Part shown: piece after piece, positions 1 through 64,000 of the stretch
Numbering within the stretch: the stretch's first letter is position 1
Layout of the letters: each line of letters starts with the position of its first letter
Position numbers and translations under genes: made by a program
Notes under the pieces: model-generated
Told to the model about the DNA's origin: nothing
The model's database searches: none
Seen by the model: the letters and a program-made list of their open reading frames with translations, nothing else
NCBI GenBank assembly: GCA_902560625.1
Contig: CACEMD010000003.1
Span: 53,260 to 117,259 of the forward strand
Direction: 5' to 3'
Origin: an uncultured Pelagibacteraceae bacterium
GTDB taxonomy: Bacteria > Pseudomonadota > Alphaproteobacteria > Pelagibacterales > Pelagibacteraceae
DNA: 64,000 nucleotides

Positions 1-297
1 GAAATATATACCTGGAATTTTTTTTTCAAATAATGAAATAATTAAAACTATTTTTAACTCTTTCGAAAGTTCACAAAAAATTTTAGTAGTTGAATTCGGT
101 ATCTTCTCGGCAAGCTTAAAATTAGAGTGTTTTTCAGATTGACAAAAATAATTAGATAAAAATAATTCTGGAACACATATAATTTTAGCTCCTTTTTTTG
201 CAGCGTTTTTTATTTTTATGATTGAATTTTTAATATTTTTCTCAACGTCATTTGTGATTCTTAACTGAATTAAACCGATTTTGGTTTTTTTATTCAT
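1..297 (-). CDS. aguB: N-carbamoylputrescine amidase-like nitrilase family protein (N-terminal part, truncated by window edge)
   Basis: Reverse-strand translation MNKKTKIGLIQLRITNDVEKN...AKIICVPELFLSNYFCQSEK; nitrilase PELF motif and the YFCQSE signature typical of N-carbamoylputrescine amidases; adjacent to polyamine genes. Confidence 0.75.
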   Translation of the reverse strand, partial: MNKKTKIGLIQLRITNDVEKNIKNSIIKIKNAAKKGAKIICVPELFLSNYFCQSEKHSNFKLAEKIPNSTTKIFCELSKELKIVLIISLFEKKIPGIYF

Positions 298-300
298 AAT

Positions 301-1344
301 TTAATTAAATAATCTTGAAAAATTTCTCTTACTTCTTTTTTTCCATTCACCTTTATGATATGCGTCACTTATAACTAACGGCAAAACACTAGTCGCTTCC
401 GCAAAAACCATTTGTTCTTTTGTTGTATTTACTTTACCCCATGAACTAGCCTCTTTTAGCGTTGAACTACTACAAGCTCCATCTCTAGAATCAGCCACAG
501 TTATTTGAATTGCATATTTATGCATATCTACGTCTTTACCTAATAATTCTGCACAAATAACCGTATCTTGAATAAAGTTTTTTGGCACACCACCTCCAAT
601 CATAAATAGTCCGGAACCCTTTGAGTGGATTTTTATTTCTGTTAATTCTCTAAACTCTCTGATTGCGTCTATTGTAATATGTTTTTCAGGACTTTTTTCT
701 TGGTGCATTACTAATCCAAATCCTGCACTAGAGTCGGTAAAAGCTGGGCAAAAAATTGGAACATTATTATCATATGCTGTTTCAATTAATGAGTTTTTTT
801 TCTTTGAATTTTTTTTTAAATATTTTCCTATCTCAACTATGAATTCTCTAGAAGTATAGCTTTTTACCTCTAATTTATCTGCTATTTCACAAATGGTTTT
901 ATCACAAATTTGTAATTCATTTTCATCAATGTATGTATCATAAATTCTATCTATATAGTTTTTTCTAAGTTCGTTATCATCTTGAAACTGTGATCCTTGA
1001 TAATGTTTAAACCCAAGTGCTTCAAAAAAATCCATATCTATTATTGAAGCTCCAGTGGCTACAATTGCATCAACCATATTATACTTGATCATATCTCTAT
1101 ATATATGCATGCATCCGGCTGCTGAGGTAGAACCAGCTAATGTTAAGAATATTGTACAATCTTTATCCTTTAACATTTCATTGTAAATATTTGCAGCATT
1201 AGCAGTCTCTCTTGAAACAAAAGACATTTTTTCCATTGATGAGATAATATCTCGAGCATCGAAAGATGTAATATCTATATGTTCAACAGGTTTTTTAAGA
1301 AAATCTTTTTTACTATTATGACCTAAGCTCTTTTTATTTGACAT
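301..1344 (-). CDS. Deoxyhypusine synthase-like protein (probable homospermidine/polyamine synthase)
   Basis: ORF 347 aa; DHS-family motifs (TLAGSTSAAG, VATGAS, CPAFTDSSAG, IGGGVPKNF). Confidence 0.85.
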   Translation of the reverse strand: MSNKKSLGHNSKKDFLKKPVEHIDITSFDARDIISSMEKMSFVSRETANAANIYNEMLKDKDCTIFLTLAGSTSAAGCMHIYRDMIKYNMVDAIVATGASIIDMDFFEALGFKHYQGSQFQDDNELRKNYIDRIYDTYIDENELQICDKTICEIADKLEVKSYTSREFIVEIGKYLKKNSKKKNSLIETAYDNNVPIFCPAFTDSSAGFGLVMHQEKSPEKHITIDAIREFRELTEIKIHSKGSGLFMIGGGVPKNFIQDTVICAELLGKDVDMHKYAIQITVADSRDGACSSSTLKEASSWGKVNTTKEQMVFAEATSVLPLVISDAYHKGEWKKRSKRNFSRLFN

Positions 1345-2523
1345 TACGCAACAAGAAACTCTTTCCTCGCATTTTTGTCATACATTGTCATAATTGGCTC
1401 ATCTTCAACTTCAAAAATATTATTTGAATAAAATCCATTAAAGTCAGTTCTAAAAGTTAAACCGTAAGCACCAAGTTGACCTAATTCTATATAATCATTT
1501 TCTTTAACATTATTTGGTAAAACAAATGGTCCTTTCATATAATCCATACTGTCACAAGTTGGTCCATAAAAATTAAACGCTGTCATTTTTTTTGAGATTA
1601 TTCTTCCATTCTTTATAAGTCTAGACGGATAAACAATATTTGGAATTCCTGCATCAAATAGAGTTCCATATGTACCGTCATTTATATACAATTTTTGCTT
1701 TTTTCTTAATATGACTTTAACTATCGTTGAACCACTTTCAGAAACTATTGCTCTTCCTGGTTCACAAATTACAATAGGTTTTTTATTTAATTTTAAATTA
1801 TCTAATCCTTTTTTAATTTCATTAAAATAACAATCTAAGGATTTAGGGATTAGATCGGGATATATTGTTGGAAACCCACCACCAACATTAATATAATCTG
1901 GAACTATCTTTGTTTTTTTAATTATTTTTCCAATCTCCACAATTCCCTTTTCATAAGAAATAGGATGCATACATTGTGAACCAACGTGAAAACTCAAACC
2001 AATTTTTTTAGCATATTGATTTGTTAGCCTAAATAATCCTATAGCTTCAGAGGTTATAGCTCCAAATTTTTTTGATAAATCAATTTCTGCATGTTCATTT
2101 GATACTGAAACTCTTACAAATAATTCTAAGTCTTTCGCTCTATCGGTACTCTCAATAATTTTAATTAGCTCATCTTTAGAGTCTAGTGAAAATGTTTTAA
2201 CATTATATTTGAAATATGCTTCCCTTATACTCTCTCTAGTTTTAACTGCGTGCATGTAAGAGCATTTTACGTTTGAGCTTATATTTTTAATAATTTCAAT
2301 TTCTTTAGTAGAGGCAACATCAATATTATTTATACCGCTTTCAATGATACTTTTTAAAACAATAGGGTGTGGATTAGCTTTCATTGCGTACAATATTTTA
2401 CCTGGAAACTTGTTTTGAAAATATTTTGAGGCAACCTGTATTGAATTTTTTCTAATACAATACACAGGACCATTTGGTTCCAGTTGACTTATCATCTCAT
2501 CAACTGATTTAAATTTTTGCATA
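1344..2523 (-). CDS. Ornithine/lysine decarboxylase family, fold-III PLP enzyme
   Basis: YAMKANPHP PLP-lysine motif, FHVGSQ, GGGFPT, EPGRA, CDSMD; ATG at 2523 preceded by AGGGGA is preferred over the ORF start at 2561. Confidence 0.88.
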
Positions 2524-2601
2524 ATTTCCCCTAAAAAAAATTTAACAAAAAAAATCTGCATAATAGTTACGCAAATTTCATATAAAACTGCATTTAGGGG
2601 A
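2524..2601 (-). promoter_or_regulatory. Structured 5' leader of the ornithine-decarboxylase-family gene with perfect anti-Shine-Dalgarno pairing
   Basis: mRNA UCCCCUAAA (2601-2593) is the perfect reverse complement of UUUAGGGGA (2535-2527), which contains the SD; internal small hairpin GCGUA-ACUAU-UAUGC. Confidence 0.5.
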
Positions 2602-2666
2602 TATGATCAGTAATGTAAAGTAAATTATGCTATTGAATTTAGTTTTTTAGTACACATATACAGACG

Positions 2667-3233
2667 ATGATTAGAGAGCAAACAAATGTAAGAAATATAA
2701 GCGAATTTGACGATAAATCCTTATTAATCGTCGATGATGACAATCCTTTTAGGGAAAGATTAGCAAGAGCTATGGAAAAGAAAGGATTTCAGGTTGCTCA
2801 AGCAGAAGGTGTAAAAAAAGGCATAGAATCAGTTAAATCAAAGAAACCAGCTTTTGCAGTTGTTGATCTAAGGTTGAATGACGGAAATGGACTTGAGGTA
2901 GTAAAGGAAATTCAATCGACGAATTCAAATAGTAGAATAGTTATGTTGACTGGCTACGGAAATATTCCAACAGCAGTTGCGGCTATAAAGCAGGGTGCAA
3001 TAGATTATTTGGCTAAACCTGCTGATGCAGATGACGTTGAAAAAGCTCTTTTGGCAGATCCTAATAAAAAAGCCTCTCCTCCAGAAAATCCAATGTCTGC
3101 AGATAGAGTTAAGTGGGAGCACATTCATAGAGTATTCGAACTTTGCAATAGAAACGTATCTGAGACAGCTAGAAGACTAAAAATGCATAGAAGAACTCTT
3201 CAAAGAATTTTATCTAAAAGATCTCCTAAATAA
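2667..3233 (+). CDS. regA: RegA/PrrA/ActR-type photosynthetic/redox response regulator
   Basis: Receiver domain plus C-terminal Fis-type HTH (CNRNVSETARRLKMHRRTLQRILSKRSPK), diagnostic of the RegA family. Confidence 0.9.
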   Translation: MIREQTNVRNISEFDDKSLLIVDDDNPFRERLARAMEKKGFQVAQAEGVKKGIESVKSKKPAFAVVDLRLNDGNGLEVVKEIQSTNSNSRIVMLTGYGNIPTAVAAIKQGAIDYLAKPADADDVEKALLADPNKKASPPENPMSADRVKWEHIHRVFELCNRNVSETARRLKMHRRTLQRILSKRSPK

Positions 3234-3777
3234 ACTTTCTAAAATTAATTAATTTTTTAGTTAACATCGTTAGTATTAATATTTTAAAAAGTTCAGCTAA
3301 TAAAAAAGGCTTTGCACCTATATCAAAAATTGGTTTTTCCCAACCTATTAAATTTCCAAGCCAAAACAATCCTAAAATATAAATAATTGAAACAGATAAA
3401 ATCAGTTTTATAAATATAATTAAGATATTTTTATTTAAATTAAAATAACCTGAAAGAAAAGTTGCAAATAAAAAACCTATTAAATAACCCATTGTCGGTC
3501 CAGTGAAATAAATTAATCCCACCCCTTTTTCTGGTGAATTAGAAAAAACAGGTAATCCAAGAATTCCTTCGATCAAGTATAGACTAACAGTTGCAACACC
3601 AATTTTGTAACCAAAAGATATTCCTAATGCAATCACTACAAAAGTTTGCATTGTCATAGGAACTGGATAAAAAGGTATTTTTATTTTTGCTGATATAGCT
3701 AAAAGAACTGAACCTAATAAAATTACTAAAAAATATTTTGCTATTCTTTGACTTTTTAAAAATCCAATATTTTCCAT
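3226..3777 (-). CDS. bioY: Biotin transporter BioY
   Basis: 183 aa membrane protein with IPFYPVPMTMQTF and GPTMGYLIGF motifs. Confidence 0.88.
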   Translation of the reverse strand: MENIGFLKSQRIAKYFLVILLGSVLLAISAKIKIPFYPVPMTMQTFVVIALGISFGYKIGVATVSLYLIEGILGLPVFSNSPEKGVGLIYFTGPTMGYLIGFLFATFLSGYFNLNKNILIIFIKLILSVSIIYILGLFWLGNLIGWEKPIFDIGAKPFLLAELFKILILTMLTKKLINFRKFI

Positions 3778-3809
3778 AATATTGTTTTACTACTTAATTT
3801 ATCTATAAT

Positions 3810-4739
3810 CTACTCATTTGTTAATTTAAAAAAAACGTCTTCTAAATCACCATCATCAGATATAATATCAATTATCTCAATATTTTGTGATTGAATTAAA
3901 CTGATTATCTTATCTAATTTAGTTTTTTTTTTGTCGTAAGCAATAATAAATTCTTTATCTGTATTCGATAGGATATTAAAATTTGGCAAAGTACCTTTAT
4001 CTATTGTGACTTTTTTATTTATTAAAAAATTAACTCTCTTAGATTGTATTTTGTCTAGTAAATTTTTTGTACTATCTAGAGCAACTAATTTACCTTTATT
4101 TAATATTCCAATTCGATTACACATTTCTTCAGCCTCAATAAGATAGTGAGTTGTTAGAATTATAGTCACCCCTTGTTTATTGAGCAATCTTAAGTTGTCC
4201 CATAAATATTTTCTTTGTTGAACATCTACACCTGCAGTTGGTTCGTCCAATATTACTATCGGAGGTTGATGAACCAGCGCTTTTGCTATTAACAATCTTC
4301 TTTTCATTCCTCCAGAAAGACTTCTAGTGTAACTATTTTTTTGTTCATCAAGTGAAACTAACTTCAAAATTACGTCTGTAATTCTATCTTTTTTTTTTAC
4401 ACCATATAGACCAGCTTGAAGATCTAAAAGCTTTCTAGGACTAAAAAAAGGATCTACATTTATTTCTTGAGGAACTATACCAATAGATGCTCTACATTGC
4501 CTTGGGTTTTTATCTAAGTCAAATCCCCAAACATTCACTTTTCCAGATGTCTTTATACAAGTACCACTTAATATATTTATGAAAGTGCTTTTACCAGCTC
4601 CATTTGGGCCAAGAAGTCCAAATATTTCACCTTGTTTCACCTCTAAGTTTAAATTTTCTAAAGCTAAAATAGATTTTGAACTTTTTTTTTTATAAATTTT
4701 ACTTAAATTTTTTGCAGATAAAACACAATTTTGATCCAT
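3810..4739 (-). CDS. ABC transporter ATP-binding protein (YadG-like)
   Basis: Walker A GPNGAGKS, signature LSGGMKRR, Walker B VILDEPTAGVD. Confidence 0.9.
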   Translation of the reverse strand: MDQNCVLSAKNLSKIYKKKSSKSILALENLNLEVKQGEIFGLLGPNGAGKSTFINILSGTCIKTSGKVNVWGFDLDKNPRQCRASIGIVPQEINVDPFFSPRKLLDLQAGLYGVKKKDRITDVILKLVSLDEQKNSYTRSLSGGMKRRLLIAKALVHQPPIVILDEPTAGVDVQQRKYLWDNLRLLNKQGVTIILTTHYLIEAEEMCNRIGILNKGKLVALDSTKNLLDKIQSKRVNFLINKKVTIDKGTLPNFNILSNTDKEFIIAYDKKKTKLDKIISLIQSQNIEIIDIISDDGDLEDVFFKLTNE

Positions 4740-4789
4740 AGGAAAATATACACTTACAACATTAGATTAAATTAAGATAACATTATTTT

Positions 4790-7561
4790 ATGAGCAAAAT
4801 AAAAAAAGAGAATCACTATTATTTAGTCGATGGGTCTGGCTATATATTTAGGGCTTATTATGCTTTACCTCCATTATCAAGGAAGTCAGATGGACTACCA
4901 ACAGGTGCGGTAAATGGCTTTTGCAACATGTTATTTAAATTATTAGAAGACTCAAAATCTTCTGACAACAAAGAAAGACCAACTCATTTTGCAGTTATTT
5001 TCGACTCTGCCAGAAAAAATTTCAGAAATGAAATTTACTCCGATTATAAAGGAAATCGATCAGATGCACCTGATGACTTAATACCCCAATTTGAATATAT
5101 TAGAAAATCTGTTTTAGCTTTTAACTTACCATCTGTAGAATTATTAAATTACGAGGCTGATGATTTGATAGCAACTTATTCAGAACAAATTATAGCCGAT
5201 GGAGGCAAAGTAACAATTGTATCTTCAGACAAAGACCTAATGCAATTATATAAAAAAAATATCAGAATATATGATCCTATGAAAAATAAATTTATAACAA
5301 ATGAAGATGTAGAAAAAAAATTTGGGGTTCAACCTAGTAAAGTAATTGATGTTCAAGCCTTAGCTGGAGACTCTAGTGATAATGTTCCAGGTGTTCCAGG
5401 GATTGGTATAAAGACAGCAGCTGAATTAGTTAATAAGTATGGAACACTTGAAAATTTATTAAAAAAAGCTGTAGAAATAAAACAAAACAAAAGAAGAGAA
5501 ACCATTTTAGAAAATAAAGATAAAGCCATAATTAGTAAAAAACTTGTAACATTGAAAAAAGATGTGCCTGTCAAAAATAAATTAGATGATTTTATTTTAA
5601 AAGAAGTCGATAGAAAAAAATTATATGAATTTTTGAGAACTATGGAGTTTAATAGATTATTAAGTTCAGCCATATCAACTTATGGGGAAATAGATTTTAA
5701 AAATGATACAAAGTTGAAAAAAAAAGAAATTTATACAAAAATATCAGATAAGAATTATTATCTAATAGAAAGTGAAGAAGATATTAAAAAGTGGCTGCTT
5801 GAAGCTGAAGAAAATGGAGAACTTTCAATTGATACTGAGACAACATCTCTTGATCCTCACCAAGCAAATTTAGTTGGAATATCAATTTCTACAAATATTG
5901 GCAAGGCTTGCTATATACCCTTAAACCACGACAATGGAAAAAATTTAAAAGAGTTAAATGTGCTTAAACTTTTAAAGCCTATTCTTGAGGACAAAAGCGT
6001 AAAAAAAATTGGTCAGAATATAAAGTTTGATTATACAATTTTTTTTCATAGAGGAATAAAAATGAATTCAATAGAGGATACTATGTTGATGTCTTATGTT
6101 TTAGACGCTGGCAAAAATAGACATAATATGAATACATTATCTGAAATTCATTTAGATCATAAACCAATTGCATTTAAAGAATTAGTTGGAACTGGGAAAA
6201 ATCAAATTAATTTTAGCCAAGTTGAAATTCAAAAAGCAAAAAAATATTCTGCAGAAGATGCCGATATTACAATGAGATTATATAAATTATTTCTAAAAAA
6301 ACTTAAGTCTGAAAATTTAGTGAATATTTATGAAATTTTTGAAAAACCTTTAGTGCAAATACTGGCTCAGATGGAAATTAATGGAATTAAAGTAAATGAG
6401 AAGTTCCTAAAAAAACTTTCTAATAAGTTTCAAATCAAAATAGATGTATTAGAAAGTGAAATATTTAAAACATCTAAAAAAAAATTTAATATAGCGTCAA
6501 CTAAACAGTTAGGTGAAATTATGTATAATGAGTTAAAAATATCATCTCTTAAAAGAACAAAAAAAGGAAGTTATGCAACTAGTGCAACAGTTTTAGAGGA
6601 TTTAGCTTTCAAAGGACATAAATTTCCAAAACTTGTTTTAGAGTGGAGACAATTAACAAAGTTAAAAAATACATATTCTGACTCTTTGCCTAATTATATA
6701 AATTCTAAAACAAAAAGAGTTCATACTTCTTTTTTATTAGCTGCAACAACAACTGGTAGATTGGCATCTAGTGATCCAAATTTACAAAATATTCCAATTA
6801 AAACAGAAGATGGAAAAGATATTCGAAAAGCATTTATTGCTGAAAAAAATTATAAACTTATTTCTGCTGACTATAATCAAATAGAGATGAGAATATTATC
6901 TGACCTAGCCGATGTTAAGGAATTAAAAAAAGCTTTTAAAAATGATGAAGATATCCATAGCCTAACAGCTAGCCAAGTTTTTAATACAGAAATTAAAAAG
7001 GTAGACCTTGACATGAGAAGAAAAGCAAAAGCTATAAATTTTGGAATTATTTATGGTATATCTCAATACGGATTAGCAAAACAAATAGGTGTTTCAAATG
7101 TCGAGGCTGAGGAATTTTTAAATTCGTATTTTTTAAAATTTCCAGAAATAAAAGAATATATGAATGCGACTATAAAATTTTGTAGAAAAAGTGGTTATGT
7201 AAATAACATATTTGGAAGAAGAACTTATTTAACTGGAATTAATGACAAAAATTATAATGTAAGAAATTTTCAAGAGAGAGCAGCTATTAACGCACCAATA
7301 CAGGGGTCTGCATCAGAGCTAATGAGATTAGCTATGATTAGAATTCATAATAAATTTTTAGATAAAAAAATATCTAACTCAAAAATATTGTTACAAATTC
7401 ATGATGAATTGATATTTGAGGCAGAAGAAAATGAGGTCAAAAATTTATCAAAAATTATTAAAGAAGAAATGACTAGTGTTAAAAATAGCGAGCATCATTC
7501 CTTCTCTGTACCAATTCTGGTCGACTTAAATTTGGGTGATAATTGGGGTTTGTTGCATTAA
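4790..7561 (+). CDS. polA: DNA polymerase I
   Basis: 923 aa; 5'-nuclease domain, 3'-5' exo DTET motif, polymerase motifs DYNQIEMRI, RRKAKAINFGIIYG, QIHDELIFE. Confidence 0.97.
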   Translation: MSKIKKENHYYLVDGSGYIFRAYYALPPLSRKSDGLPTGAVNGFCNMLFKLLEDSKSSDNKERPTHFAVIFDSARKNFRNEIYSDYKGNRSDAPDDLIPQFEYIRKSVLAFNLPSVELLNYEADDLIATYSEQIIADGGKVTIVSSDKDLMQLYKKNIRIYDPMKNKFITNEDVEKKFGVQPSKVIDVQALAGDSSDNVPGVPGIGIKTAAELVNKYGTLENLLKKAVEIKQNKRRETILENKDKAIISKKLVTLKKDVPVKNKLDDFILKEVDRKKLYEFLRTMEFNRLLSSAISTYGEIDFKNDTKLKKKEIYTKISDKNYYLIESEEDIKKWLLEAEENGELSIDTETTSLDPHQANLVGISISTNIGKACYIPLNHDNGKNLKELNVLKLLKPILEDKSVKKIGQNIKFDYTIFFHRGIKMNSIEDTMLMSYVLDAGKNRHNMNTLSEIHLDHKPIAFKELVGTGKNQINFSQVEIQKAKKYSAEDADITMRLYKLFLKKLKSENLVNIYEIFEKPLVQILAQMEINGIKVNEKFLKKLSNKFQIKIDVLESEIFKTSKKKFNIASTKQLGEIMYNELKISSLKRTKKGSYATSATVLEDLAFKGHKFPKLVLEWRQLTKLKNTYSDSLPNYINSKTKRVHTSFLLAATTTGRLASSDPNLQNIPIKTEDGKDIRKAFIAEKNYKLISADYNQIEMRILSDLADVKELKKAFKNDEDIHSLTASQVFNTEIKKVDLDMRRKAKAINFGIIYGISQYGLAKQIGVSNVEAEEFLNSYFLKFPEIKEYMNATIKFCRKSGYVNNIFGRRTYLTGINDKNYNVRNFQERAAINAPIQGSASELMRLAMIRIHNKFLDKKISNSKILLQIHDELIFEAEENEVKNLSKIIKEEMTSVKNSEHHSFSVPILVDLNLGDNWGLLH

Positions 7562-7616
7562 AATTTAAAAGTAGTATTGCCCAAATTAGAACAATTTAGT
7601 ATTTTTAACTACACAG

Positions 7617-8315
7617 ATGAATCAAACAATAGCTTTAATAGATGATGATAGAAACATTCTTACAAGCATTAGTATTGCACTAGAGAAAGAGGGTTTTAAA
7701 GTTCAAACCTATTTAGATGGAGAGAGTGCATTAATTGGCTTAACTCGTACACCACCAGATTTGGCTGTTATAGATATAAAAATGCCAAAAATGGATGGAG
7801 AGGAATTGTTAAAAAAATTAAGAAAAAAAACATCGATGCCAGTTATTTTCTTAACTTCAAAAGATGATGAAGTTGACGAATTGCTAGGTTTAAAACTAGG
7901 AGCAGATGATTTTGTTAAAAAATCTGGAGGCTTTTCCATTAAAGTCCTTATTGAGAGAATAAGGGTGCAGTTGAGAAAAAATGAGAATAATATTGAAGAG
8001 ACAAAAAATATTATATCTCATGGCAAGCTGAAGCTTGATCCTTCCCAACTTGAATGTGAATGGAATGGAAAACAACTACCAGATAAGCTTACAACAACTG
8101 AATTTTTAATTGTAAAAGAACTAGCAAAAAGACCTGGTATTATTAAAGAGAGATCTCAACTTATGGATATTGCTTATAGGGAGGATACAGATATTGAAGA
8201 CAGAACGATTGATAGTCATGTTAAAAGAATAAGAAAAAAATTTAAAAGAGTTGATAATAATTTTTCTGCTATAGAGACAAGATATGGCAGTGGCTATCGT
8301 TGGAACGTAAGTTAA
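7617..8315 (+). CDS. chvI: ChvI-type OmpR-family response regulator
   Basis: Receiver plus winged HTH; DREDTDIEDRTIDSHVKRIRKKF-like C-terminus; followed by ChvG-type kinase. Confidence 0.85.
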   Translation: MNQTIALIDDDRNILTSISIALEKEGFKVQTYLDGESALIGLTRTPPDLAVIDIKMPKMDGEELLKKLRKKTSMPVIFLTSKDDEVDELLGLKLGADDFVKKSGGFSIKVLIERIRVQLRKNENNIEETKNIISHGKLKLDPSQLECEWNGKQLPDKLTTTEFLIVKELAKRPGIIKERSQLMDIAYREDTDIEDRTIDSHVKRIRKKFKRVDNNFSAIETRYGSGYRWNVS

Positions 8316-9847
8316 TGATAAATAATTTGTTGAAAGATTTATCAATTTTAAAAAAATTTTTGTTTATTAACTTCTTAATTTTCATAGTTATTGGAAGTTT
8401 CACATTTTTATATCTTAGTAGCGTTCAACCAAACCTGATAAAAACAAAAACAATTAATCATGTTCAGGTAATAGATAATACAATTGACCATTTTGAAAGA
8501 TTAAAAATAAATTTCACCAAAAATGACATTCGAAAATTTTTATTTTCAACGAAATTTTTGTTTCAAAATTTGGATAGAGTTACAATTTATGATAATAAAT
8601 TTAACCTTATTGGTGATACAAATACACTAGACTTGGATCCAAGATCATTTTCTCAAAGACTTGAAGTAATTGAAATGGATGTGTTAAACGACAAAGAGGT
8701 AAAAGAAAATAAAAGTGAAAAAATAACAAAAAAAAATAAATTACCTACATTAGTAGAACAAATTAAAAGTTATTCAGAATCATCTGACTATGGAAGACCT
8801 TATACTCTTATACAAGAAAACTATGACACATTTTTAGTTACAACAGTTAAAAATGTAATTATAGATAATAACCACGTTGGTTACTTGGCAATTACAGAGA
8901 ACGCAAATGATATTAGAGTAGCAATTGATGAAAGAAAAAGTTTTATAATTAGAACTGCACTTATAGTAGTTATTGTAATTTTTATTTTTTCGTATGTACT
9001 TAATAGATTTTTCTTAAAACCAATTAAAAACTTAGTAAACTATACCAATATCATTAAGGAAAAGCGTACTGAACAAACAAATATAGAAATAATTAAAAAA
9101 AGAAATGATGAGTTAGGCACACTATCAAAATCGTTAGATGAAATGACTAGTGAATTACAAAAAAGAATTGAGACAACTGAGAATTTTTCGACTGATTTAG
9201 TGCATGAAATAAGAAATCCATTAGCATCTTTAAAAAGTGCTTCTGAAATAATTTCAGATACAGATAGCAATGAACAAAGACAAAAACTTATTAAAATTAT
9301 TTCACATGATGTAGAAAGAATTGAACGACTAATAACTGACTATTCTCAAATGTTAAAAGATGAGGCTGCCATATCTTTTGAAAAAATGAAAAAATTAAAT
9401 CTTAAAGATATTGTTAAATCTGTAGTAGATGACTTTAATAATATTTATATGTCTAAAAGAGGAATATCTATTAAGATGAAAGTTAATGGCGTCCAAGATT
9501 ATAACATTTTTGGTATTGAAAATAGAATAGAACAGATTATTGCAAATTTATTGGATAACTCGATATCATTTAGTAACGACAATCAACAAATAAAAGTTGA
9601 GTTAAGAGTTTTAAAAAATAAAAAAATATTACTTGAAGTAGTTGATCAAGGAGAAGGTTTTAAAGAAAAAAATACAGAAAAAATATTTAATAGATTTTAT
9701 AGCAATAGACCTGAAAAATTTGGAGAACATTCTGGATTAGGTCTAAATATTGTTAAAAATCTTGTTGAACTTCATAATGGCCAAATTGTAGCATCAAATA
9801 ATATAGATAAGGGAGCAAAAATAGAAATAACATTCCCAAAAGCTTAA
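8315..9847 (+). CDS. chvG: ChvG-type sensor histidine kinase
   Basis: HAMP, VHEIRNPLASLKSA H-box, HSGLGLNIVKNLV; ATG at 8315 overlaps the chvI stop. Confidence 0.85.
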   Translation: MINNLLKDLSILKKFLFINFLIFIVIGSFTFLYLSSVQPNLIKTKTINHVQVIDNTIDHFERLKINFTKNDIRKFLFSTKFLFQNLDRVTIYDNKFNLIGDTNTLDLDPRSFSQRLEVIEMDVLNDKEVKENKSEKITKKNKLPTLVEQIKSYSESSDYGRPYTLIQENYDTFLVTTVKNVIIDNNHVGYLAITENANDIRVAIDERKSFIIRTALIVVIVIFIFSYVLNRFFLKPIKNLVNYTNIIKEKRTEQTNIEIIKKRNDELGTLSKSLDEMTSELQKRIETTENFSTDLVHEIRNPLASLKSASEIISDTDSNEQRQKLIKIISHDVERIERLITDYSQMLKDEAAISFEKMKKLNLKDIVKSVVDDFNNIYMSKRGISIKMKVNGVQDYNIFGIENRIEQIIANLLDNSISFSNDNQQIKVELRVLKNKKILLEVVDQGEGFKEKNTEKIFNRFYSNRPEKFGEHSGLGLNIVKNLVELHNGQIVASNNIDKGAKIEITFPKA

Positions 9848-9892
9848 TCTTAAGTTGATAAAATTTGTTAAACTTGCTAAGAAACCAGATTT

Positions 9893-11179
9893 ATGACTGA
9901 TTATAAAGTTAAAGATATATCTGAAGCGGAATTTGGAAGAAAAGAAATTTCATTAGCAGAGACCGAAATGCCAGGTTTGATGGCACTAAGAGATGAGTAT
10001 AAAGGAAAAAACCCTCTTAAAGGAGCTAAAATTCTTGGTTGTCTACATATGACTATACAAACAGCAGTTTTAATCGAAACATTAGTTGCATTAGGCGCTG
10101 AAGTTAGATGGTCTTCTTGTAATATATTCTCAACCCAAGATCATGCAGCTGCAGCAATAGCAAAAGTAGGTATACCCGTATTTGCTTGGAAAGGCGAAAC
10201 AGAGGAAGAATATTGGTGGTGCGTCAGACAAACTATTGAAGGTAAAAAAGATTGGAAACCTAACATGATTCTTGATGATGGTGGAGATTTAACTGCGCTT
10301 ATGCATAAAGATTATAAAAATTTATTAAAAGATATTAAAGGCCTATCAGAAGAAACAACAACTGGTGTACTTGCCCTGAAGAAAATGGAAGCTCAAGGAA
10401 CTTTAATGGTTCCAGCTATAAATGTGAACGATTCAGTAACAAAATCAAAATTTGATAATTTGTATGGATGTAGAGAAAGTTTGGTTGATGGAATTAAAAG
10501 AGCAACGGATGTTATGATGTCGGGTAAAGTTGCAATAGTTGCTGGTTTTGGTGATGTTGGAAAAGGCAGTGCTGCTTCTCTTAGACAAAGTGGCGCGAGA
10601 GTAATGGTTACAGAGACAGACCCAATATGTGCATTACAAGCAGCCATGGAGGGTTACGAAGTAGTTTTAATGGATGATATGATTCAGCATGCAGATATAG
10701 TTGTGACAGCAACTGGAAACAAAGATATTGTTACAGCTGATCATATGAGAGACATGAAAGATAGAGCTATTTTATGTAATATTGGTCACTTTGATAATGA
10801 GATTCAAGTTGAGGCTTTAAAAAACTACAAATGGGACGAAATAAAGCCACAAGTCCATGAAATAACACTTCCAAGTAATAAAAGAATAATATTACTAGCG
10901 GAAGGAAGATTGGTAAACTTGGGTTGCGCAACAGGACATCCAAGCTTTGTTATGAGCGCATCATTTACAAATCAAGTAACTGCTCAAATAGAATTATGGA
11001 ACAATTCAGATAAGTACGAAAAGAAAGTTTACGTTTTACCTAAACATCTTGATGAAAAGGTGGCAAGACTACATTTAGAAAAAGTGGGAGCAAAACTGAC
11101 ACAAATGTCTAAAGATCAAGCTGACTATATAAGTGTTAAACCTGAAGGACCGTACAAGCCAGATGCATATCGCTACTAA
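9893..11179 (+). CDS. ahcY: Adenosylhomocysteinase
   Basis: 428 aa; [31 protein letters not shown]-terminal [13 protein letters not shown]. Confidence 0.97.
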
Positions 11180-11618
11180 TAGTAGCAAATTTGATATTTC
11201 AAAAGAGATTGAAACAGCTAAAGTTGCTAAAAGTATTTCCAAAAAAATCAAAAAAGGAGATGTTCTCTTTTTTTATGGTGATATTGGAGTTGGAAAAACA
11301 ACTTTTATAAAATATATAATTAATAATCTTCAAAAAACTTATCACTCAAAATTAACACAAATTACTAGCCCAACTTTCAGTATAATAAACGAATACAAAG
11401 TAAGAAATATCAAAGTATTACATTACGATCTTTATAGAATTAAAGACAAAAAAGAATTAAAAAATATTGGGTTACTAGAAGATTATAAAAATTCGTTAAC
11501 ATTGATAGAATGGCCAGAATTAATATCAAAGAAACCAAAAAATTTGATTAAATTATATTTTAGTTATGATGATGACTTTAAAAAAAGATCATTAATAATA
11601 AAAGATAAAACAAAATAA
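11163..11618 (+). CDS. tsaE: tRNA threonylcarbamoyladenosine biosynthesis protein TsaE
   Basis: [11 protein letters not shown]-loop, [26 protein letters not shown] at 11163 inside the ahcY end. Confidence 0.9.
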
Positions 11619-11626
11619 AAAATTAA

Positions 11627-12580
11627 ATGAATTTAAACCAATTTACAAAAATATCAGGAGACGCATCTTTTAGAGAATTTTATAGAAAAAAAAATAAAAA
11701 AAAATCAATTATAGTATTTTCAAGAAAGCAAAAAAAAAAAAATTTAGTGATTTATTCTGCAATTAATCAACTTTTAATAAAAAAAAAAATAAATGCACCT
11801 AAACTTTTATACCATAATTACAAAAAAAATTATATTGAGATACAAGATTTAGGTAATAGGACCATTCTTGAAATTTTAAAAAATAAAAAAATAAACAAAA
11901 TAAGGTATTATAATAAAATTATTTTATTATTAAAAAAGTTTCAAAAAATCAATAATAAAAAAATTAAAACTTTTCAAAACTCTTCATATAAAATTCCTTT
12001 ATATTCAAATAAAATGTTATTTAATGAAACTAAATTATTTTTAGATTGGTATATTCCAATTATTATTAAAAAAAATAAGATAAGACAATTAAATATTAAA
12101 CTTGCATATATTTTTAAAAAATTGTTAAAAAATTTAAAATGTAGAGAAAAAATTTTCGTGCATAGAGATTTTCATGTATCTAACTTAATGCAATGCAATA
12201 AAGATATTTATATGATAGATACCCAAGATGCTGTTTATGGCAATATTGCTTATGATTTAGCGTCTTTAATTGACGATGTTAGGCTTAAAACTACAAATAA
12301 GGATAAAGAAATTATTTATAAAAAATTTATAAACATCCATAAAATCAAAAATTTGCAAAACTTTAAAAATGATTTCGAAATATTATCAGTTTTAAGAAAT
12401 TTGAAAATTATTGGAATCTTTCAAAGGTTATATTCAAGAGATAAAAAAGAAAAATATTTAAAATTTATACCTTATGCATGGACTTTAATAGAATATAGAA
12501 TTAAAAAAAATAAAAATTTATTAGAACTTAAAAATATTTTAGATAAGTATTTTTTAAAAAAAATTAAATTTAGAAAATGA
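11627..12580 (+). CDS. amgK: Aminoglycoside phosphotransferase-like sugar kinase (AmgK-like)
   Basis: ISGDASFREFYR and FVHRDFHVSNLM motifs; placed between tsaE and murU-like nucleotidyltransferase. Confidence 0.75.
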   Translation: MNLNQFTKISGDASFREFYRKKNKKKSIIVFSRKQKKKNLVIYSAINQLLIKKKINAPKLLYHNYKKNYIEIQDLGNRTILEILKNKKINKIRYYNKIILLLKKFQKINNKKIKTFQNSSYKIPLYSNKMLFNETKLFLDWYIPIIIKKNKIRQLNIKLAYIFKKLLKNLKCREKIFVHRDFHVSNLMQCNKDIYMIDTQDAVYGNIAYDLASLIDDVRLKTTNKDKEIIYKKFINIHKIKNLQNFKNDFEILSVLRNLKIIGIFQRLYSRDKKEKYLKFIPYAWTLIEYRIKKNKNLLELKNILDKYFLKKIKFRK

Positions 12581-13278
12581 ACATTAATACTGCTTTAATT
12601 TTATGCGCAGGTTTTGGAAAAAGATTAAATCCTATTACACTTGAAACACCAAAACCTTTAATTAAAATTGATAATTATGAACTGCTTGAGAAAACTTTAT
12701 ACTTAATTAATAATTTAGATATTCAAAATATAATAATAAATACCTACTATTTAGAACATAAAATTGAGAACTTTATTTTTAATCATCCTTTAAAATCACG
12801 TATTGGAATCGTCAAAGATGGAGAAACTATTTTAGATACAGGTGGTGGTATTTTAAATCTTATGAACTCCTCATCTGAAAATGATTTTATTATTTTTAAT
12901 CCTGATACACTTTGGAATAAAAATTATATAAAGACCATTAATCAGATGATTGAATTTTATTTTTCTAAAAAAATTAATAATTTATTGATGGTTGTTGATA
13001 AATCAAAAAGCTTTGATAAAAGATTTAAAGGAGATTTTGAGTTAATTAAAAATAGTCTAATAAGAAGTAATAATTGTAAACACATTTATACTGGATGCCA
13101 AATAATAAATAAGAAATTATTTAATGGAATAGAAGACAAAATTTTTTCAATCTCAAAAATTTGGGATAATCAAATTAAATATAATAAATTATACGGTTTT
13201 GAGTCTTTTGAAAATTTTACTCACTTAACAGATATCAAAATTTATAATGAATTAATTAAAAAACCAGTAAGTTTTTAG
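12577..13278 (+). CDS. murU: Sugar-1-phosphate nucleotidyltransferase (MurU-like)
   Basis: ALILCAGFGKRLNPITLETPKPLIKI; GGGIL; ATGA overlap with the upstream kinase. Confidence 0.78.
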   Translation: MNINTALILCAGFGKRLNPITLETPKPLIKIDNYELLEKTLYLINNLDIQNIIINTYYLEHKIENFIFNHPLKSRIGIVKDGETILDTGGGILNLMNSSSENDFIIFNPDTLWNKNYIKTINQMIEFYFSKKINNLLMVVDKSKSFDKRFKGDFELIKNSLIRSNNCKHIYTGCQIINKKLFNGIEDKIFSISKIWDNQIKYNKLYGFESFENFTHLTDIKIYNELIKKPVSF

Positions 13279-13969
13279 CTCTACTTTCGTCAAGATATTT
13301 TGCACTTTTCAGTTTTTTTTCTTTGTCCAATGATAATAACAAAGGATTACCTGTAGGAATTTCTAATTCAGTAATTTTTAAATTATCTAAATTAAATAAA
13401 TGTTTACACAGAGCTCTTATCGAATTTCCATGAGCTGCAACTAAAATATTGTTATCTAAATTCGGTAAGATGTTTTTATTGAAATACGGTATCACTCTAT
13501 TAAATGTATCCTTTAATGACTCAGTACTTGGTATCTTATCTTTAGGTATGTCGCTGTAAGTATTTATCCTTTCAGCATGATAGGGGCTATTTTTGCTCAA
13601 AGGAGCAGGTCTAACATTCCAAGATCTTCTAAATTCATGAATTTTTTTTTCTCCATAAATTTCTTTCATTTCAATTTTATTTAGTCCTGTTAATGCACCA
13701 TAATGTCTTTCGTTTAATTCCCAAGCTCTCATAATATTATCATTTTTAATTCTACAGGTATTAAGTATAAGTTTTAAGGTCTCAATAGCTCTTTTTTGAT
13801 AAGATGTATAAAAATAATTTATATTTAAGTTTAAATCTTTTATTAGTTCTCCGGCCTTACAAGCTTCAAGCTTACCATTCGGAGTTAGTTCAACATCTAC
13901 CCAGCCAGTAAATTTATTTTCTAAATTCCACTCACTTTGTCCGTGTCGCACTAAAATTAAATGACTCAT
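13256..13969 (-). CDS. gpmA: 2,3-bisphosphoglycerate-dependent phosphoglycerate mutase
   Basis: LVRHGQSEWNLENKFTGWVDVELT, ERHYGALTGLNK, VAAHGNSIRAL. Confidence 0.95.
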   Translation of the reverse strand: MSHLILVRHGQSEWNLENKFTGWVDVELTPNGKLEACKAGELIKDLNLNINYFYTSYQKRAIETLKLILNTCRIKNDNIMRAWELNERHYGALTGLNKIEMKEIYGEKKIHEFRRSWNVRPAPLSKNSPYHAERINTYSDIPKDKIPSTESLKDTFNRVIPYFNKNILPNLDNNILVAAHGNSIRALCKHLFNLDNLKITELEIPTGNPLLLSLDKEKKLKSAKYLDESRAKNLLVF

Positions 13970-13995
13970 TGTTAAATTTTAATTATAAGATAATT

Positions 13996-14382
13996 ATGCA
14001 AAAGACAAAAATATTATTTAATATTGTTAATATTTCTTTTGTTATTCTATATTTATATCCAGGGAGCATTTTGGGATATTTGTTGTATGGTCAAATTTAT
14101 AGGCAACCTCAATTAACAAAAGATTTTATGTCAATTTCCTCAAATCACGTTTATGCATATTTATTATTATCTTTTTTAGGATTAGCTGCATATTATAAAT
14201 CAAAAAAAATACTAATTATAAGTTACTTAATATTAAGCTCTATAATCTTTGAAGTTTTACATTTTATGATACCAAACAGGTCATTTCAATATGGCGACTT
14301 ATTTGGTAATATATTTGGTGTTTTAATTTCAATTTTAATATTTTTGATATTTAATTATTTAAAAAAAAATGAATACTTTTGA
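13996..14382 (+). CDS. VanZ-like small membrane protein
   Basis: Four hydrophobic segments; FEVLHFMIPNRSFQYGDLFGNIFGV resembles VanZ-like proteins. Confidence 0.6.
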   Translation: MQKTKILFNIVNISFVILYLYPGSILGYLLYGQIYRQPQLTKDFMSISSNHVYAYLLLSFLGLAAYYKSKKILIISYLILSSIIFEVLHFMIPNRSFQYGDLFGNIFGVLISILIFLIFNYLKKNEYF

Positions 14383-14677
14383 AGATAGAAAAAAAAGTTT
14401 TGAAAATAAGTTCGCTCATGATGAAGAATTAAAATTTAAGGTAAACGCTCGTAAAAATAAGTATATTGGCGAATGGGCTTCAAAAATTTTAGGTTACGAT
14501 TCTAAGCAGGAAAAAGAATATATACAATTAGTTATCAAGTCAGATTTTGCTGAAGCTGGGGATGAGGATGTTTTTAGAAAAGTAAAAGAAGATTTAAAGG
14601 ATCATAATATTTCAGACGAGGAAATCAGAAAAAAGATGGATGAGCTTAATGAAAAAGCTAAATCTGAATTTATTTAG
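14369..14677 (+). CDS. DUF1476 family protein (alphaproteobacterial F1-ATPase inhibitor zeta-subunit family)
   Basis: MNTFEDRKKSFENKFAHDEELKFKVNARKNKYIGEWASKILG. Confidence 0.85.
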   Translation: MNTFEDRKKSFENKFAHDEELKFKVNARKNKYIGEWASKILGYDSKQEKEYIQLVIKSDFAEAGDEDVFRKVKEDLKDHNISDEEIRKKMDELNEKAKSEFI

Positions 14678-15158
14678 TTTATTTTTTCTTTTATTCTTTA
14701 ACACAATATCAGCTGAAGAAAAAATTATTTCTGGAAAAGCAAAAATTACTGACGGTGATACTATAATTATTAATCAAAGTAAAATTAGATTATTTGGGAT
14801 TGATGCGCCAGAAAAAAAACAAATTTGTAAAAAAAATTATTTTCAATTTCTGATATTTAATTTCAAAAAAAATTATAAATGTGGAAAATTGTCAGCTCTA
14901 AAACTTAAAAATAAAATTAAAGATAAAGAGGTTAAATGTTTCGTAAACAAAAAAGATAAATATAAAAGATATCTAGGTATATGCTATTTGGGCAAAGAAG
15001 ATATAAGCAAATGGTTAGTAAAAAACGGATATGCACTAGCATATAAAAAATATTCTAAAAAATATTTACCTGACGAACAATATGCAAAAAATAACAAACT
15101 TGGATTATGGGATGGTACATTTTTAAGACCAGAAGAATGGAGAAGAAATTTTAAATAA
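14649..15158 (+). CDS. Secreted thermonuclease (SNase) family protein
   Basis: Signal peptide; ITDGDTIIINQSKIRLFGIDAPEKKQ and C-terminal GLWDGTFLRPEEWRR. Confidence 0.85.
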   Translation: MKKLNLNLFSLFFLLFFNTISAEEKIISGKAKITDGDTIIINQSKIRLFGIDAPEKKQICKKNYFQFLIFNFKKNYKCGKLSALKLKNKIKDKEVKCFVNKKDKYKRYLGICYLGKEDISKWLVKNGYALAYKKYSKKYLPDEQYAKNNKLGLWDGTFLRPEEWRRNFK

Positions 15159-15177
15159 ATTGATATATAAATTATGA

Positions 15178-15777
15178 GTGATTCAATTTCATAAATTATT
15201 ACTTTTAATTATATTTTTTTTACTATCATCTTGTTCCTCAATTCCAAAAAATACTGCTGATGGGTGTTCGATTTTTTCTGAAAGATATCTTTGGTATAAA
15301 CATGCAAAGAAAACAGAGCAAAAGTGGGGTACACCTATCTATATACAGTTAGCTATTATTAAAATGGAGTCAGATTTTGATTGGCTAGCAAAACCAGCTA
15401 GAAAAAAAATGTTTAAAGTTTTGCCTTATAAAAGGCCTTCAAGCTCCTTTGGTTATTCACAAGCAGTAAAAGGAACGTGGAGGCAATATAAAGAAGAAAC
15501 AAAAAACCCATTAGCTACAAGAATAAGGTTTAAGGACAGTGTAGATTTTATCGGGTGGTATACAAACAAAACAGAAAAGATATTAAAAATTTCAAAAAAA
15601 GATGCCTTTAGACAATATATTGCTTATCATGAAGGATGGGGTAATTATAAAAATTATAAAAAAAACCAAAAAGTTATTTTGTTAGCAAAAAAAGTTGAAA
15701 AACAATCAAAAAAATATCGAGCTCAGCTTGTTAACTGTAAAAAATCTTTGAACAGAAGAAAATATATTATTTATTAA
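15178..15777 (+). CDS. Lipoprotein, SLT/lysozyme-like transglycosylase domain
   Basis: Lipobox LLSSCSS; SFGYSQAVKGTW, AYHEGWGNY; GTG start. Confidence 0.7.
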   Translation: MIQFHKLLLLIIFFLLSSCSSIPKNTADGCSIFSERYLWYKHAKKTEQKWGTPIYIQLAIIKMESDFDWLAKPARKKMFKVLPYKRPSSSFGYSQAVKGTWRQYKEETKNPLATRIRFKDSVDFIGWYTNKTEKILKISKKDAFRQYIAYHEGWGNYKNYKKNQKVILLAKKVEKQSKKYRAQLVNCKKSLNRRKYIIY

Positions 15778-18700
15778 CGTAGTTGTTTTTTTAATTCAAT
15801 ATCGATCACGTCAATTCTTTTTGTATTTTTTGCAAGGGCTAAGTACATTGTAGGCGTCACATATAGTGTAAAAAATGTTGAAATTATCATGCCCCCAAGA
15901 ATTGTAGCTCCTACTGCCAATCTAGAGCCCTCGCCTGCACCAGGTCCAATATTTCCTACAACTAATGGTATCATTGCTATCATTGTGCTTATAGATGTCA
16001 TCATTATTGGTCTAAACCTTAAAGAACATGCCTCCTTAACAGAATTTTCAATATTTTTTCCTGCTGCCCTTAATTGGTTTACATAATCAACAATCAAGAT
16101 ACTATTTTTAGTTGATATACCTATAAGTATTACAAGGGCTATTTGAGAAAAAATATTAATAGAAGAATTTAAAAATAATATAAATACTAATCCACCAAAC
16201 AGTGCAAGTGGTACAGTTAATATAATTATAAATGGATGGATAAAAGAATTAAAAGTAGCTGCCATCACTAAGTAAGCAGTTAGCAATGCTAGTCCAAAAA
16301 TAATATAAAGCTCATTGCTAGTTTCCTTTAACTCCTCAGATTTTCCTTTCCATGCTATTTGCCTATCTGGTAGTGTTTTTGAGATGGTATCTTCTAAATA
16401 TTTAATTGCTTCAGCAAGTGTGTAGTTTTCTGATATATTTGCAGATATTGTTACAGCTCTTTGCCTATTATATCTTTTCAAATTTTTTGCGGTTCCTTCT
16501 TCCTTAAATTTAACTAGATTTGCTAAAGAGATTAGCTCACCAGATGTTTCTGACCTCACAAATACTTTTGATAAGCCTTCCTTACTCCTTCTATTCTCCA
16601 AGTATTGCTGAAGTATTATAGGATACTCTTTTCCAAGTTTACTAAATTTAGTAACAGTTTTTCCACCATAAAGTGTCTCAAGAGTTTTACCTATTGTGTC
16701 AGCTGAAACACCTAAATCTTTTGCTCTGTTTTTGTTTATGGACAAACTTATTTCTGGTTTATCTTTTGTGTAATCAGATTCTATTCTAGATAAATTTTTA
16801 TTTTTTCTTAATTCATTTATAAACTGATTTTGAACAGTCTCTAATTCATCATAATTATTTCCATAAATTACCATTTGTACAGGTTTTCTGTAGTTAGAAA
16901 CCCTAATTGATTGTGGTTGTATTGGAAATGCAACAGTTTCGGGCACTGTAACTATTTTTCCTATAGCTTGCCTCATAACTGTTAAAGAATTTTGTTTTCT
17001 ATCTTTCCAATGATCTAATAGAGCGATTATTATAAAACTATTAAATGAATTTTTATTTGTTCCAAAGCCAGGAACTCTCATAATAAGTCTTTTGTAAGGA
17101 CTTCCATCTTCTTGTAATAAAGGTATTAATCTTTTTTCTATCTCCTCTGCTCTCTTTTCAGTATATTCAAATGAGCTTCCTTCATCTGTATTTCCAATTA
17201 TTATATAAACCCCTCTATCTTCATGAGGTAAAAGTTCTTTTTTTGTAAAATTGTATAAGCCCGCCGAGCTAAAAATAATAAATATTATAAATGAAATAAT
17301 TATTTTTTTTTTGCTTAGCCAGTAGGAAAGAGTATCTAAATAAAGATCAGAAAATGATTTGAAGAAGCTTCCAAATTTATTTACAAAAAAATTTTTTTTT
17401 GTTTTTTTAGATAAAAACTTACTCCCTAGCATAGGAGACAAAGTGAGTGCAACAAATGAAGATACTACTATTGAGAAAGACAAAGCTATTGCAGTTTCTC
17501 TAAATAAAGTTCCCGCAATTCCATCAATAAAAATTAGTGGTAAAAAAACTGCTATTAGAATTAAAGTTGTTGCAATTATCGCAAATGTTATTTGTTTTGA
17601 ACCCTTAAATGCAGCAACCAAAGAGGTTTCACCGTTTTCAATTCTTCTGTATATCGCATCAGTCATTATGACTGAGTCGTCGGTAATAATACCTATTGCT
17701 AAAATAAAACTTAACAATACAAATATGTTTATCGATAATCCAAATAGATATATTCCTAAAAAAGATGCAATAAGGCTAACTGGGAGCGCAACCGCTGGCA
17801 CTATAACTGCTTTTAGATTACCTAAAAATAAATAAATTATTATTACAACTAATATAAAAGCTATTATTAAGGTTTTATATACCTCATTAATTGCAGTACC
17901 TACATAAGTTGCTCTATTAAATGCTACTTCAAGTTTCAAGCCACCAGGAAGAGATTTTCTAACTTCTTTTACTTTCTTATTAATCTCCTTTGAAAGCTCT
18001 ACTGTAGATGACCCACTTTTTGCATAAATACCGATACCAACTGTCTTTAAATCTAATGAATTTTTCATTTGAGCTTTGAATAGAGTTTTTTCTGAAACCG
18101 GTCCATATTCAATATCTGCAATATCAGAGAGTCTTACAATATAATTGTTTATTTTTTTTACAGGTAGTTCTTTTAGTTTTTCAATTTTATCGTAAGATTT
18201 ATCTAAGTTTAAGGTTAAATCTATATTGTTAGCTTCTAGAGTTCCTGCAGGTAGGTTTACATTTTCATTTCTTAATGATCTTTCGACTTCTTGAATAGTA
18301 AGATTATTTGCTGCTAATCTTATAGGATCAATCCATACCCTTACACTTAAATCTCTCAAACCACCTGTTCTTATCCTTCCAACATTCTTCACACTTGAAA
18401 ATTGGTCAACCAAATATCTTTCTGCATAGTCACCTAGCTCTAAATCGGTCCAACTAGATGAGCTTAGTGATAGCCACATTGTAGTCGAAAATCCAGCTGC
18501 TTGTTTTAATATTTGAGGTGCATCAGCTTCGCTTGGAAGATTATCAACTACTCGTGCGACTCTTTCTCTTATATCATTCGCAGCGTTATCTAAATTTATA
18601 TCAGTATTAAATTCAACATTAATAGTACTGCTCCCATTTTCTGAGTTTGAGTCAATATTTTTTATACCTTCTGCTCCTCCAATAACATCTTCTAATACCT

Positions 18701-18896
18701 GTGTTACTTCTTGATCAATTATATCGGCAGACGCAGACTTGTAATCTACTTTGACTTGAACCACTGGAGGCTGGAGACCATCAGGTAATTCTCTAACAGG
18801 TAATTCAGTAAAAACAAATATACCAAAAACAATCAATACCAATGACATTACCCAAGCTACAACTGGTCTTCTAATACTTACTTCAGTTAAATACAT
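15774..18896 (-). CDS. RND efflux transporter permease (AcrB/MexF-like)
   Basis: 1040 aa; N-terminal SIRRPVVAWVMSLVLIVFG; 12-TM RND architecture. Confidence 0.93.
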   Translation of the reverse strand: MYLTEVSIRRPVVAWVMSLVLIVFGIFVFTELPVRELPDGLQPPVVQVKVDYKSASADIIDQEVTQVLEDVIGGAEGIKNIDSNSENGSSTINVEFNTDINLDNAANDIRERVARVVDNLPSEADAPQILKQAAGFSTTMWLSLSSSSWTDLELGDYAERYLVDQFSSVKNVGRIRTGGLRDLSVRVWIDPIRLAANNLTIQEVERSLRNENVNLPAGTLEANNIDLTLNLDKSYDKIEKLKELPVKKINNYIVRLSDIADIEYGPVSEKTLFKAQMKNSLDLKTVGIGIYAKSGSSTVELSKEINKKVKEVRKSLPGGLKLEVAFNRATYVGTAINEVYKTLIIAFILVVIIIYLFLGNLKAVIVPAVALPVSLIASFLGIYLFGLSINIFVLLSFILAIGIITDDSVIMTDAIYRRIENGETSLVAAFKGSKQITFAIIATTLILIAVFLPLIFIDGIAGTLFRETAIALSFSIVVSSFVALTLSPMLGSKFLSKKTKKNFFVNKFGSFFKSFSDLYLDTLSYWLSKKKIIISFIIFIIFSSAGLYNFTKKELLPHEDRGVYIIIGNTDEGSSFEYTEKRAEEIEKRLIPLLQEDGSPYKRLIMRVPGFGTNKNSFNSFIIIALLDHWKDRKQNSLTVMRQAIGKIVTVPETVAFPIQPQSIRVSNYRKPVQMVIYGNNYDELETVQNQFINELRKNKNLSRIESDYTKDKPEISLSINKNRAKDLGVSADTIGKTLETLYGGKTVTKFSKLGKEYPIILQQYLENRRSKEGLSKVFVRSETSGELISLANLVKFKEEGTAKNLKRYNRQRAVTISANISENYTLAEAIKYLEDTISKTLPDRQIAWKGKSEELKETSNELYIIFGLALLTAYLVMAATFNSFIHPFIIILTVPLALFGGLVFILFLNSSINIFSQIALVILIGISTKNSILIVDYVNQLRAAGKNIENSVKEACSLRFRPIMMTSISTMIAMIPLVVGNIGPGAGEGSRLAVGATILGGMIISTFFTLYVTPTMYLALAKNTKRIDVIDIELKKQLR

Positions 18897-19766
18897 TTAT
18901 TTTTTAATTGGTTTTATTTTACTCTTAGGTCGAACTTTTTTTAAACCTTCAGCAACGATTATATCACCTTCATCTAGACCAGACACAACTTCTATATAAC
19001 CACCATCTCTGATACCAATTTCTACTTCTTTTTTATTGGCAATATTTTCATCAGAGACTCTATATACATAAGCTTTATCTCCTTCGAGAATTATGCTCGT
19101 ATCAGGAACGCCCAATGAATTTCTTACATTAAAGTTAACTGTAACCTCCAATAAAGATCCAGGTATTAACTCAAAATTTTCATTATTTATTTTAATTCTT
19201 GTTAACAAACTTCTTGTTTCAGCATTAATTCTACTAGAAACCGAATCAATTTTTCCATTATAAATTTTATTTTCATAACCAGAAAATCTTGCTTCAACGG
19301 GAAGTCCTTTTTTTACAACTGATGCAAAAATTTCTGGAATTTTTAAATCAGAATAAACAATTGAACTATCATCTAAAGTGATTATTATTGATTTTTCAGT
19401 ACCAAGAACATCCTCTGTAAGTCCTCTATAACCTAAAGTTCCATCAAAAGGAGCTATAATATTTCCATCATTGAGTTTAACTATTAAATCACCTTTTTTT
19501 ACGTAGTCTTTAAGTTCTAGTTCTGTAAGTAATTGATTTTTTTTAATTCTAAATGTTTCAGTTTTTTTGGAAACTGCAGTTCCATAACTCTCTATTTTTT
19601 CTGAAAATTCATTTTTAATAACTTCGGTTACTATTATTCCAGGTGGTGGCCTTTTTGAAAATTTTTTTTGAAAGTGCATTCCAATCATAGTTCGACCAAT
19701 TATGACACCTGCTATTATTATAAAAAAAATTATAATTATTGTTAAAATTTTTGTTGATGATTTCAT
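18897..19766 (-). CDS. RND efflux periplasmic adaptor (HlyD/MFP family)
   Basis: Barrel-sandwich motif IIAPFDGTLGYRGLTEDVLG; immediately upstream of the RND permease. Confidence 0.9.
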   Translation of the reverse strand: MKSSTKILTIIIIFFIIIAGVIIGRTMIGMHFQKKFSKRPPPGIIVTEVIKNEFSEKIESYGTAVSKKTETFRIKKNQLLTELELKDYVKKGDLIVKLNDGNIIAPFDGTLGYRGLTEDVLGTEKSIIITLDDSSIVYSDLKIPEIFASVVKKGLPVEARFSGYENKIYNGKIDSVSSRINAETRSLLTRIKINNENFELIPGSLLEVTVNFNVRNSLGVPDTSIILEGDKAYVYRVSDENIANKKEVEIGIRDGGYIEVVSGLDEGDIIVAEGLKKVRPKSKIKPIKK

Positions 19767-19822
19767 GTATATTATTTAACAGTTGCCATTGATTATTGTT
19801 CTAAGTAATCTAAGTTAATCTT

Positions 19823-20707
19823 ATGCTTTCAAAAAATCAATTGGGCTTTTTATGCATGTTTCTCTCGATTTGTGCATTTTCCTTAATGGATTTAGTAGTA
19901 AAATGGTCAGCAGAAACATATCCTATAGGTGAGGTATTATTCTTTAGAGGTTTTTTTGGCTTAATACCAATTTTTTTTTTAATCCCAAAAGACAATTTTC
20001 ATAATTTTTATAAAACTTCTAAAGTAAATTTGCACTTCCAAAGATGTTTTGCAGGCCTAATTGCTTTAATTGCTATTTTTATTGCTCTGCGCTCATTACC
20101 TTTAGCAACAGTAACAAGCATTGCTTTTGCAGCACCTATATTTACAACATTGATGTCGGTATTTTTTTTAAAGGAGAATGTAGGAACTTTTAGATGGTTG
20201 GCAGTTATCATCGGATTTATTGGAATTATAGTTATTACTGAACCCGGATTCAGTGATTTAAACTTTAATTATATTTATCCAATTATCTTTTGTATTGGAC
20301 TTTCTTATGTAGCTATAACTATTAGAAAGTTGTCGATTAGTGAGCCTGTTTGGCTCATATCATTTTATTTTTCTTTTGTAATTATGCTTGTAAGTTTTTT
20401 TACAATACCGCTCGGTTGGGTACTGCCTAGTATCAAAGATTTCTTTTTACTCTCCTCTCTAGGATTGTTAGGAGGAGTTGCAAATTTATTTCTTACACAG
20501 TCTTATAAATTTTCTGAGGTTTCTCTTGTTACTCCTTTAAAATATTTATCACTTATATTCGCAATTTTTTTTGGATATCTAATTTGGAATGAAATACCAA
20601 CTTCAAAAACATTATTAGGTGCCTTACTAGTCATTATTTCCTCAGTAATTATATTCAGAAGAGAAATATATCATAAAAAAGAACTATCAATTCCTAGACA
20701 TGACTAA
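19823..20707 (+). CDS. DMT/EamA family transporter
   Basis: 294 aa, 10 TM; duplicated EamA repeats. Confidence 0.88.
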   Translation: MLSKNQLGFLCMFLSICAFSLMDLVVKWSAETYPIGEVLFFRGFFGLIPIFFLIPKDNFHNFYKTSKVNLHFQRCFAGLIALIAIFIALRSLPLATVTSIAFAAPIFTTLMSVFFLKENVGTFRWLAVIIGFIGIIVITEPGFSDLNFNYIYPIIFCIGLSYVAITIRKLSISEPVWLISFYFSFVIMLVSFFTIPLGWVLPSIKDFFLLSSLGLLGGVANLFLTQSYKFSEVSLVTPLKYLSLIFAIFFGYLIWNEIPTSKTLLGALLVIISSVIIFRREIYHKKELSIPRHD

Positions 20708-21326
20708 AAAACCTAAATATTGGAATAAAGCAAAAAAATATTTATCAAAAAAAGATAAAACAATGAGCATTTTAATTAAAAGATATAAAGACAAGACACT
20801 CATAACTCGAGGAGATATTTTTTTTTCACTATGTAACAGTATAATTGGTCAACAAATAAGTGTTGCTGCAGCAAATTCTGTATTTTCTAAATTCAAATTG
20901 GCATGTAAAGGAAAAATAAAACCTAAAATTGTTAATAAAATAAATACGACAAAATTAAAAAAATGTGGATTAAGCAGACAAAAAGTAAAAGGTATTAAAA
21001 GTCTCGCGAAAAGCTTTCTAAATAAAACATTTGATCCAAATTTAATCTCAAAGATGGAGGACGAAGAAGCTATAATTTATCTTTCAAACTTAAGACAGAT
21101 CGGAAGATGGTCTGCTGAAATGATACTTCTATTCACTTTTAACAGACCAAATATATGGCCTATACAAGATATAGGTTTATTAAGATCAATTTCAAAAAAC
21201 TATAAAAAAAAATATTTGCCTCCCGAAAGATTTGTTAGTGAATTAAGAAATAGATTCTCCCCTTATTGTTCAGTAGCTACATGGTATTTATGGAGATCTA
21301 TAGATGATGATACTATTCAGTATTAA
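20700..21326 (+). CDS. DNA-3-methyladenine glycosylase II (AlkA-like HhH-GPD)
   Basis: SIIGQQISVAAANSVF, IGRWSAEMILLF, WPIQDIGL. Confidence 0.88.
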   Translation: MTKKPKYWNKAKKYLSKKDKTMSILIKRYKDKTLITRGDIFFSLCNSIIGQQISVAAANSVFSKFKLACKGKIKPKIVNKINTTKLKKCGLSRQKVKGIKSLAKSFLNKTFDPNLISKMEDEEAIIYLSNLRQIGRWSAEMILLFTFNRPNIWPIQDIGLLRSISKNYKKKYLPPERFVSELRNRFSPYCSVATWYLWRSIDDDTIQY

Positions 21327-21609
21327 TACTTTCGACTATCTGATGATGTCTTACAACATATCCGTTAAGAATATTATGTGCTTCCTGATACTCTTTAGAG
21401 TCATAACATTCTATAGCAGCATTATAATCAGGAAATTGTATAATAACAGTTCGGGGCGAGTCAATTCCTTCATTTGTTCTATTTTTTCCACCTCTAGCTA
21501 AGAATTTTCCAGAAAATTTTTCTACAGCTGGTATGGCTTTGGCAGCGTATTCTTTTAGTTTTTCCAAATTATCAATTTTTTCATATATACATACCCAATA
21601 AGCTTTCAT
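21313..21609 (-). CDS. DUF1330 family protein
   Basis: MKAYWVCIYEKI...LARGGKNRTNEGIDSPRTVIIQFPDYNAAIECYDSKEYQEA. Confidence 0.88.
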   Translation of the reverse strand: MKAYWVCIYEKIDNLEKLKEYAAKAIPAVEKFSGKFLARGGKNRTNEGIDSPRTVIIQFPDYNAAIECYDSKEYQEAHNILNGYVVRHHQIVESINTE

Positions 21610-22503
21610 TTAATCTATCCACCTTTCAAGTTTTTCTTTATTTTTAATTACATAATTTGGAAGTGTATCTAGATTTACTTTTACCAAATTAGCTCCAGTT
21701 CCTATTTTATTTTTAGAGGTCTGATCTAGACATAAATTATAAATAGCTTTTTTTTCTAAAATAAGTTTCTTTATTTTATCTATTCCAATTGGGTTTAAAT
21801 CATATTCTCTATGGTGAAGATACGATTTTAATTTATATTCAATTTCTTCTGGAGTTTTCAAATAAGAAAAATGCCAACCACCATCTTTTATAAATCTGAT
21901 ATTTGAGTATTTTTTTTTGCTGAAATAAACATCTATTCTCCACCAGGGGTAATTTTTATCTTTTATATTTCTAAGCCATTGAGGTGATATTAAATCTTTT
22001 TTTCTACAAGCTTTTGAACCAACCCATTTAAAATTATCAAATTTTAAATTAAATTTGTAGTACATCATATCTTGTTTAAAAAAAATAAATTTTTCTTTAG
22101 TCTTTTCTACATTTAAATTTTCAAGATTTGGTATTTCATCTAAATCTGAAATTATTATCCAATCATCCTTGTTAGCTTTTTTTAAACCTTTAGAAATAGT
22201 ATTTCTCTGAGCATTTTCTCTTCTTCCAGCATTTAAAATGTATTTTTGATTTATTCCTATTATACTTTCATTTGAATTAATTTCCTCAATTCCGTCAGGC
22301 TCTTGTTCTTGTATTATGTGAATAATTTTATTCTCAAACTTCTGAAAATTTTTTTTTTCAAATTTTAATTTTTTTACCTCTCCCTTATGATTAAATTTAC
22401 TTTCAACTACTACAAAATAATCCACATATTTATCTAAATAATTGAATCTAAGATCCAACAAAAGATCTTCGTCTAAGTACATAAAACAATCAAAAATTTT
22501 CAT
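21610..22503 (-). CDS. Glycosyltransferase family 17-like protein
   Basis: MKIFDCFMYLDEDLLLDLRFNYLDKYVDYFVVVESKFNHKG; DWIIISDLDEIPN. Confidence 0.82.
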   Translation of the reverse strand: MKIFDCFMYLDEDLLLDLRFNYLDKYVDYFVVVESKFNHKGEVKKLKFEKKNFQKFENKIIHIIQEQEPDGIEEINSNESIIGINQKYILNAGRRENAQRNTISKGLKKANKDDWIIISDLDEIPNLENLNVEKTKEKFIFFKQDMMYYKFNLKFDNFKWVGSKACRKKDLISPQWLRNIKDKNYPWWRIDVYFSKKKYSNIRFIKDGGWHFSYLKTPEEIEYKLKSYLHHREYDLNPIGIDKIKKLILEKKAIYNLCLDQTSKNKIGTGANLVKVNLDTLPNYVIKNKEKLERWID

Positions 22504-22579
22504 AATATTTTTTAAATAAACAATTCTTAAATATCACTATTTTACTTTTAATTTTCCATAATTAATAATATAAAATTAT

Positions 22580-23104
22580 ATGTCTGAAAAATTAATCGTA
22601 AGTTGGGATCAATATAACCAGACAGTAGAAAAATTAGCAATTCAAATAGATGAAAGCGGATATAAGCCAACTATATTAGTGGGTATAATGCGAGGAGCCG
22701 CACCCATGATTGATCTCTTAAGCAGGATATTTAAATTAAAGTGCGCCTACCTTGCTGTAGAATCTTATTCAGGAAAAGGGATAGAAGATGAACAAGGTGA
22801 TATAGTTTTTTCAAGAGAAATGAGCTCAATTGCCCCAAATATGGGCGGTAAAATATTATTATGTGATGATTTGTCCGATACGGGTATTACTTTTAATAAA
22901 AGTATAGATTGGTTAAAAAAATACGAACCAATAAAAAATAAAATAGAGAATATAAAAACAGCAACTCTTTGGAAAAAAAAAAAATCAGTTTTCAATCCTG
23001 ATTATTGTGCTGTAAAATTAAATTCAGATCCTTGGATAATCCAGCCTTTTGAGGTTTATGAAGAAACAAGAATTGAAGACATTAAAAAAAAACATAATAA
23101 ATAA
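22580..23104 (+). CDS. Purine phosphoribosyltransferase (Gpt-like)
   Basis: PRPP motif ILLCDDLSDTGITF; GIMRGAAPMIDLLSR. Confidence 0.82.
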   Translation: MSEKLIVSWDQYNQTVEKLAIQIDESGYKPTILVGIMRGAAPMIDLLSRIFKLKCAYLAVESYSGKGIEDEQGDIVFSREMSSIAPNMGGKILLCDDLSDTGITFNKSIDWLKKYEPIKNKIENIKTATLWKKKKSVFNPDYCAVKLNSDPWIIQPFEVYEETRIEDIKKKHNK

Positions 23105-23134
23105 AAAAGGCGATCTTGGAAGATCGCCTTTTTT
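23103..23134. terminator. Bidirectional intrinsic terminator between convergent phosphoribosyltransferase and NCS2 permease genes
   Basis: Perfect 14-bp palindrome aaaaaaggcgatct-tgga-agatcgcctttttt, giving a U-tract on both strands. Confidence 0.9.
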
Positions 23135-23159
23135 AATTATTTAAACTCTAACTAATAAC

Positions 23160-24470
23160 TTAAGCAACAGCAAAACTTACTACACTCAGAATTGCTATAA
23201 CCCAGATAGCTGGTGAAGTGCTTGAAAATTTTCCAGTAAATATCTTTATTAGTGCATATGATATAAAAGCTAGAGCAATACCATTGCTTATACTATATGT
23301 TAATGGCATAGCTATCATTGCAAGAACTGCAGGCGCAGACTCAGCTATATCATTCCATTCAATGTCAGTAATATTCCTGACAAATAAAACTGCCACATAT
23401 AACAATGCTGCCCCATCAATTTCTTTTGGTAAGCTGGTTGCAAGGGGTGCAAAAAATAAACAAGCTAAAAATAGCACACCTATAACTAACGATGTCATGC
23501 CGGTTCTTCCCCCTGCTTTTACTCCTGCTCCTGATTCAACATAGCTAGTAACAGTGGTTGTTCCCATTAAAGCACCTGCAACAGTTCCAACACTATCAGC
23601 CATCATAGCTTTATTTATATCTTGAACTCTTCCTTTAGAATCAACTTTGCCAGCAACATTAGCAACTGATGTTAAAGTTCCTGCTGTATCAAAGAAGTCA
23701 ATAAAAAGTAATGTAAAAATTACAGTCGACATACCTGCTGTAAAAGCAGCAGTAAGATCAAAATCTAAAAGATAAGTCATCGGAGGAATGCTTCCAACAA
23801 CACCATTAAATTTTGCAAGTCCAGTAACCCAAGCAACAATACTAAAAGCAATTATCCCAATAATTATATTTCCTTTGATGTTTAGTTTTTCCATCACAAT
23901 AATTGCAACAAAAGTCAAACATCCTAAAATGACTAATGGGTTTTTTATATCTCCCAGTGTTACAAGTGTAACTGGGTGATCACCGACAACACCCATAATT
24001 TCAAGACCAATTATCGCAAGGAACAAACCAATTCCCGCTCCAATTCCAAGTTTTAAACTTCTTGGTATTGAGTTTATCAACCAAGACCTAATAGGTGTTA
24101 AGGATATTATTAGAAACAATACCCCTGCAACTAATACTGCTCCTAATGCTGCTTGAGGAGTATATCCCATACCAGCAACAACTCCAAATGCAACAAAAGC
24201 ATTTATACCCATACCAGGTGCCAAACCAATTGGCCATGTTCTTCCGTAAAATGCCATGATGAAACAGGCAATCGCTGTAGCAAGAATTGTTGCTGTAAAA
24301 ACAGCACCAAAATCAAAGAAACCCTTTTCTGGGCCTGCAAACTCACCTGACAATATAAATGGATTTAAAAACATTATATAAGCCATTGTTAAGAAAGTTG
24401 TGACCCCAGCTATTACTTCTGTTTTAAAATCAGTTTTGTGTTTTTTATAATCAAAATATTTATCTAACAT
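23160..24470 (-). CDS. NCS2 family (AzgA/PbuG-type) adenine/guanine permease
   Basis: 436 aa; TFLTMAYIMFLNPFIL, GLAPGMGINAFVAFGV, DFFDTAGTL. Confidence 0.92.
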   Translation of the reverse strand: MLDKYFDYKKHKTDFKTEVIAGVTTFLTMAYIMFLNPFILSGEFAGPEKGFFDFGAVFTATILATAIACFIMAFYGRTWPIGLAPGMGINAFVAFGVVAGMGYTPQAALGAVLVAGVLFLIISLTPIRSWLINSIPRSLKLGIGAGIGLFLAIIGLEIMGVVGDHPVTLVTLGDIKNPLVILGCLTFVAIIVMEKLNIKGNIIIGIIAFSIVAWVTGLAKFNGVVGSIPPMTYLLDFDLTAAFTAGMSTVIFTLLFIDFFDTAGTLTSVANVAGKVDSKGRVQDINKAMMADSVGTVAGALMGTTTVTSYVESGAGVKAGGRTGMTSLVIGVLFLACLFFAPLATSLPKEIDGAALLYVAVLFVRNITDIEWNDIAESAPAVLAMIAMPLTYSISNGIALAFISYALIKIFTGKFSSTSPAIWVIAILSVVSFAVA

Positions 24471-24622
24471 TAGACCTCCAAATTCTAATTACATTATTTG
24501 ATTCGAATTAAAAAATCAGAGAGAAACCTTAAGAATATAAAAAAAATGTTATTAAATTAATATTATTTACAACTAGTGATTTAATATTTATTTTAGACAC
24601 ATTTTGATGATAGTTAATAACT

Positions 24623-24925
24623 ATGAAAATTAAATCACTAACTTTGATAATTTTACTTTTTTTGCTTACTTTTGGGTGCCAAACAGTAAAACAAAAATCT
24701 GACGAAATAGTTAAAAAAGAGAATGAAAAATTTGGAAAATATCTTGGTGAACAATCAATCAAACTTAAAATGGAGATTGGAGAGCCAAATGAAGATTTCA
24801 TTAGTGATATTGGTAATGAGATATTAATCTATAAGACTAAAAAATATGGATTACCCTGTGAAAGAAAATTTGAGGTAAATGCAACAGGAGTAATTATTGG
24901 CTTCTCAACAAGCGGGTGCATTTAG
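24623..24925 (+). CDS. Small lipoprotein of unknown function
   Basis: Lipobox LLTFGCQ; 100 aa ORF. Confidence 0.6.
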   Translation: MKIKSLTLIILLFLLTFGCQTVKQKSDEIVKKENEKFGKYLGEQSIKLKMEIGEPNEDFISDIGNEILIYKTKKYGLPCERKFEVNATGVIIGFSTSGCI

Positions 24926-24950
24926 AAAATTTTATGAAATTTTTTTTAAT

Positions 24951-24976
24951 TCTTGTGGGGAGCTTTCCCCACAAGC
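24951..24976. other. Strong hairpin between convergent lipoprotein and hsp20 genes
   Basis: CTTGTGGGGA-gctt-TCCCCACAAG inverted repeat; no U-tract 3' of it on either strand. Confidence 0.6.
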
Positions 24977-24987
24977 AAGGCTAAAAC

Positions 24988-25434
24988 TTACTTAATTTCA
25001 ATAAGTTTTTTCTTTTTATATTCTGGTACAATTCTTTCACAAGCAACTGTCAAAAGACCATCTTTAAGTTCTGCTCCATTCACTTTTACATCATCAGCAA
25101 TAGTGAAAGATCTTGCGAATTGTCTTTGAGAGATCCCCTTGTGAATTATCTCACCATTTTCATTTTTGTCATCTGTTTTATTAACTTGCTTTGTTCTTAC
25201 AGTTAATAAATTATCTTCAAACTCAACTTCGACGTCTTTCTTGTTAAAACCTGCAAGAGCAACTTCTATAGAGTACTTGTCCTTACCAGTCTTTCTAATG
25301 TTGTATGGTGGATAATTTGATTGAGTGCTCAAACTTCCATTCCCCAACATATTTTCAAATTGATCAAACATGTCGTCAAAACCAATTGAAAAAGGCCTTA
25401 GTGAGTTAAATATAGATAAATCCTTACTTGTCAT
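24988..25434 (-). CDS. hsp20: Small heat shock protein, Hsp20/IbpA family
   Basis: Alpha-crystallin domain; YSIEVALAGFNKKDVEVEFEDNLLTV; ATG at 25434 preceded by AAAGGAGGAUACU. Confidence 0.93.
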   Translation of the reverse strand: MTSKDLSIFNSLRPFSIGFDDMFDQFENMLGNGSLSTQSNYPPYNIRKTGKDKYSIEVALAGFNKKDVEVEFEDNLLTVRTKQVNKTDDKNENGEIIHKGISQRQFARSFTIADDVKVNGAELKDGLLTVACERIVPEYKKKKLIEIK

Positions 25435-25490
25435 AGTATCCTCCTTTGTTAGCAAGGTTGATGAAAGTCCCAACTGGCAACTTTCAAAAA
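25435..25490 (-). promoter_or_regulatory. ROSE-like RNA thermometer in the hsp20 5'UTR
   Basis: mRNA CCUUGCU-AACAA-AGGAGG (25457-25440): UYGCU motif pairs with the SD leaving one bulged G; upstream hairpin GAAAGU...ACUUUC (25485-25463). Confidence 0.7.
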
Positions 25491-25528
25491 TGATATAATA
25501 ATGATTTAATTTATTTCAAGTATTAAAC

Positions 25529-25963
25529 TTATAAACTATTGATTAATTCTGGAGCGATTTTTTTTGATTTTGCGTTGAATCTAATTTTTTTTATTTGCTC
25601 TAGATTTGATTTGTCTCCATCTACTACTACGAAGCCAATCATTCCCATATTTTTATGTGGTGTACACCAATAAGCATATATTCCTGGTACAGTAAATTTG
25701 TAAACTGCATCTTTATTAAATTTTGATTTAAATTTCTCAACACCTTCTGGAACTCCACCTTTAATGAATTCAACATTATGTCCCTTGGTAGTTGCTTTCC
25801 AAGTAACAATATCTCCTGAATTTATTCTTATAATTTTTTTTGAATAAACCATACTTTCTTTACCTTGTTTATTAAGCATCTCAATTGTTTCATCAGCAGC
25901 AAATAAAGTAGAAGATAATAAAAAGAATATGATTACAGTTTTTCTAAATATGTTTAAAATCAT
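25529..25963 (-). CDS. Pseudoazurin-like type I copper protein
   Basis: Signal peptide; GHNVEFIKGGVPEG; copper ligands in YWCTPHKNMGMIG. Confidence 0.88.
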   Translation of the reverse strand: MILNIFRKTVIIFFLLSSTLFAADETIEMLNKQGKESMVYSKKIIRINSGDIVTWKATTKGHNVEFIKGGVPEGVEKFKSKFNKDAVYKFTVPGIYAYWCTPHKNMGMIGFVVVDGDKSNLEQIKKIRFNAKSKKIAPELINSL

Positions 25964-26044
25964 AATGGACATACATTTGATATAACTAGTATTTTTTTAA
26001 ATTCAATAAACGTAATAGTTACATTACGACACACCAAAAAAACT

Positions 26045-28120
26045 TTAAATTTTATCTGTTATTTTTAATATAAAAGAATAGTCAAAAGCTAATTCTTCGA
26101 TTGCTCCATCTCTTCCAGATTTCCCACCATGTCCGGCATCCATCTCAGTTTTTAAAAGAAGCAAGTTATTATCTGTCTTTAGATCTCTTAATTTTGCAGT
26201 AAATTTTGCTGGTTCGTCAAATAAAACTCTATTATCACTTAAACTTGTTGTAATTAATATGTGAGGATAATCCATTTTCTTTATATTGTTATATGGTGCG
26301 TAGGAATGTATGTAATCAAAATGATCTTTATTTGCTTTTGCATTTCCAAATTCGTCAAATTCTCCAACGGTTAAAGGTAAGCTATGATCTAGGTTTGTTG
26401 TTAATGAGTCAACGAAGGGAACTGCCATAATTACTCCAAGAAATAAAGAAGGCGACTGGTTTACTACAGCTCCCATTAAAAGGCCACCAGCAGAGCCTCC
26501 CATCCCAATTATTTTTCCTTTAGAGGTATAATTATTTTTGATTAAGTATCTTCCAACAGAAATGTAATCTTCAAAAGTATTTTTTTTATTTAATAGCTTG
26601 CCTTCCTTCCACCACTTCATTCCTCTTTCCATCCCACCTCTAATGTGTGCAGTCACCCAAATAATATCTCTATCAACTAAACTTAGTCTTGATGATGAAA
26701 ATCCTGGAGACATAGAAGCCCCATATGATCCATAACCATAAAGTAGTAGATTTGCGTTTCCATCAATTTTTGTATTTTTATGCCTTAAAATTGTCATTGG
26801 AACCATTCTTCCATCGTGAGAAGGACATTCAAGTCGTTCAACTATATAATTTTCTGGAACATGACCTGAAGGTATTTCTTGTTCTTTAATTAATTTTTTT
26901 TCCTTTGTTTCTAAATTATAATCGTAAACTCTTGATTGGGTTTTGGGTGAGGAATATCCCAAACAAATATTGTTAGTATTTCTGTCTTCTTGTTTTAGTG
27001 AAATTCCAGGATCAATAACAATTTCATCCGTAAAATTAATTTCTTCTTCAATATTTGTTTTCGAATTTTTTACGAATATTTTTGCTATTGCGTTGCTAAT
27101 CTCGGATCTTAAAATCCAATTTTTTAAAAATGTAAGTCCTCCAATTAAAACTTCATTCTTAGCGGGTATGTAAGGTTTCCAATCTTGTTTAATAAGATCT
27201 TTACATCTATCAATTTTAAAATCTTCTGCATCCTCATTTGTGTGATTGTAAAAATACCCATTCCACGAATTTACAGAATATATTACACCTTTTTTTCTTT
27301 TTTTAATCAATCGTGGCTTTGGATTTTCTTCATTTGCACTAAAAAAATATTCTTCTGAGGTATTATGATTAGAAGTTTTAATAAAAAAATATTTTTCATC
27401 AGAGCTTAAAGAAATTCCTACTGTAAAGGCATCACTTTTTTCTTCAAATATTAATTCATCATTTTTTACTGGAGTACCAATTTTGTGTCTAAATATTTGC
27501 CTTGGTCTATGGAATTTGTCCAATTTTGAATAAAATATAAATTTATCATCTAGGCTGAAAGTAATGCTTCCAGAGGTATCTTTTATAGTTTCGGTTAACA
27601 TTTTATTTGTATCTATATCTCTTAAATATATTGAATAATATTCGGATCCTTTTAAATCTAATGAGTAACCTAAGTATTTATCATTCCAACTTATCTCTAG
27701 GTCTCCAACTCCAAAATATTCTGTATTAAGTTTTTCTTTTTCTTTATTTCCATTCCAAACCTCCTCGGTTTCATTACCACCTATTTTTTTTCTCAATTTT
27801 ATAGAGTAATTTCCCTCCTTCGTGGTTTTGGTCCAGTAGTAGTATTTCTTATCTTTAAAAGGCAAGGTTTCATCATCTAATTTTATTCTACCTTTAATTT
27901 CATCAAACAATTTTTTTTGAACTTTTGACGTATCTTCAAGATGAAATTTAGTATATTTGTTTTCTTCTTCTAAATATTTTCTTACCTCTGGTAAAAGTTT
28001 AGAACCATCTCTTAAAACTTCTAAAATATTTTCTTGATGTATCCAACTATAATTGTCCTCCCAATTGACATTGTGACAAGATTTTAGTTCTGGTTTTTTT
28101 TCAAGTTGTGGTACTTTCAT
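26045..28120 (-). CDS. ptrB: Oligopeptidase B (S9 prolyl oligopeptidase family)
   Basis: 691 aa; GGSAGGLLMGAVVNQSPSLF catalytic Ser, LLYGYGSYGASMSPGF. Confidence 0.93.
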   Translation of the reverse strand: MKVPQLEKKPELKSCHNVNWEDNYSWIHQENILEVLRDGSKLLPEVRKYLEEENKYTKFHLEDTSKVQKKLFDEIKGRIKLDDETLPFKDKKYYYWTKTTKEGNYSIKLRKKIGGNETEEVWNGNKEKEKLNTEYFGVGDLEISWNDKYLGYSLDLKGSEYYSIYLRDIDTNKMLTETIKDTSGSITFSLDDKFIFYSKLDKFHRPRQIFRHKIGTPVKNDELIFEEKSDAFTVGISLSSDEKYFFIKTSNHNTSEEYFFSANEENPKPRLIKKRKKGVIYSVNSWNGYFYNHTNEDAEDFKIDRCKDLIKQDWKPYIPAKNEVLIGGLTFLKNWILRSEISNAIAKIFVKNSKTNIEEEINFTDEIVIDPGISLKQEDRNTNNICLGYSSPKTQSRVYDYNLETKEKKLIKEQEIPSGHVPENYIVERLECPSHDGRMVPMTILRHKNTKIDGNANLLLYGYGSYGASMSPGFSSSRLSLVDRDIIWVTAHIRGGMERGMKWWKEGKLLNKKNTFEDYISVGRYLIKNNYTSKGKIIGMGGSAGGLLMGAVVNQSPSLFLGVIMAVPFVDSLTTNLDHSLPLTVGEFDEFGNAKANKDHFDYIHSYAPYNNIKKMDYPHILITTSLSDNRVLFDEPAKFTAKLRDLKTDNNLLLLKTEMDAGHGGKSGRDGAIEELAFDYSFILKITDKI

Positions 28121-28134
28121 CGTGTATTAAATAT

Positions 28135-28644
28135 ATGAATATTTTTATTATAACACTTATAATTTTTGTCACTATTTATATATTTTTAAATTGGTTTTCG
28201 CGTACATCTAGTAAGAAGATTTCTAAAGGAATTAGATCTTCTATTATTGTAATTTCAATAATTCTAGCTCTAATCATGGCCTTTGCTGGAAGATATATAT
28301 TTTCAGTCCCTTTTTTAATGATGGTTCTACCGCTTATAAAGACTAAAGCTGGATTATCAATTTTACAATTAGTTAGAATTTGGGGTTTATTAAGAGTATT
28401 AAAAAATTACGGAAGATTTAATTTTAATAATCTCGGCAAAAATTTAAATACCCAAAATATTTCATTAGAAGAAGCATACAGAATATTAAATTTAGATCCA
28501 AAAAAAAAGTATAACAAAGATCAAATACTTACTTCTTATAAAAAAATTATGAAGAAAATTCATCCAGATGTGAGCCCTGAACTTACACGACTTGCATCTA
28601 TAGTAAATGAAGCTAAAGATGTAATAATTAAAGATATCAGTTAA
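28135..28644 (+). CDS. Membrane-anchored DnaJ-domain protein
   Basis: TM segments plus SLEEAYRILNLDPKKKYNKDQILTSYKKIMKKIHPDVSPE. Confidence 0.8.
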   Translation: MNIFIITLIIFVTIYIFLNWFSRTSSKKISKGIRSSIIVISIILALIMAFAGRYIFSVPFLMMVLPLIKTKAGLSILQLVRIWGLLRVLKNYGRFNFNNLGKNLNTQNISLEEAYRILNLDPKKKYNKDQILTSYKKIMKKIHPDVSPELTRLASIVNEAKDVIIKDIS

Positions 28645-29600
28645 TTTAATAATTTACTATATAAGTCAAATATTTTTTCAGGATTAATTTTTTCCTTTCC
28701 TAAAGTATCATGCTTCACAATATCTTCTCCATCTGGAATTATAGGATACATTCTAGGACTATAATTTCCATATAATAATGGTGTATCCGATATTAAAACT
28801 ATAGTTGGTATATTTAAAGCTGCTGATAAATGACTAAAACTTGAGTCATTGCAGATTGCGATTTTACAATTTTTAATTATTGGGAGTATCTCATTAATTT
28901 TAAGCTTATCTAAAGGAATACATTTATCATTAAATTTTGATTTTAATATTTGGTTTAGAATAATCTGTTCTTCTTTTTTAGAACCTGTTGCTAAAAAGAA
29001 TTTACAATTATTCTGCTGAGTAGCTTTTTCCATGAATCTAATAAATGTTTCAGCTGGAATTCTTTTTGTTGGTCCAGATCCTCCTATTCCTAATAGTATA
29101 TTAATTTGACTATCTTCAATTCTGTATATCTTTTTAGCAGCTTGAATTTTTTTATCGTCAAGATTTATTAATGGATTACTTTGTACATCCTCACCTAATT
29201 GCAACTTAATGAATTCTTTTGCAGCATTAACTATATGCTGTTTTTTTTTTTGAAATAATGGATATTGATATATATTTTTTATGCCTGTCATTTTTGCTAT
29301 TAAGTAATATCTTAGAGAAGAATTAAAAATATAGACTTGTTCAAATTCGTATTTCTTAAGATCTTTAACTAATTTTAGAGTACCCAAAACACCATCATGA
29401 CTACCGTTTTTTCCATTTCTATCTAGGTAAATTATTTTTTCTATATTTTTATTTTTTGATAAATACTCTTCAGCTTTAGAATTTTCCTTAACAAGAATAC
29501 TTACTGAGGTTTTATATTTCTTTGCGATTGCTTCAATAAAAGGTAGAAAAATAATCATATCGCCAATACCCATTCTGTTTTGTACTGCTAATATTTTCAT
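28641..29600 (-). CDS. Glycosyltransferase family 9 (ADP-heptose:LPS heptosyltransferase-like)
   Basis: NRMGIGDMIIFLPFIEAI; GIGGSGPTKRIPAETF; ICNDSSFSHLSAAL. Confidence 0.88.
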   Translation of the reverse strand: MKILAVQNRMGIGDMIIFLPFIEAIAKKYKTSVSILVKENSKAEEYLSKNKNIEKIIYLDRNGKNGSHDGVLGTLKLVKDLKKYEFEQVYIFNSSLRYYLIAKMTGIKNIYQYPLFQKKKQHIVNAAKEFIKLQLGEDVQSNPLINLDDKKIQAAKKIYRIEDSQINILLGIGGSGPTKRIPAETFIRFMEKATQQNNCKFFLATGSKKEEQIILNQILKSKFNDKCIPLDKLKINEILPIIKNCKIAICNDSSFSHLSAALNIPTIVLISDTPLLYGNYSPRMYPIIPDGEDIVKHDTLGKEKINPEKIFDLYSKLLN

Positions 29601-29649
29601 AAGATTTTTTGAACTTTACTAAAATTTTTTTTTTATATAAGTTTTATTT

Positions 29650-30534
29650 ATGAGTGAAATTAAAGGCATTTATGCGGCTAGTGTTAGTATATTTAACAAA
29701 AATTTAACTTTAAATGTTGAGAAAACCATTAATCATGCAGAAAATTTAATAAAGCAAGGATGTCATGGGGTGGTGATTTTTGGAAGCACTGGTCAAGCAC
29801 AATTAATTTCAATGAGTGAAAAAATTCAATTAATTAATAAACTAATTGAAAGTAGTTACCAAAATACATTCATAATTGGCACAGGACTTAATTCAATAGG
29901 AGATACAATTAATTTAATGAGTATATCGAAATCATTAGGATTTAAAAAATACTTAATAATGCCACCAGCATATTATAAATATAAAGATGAAGATGTAATT
30001 AATTTTTACACAGAAATAATCCAAAAAATAGATGACTGTAAAATAATACTTTATAATTTTGAAAAGTTATGTGGATATAAATTCACTGTTAATTGTGTAG
30101 AAAAACTTGTTCAGAAATTTCCACAACAAATAATTGGTCTTAAAGACAGTTCTTATAATTTATATGAAAATTTAAAAATAAAAAATTTTTCTATATTACC
30201 AGGTTCTGAAAATAAACTTTTAAAAGGTTTAGAACTTGGATGTACTGGAATTATATCTGCTACTTGCAATGTAACAGCTCATTTAGCAAGAAATGTATTT
30301 GAAAACTATCAAAATGGTAATAAGCAAGTTTGGAATGAGAAGTTATGTAAAGTCAGAAATATTTTTGATAATTATAACTTAATTTCTAGTTTACATTCCT
30401 TTCTTTCAGAAAAAGATAATGATTATAAAAACTTATTACCTCCATTGTCTTTACTAGACGATAATAATAAAATAGAATTAATAAGTAAACTAAACGAAAT
30501 TGATTTTAAAACTGAAAGTACAAGGATTATATAG
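29650..30534 (+). CDS. Dihydrodipicolinate synthase/N-acetylneuraminate lyase superfamily protein (divergent)
   Basis: GVVIFGSTGQAQLISMSEK, IIGLKDSS. Confidence 0.8.
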   Translation: MSEIKGIYAASVSIFNKNLTLNVEKTINHAENLIKQGCHGVVIFGSTGQAQLISMSEKIQLINKLIESSYQNTFIIGTGLNSIGDTINLMSISKSLGFKKYLIMPPAYYKYKDEDVINFYTEIIQKIDDCKIILYNFEKLCGYKFTVNCVEKLVQKFPQQIIGLKDSSYNLYENLKIKNFSILPGSENKLLKGLELGCTGIISATCNVTAHLARNVFENYQNGNKQVWNEKLCKVRNIFDNYNLISSLHSFLSEKDNDYKNLLPPLSLLDDNNKIELISKLNEIDFKTESTRII

Positions 30535-31725
30535 ATGAATTTAGCTAGTTTTTGTGAAAATTTATTTAAAGACGATGGGTTTGTTTTAGTAGATGCAAAT
30601 TTTAAAGAATATGTGATAGGAAAACCAAAAAAAGAAATTCCAATAAAATTAAAAATTTTAGATAAAAAACTTCACACAAAACTTCTTTTATTTCCGGATT
30701 TATATTTTGGAGAAGCTTATACTGATGGCTCAGTAGTAATAGAAAATGGATCACTGACTGATTTTTTAGATATTGCAATGAAGAATATAGGAAGAGGGGA
30801 AACAAATAAATTTAATTATCTTATAAATAAAATTAGAGGAAAATACCGCTTTTTAACAAATTTTAATTTTATATCTAAATCAAAAAGTAATGTTGCGCAT
30901 CATTATGATATATCAGAAAAATTATATGATTTGTTTTTAGATAGTAACAGACAATATTCATGTGCATATTTTAAAAATGAGAATGATTCTCTAGAGACAG
31001 CTCAAAATAATAAAATGGATCATATTATAAAAAAATTAAATCTTAACCCAAATCAAAAAGTTCTTGATATTGGTTCGGGTTGGGGAACATTAGCTTTAAA
31101 AATTGCTGAAAAAACAAAATGTGAAGTTTTAGGTATCACTTTATCTGAAAATCAGCTTGAATTTAGTAGAGAAAAAGCCAAGGAATTAAATTTAGAAAAT
31201 CAAGTTAGATTTGAATTGATGGATTATAGGGAGATAAAAGAAAAATTTGATCGTATAGTAAGCGTTGGAATGTTTGAGCATGTTGGTAGAAAATTTTATA
31301 ACAAATATTTCAACAAGGTTTCTGAATTACTTACTGATGATGGAGTAGCATTAATTCATACTATTGGTTCGGTAAACCCTCCAAGAGACCCACATCCTTG
31401 GATAACAAAATATATTTTTCCAGGTGGATATACACCAAGTTTAAGTGAGGTTGTTAGTCCAATTGAAAAATCAGGTTTAATTGTGAATGATTTAGAAGTC
31501 TTAAGAATGCATTATTCTCATACACTAAGAAATTGGAAAGAAAGATTTCTAAGCAAAAGAGAAGAAATTCTTACGACGTTTGATGAAAAATTTTTTAGAA
31601 TGTGGGAATTTTACTTAGCTGGTTGTGAAATGGCTTTTAAATGGGGAGACCAGGTTGTATTTCAATTCCAACTTGGCAAAAAACTGACATCTACACCCAA
31701 TACAAGAGACTATATTTATCAATAA
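30535..31725 (+). CDS. cfa: Cyclopropane-fatty-acyl-phospholipid synthase family methyltransferase
   Basis: NVAHHYDISEKLYDLFLDSNRQYSCAYF; VLDIGSGWGTLALKIA; FPGGYTPSL. Confidence 0.92.
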   Translation: MNLASFCENLFKDDGFVLVDANFKEYVIGKPKKEIPIKLKILDKKLHTKLLLFPDLYFGEAYTDGSVVIENGSLTDFLDIAMKNIGRGETNKFNYLINKIRGKYRFLTNFNFISKSKSNVAHHYDISEKLYDLFLDSNRQYSCAYFKNENDSLETAQNNKMDHIIKKLNLNPNQKVLDIGSGWGTLALKIAEKTKCEVLGITLSENQLEFSREKAKELNLENQVRFELMDYREIKEKFDRIVSVGMFEHVGRKFYNKYFNKVSELLTDDGVALIHTIGSVNPPRDPHPWITKYIFPGGYTPSLSEVVSPIEKSGLIVNDLEVLRMHYSHTLRNWKERFLSKREEILTTFDEKFFRMWEFYLAGCEMAFKWGDQVVFQFQLGKKLTSTPNTRDYIYQ

Positions 31726-31754
31726 ATTGTTGATAAATTTTACATTACATTCCG

Positions 31755-32954
31755 ATGAAAAAAAAAAATAAAAAAAAAACAACAAAAAAAATAAAGAGAG
31801 TTATCCAAAAAAAGGGGAAGAAAAGAGAAAATAGAAAACATAAGTTAAAAAAATCAAAAAAAAAAATATCAAAAAAAAAGAGTAAAAAAAAATTATTAAA
31901 AAAAAAAATTAATAAAAACTTAATTATAAATACAAAGAAAAAAAATAATCTTATTTTATCTTTTATAAAGTTCCAAGAAAAATTAAGTACTAAATTTAAA
32001 TTTAAGTTTAATTTTGATATATTTTTTTTGGACAGATCAATCCAAAGTTTTTTTCAAAAAATAGAATTGAAAATAAAAGAATATAAAATTTTAAAAGCAG
32101 AAGAAAAAAGAAGGATTAAATTAGAAGAATTAGATAAAGCTAAAGCAGAAAAAGAAAAAGCTGAAAAAGAAATAAAAGAAGAAAAGGAATTACAATTTCA
32201 ATTAAAACAAAAACAATTAAAAGATGAAGAGAGATTAGAAAAAGAAAGAGTAAAGGATATAAAGTTATTCTTAAGAAAAGAACAAGCTATTTTAAGAAAA
32301 GAACAAGCAGAAAGACAACAAAAGTTTTTACAAGAACTTAAATTGGAACAACAAATACAAAAATTTAGAATTAGAGAGGTAAAAGAATTAGAAAAACTTG
32401 AAAAGATTTCTTTAAGTGAAAAAAGGGAAGATTATTCAGGTCTTCAAGATAGAATTGAAAAATTAAAAGAAAAGTACAGATTAATTAGAGATCAAAAAAT
32501 TAGGGATAGAGTTGAAGCACTAGGTATTAAAACTTCAACAAGAGACGATAGGGAAATATTACTTCAGAGAGAAAAAGAATATACTATAGCTAGACACAAG
32601 ATTGAAATGGCACTCGAGAGCTTTTACAGAAGTGCCAGTAGTCTTGTTTTTCAATTAAATAAAAGGCATATAACAAGGGATATGTCTATATTTAGGTGCA
32701 TAGATAGAAGATTTGAAACAGGGGAAATTTTTATAAAATGGGATGAATCTGATGATCTAAATTGGTTAATACTTATTTATATTAAGGATAATTCTCCAGA
32801 CAAAGGAATTGTAATTGAGGATAAGTCAAATCCTGAAAAAAATCAGTCTTATGAATTTAAACCATCTGAAATTTTTAAAGCCTCTGATCTGATGGTAGAT
32901 TCATTAACTCAATTGCTTGCAAAAGAAAGATCAAAAAAACAAGTAAATAATTAA
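31755..32954 (+). CDS. Lysine-rich, coiled-coil protein of unknown function
   Basis: 399 aa; extremely basic N-terminus, long E/K-rich coiled coil, globular C-terminus. Confidence 0.75.
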   Translation: MKKKNKKKTTKKIKRVIQKKGKKRENRKHKLKKSKKKISKKKSKKKLLKKKINKNLIINTKKKNNLILSFIKFQEKLSTKFKFKFNFDIFFLDRSIQSFFQKIELKIKEYKILKAEEKRRIKLEELDKAKAEKEKAEKEIKEEKELQFQLKQKQLKDEERLEKERVKDIKLFLRKEQAILRKEQAERQQKFLQELKLEQQIQKFRIREVKELEKLEKISLSEKREDYSGLQDRIEKLKEKYRLIRDQKIRDRVEALGIKTSTRDDREILLQREKEYTIARHKIEMALESFYRSASSLVFQLNKRHITRDMSIFRCIDRRFETGEIFIKWDESDDLNWLILIYIKDNSPDKGIVIEDKSNPEKNQSYEFKPSEIFKASDLMVDSLTQLLAKERSKKQVNN

Positions 32955-34369
32955 ACATTTACGAAAATTGACACTCCTCTTTGATTAATATCTACATCAT
33001 AATTTTGAGTATCAGGTGGAAAGGCTCTTTGACTACAGTCTAAACGATCACATTTCCTACAAGAAACTCCAATTTTAGACTCGCTTTTTTCATCGTTTAA
33101 ATTAAGGCCATCTGCATAAACAAAATCTTTTGCATATTTAATTTGACAACCTAACCCAATAGACAATAAACCTTTTTCTTCTCCATATTTTGAAATTCCC
33201 TTTTCAACAGTTCTTGCAATACAAACATATTTTTCACCATCTGTCATTCTACTAACTGCTGCACTGATTTTTCCTGGATTAGAGAAACTACTATATACAT
33301 TCCACTTTGGACAAGCTCCACTTAATCTAGGTAATTCAATTCCAGAAAGTGAAAATCTTTTAGAAACATTTCCACTTCTGTCTACTCTAATCATATGTAA
33401 AGGTATACCTCTTAATTTAGGATCTGGATTATTAAGTGATGTAACACGATGGCAAACTTGCTCGAATGATACAGCAAATGTAGATTGCAATAGTTCTAAA
33501 TCATATCTATGTTTTTTTACACATTCATGAAAAAAAATCTCATAGGGCATTATTATAGCTGCTCCAGCATAATTTAACAAAGCAACTTTTGTAACTTTTT
33601 TACTAGATTCTGATGGAAAAGAAAAGTCAGCTAAATATTCTTCAATTATATCATCAGCCTCAAGTTGAGCAATCAATGCAGCAGCAAATAATTTTTTTGT
33701 TTCAAGATTTAATAAATCTGATAAATGAAATTCTTTTTTTTCTGGAAAAAAAATTTTTGTAAAAGGTTTATCTTTTTTTGGAAGAATATCTCGGACTATA
33801 ATTTTATGGTTTTTTTCTAAATAATTACAAAGAGATAGGTATCTTGTTCTATTATTCATTTTAACCTTTTCATATACTCTTGTTGAAAATTCTTCTAATT
33901 TAGGAAAATAATTTTCAAACTTTTGAATAAAATCAGATACTATTTCCCCGGGAAATGTTGTTGCACCCTTATAGATTTTCTTTTCAACATTCAGTCCTAA
34001 TTCAAGCTCCTTGTTCTTATGATCTATGCCTAGTTTAATTAAAGCTTTAGCGATTTTAGGATTTAACCTAACAATTTCTTGCACTTCATCAGATCTTATG
34101 TCTAAGTCTTCCAATAAAGATATTTTCACAACCTCCTGTGTTCTAGTCTCCAAATCTGGATCACTTCTTTTGGTTAAATCTTCTCTTTGTAGTTCCAAAA
34201 TATCCTGAATTCTTAACAATAAGTCACCATCAGGCTTTCTTTGATTTGACTCTATTAACGATAAATAAGCAGGCGTTATACCAAGTTCTTTAGCAAGATT
34301 GACTGCTTTAATATTTTTGTTTTGTCTTTTTGCTCTAATAATTTGACCATAATTGTAAATTTTTCTCAT
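32951..34369 (-). CDS. XRE-family regulator with IrrE/ImmA-like and ScfR/RamB-type C-terminal domain
   Basis: HTH IRAKRQNKNIKAVNLAKELGITPAYLSLIESNQRKP; C-terminal CRKCDRLDCSQRAFPP; divergent from aceA. Confidence 0.88.
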   Translation of the reverse strand: MRKIYNYGQIIRAKRQNKNIKAVNLAKELGITPAYLSLIESNQRKPDGDLLLRIQDILELQREDLTKRSDPDLETRTQEVVKISLLEDLDIRSDEVQEIVRLNPKIAKALIKLGIDHKNKELELGLNVEKKIYKGATTFPGEIVSDFIQKFENYFPKLEEFSTRVYEKVKMNNRTRYLSLCNYLEKNHKIIVRDILPKKDKPFTKIFFPEKKEFHLSDLLNLETKKLFAAALIAQLEADDIIEEYLADFSFPSESSKKVTKVALLNYAGAAIIMPYEIFFHECVKKHRYDLELLQSTFAVSFEQVCHRVTSLNNPDPKLRGIPLHMIRVDRSGNVSKRFSLSGIELPRLSGACPKWNVYSSFSNPGKISAAVSRMTDGEKYVCIARTVEKGISKYGEEKGLLSIGLGCQIKYAKDFVYADGLNLNDEKSESKIGVSCRKCDRLDCSQRAFPPDTQNYDVDINQRGVSIFVNV

Positions 34370-34410
34370 TATTTAACTCTCAGTTAACTTATTGTTAAAA
34401 TTTAGTTAAT

Positions 34411-34460
34411 AAATTACTTTATTTATCAAGTTTTTTCAACAAATTACTTTACTTGTTAAT
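34411..34460. repeat. Pair of imperfect direct repeats, period 30 bp, in the regulator/aceA divergent region
   Basis: aaattactttatttatcaag (34411-34430) and aaattactttacttgttaat (34441-34460), 16/20 identical. Confidence 0.6.
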
Positions 34461-34482
34461 TATTTGTTAATATTAGTATTTT

Positions 34483-34593
34483 ATGAAAAATTTAATTAAT
34501 CCTGAAGACAAAAACAAGCCATCTAATTGTGTTTCTCATCATGACGATATTTGCTTTGCAGATAATGAACATGATCAGCAATCCAATGATTAA
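34483..34593 (+). CDS. Putative 36-aa microprotein upstream of aceA
   Basis: ATG..TAA translating MKNLINPEDKNKPSNCVSHHDDICFADNEHDQQSND; not in supplied ORF list. Confidence 0.35.
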   Translation: MKNLINPEDKNKPSNCVSHHDDICFADNEHDQQSND

Positions 34594-34635
34594 TTAAATT
34601 TTCTTCATAAAATTCTTAAAAGTGAGTATTTTAAA

Positions 34636-35910
34636 ATGCCAAAAACTAATGTTTCATATGATATAAAAAGGTTTTCTGGCATTAAGAGAGATTATAAAGA
34701 AGAAGAAGTTGAGAGATTAAGGGGATCGATAAAGATTCAATACTCGATGTGCGAACATCAATCAAAAAAGTTATGGAATTTACTGAATACAGAACCATAT
34801 GTGAATACACTTGGATCTTTATCAGGCAATCATTCTGTACAGCATGCCAAAGCAGGTTTGAAAGCTATCTATGTCAGTGGATGGCAAGTTGCTGCTGATG
34901 CAAATACAGCTGGAGAGATGTACCCTGACCAATCTTTATACCCTTTTGATAGCGCTCCAAAATTAGTTGATTCTATAAACAATGCACTAGTAAGAGCAGA
35001 CCAAATTCAACATATGGAAATTAAAGATGGAGATATGAAAATTGAGGATAAAGTTGACTATATGCTTCCAATAATAGCTGACGGCGAGGCAGGATTTGGA
35101 GGACCACTAAATGTTTTTGAATTAACAAAAAAATTTATTAAAGCGGGTGCAGCAGGTGTTCATTTTGAAGATCAACTAGCTAGTGAGAAAAAATGTGGAC
35201 ATATGGGTGGTAAAGTATTGATACCGACATCCACAGCGGTCAGAAATTTGAAAGCTGCAAGACTTGCTGCTGATATTGCAGATGTACCTTTAATAATTTT
35301 AGCTAGAACAGATGCAAACGCCGCAAAATTAATTACAAATGATTTTGATGAAAATGACAAGCCGTTTTTAACCGGCAAAAGATCTCCAGAAGGTTTTTAT
35401 TATGTAAAAGAAGGTATTGAGCAAGCAATTTCAAGAGGATTAGCTTATGCCCCTTATGCAGATTTAATTTGGTGTGAGACAGCAACTCCGAATTTAGAGG
35501 AAGCAAAAAAGTTTGCTGATGCTATTCATAATAAATTTCCAGGAAAAATCCTAGCATATAATTGCTCACCATCTTTTAATTGGAAAAAACATTTGTCCGA
35601 ACAAGAGATCTCAACTTTTCAAGAAAATATTGCAGAGATGGGTTATAAGTTTCAATTTATAACTCTTGCAGGATTTCATACACAAAATATTGCGATATTT
35701 GAGTTAGCAGAGAGTTATAAGAAAGACGGCATGACAGCTTATTCAAAAATACAACAACAAGAATTTGATAAAGAAAAAAATGGATACACAAGTGTAAAAC
35801 ATCAAAGAGAGGTTGGGACGTCATACTTTGATGCAGTTTCAAATACAATAAGCGGCGGATCAAGCTCCACAACTGCAATGGAAGGTTCTACAGAGACTGA
35901 ACAATTTTAG
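34636..35910 (+). CDS. aceA: Isocitrate lyase
   Basis: [14 protein letters not shown] active-site motif; [31 protein letters not shown]. Confidence 0.97.
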
Positions 35911-35918
35911 GGAATAAA

Positions 35919-36209
35919 ATGCTTGCGAGTGCATTATTATTGATAATAAGTTACTTTTTTTTTAGATACACGGTTGCATGGATTGAATATTATAACCAGA
36001 CCGACCCAAGAATGCCAAATTCAATTTGGCGTTATACTTGTGATTATAAAGTAATCGGAAAAAGAGATATATGTGACTTGGATGATAAGCCATTTGTGAG
36101 GCAAAGACGCAAAAGAGATACAATTGTAACCATAATGTACTTCATTGTTGTATTAGGCTTTGTATTTTCGCTATACTTTTTATCTGGATTACTTGTTAAA
36201 ATTATATAA
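35919..36209 (+). CDS. Small membrane protein of unknown function
   Basis: Two hydrophobic segments flanking a Cys-containing loop (TCDYKVIGKRDICD). Confidence 0.55.
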   Translation: MLASALLLIISYFFFRYTVAWIEYYNQTDPRMPNSIWRYTCDYKVIGKRDICDLDDKPFVRQRRKRDTIVTIMYFIVVLGFVFSLYFLSGLLVKII

Positions 36210-36216
36210 TTCTAAT

Positions 36217-36942
36217 TTATGCACTTTTTAACTTTTGGATTTGATCCCATGCTAAATTTACTGCTCTAATTTTTTTTTTGCTTTCCTCTAAAACTTCGTT
36301 GGGTACACCTTTACTTATTAATAAGTCTGGGTGGTGTTCTTTGCTTAATTTTAAGTATTTTTTTCTAATAGTTTGGATATCATCATCTGGACTACTTTCT
36401 AATACAACGTAAGGATTAAGTTTATCAGATGATTTTCTACCCTCTACAATCCCGTTAAATTCAATTTCATTTAAGCCAAAAATTTGAGATATATGTTTAA
36501 TCATATCAAATTCTTCATTGCTTACATTTCCATCTGCTTCTGCAATGTAAAACAATATATTAATTACCTCTTCTAAAATATTTATCTGTCCTTTATAAAA
36601 ACTGGCAATTTGTTTAGCGTAAGGCTCATAGCCAATACTTTCCTCTTTTGCTTTATTAAATATTTTTCCAACCTGGTCTAGCTCATTTTCAGGAATTTTT
36701 AATTTATCTTTAACTGCAATTAGTTCCTCTCGACTAACTTGTCCATCTGCCTTGCTTAATTTAGCTGACAAAACTATTAATGACAGTGCAAATATTTTTT
36801 GTCTTTGAGCTGCTGTGCTAAATCTAGAGGTTGTTCTTGCTCTTGATATTCTTCCACCAAGGATAGAGCCTAATAGCATACCAAAAGGTCCTCCAAGTGA
36901 AAAGCCTATCATTCCTCCAATCAAACTTCCCCAAATTGCCAT
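36217..36942 (-). CDS. TerB/DnaJ-domain protein (DjlA-like)
   Basis: GSILGGRISRAR N-terminus; TerB-like acidic helices; LKLSKEHHPDLLISKGVP J-domain. Confidence 0.82.
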   Translation of the reverse strand: MAIWGSLIGGMIGFSLGGPFGMLLGSILGGRISRARTTSRFSTAAQRQKIFALSLIVLSAKLSKADGQVSREELIAVKDKLKIPENELDQVGKIFNKAKEESIGYEPYAKQIASFYKGQINILEEVINILFYIAEADGNVSNEEFDMIKHISQIFGLNEIEFNGIVEGRKSSDKLNPYVVLESSPDDDIQTIRKKYLKLSKEHHPDLLISKGVPNEVLEESKKKIRAVNLAWDQIQKLKSA

Positions 36943-37622
36943 TATTTAAAAAGATGATTTATTAAATTTTGAGTATTTTTTTTTATATTCCCACGAGTAA
37001 TTGATCGTCCAATTACCAGCCAGTCACAGCCCATTGCTACAGCTCTTTTAGGTGACATCACTCTTTTCTGATCATTTAACTCACTATTTAACCTTATACC
37101 TGGAGTTATTATTTCACCCTTAAATAGTTTTCTTACTAATTTTAATTCATGAGGGCTACAAACAATAGCATCTAATTTTGCTTTAGCAGCTAATTTAGCT
37201 TGATGTTCAACTAAAGTTCTAACATTTCGTTTGTAACCTATTTCTTTTAAAGCATTATCATTTAAAGATGTTAAAGTTGTAACACCAACAAGTTTTATTT
37301 TACCAGATACTTTTTTTGATTTTTTAAGAGCTTCAATACCTGAACTTATGTGTATAGTTAAATAATTTACTTTAAGATCTTTAATAGCTTTTATTGTCGA
37401 AACACATGTATTAGGTATATCATTTAATTTTAAATCTAAGAAAATTATTTTATTTTTTACTTTTGATATAAACAATCTACCATTTTTTGAATTTAAAAAT
37501 TCTAAACCAAATTTATAACCAATGTTTAAATCTTTTGTATTTGTATTTTTTATAATTTTTTTAGCAGAAGAAATTTTTTTAACATCACATGCTATAAAAA
37601 TATTTATTTTTTTGTTAATCAT
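36942..37622 (-). CDS. pyrF: Orotidine 5'-phosphate decarboxylase
   Basis: FLDLKLNDIPNTC, ITPGIRL, DWLVIGRSIT. Confidence 0.92.
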   Translation of the reverse strand: MINKKINIFIACDVKKISSAKKIIKNTNTKDLNIGYKFGLEFLNSKNGRLFISKVKNKIIFLDLKLNDIPNTCVSTIKAIKDLKVNYLTIHISSGIEALKKSKKVSGKIKLVGVTTLTSLNDNALKEIGYKRNVRTLVEHQAKLAAKAKLDAIVCSPHELKLVRKLFKGEIITPGIRLNSELNDQKRVMSPKRAVAMGCDWLVIGRSITRGNIKKNTQNLINHLFK

Positions 37623-37905
37623 TATTATTTATTTTGTTAAATAAATCTTTTGTCATTTTAAAGTATATTGAGTTTTTTTCTGGAACTTGTACACTTTCAC
37701 CTGTCTTTGGATTCCTTGATTTTCTTGATTTTTGTTTTCTTATTGAAAAAGTTGCAAAACCTCTTAATTCAACTCTTTCGCCATTTTTTAGTGCCAATTT
37801 AATTTCATCAACAAAAATATTTATAATTTTTGTTAAATCTTTAGAATAAAAATTTGGATACTGATTTGCTAGATTTTTAATTAGTTTTGATTTTACTAAT
37901 CCCAA
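37615..37905 (-). CDS. ihfB: Integration host factor beta subunit
   Basis: GERVELRGFATFSIRKQKSRKSRNPKTGESVQVPEK. Confidence 0.93.
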   Translation of the reverse strand: MGLVKSKLIKNLANQYPNFYSKDLTKIINIFVDEIKLALKNGERVELRGFATFSIRKQKSRKSRNPKTGESVQVPEKNSIYFKMTKDLFNKINNND

Positions 37906-37914
37906 TGTAAATAC

Positions 37915-39639
37915 TTACTCTTCTTTCTTTTTCTTCAATTTATCAGATAATGAGGAAAAGGGTAAGTTTTTACCTGATAATGGCGAGGAAAATTTATCTA
38001 CTGCCTCTCGATTTGATAGCTCCTCTAGAAGTTTGATACTTAAACTGACTTTTCTTTTTTCTAAATCTAATTCTGAAATTGCCGCATCAATTCTTTCTCC
38101 ACCAACAAATCGTGACGGTCTTGCGTCAGCAGAATTTATTGCAATTTGTGATTTTTTTATAGTGGATGTTAATTCAGATCCCTCAGGTTTTACAACTAGC
38201 CCCTTTGCATCAGAGGAGATTACGTTGACTGTAATTGTATCATTTTTCTTTTTATCTTTGAACCAATCAAAAGGATCTTTTTGAGTCTGCTTTAGTCCCA
38301 CCCTTACTTTTTGTTGATCTTTTTTTATTTCAAGTATTTTAACTTTTAGTTTATCGCCTCTTTTATATTTTTTTAGTTCTTCTTCTCCATTTTTTGAATA
38401 AGCTAAATCATTACAGTGAAGAAAACCATCAATTTCAAAATTTTCAAGACTTAGATAAATTGCGTATTCATTAATATTATTAATTGAACCTGAAATTTCA
38501 CTGCCTAAAGGATATTTTTTTTCGAGCTCATCATATGGATTAGGTAAGGCCAACCTGTGAGAAATTGAAACTCTCCTTTTATCTTTATCAATTTCAGTTA
38601 TCACACAATCAATTTCATCTCCAATTTTTAACATTTTTTTGGCTGATAGATTCTTTTTAGTCCAGCTTAATTCAGACGAGTGGAGCAATGTTGTAAGACC
38701 AGGCTCTAATTCACAAAATGCCCCAAAGTCCATTATTTTATGAACTTTAACTTTGTAAATTTTATTTAGTTCGTAGTTTGATATATGCTCGAAAGGGTCA
38801 GGTGAAAGCTGTTTTATTGAACAACCTACTTGTAGTTTTTCTTTATCAACTGAAATTACTTTTAGGTCATGTTTATCTCCAACATTAAATACTTCCTCAG
38901 GGTGATTTATTCTTGAGTAACTTATCTCTTGAAGATGTACTAATACATCTAACTCAGAATTTACGTCAAAAAAACATCCAAAAGAGCTGTAACCCTTCAC
39001 AATCGCATTTTTAATTATATCTCCAACTTTATACTTATCTACAATTTTTGCTTTATCTTCTTTTTTATTAGAAGAAATAATTTGTCTTCTAGACACGCAG
39101 GCGTTTCCTCTTAACTTATCTAATTTGATAATTGCAAATTTTTGCTCTTGGTTTAACAAGTGGGTAATATCTTTGAGGGGTTTGTCAGATACTTGAGAGC
39201 CAGGGCAAAACATAAGTGAACCAGTTTCAGTGTGTTCAACAATTACACCACCCTTGCACTTTGAAGTTATTTTTCCAAGTATTGGTTCATTGTTATCATA
39301 TGCCTTAACCAACATGTCCCATCCTTTAATTTTTTGTGCTTTAGAGGCTGATACTAGAACATCTCCGTTTTTATCTTCAATTTTTTCTAAATATACTGAT
39401 ATATTTTCTCCTATCTTTAATTTATCCTTTAAACCAATAGAGTTCATCTCATTAATGTCTAAAATTGGCTCTGATTTTAATCCTTCTATAAAAAGAAATA
39501 CAAATTTGTCGGTTATTTTTGTAATTTTTCCCTCAACAATTTTACCTTCAATAATATTTTTTAATTTAGAATGCTGACTATTTAATAGTTTTTCGAATTC
39601 TTTATTAACTGAATTATTTAAATCTTTATATACTTCCAT
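37915..39639 (-). CDS. rpsA: 30S ribosomal protein S1
   Basis: 574 aa with multiple S1 repeats. Confidence 0.96.
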   Translation of the reverse strand: MEVYKDLNNSVNKEFEKLLNSQHSKLKNIIEGKIVEGKITKITDKFVFLFIEGLKSEPILDINEMNSIGLKDKLKIGENISVYLEKIEDKNGDVLVSASKAQKIKGWDMLVKAYDNNEPILGKITSKCKGGVIVEHTETGSLMFCPGSQVSDKPLKDITHLLNQEQKFAIIKLDKLRGNACVSRRQIISSNKKEDKAKIVDKYKVGDIIKNAIVKGYSSFGCFFDVNSELDVLVHLQEISYSRINHPEEVFNVGDKHDLKVISVDKEKLQVGCSIKQLSPDPFEHISNYELNKIYKVKVHKIMDFGAFCELEPGLTTLLHSSELSWTKKNLSAKKMLKIGDEIDCVITEIDKDKRRVSISHRLALPNPYDELEKKYPLGSEISGSINNINEYAIYLSLENFEIDGFLHCNDLAYSKNGEEELKKYKRGDKLKVKILEIKKDQQKVRVGLKQTQKDPFDWFKDKKKNDTITVNVISSDAKGLVVKPEGSELTSTIKKSQIAINSADARPSRFVGGERIDAAISELDLEKRKVSLSIKLLEELSNREAVDKFSSPLSGKNLPFSSLSDKLKKKKEE

Positions 39640-39718
39640 ATTTATTTTAAAAGCATGCTTTTGTAGATAAATTTATTGTATTAATCAAGCTCATTTTTAT
39701 AAATTTTACTTAACTATA

Positions 39719-41052
39719 TTAAATTATTTTAGCACCTAATTTCATAACTAGTTTATTAAATGTTGGAAAAGAACTTTTTATTGAGTCTGGGTCATTTATA
39801 ACCCACTTTCCTCCTAATGTTAAAGCAGCAATAACTGATAGCATATAAATCCTATGGTCCTTTAAATATGATTTAATTCTATAAATTTTGTTTAATTTTA
39901 AATTAGGATTTCCATAAATTCTTATTCCATGGTTTGAAATTTTCTTTGTCTTTATGCCCATCATTTTCAGAATTTTAATTCCCCAATCTAATCTTTTTGA
40001 CTCTTTTTTATTTAATTCTTCTAGTCCTCTAAAAGTACTGGCACCTTTAGATACAGAAGATACTAAAAATAATAAAAGCATCTCATCAATAGCTGAAGAA
40101 TTAAATTTTCTGGGACAATTAATAGCTTTTAGTTTTTTTACACTTTTTACATAAATATCTCCTACTAACTCCCCATTATATTTTTTTTGTTATGAAAGGT
40201 AATTTTTGAACCCATTAAATTGAGAATTTTAACCATCCCAACTCTAGTTGAGTTTATATTAATGTTTTTTATTAAGAGTGAAGATTTTTTATTTAATATT
40301 GTTAAAACTATTAAAAATGCAGCAGACGAAATATCACCTGGAACATAATAAGAAAAACCTTTAAAATTTTTTTTTCCTTTAATTTGAATTATGTCAAATT
40401 TTTTATTTTTTTTTATCTTTATAGGTACTTTAATAACATTTTTAAAAAAATGCTCTGTATGATCTCTCGATTTGACACATTTCAAATTAGTCTTTCCAGG
40501 GGCAAATAGAGCAGCTAACATAACTGCAGATTTACATTGCGCCGAACCTCTTAATTCATTGTAGTTAATTGGTCTTATGAATTTCGACCCTTTAATCAAA
40601 AGGGGCAAAGTATTTTTCTTAATCTTAAAAATAGCTCCAAATTCTTTCAGGGGGTCAACTATTCTTCTCATGTCTCTTTTTTTAAGAGAATTATCACCTG
40701 TGATTTTAATATACTTAGGAGAGTTAACTAGTATAGCAGATAATAATCTTGCGGCTGTTCCAGAGTTTCCAGCATCTAAATTTATATTTTTTTTGTATTC
40801 ATAACCATATAAACCATTTCCATATACCTCACAAAATTTATTTTTAAATTTAATTTTTATTCCGAATTTTCTTATGCATTTTAATGTATTAAGTATGTCT
40901 TCAGCGTCAGATAAGTTGTGAGCAATGCTTTTGCCATAGGCAAGGGAAGCTAATATTAAAAACCTTATACTTATCGATTTATCTCCAGCAATATTTTTAA
41001 TCGTTTTGTTGTAAGGTTTAATTTTTTTGTTAATTATTACAGAATTTTTCAT
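39719..41052 (-). CDS. aroA: 3-phosphoshikimate 1-carboxyvinyltransferase, interrupted by an apparent frameshift at A8 (40181-40188)
   Basis: Two ORFs (40165..41052 and 39719..40081) give N- and C-terminal EPSP synthase; one extra A restores continuous reading NKKKYNGELVGDIYVKSVKKLKAINCPRKFNSSAIDEMLLL. Confidence 0.85.
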
Positions 41053-41055
41053 TTA

Positions 41056-41832
41056 TTAATTAATTTTAAAAGTATCTCCGAAGTAGGCAGATTTAGCATT
41101 TTTATCATTAATTAATTCAGTTGGCGTACCATGACTAATTATTTTTGAATTAGATAAAACGAGAGCTACATCAACGCATGAAAGTAAATCTCTAGCTTGA
41201 TGATCACATATTATTATAGTTATTCTTGATTTAGTTTGCAGGTTAACAATAATTTGTTGTAAAGTGTTAATTGAAATAATATCTAAAGCTGCAAAAGGCT
41301 CATCTAATAATAAAATTTTAGGCTCTCCCAATAGTGACAACGCAATAGCAAGTCTTTTCTTTTGACCACCTGATAAATTTTTTGCCTTTACATTAATTAC
41401 TGAGTCCAATTCAAATTCACTAATAATTTGATTAACTTTTGATGTTCTTGTTTTTTCATCTTTAATAAGAATTTCTCCTACTGCCACTAAGTTCTGCATC
41501 AAAGTTAAATCGTGAAAATACCCAGAATACTGAGGACAATATCCAATTCTATGTTTAGATGATCTGAAACTTATAGGTTGATTTGTTACGTCGTTTTGGC
41601 TGATTATAATTTTTCCATGATCAGGCTTAATTAAACCAATAATTAAATTAAATATTGTAGATTTTCCAACCCCATTAGGGCCAAGCATTCCTAAAATTTG
41701 TCCTTCATTAACTTTAAATGAAACTTCATCTAAAACCTTTCTTTCACCAAAAGATATAGAAACTTTTTCAAGTTCTATAATTGGTTTTTGTTTTTTAAAT
41801 GATTTAATTCTAAATTTTTTTATTTGAGCCAT
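41056..41832 (-). CDS. lptB: LPS export ABC transporter ATP-binding protein LptB
   Basis: GPNGVGKST, NLSGGQKKRLAIALSL, LLLDEPFAALD; downstream of lptC-like gene. Confidence 0.9.
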   Translation of the reverse strand: MAQIKKFRIKSFKKQKPIIELEKVSISFGERKVLDEVSFKVNEGQILGMLGPNGVGKSTIFNLIIGLIKPDHGKIIISQNDVTNQPISFRSSKHRIGYCPQYSGYFHDLTLMQNLVAVGEILIKDEKTRTSKVNQIISEFELDSVINVKAKNLSGGQKKRLAIALSLLGEPKILLLDEPFAALDIISINTLQQIIVNLQTKSRITIIICDHQARDLLSCVDVALVLSNSKIISHGTPTELINDKNAKSAYFGDTFKIN

Positions 41833-41833
41833 A

Positions 41834-42409
41834 TTAGTTTAAGTAGCTTATTTTTATCTTTTCTTCACTATTATTCATTAATATTTTTGCTTTTTTGTTT
41901 ATTAAATTTAGCAAAACTTCATCTGCTTCAAGCTTTCCTTGATCACTCACATATATCACATTATTTTTTATTTTAGCTAGCTTATCTTTAAATAGCAATT
42001 GTAATTGATCAGAAGTTATTTTGTGATCAAGGTAAGAAGAAAAAACTTTATCATAAAAAAATGTTTCAGATGTTTCTCTATTATAATTTGCATAGTTTGA
42101 TTTTATTTCAATGACCTCTTGATTTATAAAAGTGATTTGAGCATATACATTTTTCATTCGTATTTTGTCAAAATTATTTTGATTAACTTCACCACTTTTT
42201 GCTTTTATTAAATATTTGTTTCCTTTATTATCAAAAGATGAGTAATTTATGTTTTCTATTATGTTTAAGCTGTCCTTTGAAGTTGAAGTTTTGGACTCGA
42301 GATTTTCTTTTTTAAATACTTTGTCACTCTTATTATGATTAGAAAAATAGAAAGTAATAGATATTAAAATAAATATAAGATAAAGAGAATATTTTATATA
42401 TCTAGACAT
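41834..42409 (-). CDS. lptC: LptC-like LPS export periplasmic protein
   Basis: Single N-terminal TM; INYSSFDNKGNKYLIKAKSGEVNQNNFDKIRMKNVYAQI. Confidence 0.75.
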   Translation of the reverse strand: MSRYIKYSLYLIFILISITFYFSNHNKSDKVFKKENLESKTSTSKDSLNIIENINYSSFDNKGNKYLIKAKSGEVNQNNFDKIRMKNVYAQITFINQEVIEIKSNYANYNRETSETFFYDKVFSSYLDHKITSDQLQLLFKDKLAKIKNNVIYVSDQGKLEADEVLLNLINKKAKILMNNSEEKIKISYLN

Positions 42410-43389
42410 TAATTAATATTTGCTTCTAAAATATTATGTATATGGATTATTCCTATAGATCTATTTTTTTTATTATTTCTATGAACACATAAACTCGTTA
42501 TTTTATTTTCATTCATAATTGAAAGAGCTTGAGCTGCCAGCATATCTTTGTCGACCGTAAAAGGTTTCTTGCTCATAATTTGTTTTACTTTTAATTTTTT
42601 AACATTTTCATTTTTCTGTGTAGCTCGTTTTATGTCTCCATCTGTAATAATCCCAACAGTTTTACCTAATTTGTTAGTAACAATTATCACTCCTAACTTT
42701 TTTAAATTAATTACACTTATAGCTTTTTTCATAAGTTTATTTTCGTTTATGATAGGTAATTTTCTTCCAGAAATCATTAAATCCTCAACAGTTCTTAATT
42801 TAATTGACAATGATCCAGAAGGATGGAATTTTTTAAAATCTAGTTTACCAAATTTTTTAGCACGCATACAAGCAATTGCCAGTGCATCTCCAATACTTAA
42901 TTGTACAATTGTAGAAGATGTTGGAACGATATTTGCAGCATCAACTTCGTTTACTTTTGGAAGATGTAATTTAATATCTGAGTTTTGATAAAGCAAAGAA
43001 TTTTTTTTTGAAGTAATTCCAATTAATGTAATTTTTTTATTTCTTGATGCAAATTGTATTATATTCTTAAGTTCGTTGCTTTCACCACTTAGACTAATTA
43101 GTATTAAAATATCATTTGAACTTATTTGACCCATATCACCGTGACTTGCACTAGAAGCATCTAAAAAAAAAGAAGGTGTTCCGGTAGATGCAAAAGTTGC
43201 AGAAATTTTTTTTGCAATTATTCCCGATTTACCTACACCAGATAATATTACTTTTCCATTTCTACACTTTAGAATTGCTTCTACCGCATTATTAAAAGAA
43301 AGGTTTATATTTGACTTTAGTTTTTTTAAAGAAATTATTTCTTTTTCAATTACCTCTTTAGCAATAAATATAAACTTTCTCTTTTTCAT
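42409..43389 (-). CDS. kdsD: Arabinose-5-phosphate isomerase (KdsD/KpsF)
   Basis: SIS domain (LSGVGKSGIIAKKISATFASTGTPSFFLDASSASHGDMG) plus CBS pair; ATG at 43389. Confidence 0.93.
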   Translation of the reverse strand: MKKRKFIFIAKEVIEKEIISLKKLKSNINLSFNNAVEAILKCRNGKVILSGVGKSGIIAKKISATFASTGTPSFFLDASSASHGDMGQISSNDILILISLSGESNELKNIIQFASRNKKITLIGITSKKNSLLYQNSDIKLHLPKVNEVDAANIVPTSSTIVQLSIGDALAIACMRAKKFGKLDFKKFHPSGSLSIKLRTVEDLMISGRKLPIINENKLMKKAISVINLKKLGVIIVTNKLGKTVGIITDGDIKRATQKNENVKKLKVKQIMSKKPFTVDKDMLAAQALSIMNENKITSLCVHRNNKKNRSIGIIHIHNILEANIN

Positions 43390-43399
43390 TTTAATTTTT

Positions 43400-44011
43400 T
43401 TAATGTGACCAAATATCTTCTTTGAAAGATGCAAGATCTAAATTTACCCTTGTTTTAATGAACATTTTAGTTTGATTATAAAGATCTAATCTATTCTCTC
43501 TTTTTAAAATTTTCGTTAAAGATTCAAATATTGTGTTCAAATATAAAACATCATTTGCACAATAATTTAACTGCTTTTCAGACAACTCACCTCCAAAATC
43601 AGAGCTTTGCATTTGTTTACTTATATCGATCCCAATAAACTCTTTTATTAAATCTTTTAGTCCATGCTTATCTGAATAACTTCTTCCAATTTTGCTCATA
43701 ATTTTAGTACACTCTATATTCTCTGCATCAATCTGTAAGTATTTCTTTATAAAAGCACAATCAGATCTTGCGTAATGAAAAATTTTTTTTACATTTTTAT
43801 CAATCAATATTTTTTTTAGATTTGGAGAATTATAGTTATTCTTATTAAATTTGATTATATGAGCATCTTTTCTTCCTGAGGAAAGTTGAATTACACAAAG
43901 TCTATCTCTATTTAAATCTAGACCAGTAAACTCACAATCTACAGCAATTTTGTCACCCAATTGTATTTCAGCTGGTAAATCATCATTGTGTAATTTAATA
44001 TTATTACTCAT
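43400..44011 (-). CDS. rnd: Ribonuclease D-like 3'-5' exonuclease
   Basis: AVDCEFTGLDLNRDRLCVIQLSS; DLIKEFIGIDISKQMQSSDF. Confidence 0.9.
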   Translation of the reverse strand: MSNNIKLHNDDLPAEIQLGDKIAVDCEFTGLDLNRDRLCVIQLSSGRKDAHIIKFNKNNYNSPNLKKILIDKNVKKIFHYARSDCAFIKKYLQIDAENIECTKIMSKIGRSYSDKHGLKDLIKEFIGIDISKQMQSSDFGGELSEKQLNYCANDVLYLNTIFESLTKILKRENRLDLYNQTKMFIKTRVNLDLASFKEDIWSH

Positions 44012-44032
44012 TTTATTTATAAAGATATATAT

Positions 44033-44995
44033 ATGAAACTAAAAGAAATTCTAGTATTCGGTGCCTCAGGCCAAATTGGAAGACATCTCATTAGAAAGCT
44101 TACTAAAAATAACTATAAAGTTATAGCTGTTACAAGGAATTATCATCAAAAAGCATACATTTTAAAAACACAAGCTAATCCAGGTTATTTAGAAATTGTA
44201 GAGTCAAGTAGTTATGATTTTGAAAAACTTTCTAATCTATTTAATAAATCAGAAATTTGTATTAATTTAGTTGGAATATTAACTGAAAATAAATCAAATA
44301 CTTTTGAAAAAATTCATTCTATCTTTCCATCAATGTTAGCAAAGATGTGTAAACAGAATAGTTTGAAAAAGTTTATACATGTATCTGCCTTAGGAATTGA
44401 AAAATCTACTGAAAGCAGTAAATATGCAAAAAGCAAACTAGAGGGAGAAAAATTAGCTCAAGAACATTTTTTAAAAACAACTATTTTAAGACCAAGTCTT
44501 GTATATTCTGTAGACGACTCTTTCACTACAAAATTTTTTTCTCTTTTAAATTTATTTCCAATATTTCCACTTTATCATGGAGGCAAAACCAAATTTACTC
44601 CAATTCATGTATCTGATTTAGCAAATATTATTTTTAACGTTGTTAACAGAAATATAGATGAAAAAATCATTGAGTGTATTGGTCCTCAAGTTTTTTCGTT
44701 CGAAGATATAATTAGAATTTTACTAAGATCTTTAAATAAAAAAAGATTAATTATAAATTTACCATTACCAATCGCTAAAATGATGGCAAAGACCATTGAG
44801 AAAATAATGCCAAATCCAATTTTTACTTTAGATCAATTAAATTTGTTGAAGTATGACAATATCGCCTCAGGCAAATACAAAACAAACTTTGACTTAAATT
44901 TAAATGCAGACTTAAAGTTTGAAAATGAAATAGAAAAGTATTCTTATATGTGGAAAGAAGCAGGTCAATTTTCAAAGAAGGTTTTAAATAAATGA
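44033..44995 (+). CDS. NAD(P)-dependent epimerase, complex I NDUFA9-like
   Basis: VFGASGQIGRHLIRKL; FIHVSALGI; TILRPSLVY. Confidence 0.88.
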   Translation: MKLKEILVFGASGQIGRHLIRKLTKNNYKVIAVTRNYHQKAYILKTQANPGYLEIVESSSYDFEKLSNLFNKSEICINLVGILTENKSNTFEKIHSIFPSMLAKMCKQNSLKKFIHVSALGIEKSTESSKYAKSKLEGEKLAQEHFLKTTILRPSLVYSVDDSFTTKFFSLLNLFPIFPLYHGGKTKFTPIHVSDLANIIFNVVNRNIDEKIIECIGPQVFSFEDIIRILLRSLNKKRLIINLPLPIAKMMAKTIEKIMPNPIFTLDQLNLLKYDNIASGKYKTNFDLNLNADLKFENEIEKYSYMWKEAGQFSKKVLNK

Positions 44996-45243
44996 ATATT
45001 CTCATAATATACCTCTTAGCATTTTCAATTTTAGTTTTTATAATTTTTCTAGCAGTGAGGACTATAATGAAAATTAGAAGTATTTCGACCAATAAAGAAA
45101 AAGATAAAAATATCTCAAAAATTGATGTACAGGATGAAGATTTAGTTTTTAAACTTCAAGAACTAAAAAAAATGCATCACGAAGGAACAATTAGCAAACA
45201 AGAGTTTAAATTAGCAAAGGAAAAGCTTTTAAAAAAAAAATGA
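44992..45243 (+). CDS. Small membrane protein with SHOCT-like C-terminus
   Basis: N-terminal TM; FKLQELKKMHHEGTISKQEFKLAKEKLLKKK. Confidence 0.65.
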   Translation: MNILIIYLLAFSILVFIIFLAVRTIMKIRSISTNKEKDKNISKIDVQDEDLVFKLQELKKMHHEGTISKQEFKLAKEKLLKKK

Positions 45244-45735
45244 TTATGCAGATTTAATTTTTTTTTCTATAAATTTCGGAACTTCTTCATCTTTATCCAA
45301 ACTATCATCTTTTTTCCCTTTAGGTTGAAAAACAATCATTAAATGTAAAGGACAGTATGAGAATTTTTCTACTGTTTTTCTTCCACAAAAAGATGATTGT
45401 GCTTCGTCGGGATGTCCCTCCATATATTTACATGTATTTTCATTAAGTTCTTCCAAAGATAAATTTTTAGCTGGTTCGAAATTCTTATCTAGTAGTAATG
45501 ATTTAAATCTTTCTCTCCTGCCTTTGCCTTTTAGAGGTTTCTCAACACTATTTGAGGTATTATTTGAAGAATGAATTGATCTCTTCTTAATTTTTGCAGA
45601 AAGATTCAATCTATGAGCCTTTCCAATAACTGCGTTTCTACTTATTCCACCAATAATCTCTGCAATTTGAGAAGCAGTATTTCCTTTTCCCCAAAGTTCT
45701 TTTAGCTTTTCAACTTTCTCTGTATCCCAACCCAT
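45244..45735 (-). CDS. gcrA: GcrA cell-cycle regulator
   Basis: MGWDTEKVEKLKELWGKGNTASQIAEIIGGISRNAVIGKAHRLNL. Confidence 0.95.
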   Translation of the reverse strand: MGWDTEKVEKLKELWGKGNTASQIAEIIGGISRNAVIGKAHRLNLSAKIKKRSIHSSNNTSNSVEKPLKGKGRRERFKSLLLDKNFEPAKNLSLEELNENTCKYMEGHPDEAQSSFCGRKTVEKFSYCPLHLMIVFQPKGKKDDSLDKDEEVPKFIEKKIKSA

Positions 45736-45858
45736 TATACTATATTTTGTATCTATTAAAAAAATTATACTAAATATTGTTATTATTATTATATAGTCTT
45801 TACAAGCATTATTATTGTCTTTTTAACATTTTAAAAAAATAATTATAAACAATTACTT

Positions 45859-46668
45859 ATGGTTGAATTAAAAAATAAATATAAAATTGGTGTAAGAAGA
45901 TTTAATATAAATTGGATTGGAGTATATTCTCTTTACAAAAAAGAAACATTAAGATTTTTAAATGTATTTGGACAAACTATAGTTGGACCAATTATAACTG
46001 CAATTTTATTTTTATTAGTAATTTCTCTCGCAATAGGCGAGAATAGACAGGACGTTTTAGGTGTAAGTTTTGTTGAATTTTTAGCGCCAGGTTTGATTGC
46101 AATGCAAGTAATTCAGCAATCTTTCTCACACTCTTCATCCTCTCTTTTGATGGGAAAAGTTATGGGTAATATTGTTGACTTAATTGGAGCTCCTCTTTCA
46201 GCTTTAGAAGTAACTTTCGCAATAGTTCTTGCTTCAGTCACAAGAGGAATAATTATTGCATCTATATCAATTGCAGTATTTTCTTTTATGATTGAAATAA
46301 AGATTAATAATTATTTAGTGTTTTCAACTTATCTATTTTTAACTTCATTTATAATGGGTTCAGCTGGATTCATTGCAGGTTTGTGGGCAGATAAGTTTGA
46401 TAATATGGCAACTGTAACAAACTTTATAATAGTGCCTTTATCTTTTCTTTCAGGAACTTTTTATTCAGTAGAAAGACTTCCTGATATTCTTAAATCGCTA
46501 AGTTTTTATAATCCTTTTTTTCACATGATCGATGGTTTTAGATATTCTTTTATAATAGATATGGATGGTTCTTTAAATTTTGGCATAATCTATTTATCTT
46601 TGATATCTATATTAATTTGGTTTATTTCTTATTACTTGTATAAAGCTGGATATAAAATAAAATCTTAA
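45859..46668 (+). CDS. ABC-2 type permease (YadH-like)
   Basis: FLAPGLIAMQVIQQSF, FIIVPLSFLSGTFYSVERLPD. Confidence 0.9.
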   Translation: MVELKNKYKIGVRRFNINWIGVYSLYKKETLRFLNVFGQTIVGPIITAILFLLVISLAIGENRQDVLGVSFVEFLAPGLIAMQVIQQSFSHSSSSLLMGKVMGNIVDLIGAPLSALEVTFAIVLASVTRGIIIASISIAVFSFMIEIKINNYLVFSTYLFLTSFIMGSAGFIAGLWADKFDNMATVTNFIIVPLSFLSGTFYSVERLPDILKSLSFYNPFFHMIDGFRYSFIIDMDGSLNFGIIYLSLISILIWFISYYLYKAGYKIKS

Positions 46669-46669
46669 A

Positions 46670-47836
46670 ATGAGTTCACTAGCAAAAAACTATAATAGAA
46701 GAAAAATTTCATTCAAAAAAGGTAAAGGTAGCTTTTTATACGACAGAAATGGAAAAAAATATTTAGATTTTGTTCAAGGCATCGCTGTTAATTCTTTAGG
46801 ACATTCAAATACTTACCTCAATAAAGCTCTTGCTAAACAATCTAAGAATGTTTGGCATGTTTCAAATGCATTCGAAATTCCAGAGGCAGAAAGACTAGCT
46901 AATAAACTTACACAAAAAACTTTCGCAGACAAAGTTATATTTCAAAATTCAGGTTTAGAAGCCACTGAAGCAGCAATAAAAGTTGCAAAAAGATATTTTT
47001 ACTCTATTGGACAAACTAAAAAAAATAGAATTCTTTGCATTAAAGGCTCTTTTCATGGAAGAAGTTTGGCTACTATATTTGCAAGTTCCGCAAAAAAAAT
47101 GATTGAAGGTTTTGGACCAAAAATTGATGGCTTCGATCATTTTCAATTTGGTGATCACAATTCTTTAAAGAAAGCAATTACAAAAAGAACAGCAGCTATT
47201 ATGGTTGAAACGATACTTGGAGAAGGCGGGATAAAGGTAATTCCAAACTGGTGTTTAAAAGAATTAAGAAAAATTTGCGATAAAAAAAAAATTCTTCTCA
47301 TTTTAGATGAAGTACAGTGTGGCGTGGGAAGAACTGGAAAATTTTTTGCATTCGAGTATGCAAAAATTAAGCCAGATATAGTTCCTATAGCCAAAGGAAT
47401 TGGAGGAGGATATCCAATAGGTGTAGTGTTGATGTCAAAAAAAGTTGCAAAAGGGATAGTCCCAGGTTCTCATGGTTCAACTTTTGGCGGATCACCATTA
47501 GCGTCGAGCATAGGGTATGCTGTTTTAGAGCAAATTTTTAAAAAAGGATTTCTTAAAAATGTTCGATATTTATCTGATTTTTTTCATGAAGAATTAAATA
47601 AGATTAAAGATGAATTTCCAAATGTTGTAGAAGAGGTACGTGGAGTTGGTTTTTTGATTGGTCTCAAGCTTCGTGTAGATCAAAATAAATTTATAAGAAA
47701 ATTAGAGAATAATAGGCTGTTGACTATTAAAGCTTCAGAAAACGTTGTGAGAATTTTACCTCCACTTAATGTTAAAAAAAAAGAAATTATACTAGCAATT
47801 AAAATTATAAAAAGAGTTTGTTTGGATTATAAATAA
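46670..47836 (+). CDS. argD: Acetylornithine/succinyldiaminopimelate aminotransferase
   Basis: YLDFVQGIAVNSLGH; LDEVQCGVGRTGKFFAFE; HGSTFGGSPLA. Confidence 0.96.
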   Translation: MSSLAKNYNRRKISFKKGKGSFLYDRNGKKYLDFVQGIAVNSLGHSNTYLNKALAKQSKNVWHVSNAFEIPEAERLANKLTQKTFADKVIFQNSGLEATEAAIKVAKRYFYSIGQTKKNRILCIKGSFHGRSLATIFASSAKKMIEGFGPKIDGFDHFQFGDHNSLKKAITKRTAAIMVETILGEGGIKVIPNWCLKELRKICDKKKILLILDEVQCGVGRTGKFFAFEYAKIKPDIVPIAKGIGGGYPIGVVLMSKKVAKGIVPGSHGSTFGGSPLASSIGYAVLEQIFKKGFLKNVRYLSDFFHEELNKIKDEFPNVVEEVRGVGFLIGLKLRVDQNKFIRKLENNRLLTIKASENVVRILPPLNVKKKEIILAIKIIKRVCLDYK

Positions 47837-47837
47837 A

Positions 47838-48767
47838 ATGAAACATTTTTTAAATATAAGAGATATTTCTAAATCAGATTTAAGAAAAATAATTATAGAT
47901 GCAAAAAAAAGAAAAAAAAAAAGATTAAAACTTAATATTTTAGAAATTGATAGTGATAATCCATTAAAGGGAAAACTATTAATACAAATGTTTGAAAAAT
48001 CAAGCACCAGAACAAGACTCAGCTTTTATTTAGCTATTAGACAACTTGGTGGTGGTGCTTTAACCTTAAGACCAGATGAATTGCACTTAGCAAAAGGAGA
48101 GTCTCTTCCTGATACTGCAAAAATTTTATCGACATTTGGTAACGCATTTATGCTTAGAACAGACAGTGACAGCAAACTAAGAGAGTTTAAAAAATATATG
48201 AGCATTCCTATTATTAATGGATTGAGCCCCACATCGCATCCTACACAAGTATTGTCAGATATATTCACAATTGAAGAAATAAAAAAAAAATCAATTTCAA
48301 AATTAGAAATTTGCTGGATAGGAGACTCTAATAATAATGTAATAAATAGTCTAATAGAAGCTTCAGTTAAATTTGGATTTAAATTAAATATTGGCTGTCC
48401 TGAGAATTATAAGCCAAAAAAAGAATTATTAAATTGGGCAAAAAAAAATAACAGTAAAATTAAAGTTTACAACGAAAGTTTTAAAGCAGCTAAAGGATGT
48501 GATGTAATATTTACAGATAAGGTAGTATCAATGAATGATAAAGTAAATAAAAATAAAAAATTGAAAGATTTTAAGAAATTTCAAGTAAATTCAAAAGTAA
48601 TGAGTTATGCAAAAAAAAACGCAATTTTTCTTCACTGTTTACCTAGGGGAAAAGAAGTTTCTAATGAGGTTTTTTTAAGCCAACAATCAAAAGTTTGGCA
48701 ACAGGCTGAAAACAGAATTTATGTTCAAAAAAGTATCTTGTTATATTGTTTTGAAAAATTAAGGTAA
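47838..48767 (+). CDS. argF: Ornithine carbamoyltransferase
   Basis: FEKSSTRTRLSF; HPTQVLSDIFTI; FLHCLPRGKEVS. Confidence 0.96.
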   Translation: MKHFLNIRDISKSDLRKIIIDAKKRKKKRLKLNILEIDSDNPLKGKLLIQMFEKSSTRTRLSFYLAIRQLGGGALTLRPDELHLAKGESLPDTAKILSTFGNAFMLRTDSDSKLREFKKYMSIPIINGLSPTSHPTQVLSDIFTIEEIKKKSISKLEICWIGDSNNNVINSLIEASVKFGFKLNIGCPENYKPKKELLNWAKKNNSKIKVYNESFKAAKGCDVIFTDKVVSMNDKVNKNKKLKDFKKFQVNSKVMSYAKKNAIFLHCLPRGKEVSNEVFLSQQSKVWQQAENRIYVQKSILLYCFEKLR

Positions 48768-49280
48768 TTCTTTAGGTTGAGCACTATTCTCATTTAAATA
48801 AAGCATTACAGATGCTCTGTCTTTATCTTTTTTTAAACCTGCAAAACCCATTTTATTCCCCTTGATCCATGATGAAGGTTTTAATAAAAAACCATTCATT
48901 TCTTCCCAAGTCCAATCTTTTTTATAGTCAGATAAAGCTTTTGAATACTTATAGTCTGAGATTGATGCTACAGGCCGAAACATTACTGACCACAATTTAG
49001 GTCCGATATTATTTTTGCCTCCTTCTTTAATACTGTGACAAGCTGAGCATTTTTTAAAAACATTCTTCCCATGATCAACGTCACCCAGGGCAAGAATTGC
49101 CGATATATCTACTGAAGTATCAGCAACAGTTTTTACCACTGATCCCTCTGGGGCTTCAACTTTATAAGCTACAATATTTTCCTCAGTTTTAAATATTTGA
49201 TCACTTATGAAACCTATCCCAAAAAACACCAAAACAACCAATAATATAGCTGTTAAAATTTTTTGAATTTCATACCCCAT
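48759..49280 (-). CDS. Membrane-anchored cytochrome c (CycM-like)
   Basis: N-terminal TM; CSACHSIKEGGKNNIGPKLW; C-terminal GFAGLKKDKDRASVMLYL. Confidence 0.9.
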   Translation of the reverse strand: MGYEIQKILTAILLVVLVFFGIGFISDQIFKTEENIVAYKVEAPEGSVVKTVADTSVDISAILALGDVDHGKNVFKKCSACHSIKEGGKNNIGPKLWSVMFRPVASISDYKYSKALSDYKKDWTWEEMNGFLLKPSSWIKGNKMGFAGLKKDKDRASVMLYLNENSAQPKELP

Positions 49281-49439
49281 AATATAGAAATGACGTATAA
49301 CATTAAAAAAGAAAAAAAAACAAAATTTTTATTTCAATTTTGCGTCTAAAGGACACATAAATATGGCTAAACATTACGTTCAAGATAGATTTTTAATATC
49401 TGATATAAGATTTAAATTAATACACTATAAGATTTTAAG

Positions 49440-50267
49440 ATGAAAATTGCTTACCAAGGAATACCTGGAAGTTATAGCGAAAGCTGTGCAAAAACTAATT
49501 ATCCTGATTGTGAGACAATTTCTTGTAAGACTTTTGATGAGTGCTTCCAGAGAGCAAATAAAGATAATAGCATAAAAACCATAATACCTGAGTCAAATAA
49601 AACCACAGGAAATATTGGTATTGAATTCTTAATCTTTAAGTACAGACTTAATATTTATGCCGAACATTTTTTTCCAATTGAGCATAATCTTTTAGGTTTA
49701 AAAGGTTCATCTATTAAAAGTATAAAAGATGTTTACTCTCACGCTCAGGCATTGAGTCAATCTTCTGAATTTATTAAAAAAAATAATTTTAATGAAAATG
49801 TTAGAGCAGATACCGCTGGATCAGCTAAATATATTTCTGAAACTAATGATATTACAAAAGGAGCAATTGCATCGAATTTAAGCGCAAAAATTTATGATCT
49901 AGAAGTTATAAAATCAAATGTGCAAGATGAAAAAAACAATGTAACAAGATTTCTTATTATGGGTAAAGAAATTAATCAACCTGAACTAAAAGAAAAAAAA
50001 TATATAACTTCTTTCTTATTCAAACTTAAAGATAAACCAGCAGCATTATATTCAGCCTTATCTGGATTTGCATTAAATTCGGTAAATTTAATTAAGCTTC
50101 AAAGTTTTCCTGAAAAAAATTCTTTTTCCTCTTATTTTTTTTTGTGTGAGATAGATGGGCATATCGAGCAAAAAAAAATCCAAAATTCGTTAAAAGAACT
50201 AGGTCTTCACTGTGAGGATATGCACGTTCTAGGTGTTTTTAAGGCAGATAGTTTAAGAGAAAAATAA
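49440..50267 (+). CDS. pheA: Prephenate dehydratase
   Basis: IAYQGIPGSYSE; NNVTRFLIMG; C-terminal ACT domain KDKPAALYSALSGFA. Confidence 0.93.
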   Translation: MKIAYQGIPGSYSESCAKTNYPDCETISCKTFDECFQRANKDNSIKTIIPESNKTTGNIGIEFLIFKYRLNIYAEHFFPIEHNLLGLKGSSIKSIKDVYSHAQALSQSSEFIKKNNFNENVRADTAGSAKYISETNDITKGAIASNLSAKIYDLEVIKSNVQDEKNNVTRFLIMGKEINQPELKEKKYITSFLFKLKDKPAALYSALSGFALNSVNLIKLQSFPEKNSFSSYFFLCEIDGHIEQKKIQNSLKELGLHCEDMHVLGVFKADSLREK

Positions 50268-50319
50268 TTTTTTTTGAAGTTTATTGTGGATTAGATTTTT
50301 TTACTGATATAATAATATT

Positions 50320-50404
50320 GGGTCAATCAGGTGGAGTTACCATGAACTCCCCTAGAGTTGAAAAACAGCAAGGGTAATGAGTATATTTCCAGGTTGATTG
50401 GCCC
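50320..50404 (+). ncRNA. ffs: Bacterial signal recognition particle RNA (4.5S, divergent)
   Basis: Long hairpin: outer stem GGGUCAAUC/GAUUGGCCC, ACUC/GAGU, CCCU/AGGG, symmetric AGA/AGCA loop, GUU-GAAA-AAC GNRA apex; located just upstream of dnaX as often seen for ffs. Confidence 0.8.
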
Positions 50405-50414
50405 TAAAAAAAAT

Positions 50415-52067
50415 ATGTCTAAAAATTCAAAAGTGCTGGCTTTAAAGTATAGACCACAAATCTTTGAGGACCTTATTGGTCAAGAACTAGCTGTTAAAAC
50501 AATTTTTAATTCTATAAAAGAGAACAAGGTACCAAATGCTTATTTATTTACAGGAATAAGGGGTGTTGGAAAAACAACTATTGCAAGAATAGTTGCAAAA
50601 GCTCTTAATTGTAAAAACGGATTAAAAAACTTATGCAAAGATAATTTTTGTGAAAATTGTGAATCAATTATTAATTCTAATCATATAGATGTATTAGAAA
50701 TGGATGCAGCAACCAGAACATCAGTAGACGATGTCAGAGAACTAATCGAATTTTCAAGATATGCGCCAAGCTCAGCAAAATTCAAAATTTTCATTATTGA
50801 CGAAGTTCATATGTTAAGTAAGCAGGCATTTAACGCACTACTTAAAACACTAGAGGAGCCTCCCGAATATCTTAAATTTATTTTTGCAACTACTGAATTA
50901 AAAAAGATTCCAGTAACAATTCTCTCTAGGTGCCAAAGATTTGAGTTGCCAAGGGTTAAACCAGAAGAATTACTAAATTTTATTAAAAAAATAACAAGAC
51001 TAGAAAATGGGGCCGCAACAGATGATGCTTTAAAACTAATTATAAAATTATCTGAGGGATCTGTCAGAGATGCACTATCATTACTAGATAGGGCACTAAT
51101 AAGTTTAGATAAAAAAAAAATTGATTTAGAGAGTGCTCAAAAAATATTTGGCTATTTTGACAAAACTTTAATCATTGAAATTTTTTCTCATTTATTTAAA
51201 GGAGAGGAGCAGAAAGTTTTAGACTTATATAAAAAAATTTATTCAATAGGTATAGACCCAAAAATATTTTTAAATGATTTTTTAGAAGTTCTTTATTATA
51301 TAAAAAATATTAATACACTAAAATTAGATAAAAATAATTTCTATTTAAATTTAGAGGAAATAAAAGCCTTATCTGATTTATCAGATAATGTTGATTATAG
51401 TACTTTGCTTAATTATTGGCAATTCACCATAAATGCTATGGAGGAAATGGAATTAGTTTCAAATCAAAATATTGCTTTAGAAATGTTCTTAATCAGACTT
51501 TTACATTTAAAAGAAATTAAAGAAAATAAAATAAATATTTCAATAGACACTAAAGATGAAAACGGTTTCAAAAAATTAGATAAATATGAAAATAGCTCAA
51601 GTATATCTAATAGCAGATCAATTAAACAGATTAAAAATTTTAGTCAGGAAGACCGATTGGATACAGAGAATAAAGTTATTGAAGATAATATATCAACAAA
51701 AATAGAAAGTTTCGATAAATTACTTAAAATTTGCAATGATAATAAAGAAATTAAGCTTAAATATGAGCTTGAAACAAATGTTAATTTAGTTCGTTTCGAA
51801 AACCAATTGATAGAAATTTCATTTAACGAAAATCTAGATAAAAATTTTGTAAAAGATTTATCAGAAAAATTATTTGATTGGACATCAAAAAGATGGATTA
51901 TTACCTTTTCAAAAAAAAAAGGTATTATAACTAAAAAAGAAAACAAAAAACAAATAAATGAAAAACTGATTTTAAATGCTAAAGAATCAAATTTTTATAA
52001 AAAAATAATAGATAAATTTCCAGACTCTGAATTGGTTAGTGTTATTGAAGAGGATAAAAATGACTGA
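50415..52067 (+). CDS. dnaX: DNA polymerase III gamma/tau subunit
   Basis: VLALKYRPQIFEDLIGQE; GIRGVGKTTIARI; zinc motif CKDNFCENCESI; ATG at 50415 chosen. Confidence 0.95.
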   Translation: MSKNSKVLALKYRPQIFEDLIGQELAVKTIFNSIKENKVPNAYLFTGIRGVGKTTIARIVAKALNCKNGLKNLCKDNFCENCESIINSNHIDVLEMDAATRTSVDDVRELIEFSRYAPSSAKFKIFIIDEVHMLSKQAFNALLKTLEEPPEYLKFIFATTELKKIPVTILSRCQRFELPRVKPEELLNFIKKITRLENGAATDDALKLIIKLSEGSVRDALSLLDRALISLDKKKIDLESAQKIFGYFDKTLIIEIFSHLFKGEEQKVLDLYKKIYSIGIDPKIFLNDFLEVLYYIKNINTLKLDKNNFYLNLEEIKALSDLSDNVDYSTLLNYWQFTINAMEEMELVSNQNIALEMFLIRLLHLKEIKENKINISIDTKDENGFKKLDKYENSSSISNSRSIKQIKNFSQEDRLDTENKVIEDNISTKIESFDKLLKICNDNKEIKLKYELETNVNLVRFENQLIEISFNENLDKNFVKDLSEKLFDWTSKRWIITFSKKKGIITKKENKKQINEKLILNAKESNFYKKIIDKFPDSELVSVIEEDKND

Positions 52068-52377
52068 CTTTACAAATATTTTAAAGAAAGCCAAAGAATT
52101 AGAAAAAAAAATGAAGGAAAGTCAGGAGAATATTAAGAAGATTAGCGTCATAGGCATGTCAGGAGGTGGAGTTGTAAAAGTCACTTTAAATGGAGAAGGA
52201 GAAATGGTTAAGTTAGAATTGTCTCAAGCGCTTTTAAAAGAAGATAAAAATGTGGTAGAAGACTTAATTTTAGCTGCCCACAATAACGCTAAAACTGAAT
52301 TAAAAAATAAAACCTCTGAGGAAATATCCAAAAATGCAGGGGGTTTTGGTATTGGTGATTTTAAATGGCCTTTATAG
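52060..52377 (+). CDS. ybaB: YbaB/EbfC family nucleoid-associated protein
   Basis: MTDFTNILKKAKELEKKMKESQENI; overlaps dnaX stop. Confidence 0.92.
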   Translation: MTDFTNILKKAKELEKKMKESQENIKKISVIGMSGGGVVKVTLNGEGEMVKLELSQALLKEDKNVVEDLILAAHNNAKTELKNKTSEEISKNAGGFGIGDFKWPL

Positions 52378-52381
52378 ACAA

Positions 52382-52996
52382 ATGAAAGATATTCCCGAGA
52401 TTGAAGATTTGATTAAACTAATTTCTAAATTGCCAGGTTTAGGACCTAAATCAGCAAGAAGAATAGTTCTGAAATTAATTAATAATAAGCAAGAACTTCA
52501 TAAGCCAATGGTGAATTCAATGGCCAGTGTATTTAAAAATATAGCAAGATGTAAAAACTGTGGAGCTCTTAAATCGAATTTAACTAAATGTAATAATTGT
52601 GAAAATGTAGAAAAAAAGTTCAATAGAATTTGTGTTGTAGAAACTATTGCTGATCAGTGGTCTATTCAAAATTCTGGAGTATTTAATGGATATTTTCATA
52701 TTTTAGGTGGAACGATTTCTGTTTCAAATAATGTTAGTAAACAAGAACTATTGATCGAATCTCTTGAGAAGAGAGTCAGAGAGGATAATATTGAAGAAGT
52801 TATTTTAGCTACAAGCGCAACAGTTGAGGGGCAAACAACTGCTTTTTATATTCAAAACACTTTAAAAGATACAAATGTTAAAGTATCTAAATTAGCTCAA
52901 GGTTTACCAGTTGGAGGTGAAATAGAGAATTTAGATGACGGAACTTTAATATATGCTTTCAAAAATAGACGCGGAATAGACAAAAACGAAGGTTAA
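52382..52996 (+). CDS. recR: Recombination protein RecR
   Basis: IEDLIKLISKLPGLGPKSARRIVLKLI; zinc-finger CKNCGAL..CNNCEN; Toprim. Confidence 0.95.
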   Translation: MKDIPEIEDLIKLISKLPGLGPKSARRIVLKLINNKQELHKPMVNSMASVFKNIARCKNCGALKSNLTKCNNCENVEKKFNRICVVETIADQWSIQNSGVFNGYFHILGGTISVSNNVSKQELLIESLEKRVREDNIEEVILATSATVEGQTTAFYIQNTLKDTNVKVSKLAQGLPVGGEIENLDDGTLIYAFKNRRGIDKNEG

Positions 52997-55143
52997 TTTT
53001 TTTTAATAAGTCTATTCAGATGAAGCAATGGCTCTGTATAACCAGATGGCTGATTTTTTCCTTGAAATATAAGTTCGCAAGCAGTCTTAAATGCAATTGA
53101 CTTATCATATTGTGGAGACATATTTTGATAGTTTTTGTCGTCACCGTTCTGTTTATCAACTATTTTTGCCATTTTTTTCATTATTTCTAAAACTTGTTTT
53201 CTACTACAAACGCCGTGATGTAACCAATTAGCTATATGCTGTGATGAAATTCTTAATGTAGCTCTATCCTCCATTAAACCTATATTATTTATATCTGGCA
53301 CCTTTGAACAACCAATACCTTGATCTATCCATCTTACTACATATCCCAAAATAGTTTGAGCTGAATTTGAAATTTCCTGGTTAATTTCCTCTATCTTCCA
53401 ATTTGGTTTATGAATTACAGGAATAGTCAATAAGTCTGATAGCGAAATTTTTTTCCTTCTTTTTAACTCGTTGTGTTTTTTAAAAATATTAATTTCATGA
53501 TAATGTAATGCATGAAGTGCAGCTGCAGTTGGAGAGGGCACCCATGCACAATTCGCGCCAGCTTCTAAATGACCAATTTTTTTGTCAACCATTTCAGCCA
53601 TTTTATCCGGCATTGCCCACATACCTTTCCCAATTTGTGCTACTCCTGAAAAACCACACTCAAGCCCAACATCTACGTTATTATTCTCGTAAGCATTTAT
53701 CCATTTTGAAGATTTCATATCTCCTTTTTTAATCATTGGCCCCGCTTCCATTGAGCTATGCATTTCATCACCTGTTCTATCTAAAAAACCTGTATTGATA
53801 AAAAAAACTCTGTCTTTCAAAGACCTTATACACTCTTTTAGATTAGCTGATGTTCTTCTTTCTTCGTCCATAATACCACATTTAATAGTATTTTGTTTTA
53901 AGCCCAAAACTTCTTCAACTTTATTAAAAATTTCATTAGTAAATGCAGTTTCATCTGGACCATGCATTTTTGGTTTTACAATATAAATAGAATTCTTTTT
54001 TGAATTTTTACAAGTTTTAAAATCATGTAAAGAACAAAGGCTTGTTACAAAAGCATCCATAAGACCTTCTGGAACCTCTGATCCATCTCTAAGAAGTATT
54101 GCTGGATTTGTCATTAAATGACCAACATTTCTATTAAGTAATAATGATCTGCCATGAAGCTTTGATTCTTCACCATTTCGTAATTTATATTTTCTATCTG
54201 GATTTAATTTTCTAATAAGTTTTTTTCCATTTTTCTCGAATTTTGCCTCTAGGTTTCCTTTCATTAAACCCAACCAATTTCTATAACCTCTAACTTTATC
54301 TTTAGCATCTACTGCTGCAACAGAGTCTTCATGATCACATATAGTTGTTATTGCTGATTCTAAAATTATATCCGATATTCCAGCAGCATCACTTTTAGCA
54401 CTAAAGGCATTTGGATTAATTATAATTTCTACGTGAAGATTATTATTTTTTAAAATCAAAGCAGATGGTTTTTTTTGATCTCCTCTGTATCCTATAAATT
54501 TTTCCTCATTTTTCAAACGAACATTTTTTTTTTCACATATTAAGATTAAATTATTATTAACAATTTTTATTTCTGCAACATTTCTCCAACTTTTGCTTGA
54601 TAAAGGAAAATGATTATCTAAAAATTTTTTGGTGAATTTTATTACCTCTAGTCCTCTTTCAGGATCATATCTTTCACTTGCAGATTCCTCTGACTCAATT
54701 ACATCTGTACCATATAGGCTGTCGTACAAGCTCATCCATCTTGCGTTTGCAGCATTTAGAGCATATCTTGAATTCATTATAGGTACCACTAGTTGTGGAC
54801 CAGCTATTTTCGATATTTCATCATCAATATTTTTTGTATTTATTTTAAAATTATCACCTCCAGCTTTTAAATAATTTATTTCTTTAAGAAATTTTTCATA
54901 ATTTTTTTGATTGAATTTTTTACTCTTATTATCTAAGTGCCATCTATCAAGATCTATTTGGATTCTTTCTCTAACTTTTATTAGTTTATTGTTTGTGATA
55001 ACCAGCTGATGTAAAGCTTTATCAAAACCAGACCAAAAAGACGATTTTTTTATATCTGTGTTTGGGATCGCTTCATCATTTACAAAGTTGTATAAAATTT
55101 CAGAAACAGATAGATTATGAATATTAATGTATTTCTCGCTCAT
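52993..55143 (-). CDS. glcB: Malate synthase G
   Basis: 716 aa; MNSRYALNAANARWMSLYDSLYGTDVI; FINTGFLDRTGDEMHSSMEAGPM. Confidence 0.97.
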   Translation of the reverse strand: MSEKYINIHNLSVSEILYNFVNDEAIPNTDIKKSSFWSGFDKALHQLVITNNKLIKVRERIQIDLDRWHLDNKSKKFNQKNYEKFLKEINYLKAGGDNFKINTKNIDDEISKIAGPQLVVPIMNSRYALNAANARWMSLYDSLYGTDVIESEESASERYDPERGLEVIKFTKKFLDNHFPLSSKSWRNVAEIKIVNNNLILICEKKNVRLKNEEKFIGYRGDQKKPSALILKNNNLHVEIIINPNAFSAKSDAAGISDIILESAITTICDHEDSVAAVDAKDKVRGYRNWLGLMKGNLEAKFEKNGKKLIRKLNPDRKYKLRNGEESKLHGRSLLLNRNVGHLMTNPAILLRDGSEVPEGLMDAFVTSLCSLHDFKTCKNSKKNSIYIVKPKMHGPDETAFTNEIFNKVEEVLGLKQNTIKCGIMDEERRTSANLKECIRSLKDRVFFINTGFLDRTGDEMHSSMEAGPMIKKGDMKSSKWINAYENNNVDVGLECGFSGVAQIGKGMWAMPDKMAEMVDKKIGHLEAGANCAWVPSPTAAALHALHYHEINIFKKHNELKRRKKISLSDLLTIPVIHKPNWKIEEINQEISNSAQTILGYVVRWIDQGIGCSKVPDINNIGLMEDRATLRISSQHIANWLHHGVCSRKQVLEIMKKMAKIVDKQNGDDKNYQNMSPQYDKSIAFKTACELIFQGKNQPSGYTEPLLHLNRLIKKN

Positions 55144-55232
55144 TTTGATATATAATAAATTATTTAGCTTAAATCCGTCTAGATTTTTTAAGACATTTTA
55201 TTGCCTTTTTTTATTATAATAAACAGTTTTTT

Positions 55233-56327
55233 ATGAAAAATTATTTAAATTTTGAAGAAGATATAAAAAAACTTGAACTTGAACTTGATCAACTTAAAGA
55301 TCCTTATAATAAAGAAGGTCTTTCTGAGGTAGATACAGATAAGATTAAAAATTTACAAGAAGAGCTGGAAGAAAAATTAAAGTACATTTATTCTAACCTT
55401 AATCCACTACAGACCGTTTTGGTTGCGAGACACGAAGATAGGCCAAAATCAAAATTTTTTATTGATAACCTATTTACAGATTTTATCGCTTTATCTGGAG
55501 ACAGGTATTACGCTGAGGATAAATCTGTAATAGCTGGTTTTGCTAAATTTAATGACAAATCAGTTTTGGTTATTGGACAAGAAAAAGGTGAAAGTCTAGA
55601 GACCAGGATAGAGAGAAATTTTGGGATGATGAGACCTGAAGGTTACAGAAAAACAATTAGGTTAATGAAATTAGCGAACAAATTTAAAATACCAATAATT
55701 TCTTTTGTAGACACGCCGGGCGCATATCCTGGTGTTGGAGCAGAGGAGAGAGGACAGGCTGAAGCAATAGCGAAGTCAATAGAGTGTTGTATAGAGCTTA
55801 CTGTTCCAACCATTTCAGTAATCATCGGCGAGGGAGGATCGGGCGGAGCTATAGCACTTGCTTCATCAAATAAAGTTTTAATGCTACAAAATGCAATTTA
55901 TTCAGTAATTTCTCCAGAAGGGTGCGCAACAATTCTTTGGAAAGATCCCACAAAAATATTAGAAGCCTCAAAAGCTATGAAATTGACAGCTGGTGACTTA
56001 TTAAATCTTGAAATAATTGATGAAATTGTTCAAGAACCAGCAGGTGGTGCTCATAGAGATAAAAGTTTAATTTTAAAAAATGTGAGAAATTCAATTTTAA
56101 AAAACTTAGATCTTTTAATAAATCTTGAACCAGAAGAAATACTTTTACAAAGAAAAAATAGATTTCTATCAATTGGAAGAAAAAAAGGATTTGCAAATAA
56201 AAAAACAGATAATGAAAAATTATCAATGAAAGTGACAATATTAGACAAAATTCAAAGTCTATTTGTCTCCTACAAATATCCTATTTTAGGATTTTTCTTT
56301 TTTTTATGTATTATATTAATTTTTTAA
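55233..56327 (+). CDS. accA: Acetyl-CoA carboxylase carboxyltransferase subunit alpha with C-terminal hydrophobic extension
   Basis: FVDTPGAYPGVGAEERGQAEAIAKSI; GEGGSGGAIALA; SPEGCATILWKD; extra C-terminal tail ending YPILGFFFFLCIILIF. Confidence 0.96.
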   Translation: MKNYLNFEEDIKKLELELDQLKDPYNKEGLSEVDTDKIKNLQEELEEKLKYIYSNLNPLQTVLVARHEDRPKSKFFIDNLFTDFIALSGDRYYAEDKSVIAGFAKFNDKSVLVIGQEKGESLETRIERNFGMMRPEGYRKTIRLMKLANKFKIPIISFVDTPGAYPGVGAEERGQAEAIAKSIECCIELTVPTISVIIGEGGSGGAIALASSNKVLMLQNAIYSVISPEGCATILWKDPTKILEASKAMKLTAGDLLNLEIIDEIVQEPAGGAHRDKSLILKNVRNSILKNLDLLINLEPEEILLQRKNRFLSIGRKKGFANKKTDNEKLSMKVTILDKIQSLFVSYKYPILGFFFFLCIILIF

Positions 56328-56333
56328 AACAAT

Positions 56334-58874
56334 TTAATCGTATCTGCCACAACAGTGTTTGTATTTTTTTTTTGATCCACAAAAACATGGCTCATTTCTT
56401 CTCATTTTTTTTCCCACAAATTTTGGATCAATTTTTGGCGTATTAATTTCATTATTGGTCTCTCTTTTTTCAGTTTGGCCATCAACAATTTTAATATTAG
56501 ATAGAATGGATATGAAGTCATATTTAAGTTTATCTAGTAAATTTTCAAAAAGACCGAATGCTTCTTTCTTATATTCTATCAATGGATCCCTCTGACCGTA
56601 AGACCTTAGGCCAATAACTTGTCTCAATTGTTCTAGGTACTGAATATGGTTTTTCCAATTTTGGTCAATTATTTGCAACAATATTCTTTTTTCTAACTCT
56701 TGAGATTGATCTTCCCCAATAATTTTTATCTTTTCCTCTCTTCTTTGAAAAAATGTATCTTTAATATTTTTAGAAAAATCATCATCATTTAATTGTAAAA
56801 CTTTCTTTATATCTTCCTTACTCGATGATTTTCCTAAGATTGAGCCTACTTTAATCTCTAACTCTTTGTCTTTATAATTAAGATTATAGTTTTCTTTTTT
56901 AATTAACAAATTGCTTATTATTTCATCTAAAAAATCTTCAGAATATTTATTAGCTGAATTGCTATTAATAATATTTTTTCTTTGACTAAAAATTACTTGT
57001 CTTTGATCATTAAGAACATTGTCAAATTTTAAAAGTGTCTTCCTTATATCAAAGTTTCTAGATTCAACTTTTTGCTGAGCTCTTTCTAGAGCTTTATTTA
57101 TCCAAGGGTGGTCTATACTTTCACCGTCTTTTAAACCTAGTTTTTCCAATATGTTGTTCATTGACTCTGACCCGAATATTCTCATTAAGTCATCCTCTAA
57201 ACTAACAAAAAATATTGAATTTCCCTCATCTCCTTGTCTGCCGGATCTTCCTCTTGCTTGGTTATCTACTCTTCTACTTTCCATTCTTTCTGTGCCTATT
57301 ACAAACAAACCACCTAAGCTTTTAATTTTATTCTTTTCAGTATTTTCATTATCTGATCCACCTAATTTAATATCAACACCTCTTCCAGATATGCTAGTTG
57401 TAATTATTACAGAATTTTCTTTTCCTGCATTTGCGATTATTTCTGCTTCTTTTTCATGATTTTTTGCATTTAACACAGTGTGTTGAATATGGTTTTTATT
57501 TAGTAAATCTGAGTAATGTTCTGACTTATTTACACTTGAAGTAAAAACCAAAATAGGCTGACCTTTTTTGTTGGTCTCAATTATTTTATCAATAATTGAT
57601 TTATCTTTTTCCAAACTTGTTCTAAAAATTTGATCATTCCAGTCTTTTCTTATCATTTTTTGATTTGTAGGAATAATTACAACTGGCAAATTATATATCT
57701 CGTAGAATTCCTGTGACTCTGTAGCAGCAGTTCCTGTGCAACCAGCAAGTTTCTCGTAAAGTTTAAAATAGTTTTGATAGGTAATCGAAGCTAAAGTTTG
57801 GTTTTCAGATTGAACTTCTAAACCTTCTTTAGCCTCCAAACTCTGATGTAATCCATCACCATATCTTCTTCCGGGTAACTGTCTACCTGTTTGTTCGTCT
57901 ATTATAACTATTTGGCTATCTTTTATTATGTAATCCTTTCCATTTTCGAATAAATGATTTGCTCTTAATGCTTGATTTACATGATGGACCAAGTGAAGGT
58001 TTTCAGGATCATAAAAATTGTTGTTCTTTAGTATCCCTGCATTTAGAAATATTTTTTCAATGTGATCAATACCTTTATTTGTTAAAAGAATATTTTTATC
58101 TTTTTCATCAATTTCAAAATCGTCTTTATTTAAATTTTTTATTAATTTATTAATTGAATAATATTGAGTAGTTTTATCCTCTGAAGAACCAGATATAATT
58201 AATGGTGTTCTAGCTTCATCAATCAAACACGAGTCGATCTCGTCCACTATTGCATAAAAATGACCTCTTTGAACCATTTCATTTTTAGAAAATCTCATGT
58301 TGTCTCTCAGATAATCAAAACCAAGCTCACTATTTGTTGCATAAGTTATGTCACAATTATAATTCTCTTTCCTTTCAAAATCAGTTTGACCAGAATTTAT
58401 GTATCCACATGAAATTCCTAACAAATTAAAAATTTTGCCCATATTGTGACAATCTCTTTTTGCAAGATAGTCGTTTACAGTCACTATGTGTACACCTTTT
58501 TTGTTCAGTGCATTTAAGTATGCTGCTAAAGCAATTGTTAATGTTTTTCCTTCACCGGTTTTCATTTCGGCAATTTTATTTTCGTGAAGTACAACTCCAC
58601 CTATAATTTGTACATCAAAATGTCTTTCATTATTAATTCTTTTAGAAGCCTCCCTTACCGCGGAATAAGCCTCAGGTATTAAATCGTCTATTTTTGATCC
58701 ATGTTTTAATTTATTTATCAGGTCTTTCGTTATTAACTTAAGTTCTTGTTCATTTAATTTAGTAATTTTATCTTCGTAATCATTTACTTTTGATACAATC
58801 TTTTTAATCCTATCAAGCTCTTTTTGATTGTTAGATTTTATAAATTTTTTAATGATGTTAAAAGGATTCAGCAT
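56334..58874 (-). CDS. secA: Preprotein translocase subunit SecA
   Basis: 846 aa; MKTGEGKTL, IVDEIDSCLIDEARTPLIISG; C-terminal CFCGSKKKYKHCCG zinc motif. Confidence 0.98.
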   Translation of the reverse strand: MLNPFNIIKKFIKSNNQKELDRIKKIVSKVNDYEDKITKLNEQELKLITKDLINKLKHGSKIDDLIPEAYSAVREASKRINNERHFDVQIIGGVVLHENKIAEMKTGEGKTLTIALAAYLNALNKKGVHIVTVNDYLAKRDCHNMGKIFNLLGISCGYINSGQTDFERKENYNCDITYATNSELGFDYLRDNMRFSKNEMVQRGHFYAIVDEIDSCLIDEARTPLIISGSSEDKTTQYYSINKLIKNLNKDDFEIDEKDKNILLTNKGIDHIEKIFLNAGILKNNNFYDPENLHLVHHVNQALRANHLFENGKDYIIKDSQIVIIDEQTGRQLPGRRYGDGLHQSLEAKEGLEVQSENQTLASITYQNYFKLYEKLAGCTGTAATESQEFYEIYNLPVVIIPTNQKMIRKDWNDQIFRTSLEKDKSIIDKIIETNKKGQPILVFTSSVNKSEHYSDLLNKNHIQHTVLNAKNHEKEAEIIANAGKENSVIITTSISGRGVDIKLGGSDNENTEKNKIKSLGGLFVIGTERMESRRVDNQARGRSGRQGDEGNSIFFVSLEDDLMRIFGSESMNNILEKLGLKDGESIDHPWINKALERAQQKVESRNFDIRKTLLKFDNVLNDQRQVIFSQRKNIINSNSANKYSEDFLDEIISNLLIKKENYNLNYKDKELEIKVGSILGKSSSKEDIKKVLQLNDDDFSKNIKDTFFQRREEKIKIIGEDQSQELEKRILLQIIDQNWKNHIQYLEQLRQVIGLRSYGQRDPLIEYKKEAFGLFENLLDKLKYDFISILSNIKIVDGQTEKRETNNEINTPKIDPKFVGKKMRRNEPCFCGSKKKYKHCCGRYD

Positions 58875-58942
58875 AAATAATTAATTTTATGTATAATTTA
58901 GTTAAACATTTATATAGTATATTTATTTAATTTTTAAATATC

Positions 58943-60244
58943 ATGGTTATAAACTTTAACAACTTCTTTAATACTGAAAATAAAAACGCAAAAATTGGTG
59001 ATTTTCAAGATTTAGACCATTTGGATGGAGTATCTATATCAACCACAAGCGCAAATTTGTACAACAGCAAAAGAGATGATGTTGTTTTATTTTATTTCAG
59101 AGATGGTGCAAATTATGCATCAGTTTATACACAATCAAAAATTATTTCTGAAAATATAAAGTGGAACCTGAAAATTAAAAGCAAGAAAGTAAGAGCTTTA
59201 CTTATTAATACAAGAAATGCTAATGCTTTTACTGGTCAAAAAGGATTTAGAAGTCTAGCAAATCTTGCAGAAAACTTATCATCAAATCTGACTGATAAAA
59301 ATAAAATTGATGACGAAATTCCAATAAAGATTAAGCCTTCAGATGTTTTATTTGCATGCACAGGAACAATAGGTGAGAAATTTCCTGAAGACAAAATAAA
59401 ATATTGTATTCCAGATTTAGTAAATAAAATTAAATATACTCAAAATAAATATATTTGGATGAAAGCAGCAATGGGAATAATAACAACTGATATAAAGCCA
59501 AAAATTGCTATGGAAGAGTGTAAAATTGGAAACTCTTCTGTAAAAATTTATGGGATTGCTAAAGGTTCAGGAATGATTTATCCAAATCTGGCAACTACCC
59601 TTGGTTTTATTTTTACCGATGCGACTTTGTCTTCAAATGTACTAAAAAAGATTTTAAAAAAAAATATTGAAACTACTTTCAATGCTATTTCTTGCGATGG
59701 AGATACAAGTACTAACGACATGGTTACAATATTTTCAACAAATAAGGTAAAAAACTCTGAAATCAAAAATGTTGGAGATAAAAAACTTTTGGAATTTAGC
59801 AAAAGTCTTCATAATGTTCTTTTGAATTTGGCAAAGAGAGTAGCTGCAGATGGTGAAGGTGCTTCAAAATTTGTAACTATAAGCACAATCAACAGTAAAA
59901 ATGAAAATCAGGCTAAAACAATTTGTTTTTCTGTTGCAAATTCACCTTTGGTAAAAACAGCAATTGCTGGAGAAGATCCAAACTGGGGAAGAATAATAAT
60001 GGCAATTGGCAAAGCAAAAGTAAAAATTGATATTAAAAAATTATCAATAAAATTTGGACATCATAAGATTATTGAAAAGGGTGAGCTAATAAATAATTAC
60101 CAGGAAGATGAAGTTGCCTCATACATGAAAAGTGAAAAAATCGACATTACAATTGATCTAGGGTGTGGATCTAAAAATTTTACAGCATATACAATGGATC
60201 TAACAAAAAAATATATTGAAATAAATTCAGACTATAGATCTTGA
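58943..60244 (+). CDS. argJ: Bifunctional glutamate N-acetyltransferase/ornithine acetyltransferase
   Basis: GMIYPNLATTLGFIFTDA with nucleophilic Thr; CDGDTSTNDM; C-terminal DYRS. Confidence 0.96.
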   Translation: MVINFNNFFNTENKNAKIGDFQDLDHLDGVSISTTSANLYNSKRDDVVLFYFRDGANYASVYTQSKIISENIKWNLKIKSKKVRALLINTRNANAFTGQKGFRSLANLAENLSSNLTDKNKIDDEIPIKIKPSDVLFACTGTIGEKFPEDKIKYCIPDLVNKIKYTQNKYIWMKAAMGIITTDIKPKIAMEECKIGNSSVKIYGIAKGSGMIYPNLATTLGFIFTDATLSSNVLKKILKKNIETTFNAISCDGDTSTNDMVTIFSTNKVKNSEIKNVGDKKLLEFSKSLHNVLLNLAKRVAADGEGASKFVTISTINSKNENQAKTICFSVANSPLVKTAIAGEDPNWGRIIMAIGKAKVKIDIKKLSIKFGHHKIIEKGELINNYQEDEVASYMKSEKIDITIDLGCGSKNFTAYTMDLTKKYIEINSDYRS

Positions 60245-60284
60245 ATTCTATTGAATATTTTTTTTTAATTACTATCTTATAAAT

Positions 60285-60716
60285 ATGATCAAATATAAAC
60301 TATCATGTAAAAATTGTTTTTTAAAATTTGACAGTTGGTTTTCATCTTCAACAGAATTTGAAAAAGTAAAAAAACTTAAATTACTAAATTGTATAAAATG
60401 TGGTTCCCAAAGTATTTCTAAGTCTTTGATGGCTCCAAATATAATAAAAACTAAAAAACAAAAAAATATAATTGAATATACAAAAAAGCAAAAAATTAAG
60501 AATAAAATTAGAGAGTACCAAAAGTTTATTAAAAATAATTTCCATTACGTTGGAGATGATTTTGCTTATGAAGCAAGATCAATCCATTACAATAAAAATG
60601 GGAAAAAAGAAAATAAGAGAATTTACGGAAATGCAAGTTTAAAAGAGGTAAAAGAACTTAAAGATGAAGGTATCGAAACAGATATTGTACCTTGGGTTAA
60701 AGACTTTGATAACTAA
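60285..60716 (+). CDS. DUF1178 family protein
   Basis: MIKYKLSCKNCFLKFDSWFSSSTEFEKVKK...CIKCGSQSISKSLMAPNI. Confidence 0.88.
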   Translation: MIKYKLSCKNCFLKFDSWFSSSTEFEKVKKLKLLNCIKCGSQSISKSLMAPNIIKTKKQKNIIEYTKKQKIKNKIREYQKFIKNNFHYVGDDFAYEARSIHYNKNGKKENKRIYGNASLKEVKELKDEGIETDIVPWVKDFDN

Positions 60717-61441
60717 TTTTTTTTAAAATTTGAAATATAATTCACTGAATTATCGTTACTTATTTTCCACTCGTTAATTATAGGATTAAATTCGACACCA
60801 TTTAAATTAATTAGTTTAAGATTATTTCTTTTTGCAAATTCTACTAATTTTTTTGGTTCTACAAATTTATCCCATTCATGAGTTCCAATAGGTAACCATC
60901 TCAGAATATACTCTGCTCCAATAATAGCAAAAAGATATGATTTTAAAGTTTTATTAATTGTTGCAATAAACATTAATCCATTTTTTTTTAAAAGTTTAGA
61001 GCTTTGATTAATAAAAGTTTCAACGTCCTCAACATGTTCTACTATTTCCATATTCAAAACTATATCAAATTTATTTTTTTTTTTTAATTTTTCTGGGGAT
61101 GCACAAATATAATTAATTTTTAATTTTTTTTCCTTTGAGTGAATTTTTGCAATCTTGATATTTTTTATTGAGGCATCTATTCCAGTAACAACCCCACCCA
61201 ATCTTGATATTGGCTCAGATAAAAGGCCACCACCACATCCAATATCTAATATTTCGAGATTTTTAAAAGGCTGTTTACTGTTATTAATTTTAAAATGTTT
61301 AATTACACAATCTTTAATATATTTTATTCTTATAGGGTTAAACTTGTGTAAAGGCTTAAATTTTCCATTAGGATCCCACCATTCAGAAGCCATTTTTGAA
61401 AATTTATCTATTTCTTCTTTATTTATTGTGTTAGTTTTCAT
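60713..61441 (-). CDS. ubiG: Ubiquinone biosynthesis O-methyltransferase
   Basis: MASEWWDPNGKFKPLHKFNPIRIKYI; LDIGCGGGLLSEPISRLGG. Confidence 0.96.
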   Translation of the reverse strand: MKTNTINKEEIDKFSKMASEWWDPNGKFKPLHKFNPIRIKYIKDCVIKHFKINNSKQPFKNLEILDIGCGGGLLSEPISRLGGVVTGIDASIKNIKIAKIHSKEKKLKINYICASPEKLKKKNKFDIVLNMEIVEHVEDVETFINQSSKLLKKNGLMFIATINKTLKSYLFAIIGAEYILRWLPIGTHEWDKFVEPKKLVEFAKRNNLKLINLNGVEFNPIINEWKISNDNSVNYISNFKKN

Positions 61442-61508
61442 TCAATATTGACAATATATTTAAGATGTATTTTATCTACATATTTTAAATTTAAAAAAAA
61501 AAATATCA

Positions 61509-62723
61509 ATGAAAATTGTTGTACTTAAATTTGGCGGAACCTCAGTTGGTTCAATTGAGAGAATAAAAAAAATATCTAAAATAATTTTAAATTATGTAAA
61601 AAAAAAGTATAAAGTAATTGTCGTCTCATCTGCTATGAGCGGTGTGACAAATGATCTTTTGCAAAAAACAAAAAAAATTAGCAAAAACTTCTCTACTTCT
61701 GAGTACGATGTTCTTGTATCATCAGGAGAACAAATTTCCTGCGCATTAATTGCAGGTAGTCTTAATGAGTTAGGTTATAAAGCTAGATCATGGCTTGGAT
61801 GGCAAATACCAATACTAACAAATGGAGAATACTCACAATCTAGAATTTTTAAAATTAAAACCAAAGAAATTATGAAATATTTAAAAACTGGAGGAATACC
61901 AATTATAACTGGTTTTCAAGGTATAAATTTAGAAAATAGAGTTACCACACTAGGAAGAGGGGGCTCAGATGCGAGTGCAATTATGTGTGCAAAATTTTTT
62001 AAAGCTGAAAAATGTATTATTTTTACAGATGTTGATGGAGTTTATACCACTGATCCAAAAATATTAAAAAAAGCCAAAAAAATAAAAGTTATTTCTTATG
62101 AAGAAATGCTTGAAATGGCTTCACTAGGATCAAAAGTTATGCAACCTGCATCAATACAAGATGCAAGATTAAATAGGATGGATATAGATGTTAAGTCTTC
62201 ATTTATAAAAAAGGGGGGAACTTTAATAACAAAGAGAAAAAATATTCTATCTAGCAAGGTAATTAGAGGAATATCTTTTACAAAAAGTGATGCAAAAATT
62301 ACTTTAATTGGAGTTAAAGACAAACCTGGTGTTGCTGCATCAATATTTGAGCCTTTATCGAAAAATTCGATAAATGTAGATATGGTCGTTCAAAATATAT
62401 CTGCAAATGGAAAAGAAACTGATTTAACATTTACTATAAAATCTGAAGATTTAAACAAAACTCAAAACTTGATCAAAAAAAATAAAAAAATTAAATTTAG
62501 AAATTTAATTATTGATAAAAATGTTTCAAAATTGTCTATAATTGGTGTTGGGATGATAACGACACCTGGAGTGACTTATAGAATGTTCCAAGCATTGGCT
62601 AACAAAAAAATAAATATATTAGTTATTTCAACGTCAGAAATAAAAATATCTGTATTAGTAAATAAAAAAAATCTAAAACAAGCTGTTGCAGTTCTTCACA
62701 CAGAATTTAAATTAGAGAGATAA
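61509..62723 (+). CDS. lysC: Aspartate kinase
   Basis: VVLKFGGTSVGS; GRGGSDASAI; tandem ACT domains. Confidence 0.96.
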   Translation: MKIVVLKFGGTSVGSIERIKKISKIILNYVKKKYKVIVVSSAMSGVTNDLLQKTKKISKNFSTSEYDVLVSSGEQISCALIAGSLNELGYKARSWLGWQIPILTNGEYSQSRIFKIKTKEIMKYLKTGGIPIITGFQGINLENRVTTLGRGGSDASAIMCAKFFKAEKCIIFTDVDGVYTTDPKILKKAKKIKVISYEEMLEMASLGSKVMQPASIQDARLNRMDIDVKSSFIKKGGTLITKRKNILSSKVIRGISFTKSDAKITLIGVKDKPGVAASIFEPLSKNSINVDMVVQNISANGKETDLTFTIKSEDLNKTQNLIKKNKKIKFRNLIIDKNVSKLSIIGVGMITTPGVTYRMFQALANKKINILVISTSEIKISVLVNKKNLKQAVAVLHTEFKLER

Positions 62724-63827
62724 ATGAGTATAAGGCCATTTAGAGATATTATCAGAAAGAAAACTAAAGAGATAAATGTTGGTAAAGTTTTAATTGGTGG
62801 AGACAATCCAATTTCAGTGCAATCTATGACCAACACTATTACAAAGGATATAAAGTCTACCATAAAACAAATTAATGATATTGAAAAAGAAGGTGCTGAT
62901 CTAGTTAGAGTTTCATGTCCCGATGAGGAGTCTTCAAAGTCACTAAAACAAATTATAAAAAATGTGAGTATACCTATAATTGCAGATATACATTTTCATT
63001 ATAAAAGAGCTATAGAGGCAGCAGAAAATGGTGCAAGCTGTTTAAGAATTAATCCAGGAAATATTGGAGAAAAAATTAAAATAAAACAGGTAATTTCCGC
63101 TGCAAAAAATAATAACTGTTCTATTAGAGTCGGAGTCAATGCAGGGTCACTTGAAAAAGATATATTGGAGAAATATAAAGAACCTTGTCCAGAAGCTTTA
63201 GTCGAAAGTGCTTTAAGAAATATTAAAATAATTGAAGATGAAGATTTTTTTAATATTAAAGTAAGCGTAAAATCATCTGATGTTTTTTTGTCTATAGCAG
63301 CATATAGACAACTTTCAAAGGCAACAAATTATCCATTACATTTAGGAATTACAGAAGCAGGAAGTTTAGTGCCTGGAAGCATTAAATCATCTATTGGTCT
63401 TGGAACTCTTTTACTTGAGGGAATTGGAGATACAATAAGAGTTTCATTATCTGATGATCCAGTTCAGGAGGTTAAAATTGGCAATGAAATTTTAAAATCA
63501 TTAAATTTGAGAAACAGAGGAGTAAAAATTATTGCGTGTCCGTCGTGCGCTAGACAAGGTTTTGAAGTTATTAAAACTGTTAAGATTTTAGAGGAAAAAC
63601 TTGCCCATATAAAAACACCAATATCATTGTCTATTATTGGATGCGTTGTAAATGGTCCAGGAGAGGCAGCATATACAGATATTGGAATAACTGGAGGTGG
63701 AAAAGATAGCAATATGCTTTATTTAAAAGGACTGCAAACAGAAAAAATATCAAATAAAGAGATAGTTTCAAGGGTAGTAGAGTTAGTTGAAAATAAGGTT
63801 AAGGAAATTAATGCTAAAAAATCATGA
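62724..63827 (+). CDS. ispG: (E)-4-hydroxy-3-methylbut-2-enyl-diphosphate synthase
   Basis: [35 protein letters not shown]. Confidence 0.97.
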
Positions 63828-64000
63828 TTCCTATTGAAAAAGTTAAAGATTTAATATCAAAACATAAGACCATTGAACAAGAACTTTCATCAGGCGAATT
63901 AGATAAAAAAAATTTTGCTGAAAAATCTAAGGAATATTCAGAATTAAACGAAATAATGTCTGAAGCTAAAGATTTTGTGTCCTTTGATAATTCAAAAAAA
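63824..64000 (+). CDS. prfA: Peptide chain release factor 1 (N-terminal fragment, truncated by window edge)
   Basis: ATGA overlap with isp[45 protein letters not shown] resembles the RF1 N-terminus. Confidence 0.8.

Follow-up and report, generated by a model that had tools for sequence, protein, structure and literature searches.

The window analysed here, a stretch of 64,000 nucleotides from an uncultured Pelagibacteraceae bacterium, carries an hsp20 gene on its minus strand (Table 1). The hsp20 loci nearest to this copy all belong to Pelagibacteraceae (SAR11). The ATG start codon occupies positions 25434-25432, and the leader that runs up to it takes the form of a two-hairpin ROSE-type element (minus strand, 25487-25432). 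The upstream neighbour on the same strand (25529-25972) encodes a copper-binding protein of the plastocyanin/azurin family, the N-terminus of which is signal-like.

Table 1. Features of the hsp20 locus, in window coordinates (SD, Shine-Dalgarno sequence).
Feature	Position	Strand	Basis
RpoH (sigma-32)-type promoter: CTTGAA (25520-25515) and -10-like TTATAT (25498-25493)	25493..25520	-	spacing of 16 after TTGAA
Hairpin I: GAAAGUU[G]CC AGUU GGGACUUUC, 9 bp, bulged G at 25478	25463..25485	-	two-sided changes in relatives
Anti-SD strand CCUUGCU (ROSE UYGCU motif), lone G at 25453	25451..25457	-	conservation in relatives
SD AGGAGG, partner of the anti-SD strand in hairpin II	25440..25445	-	sequence and pair counts
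hsp20 CDS, 148 amino acids, Hsp20/alpha-crystallin	24988..25434	-	Pfam PF00011, 62 bits
Segment S, ACAAGUAAGG (codons 2-5), with synonymous sites frozen in codons 2-4	25422..25431	-	codon conservation
Segment T, CCUUGCUUG, in the 3'UTR, with 9-10 bp of complementarity to S	24972..24980	-	conservation
3' hairpin CUUGUGGGG-AAAGCU-CCCCACAAG; its 5' foot is the end of T	24952..24975	-	stem covaries

An earlier sequence-only reading of this DNA had proposed that the leader is a ROSE-like RNA thermometer in which CCUUGCU folds onto the SD with a bulged G and an AACAA loop. The leader sequence that it quoted is exact (minus strand, 25490-25432), and the two strands are able to pair as described. A second hairpin that it had placed just upstream (GAAAGU...ACUUUC) is present but longer than claimed, with 9 bp and a bulged G of its own; its layout in the window is GAAAGU-U-[G]-CC-AGUU-GG-G-ACUUUC. 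Two further parts of the locus were missing from that account: the sigma-32-type promoter, and a set of frozen start codons with a matching segment in the 3'UTR. The genome encodes RpoH (353 bits), and a TTGAA-N12..18-CCATAT-like arrangement was found with at least 4/6 matches in 70 of 75 relatives and with at least 5/6 in 51 (0.3% of shuffles reach at least 5/6). The window's own -10 hexamer matches CCATAT at 4/6 positions. The distance from the end of the -10 element to the hairpin I stem is fixed at 7 nt in 53 of the 70 promoter-bearing relatives. Transcription is predicted to start at the foot of hairpin I, giving a 5'UTR of about 54 nt that would be the element itself.

To follow the element through related genomes, we compared 75 SAR11 hsp20 leaders drawn from Pelagibacterales genomes and parsed by one rule. 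Hairpin I shows strong covariation across this set, and the UYGCU/AGGAG pairing and its lone G are invariant. The site is kept in every Pelagibacteraceae hsp20 leader examined, and essentially every leader of the family reads stem6-Y-[G]-CC-loop-GG-G-stem6, with either CCUUGCU or ACUUGCUU after it and AGGAG last. An alignment of 19 sequences that was not fitted to the structure has both sides changed in five of the nine hairpin I pairs (29 cells versus 8 in shuffles). In this alignment 98.6% of cells are paired over the whole two-hairpin structure, and the covariation score of the structure is 0.39, compared with 0.165 for shuffles and at most 0.094 for slid versions. Both sides are changed in seven of the nine hairpin I pairs among 63 leaders, in an alignment that was fitted to the model. 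Hairpin II hardly varies in the same 63 leaders: its core has 98-100% paired cells, and the sole informative change in the core is from U.G to C-G, in two leaders. The corresponding change of UUGCU to UCGCU is found in most leaders of genus g3 and in one g4 genome. Near-invariance is expected of a hairpin in which one side is the SD, and the case for hairpin II lies in this invariance together with the g3 change. The sequence-only reading had named covariation among SAR11 leaders as a check on its claim, and had tied that claim to conservation of CCUUGCU/AGGAGG in relatives. Hairpin I does covary and hairpin II shows almost no variation; the pairing is conserved throughout, and what variation it has is of the right kind.

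We compared 201 bases around the hsp20 leader against 4,227 Rfam families. ROSE_3 (RF02523) was the top match (22.5 bits, E = 0.0087), on the right strand and in a full-length register, with an alignment that ends just beyond the hsp20 start codon. The sequence-only reading had suggested a comparison with the Rfam ROSE families, and its outcome is divided: ROSE_3 leads all the families and its alignment is full-length, yet the score remains below the gathering cut-off of 43 bits, both in the window and in a related leader (L049, 23.0 bits). The gathering score is a curation threshold and not a structural feature. At curated cut-offs no Rfam family matched anywhere in the window. A genome-wide search with RF02523 returned chance matches only, in control genomes as well, and the hsp20 site was dropped by the pre-filter; a search over the class gave two sub-threshold matches. 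Taken with the conservation of the leader, the ROSE_3 match places the structure well beyond chance.

Covariance models built from the SAR11 leaders were specific to this locus. The model R1 was trained on 19 leaders of the CCUUGCU/UCUUGCU type, with the ACUUGCUU type excluded, and it recovered leaders of the excluded type with E-values down to 1e-12. A model designated R2 had exactly one match per genome, abutting hsp20, in 134 of 197 Pelagibacterales genomes, and no match in ten genomes of the family (f1) that are without a usable hsp20 match. In one genome (G188) hsp20 is cut by a contig end and the RNA element is located on another contig. The runner-up site in the window's own genome scored 14.6 bits versus 70.5 bits for the hsp20 leader. 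The anatomy of the leader, the covariation of hairpin I, the invariance of the anti-SD/SD pairing and the single hsp20-tied copy per genome are all direct observations. The hallmarks of ROSE elements can be recognised among them: a U(U/C)GCU strand pairs with the SD and leaves a G unpaired, invariantly so in 63 leaders; at least one stable hairpin, here the covarying hairpin I, lies 5' of it; and the element sits in the 5'UTR of a small heat-shock gene and ends at the start codon (Pfam Hsp20; one model match per genome at the hsp20 start). By its sequence and predicted structure the leader therefore appears to be a ROSE member new for SAR11, the Rfam score being the only exception among the features tested.

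The motif extends beyond the family. UYGCU is present in all of the f1 and f2 hsp20 leaders inspected, and it precedes AGGA in most of those inspected from other Alphaproteobacteria. R2 has no match in the sister family f2, whose leaders carry a hairpin of their own, UUUAAUC[G]CU...AGGAUUAAA, and share the UCGCU/AGGA core. Because the motif is common to f2 and to other Alphaproteobacteria, the best reading of the SAR11 element is that of a compact form descended from the alphaproteobacterial ROSE. The f2 hsp20 leaders (L072-L086) contain extra hairpins and a 7-bp outer stem around the SD, and have no Rfam match. The SAR11 element shares with ROSE_3 the order of the two hairpins, the bulged G of hairpin I (U[G]CC...GGG), the pairing of UYGCU with the SD around a lone G, and an AUG just downstream. 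It differs in being AT-rich, with shorter linkers and a shorter hairpin II (58 bases versus 69 model positions), in having U.G where ROSE_3 has C-G, and in a score far under the gathering cut-off.

A close parallel is provided by the short ROSE-like thermometers of Pseudomonas ibpA, in which hairpin I is stable and temperature is sensed by hairpin II alone; deletions of single nucleotides that make hairpin II more stable lock these thermometers in the repressed state (PMC3669281). These also have only two hairpins, a stable first and a weak second, behind a sigma-32-type promoter and with a U(U/C)GCU anti-SD strand, although hairpin I of Pseudomonas is G-C rich, unlike that of SAR11, and the Pseudomonas thermometers have been tested experimentally whereas the SAR11 element is known from sequence comparison (PMC3669281). 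The likeness also bears on a simpler account, in which the leader is a conserved 5'UTR hairpin with a strong SD that serves mRNA stability and is not a thermometer. It would fit the fact that the covariation resides in hairpin I, but we consider it highly unlikely: the invariance of UYGCU has no evident reason except pairing with the SD, the motif recurs before hsp20 across Alphaproteobacteria, and ROSE elements of this group have been shown to be thermometers (PMC3669281). We found no earlier report of a SAR11 hsp20 thermometer in the literature searched, subscription literature being outside its scope, and a study of RNAs in P. ubique (Meyer 2009) does not mention one (PMC2704228).

Energy-based folding gave a less uniform picture. 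The minimum-energy fold of the leader alone does not contain the CCUUGCU/AGGAGG pairing. RNAalifold favours a CCUU/AAGG register for hairpin II, which we rejected as it leaves the invariant GCU unexplained and fails in UCGCU leaders. When 15-18 coding bases were added to the leader, ViennaRNA paired the anti-SD strand with codons 3-5. Nearest-neighbour folding predicted no clean melting over 5-45 °C, and its melting curves are uninformative because alternative pairings dominate the model; such models also disregard the non-canonical pairs of ROSE. In silico deletion of the lone G kept the SD closed up to 45 °C in the nearest-neighbour model, in agreement with the locked state that the sequence-only reading had expected of this deletion. 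The CCUUGCU/AGGAGG register is backed by comparison and not by energy.

The coding start of hsp20 is itself unusually constrained. In 139 unique hsp20 genes of g1 and g5, codons 2-4 (ACA AGT AAG) show 100% identity in every case where the amino acid is conserved, and no others of the 100 conserved codons are near-frozen. Elsewhere in hsp20, AGT accounts for 7% of serine codons and AAG for 20% of lysine codons. Neither of two control genes from the same genus, encoding a permease and a phosphoribosyltransferase, has a frozen codon triple, and we therefore rejected frozen starts as a general property of SAR11 genes. In g1 and g5 the anti-SD strand also complements codons 3-5 (25428-25422, minus strand) over 7 bp, a complementarity that is missing in other Alphaproteobacteria. 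This raises the alternative that the anti-SD strand is held mainly by the coding region (CCUUGCU/CUUGCUU with codons 3-5, AGUAAGG) while the SD is looped, so that the leader would act as a bistable switch and not as a zipper. Bistable switching is the manner of control of lambda cIII. ViennaRNA gives this fold for most g1/g5 leaders, and the observed codons fall in the strongest 2-3% of synonymous encodings with respect to this pairing, a fraction that is mostly 0.4-1.0 in other Alphaproteobacteria. The pattern of change among relatives nevertheless makes such a switch improbable. In relatives with altered codons (AGG, AGA, AAA), the leader strand is still CCUUGCU or ACUUGCUU and it is the 3'UTR segment that changes; the leader strand leaves the frozen ACA unexplained in CCUUGCU-type leaders; and the pairing with codons 3-5 is missing in the UCGCU-type leaders of g3. 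As the leader strand ignores the codon changes that the 3'UTR follows, its complementarity to codons 3-5, at first the preferred cause of the frozen codons, became a less likely one, and is possibly a by-product of the constraint that acts on S and T.

Segment T follows directly on the stop codon, as CCUURCUUG, in 137 of the 139 unique genes, and its one common variant (A/G) faces a U. The four bases at its foot (CUUG) are frozen although their partners in the 3' hairpin vary. T and the hairpin occur once in a complete genome (G026); with just one copy per genome, T was rejected as a dispersed terminator. Neither is the hairpin a standard intrinsic terminator, since no U-run comes after it. 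The hairpin lies between hsp20 and a convergent ORF and has a U-run on neither strand. One way to account for T is action in trans, with the 3' hairpin and T set free as a small RNA that would use CCUURCUUG as its seed against the hsp20 start or against other mRNAs. The hairpin that has T at its foot is indeed stable and covaries, its 5' strand being frozen and its 3' strand freer, and 3'UTR-derived small RNAs are a known class (PMC5502269), but with no U-run following the hairpin a discrete end is not evident, and we regard this explanation as rather unlikely.

Across 190 unique loci, exceptions to the freezing and the complementarity of S and T are few, as would be looked for in a link of the icaR type. 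They could instead be constrained for unrelated reasons, S by preferences of the initiation region and T by the folding or processing of the hairpin, with their complementarity a coincidence. A 9-bp match between a start and a 3'UTR is indeed not rare: such matches occur in about 1-2% of genes by chance, hsp20 ranks 22 of 1,314 genes, shuffled gene pairs reach 9 bp 15 times, and start:3'UTR complementarity shows no genome-wide excess over shuffled gene pairs. Strict in-register counting found no clean double compensation between S and T. However, codons 2-4 are frozen in partly rare codons, unlike the two control genes, and CUUG is frozen although the bases opposite it in the hairpin are not. 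Moreover, in the genomes in which G12 of S has become A, T is altered in 4/4 cases versus 2/186 among the others (Fisher 3e-7, a value inflated by shared ancestry). These four joint changes represent perhaps three lineages, need bulges, and are equally readable as joint loss instead of compensation. The leader anti-SD strand is unchanged in the G12-altered genomes, which makes the 3'UTR a likelier partner of the frozen codons than the leader. On balance, coincidence seems unlikely and S and T are probably linked in function.

What form this link takes is harder to say from folding, as folds of full-length hsp20 mRNAs are split on T:S and disagree between species. A precedent is the icaR mRNA of Staphylococcus aureus, in which the 3'UTR motif UCCCCUG pairs with the SD region (PMC3868564). 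In both mRNAs a 3'UTR motif complements the translation start region of its own message; the icaR motif lies in a long 3'UTR, while T of hsp20 is within about 30 nt of the stop codon and faces codons 2-5, and the hsp20 pairing, which is predicted from complementarity, would be combined with a thermometer, unlike that of icaR (PMC3868564). The chances of a repressive S:T clamp of this kind come close to even. The fHbp thermosensor of Neisseria meningitidis has a coding region that helps to control the start region, as may be the case in hsp20, with the difference that the fHbp coding region carries anti-RBS sequences and the hsp20 coding segment faces a 3'UTR segment (PMC4999090). The description of the Pseudomonas ibpA thermometers shows no start/3'UTR complementarity (PMC3669281).

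Our reading, to which we assign a probability of about 0.83, is that the leader of hsp20 represents a minimal RNA thermometer of the ROSE type, with the S/T clamp as a less certain added layer. The thermometer interpretation of the sequence-only reading is supported by the conserved pairing, by ROSE_3 as the best family and by the occurrence of the motif across Alphaproteobacteria, and it is very probably right; by analogy with characterised elements, the leader most likely works like ROSE. RpoH would start transcription at the foot of hairpin I, giving a 5'UTR that consists of the two-hairpin element and little else. Hairpin I would act as a stable folding scaffold, while in hairpin II the UUGCU strand would hold the SD by weak pairs, including U.G and the bulged G. 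We propose that, because the SD is held by such weak pairs, 30S subunits would be excluded at low temperature and admitted once warming opens the short helix; that temperature is the signal, and opening the mechanism, we infer from the analogy to experimentally tested ROSE elements.

In the added layer, S and T would be jointly constrained and would form a long-range clamp that lies over the start region and acts against initiation as well. The hsp20 message might then be subject to two coupled locks, ROSE on the SD and a CCUURCUUG:codons 2-5 clamp that joins the two ends of the message, to be opened by heat or by ribosomes, and that freezes the codons; this combined proposal is tentative, and we hold it a little less probable than the clamp itself. 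If real, the start/3'UTR link would represent a new variant of ROSE and end-to-end control of a thermometer mRNA. SAR11 are among the most abundant cell groups in the ocean and have few transcriptional regulators, so a conserved thermometer before their hsp20 would directly link seawater temperature to translation.

Two further patterns were observed in the 3'UTRs. The form of T with A5 and U10, which is the strongest, was found in 9 of 187 cases, and the two commonest forms, A5/C10 and G5/U10, have near-equal duplex energies. The pattern at positions 5 and 10 could reflect selection for a set stability or just ancestry. In other genera of the family, g2-g4 (L178, L211-L223), the hsp20 codons that encode LSIF are complementary over 8-13 bp to the foot of an unrelated 3' hairpin (AUAUAGRURGRUAGAG-like), with shuffle z-scores of only about -0.3 to -2.7.
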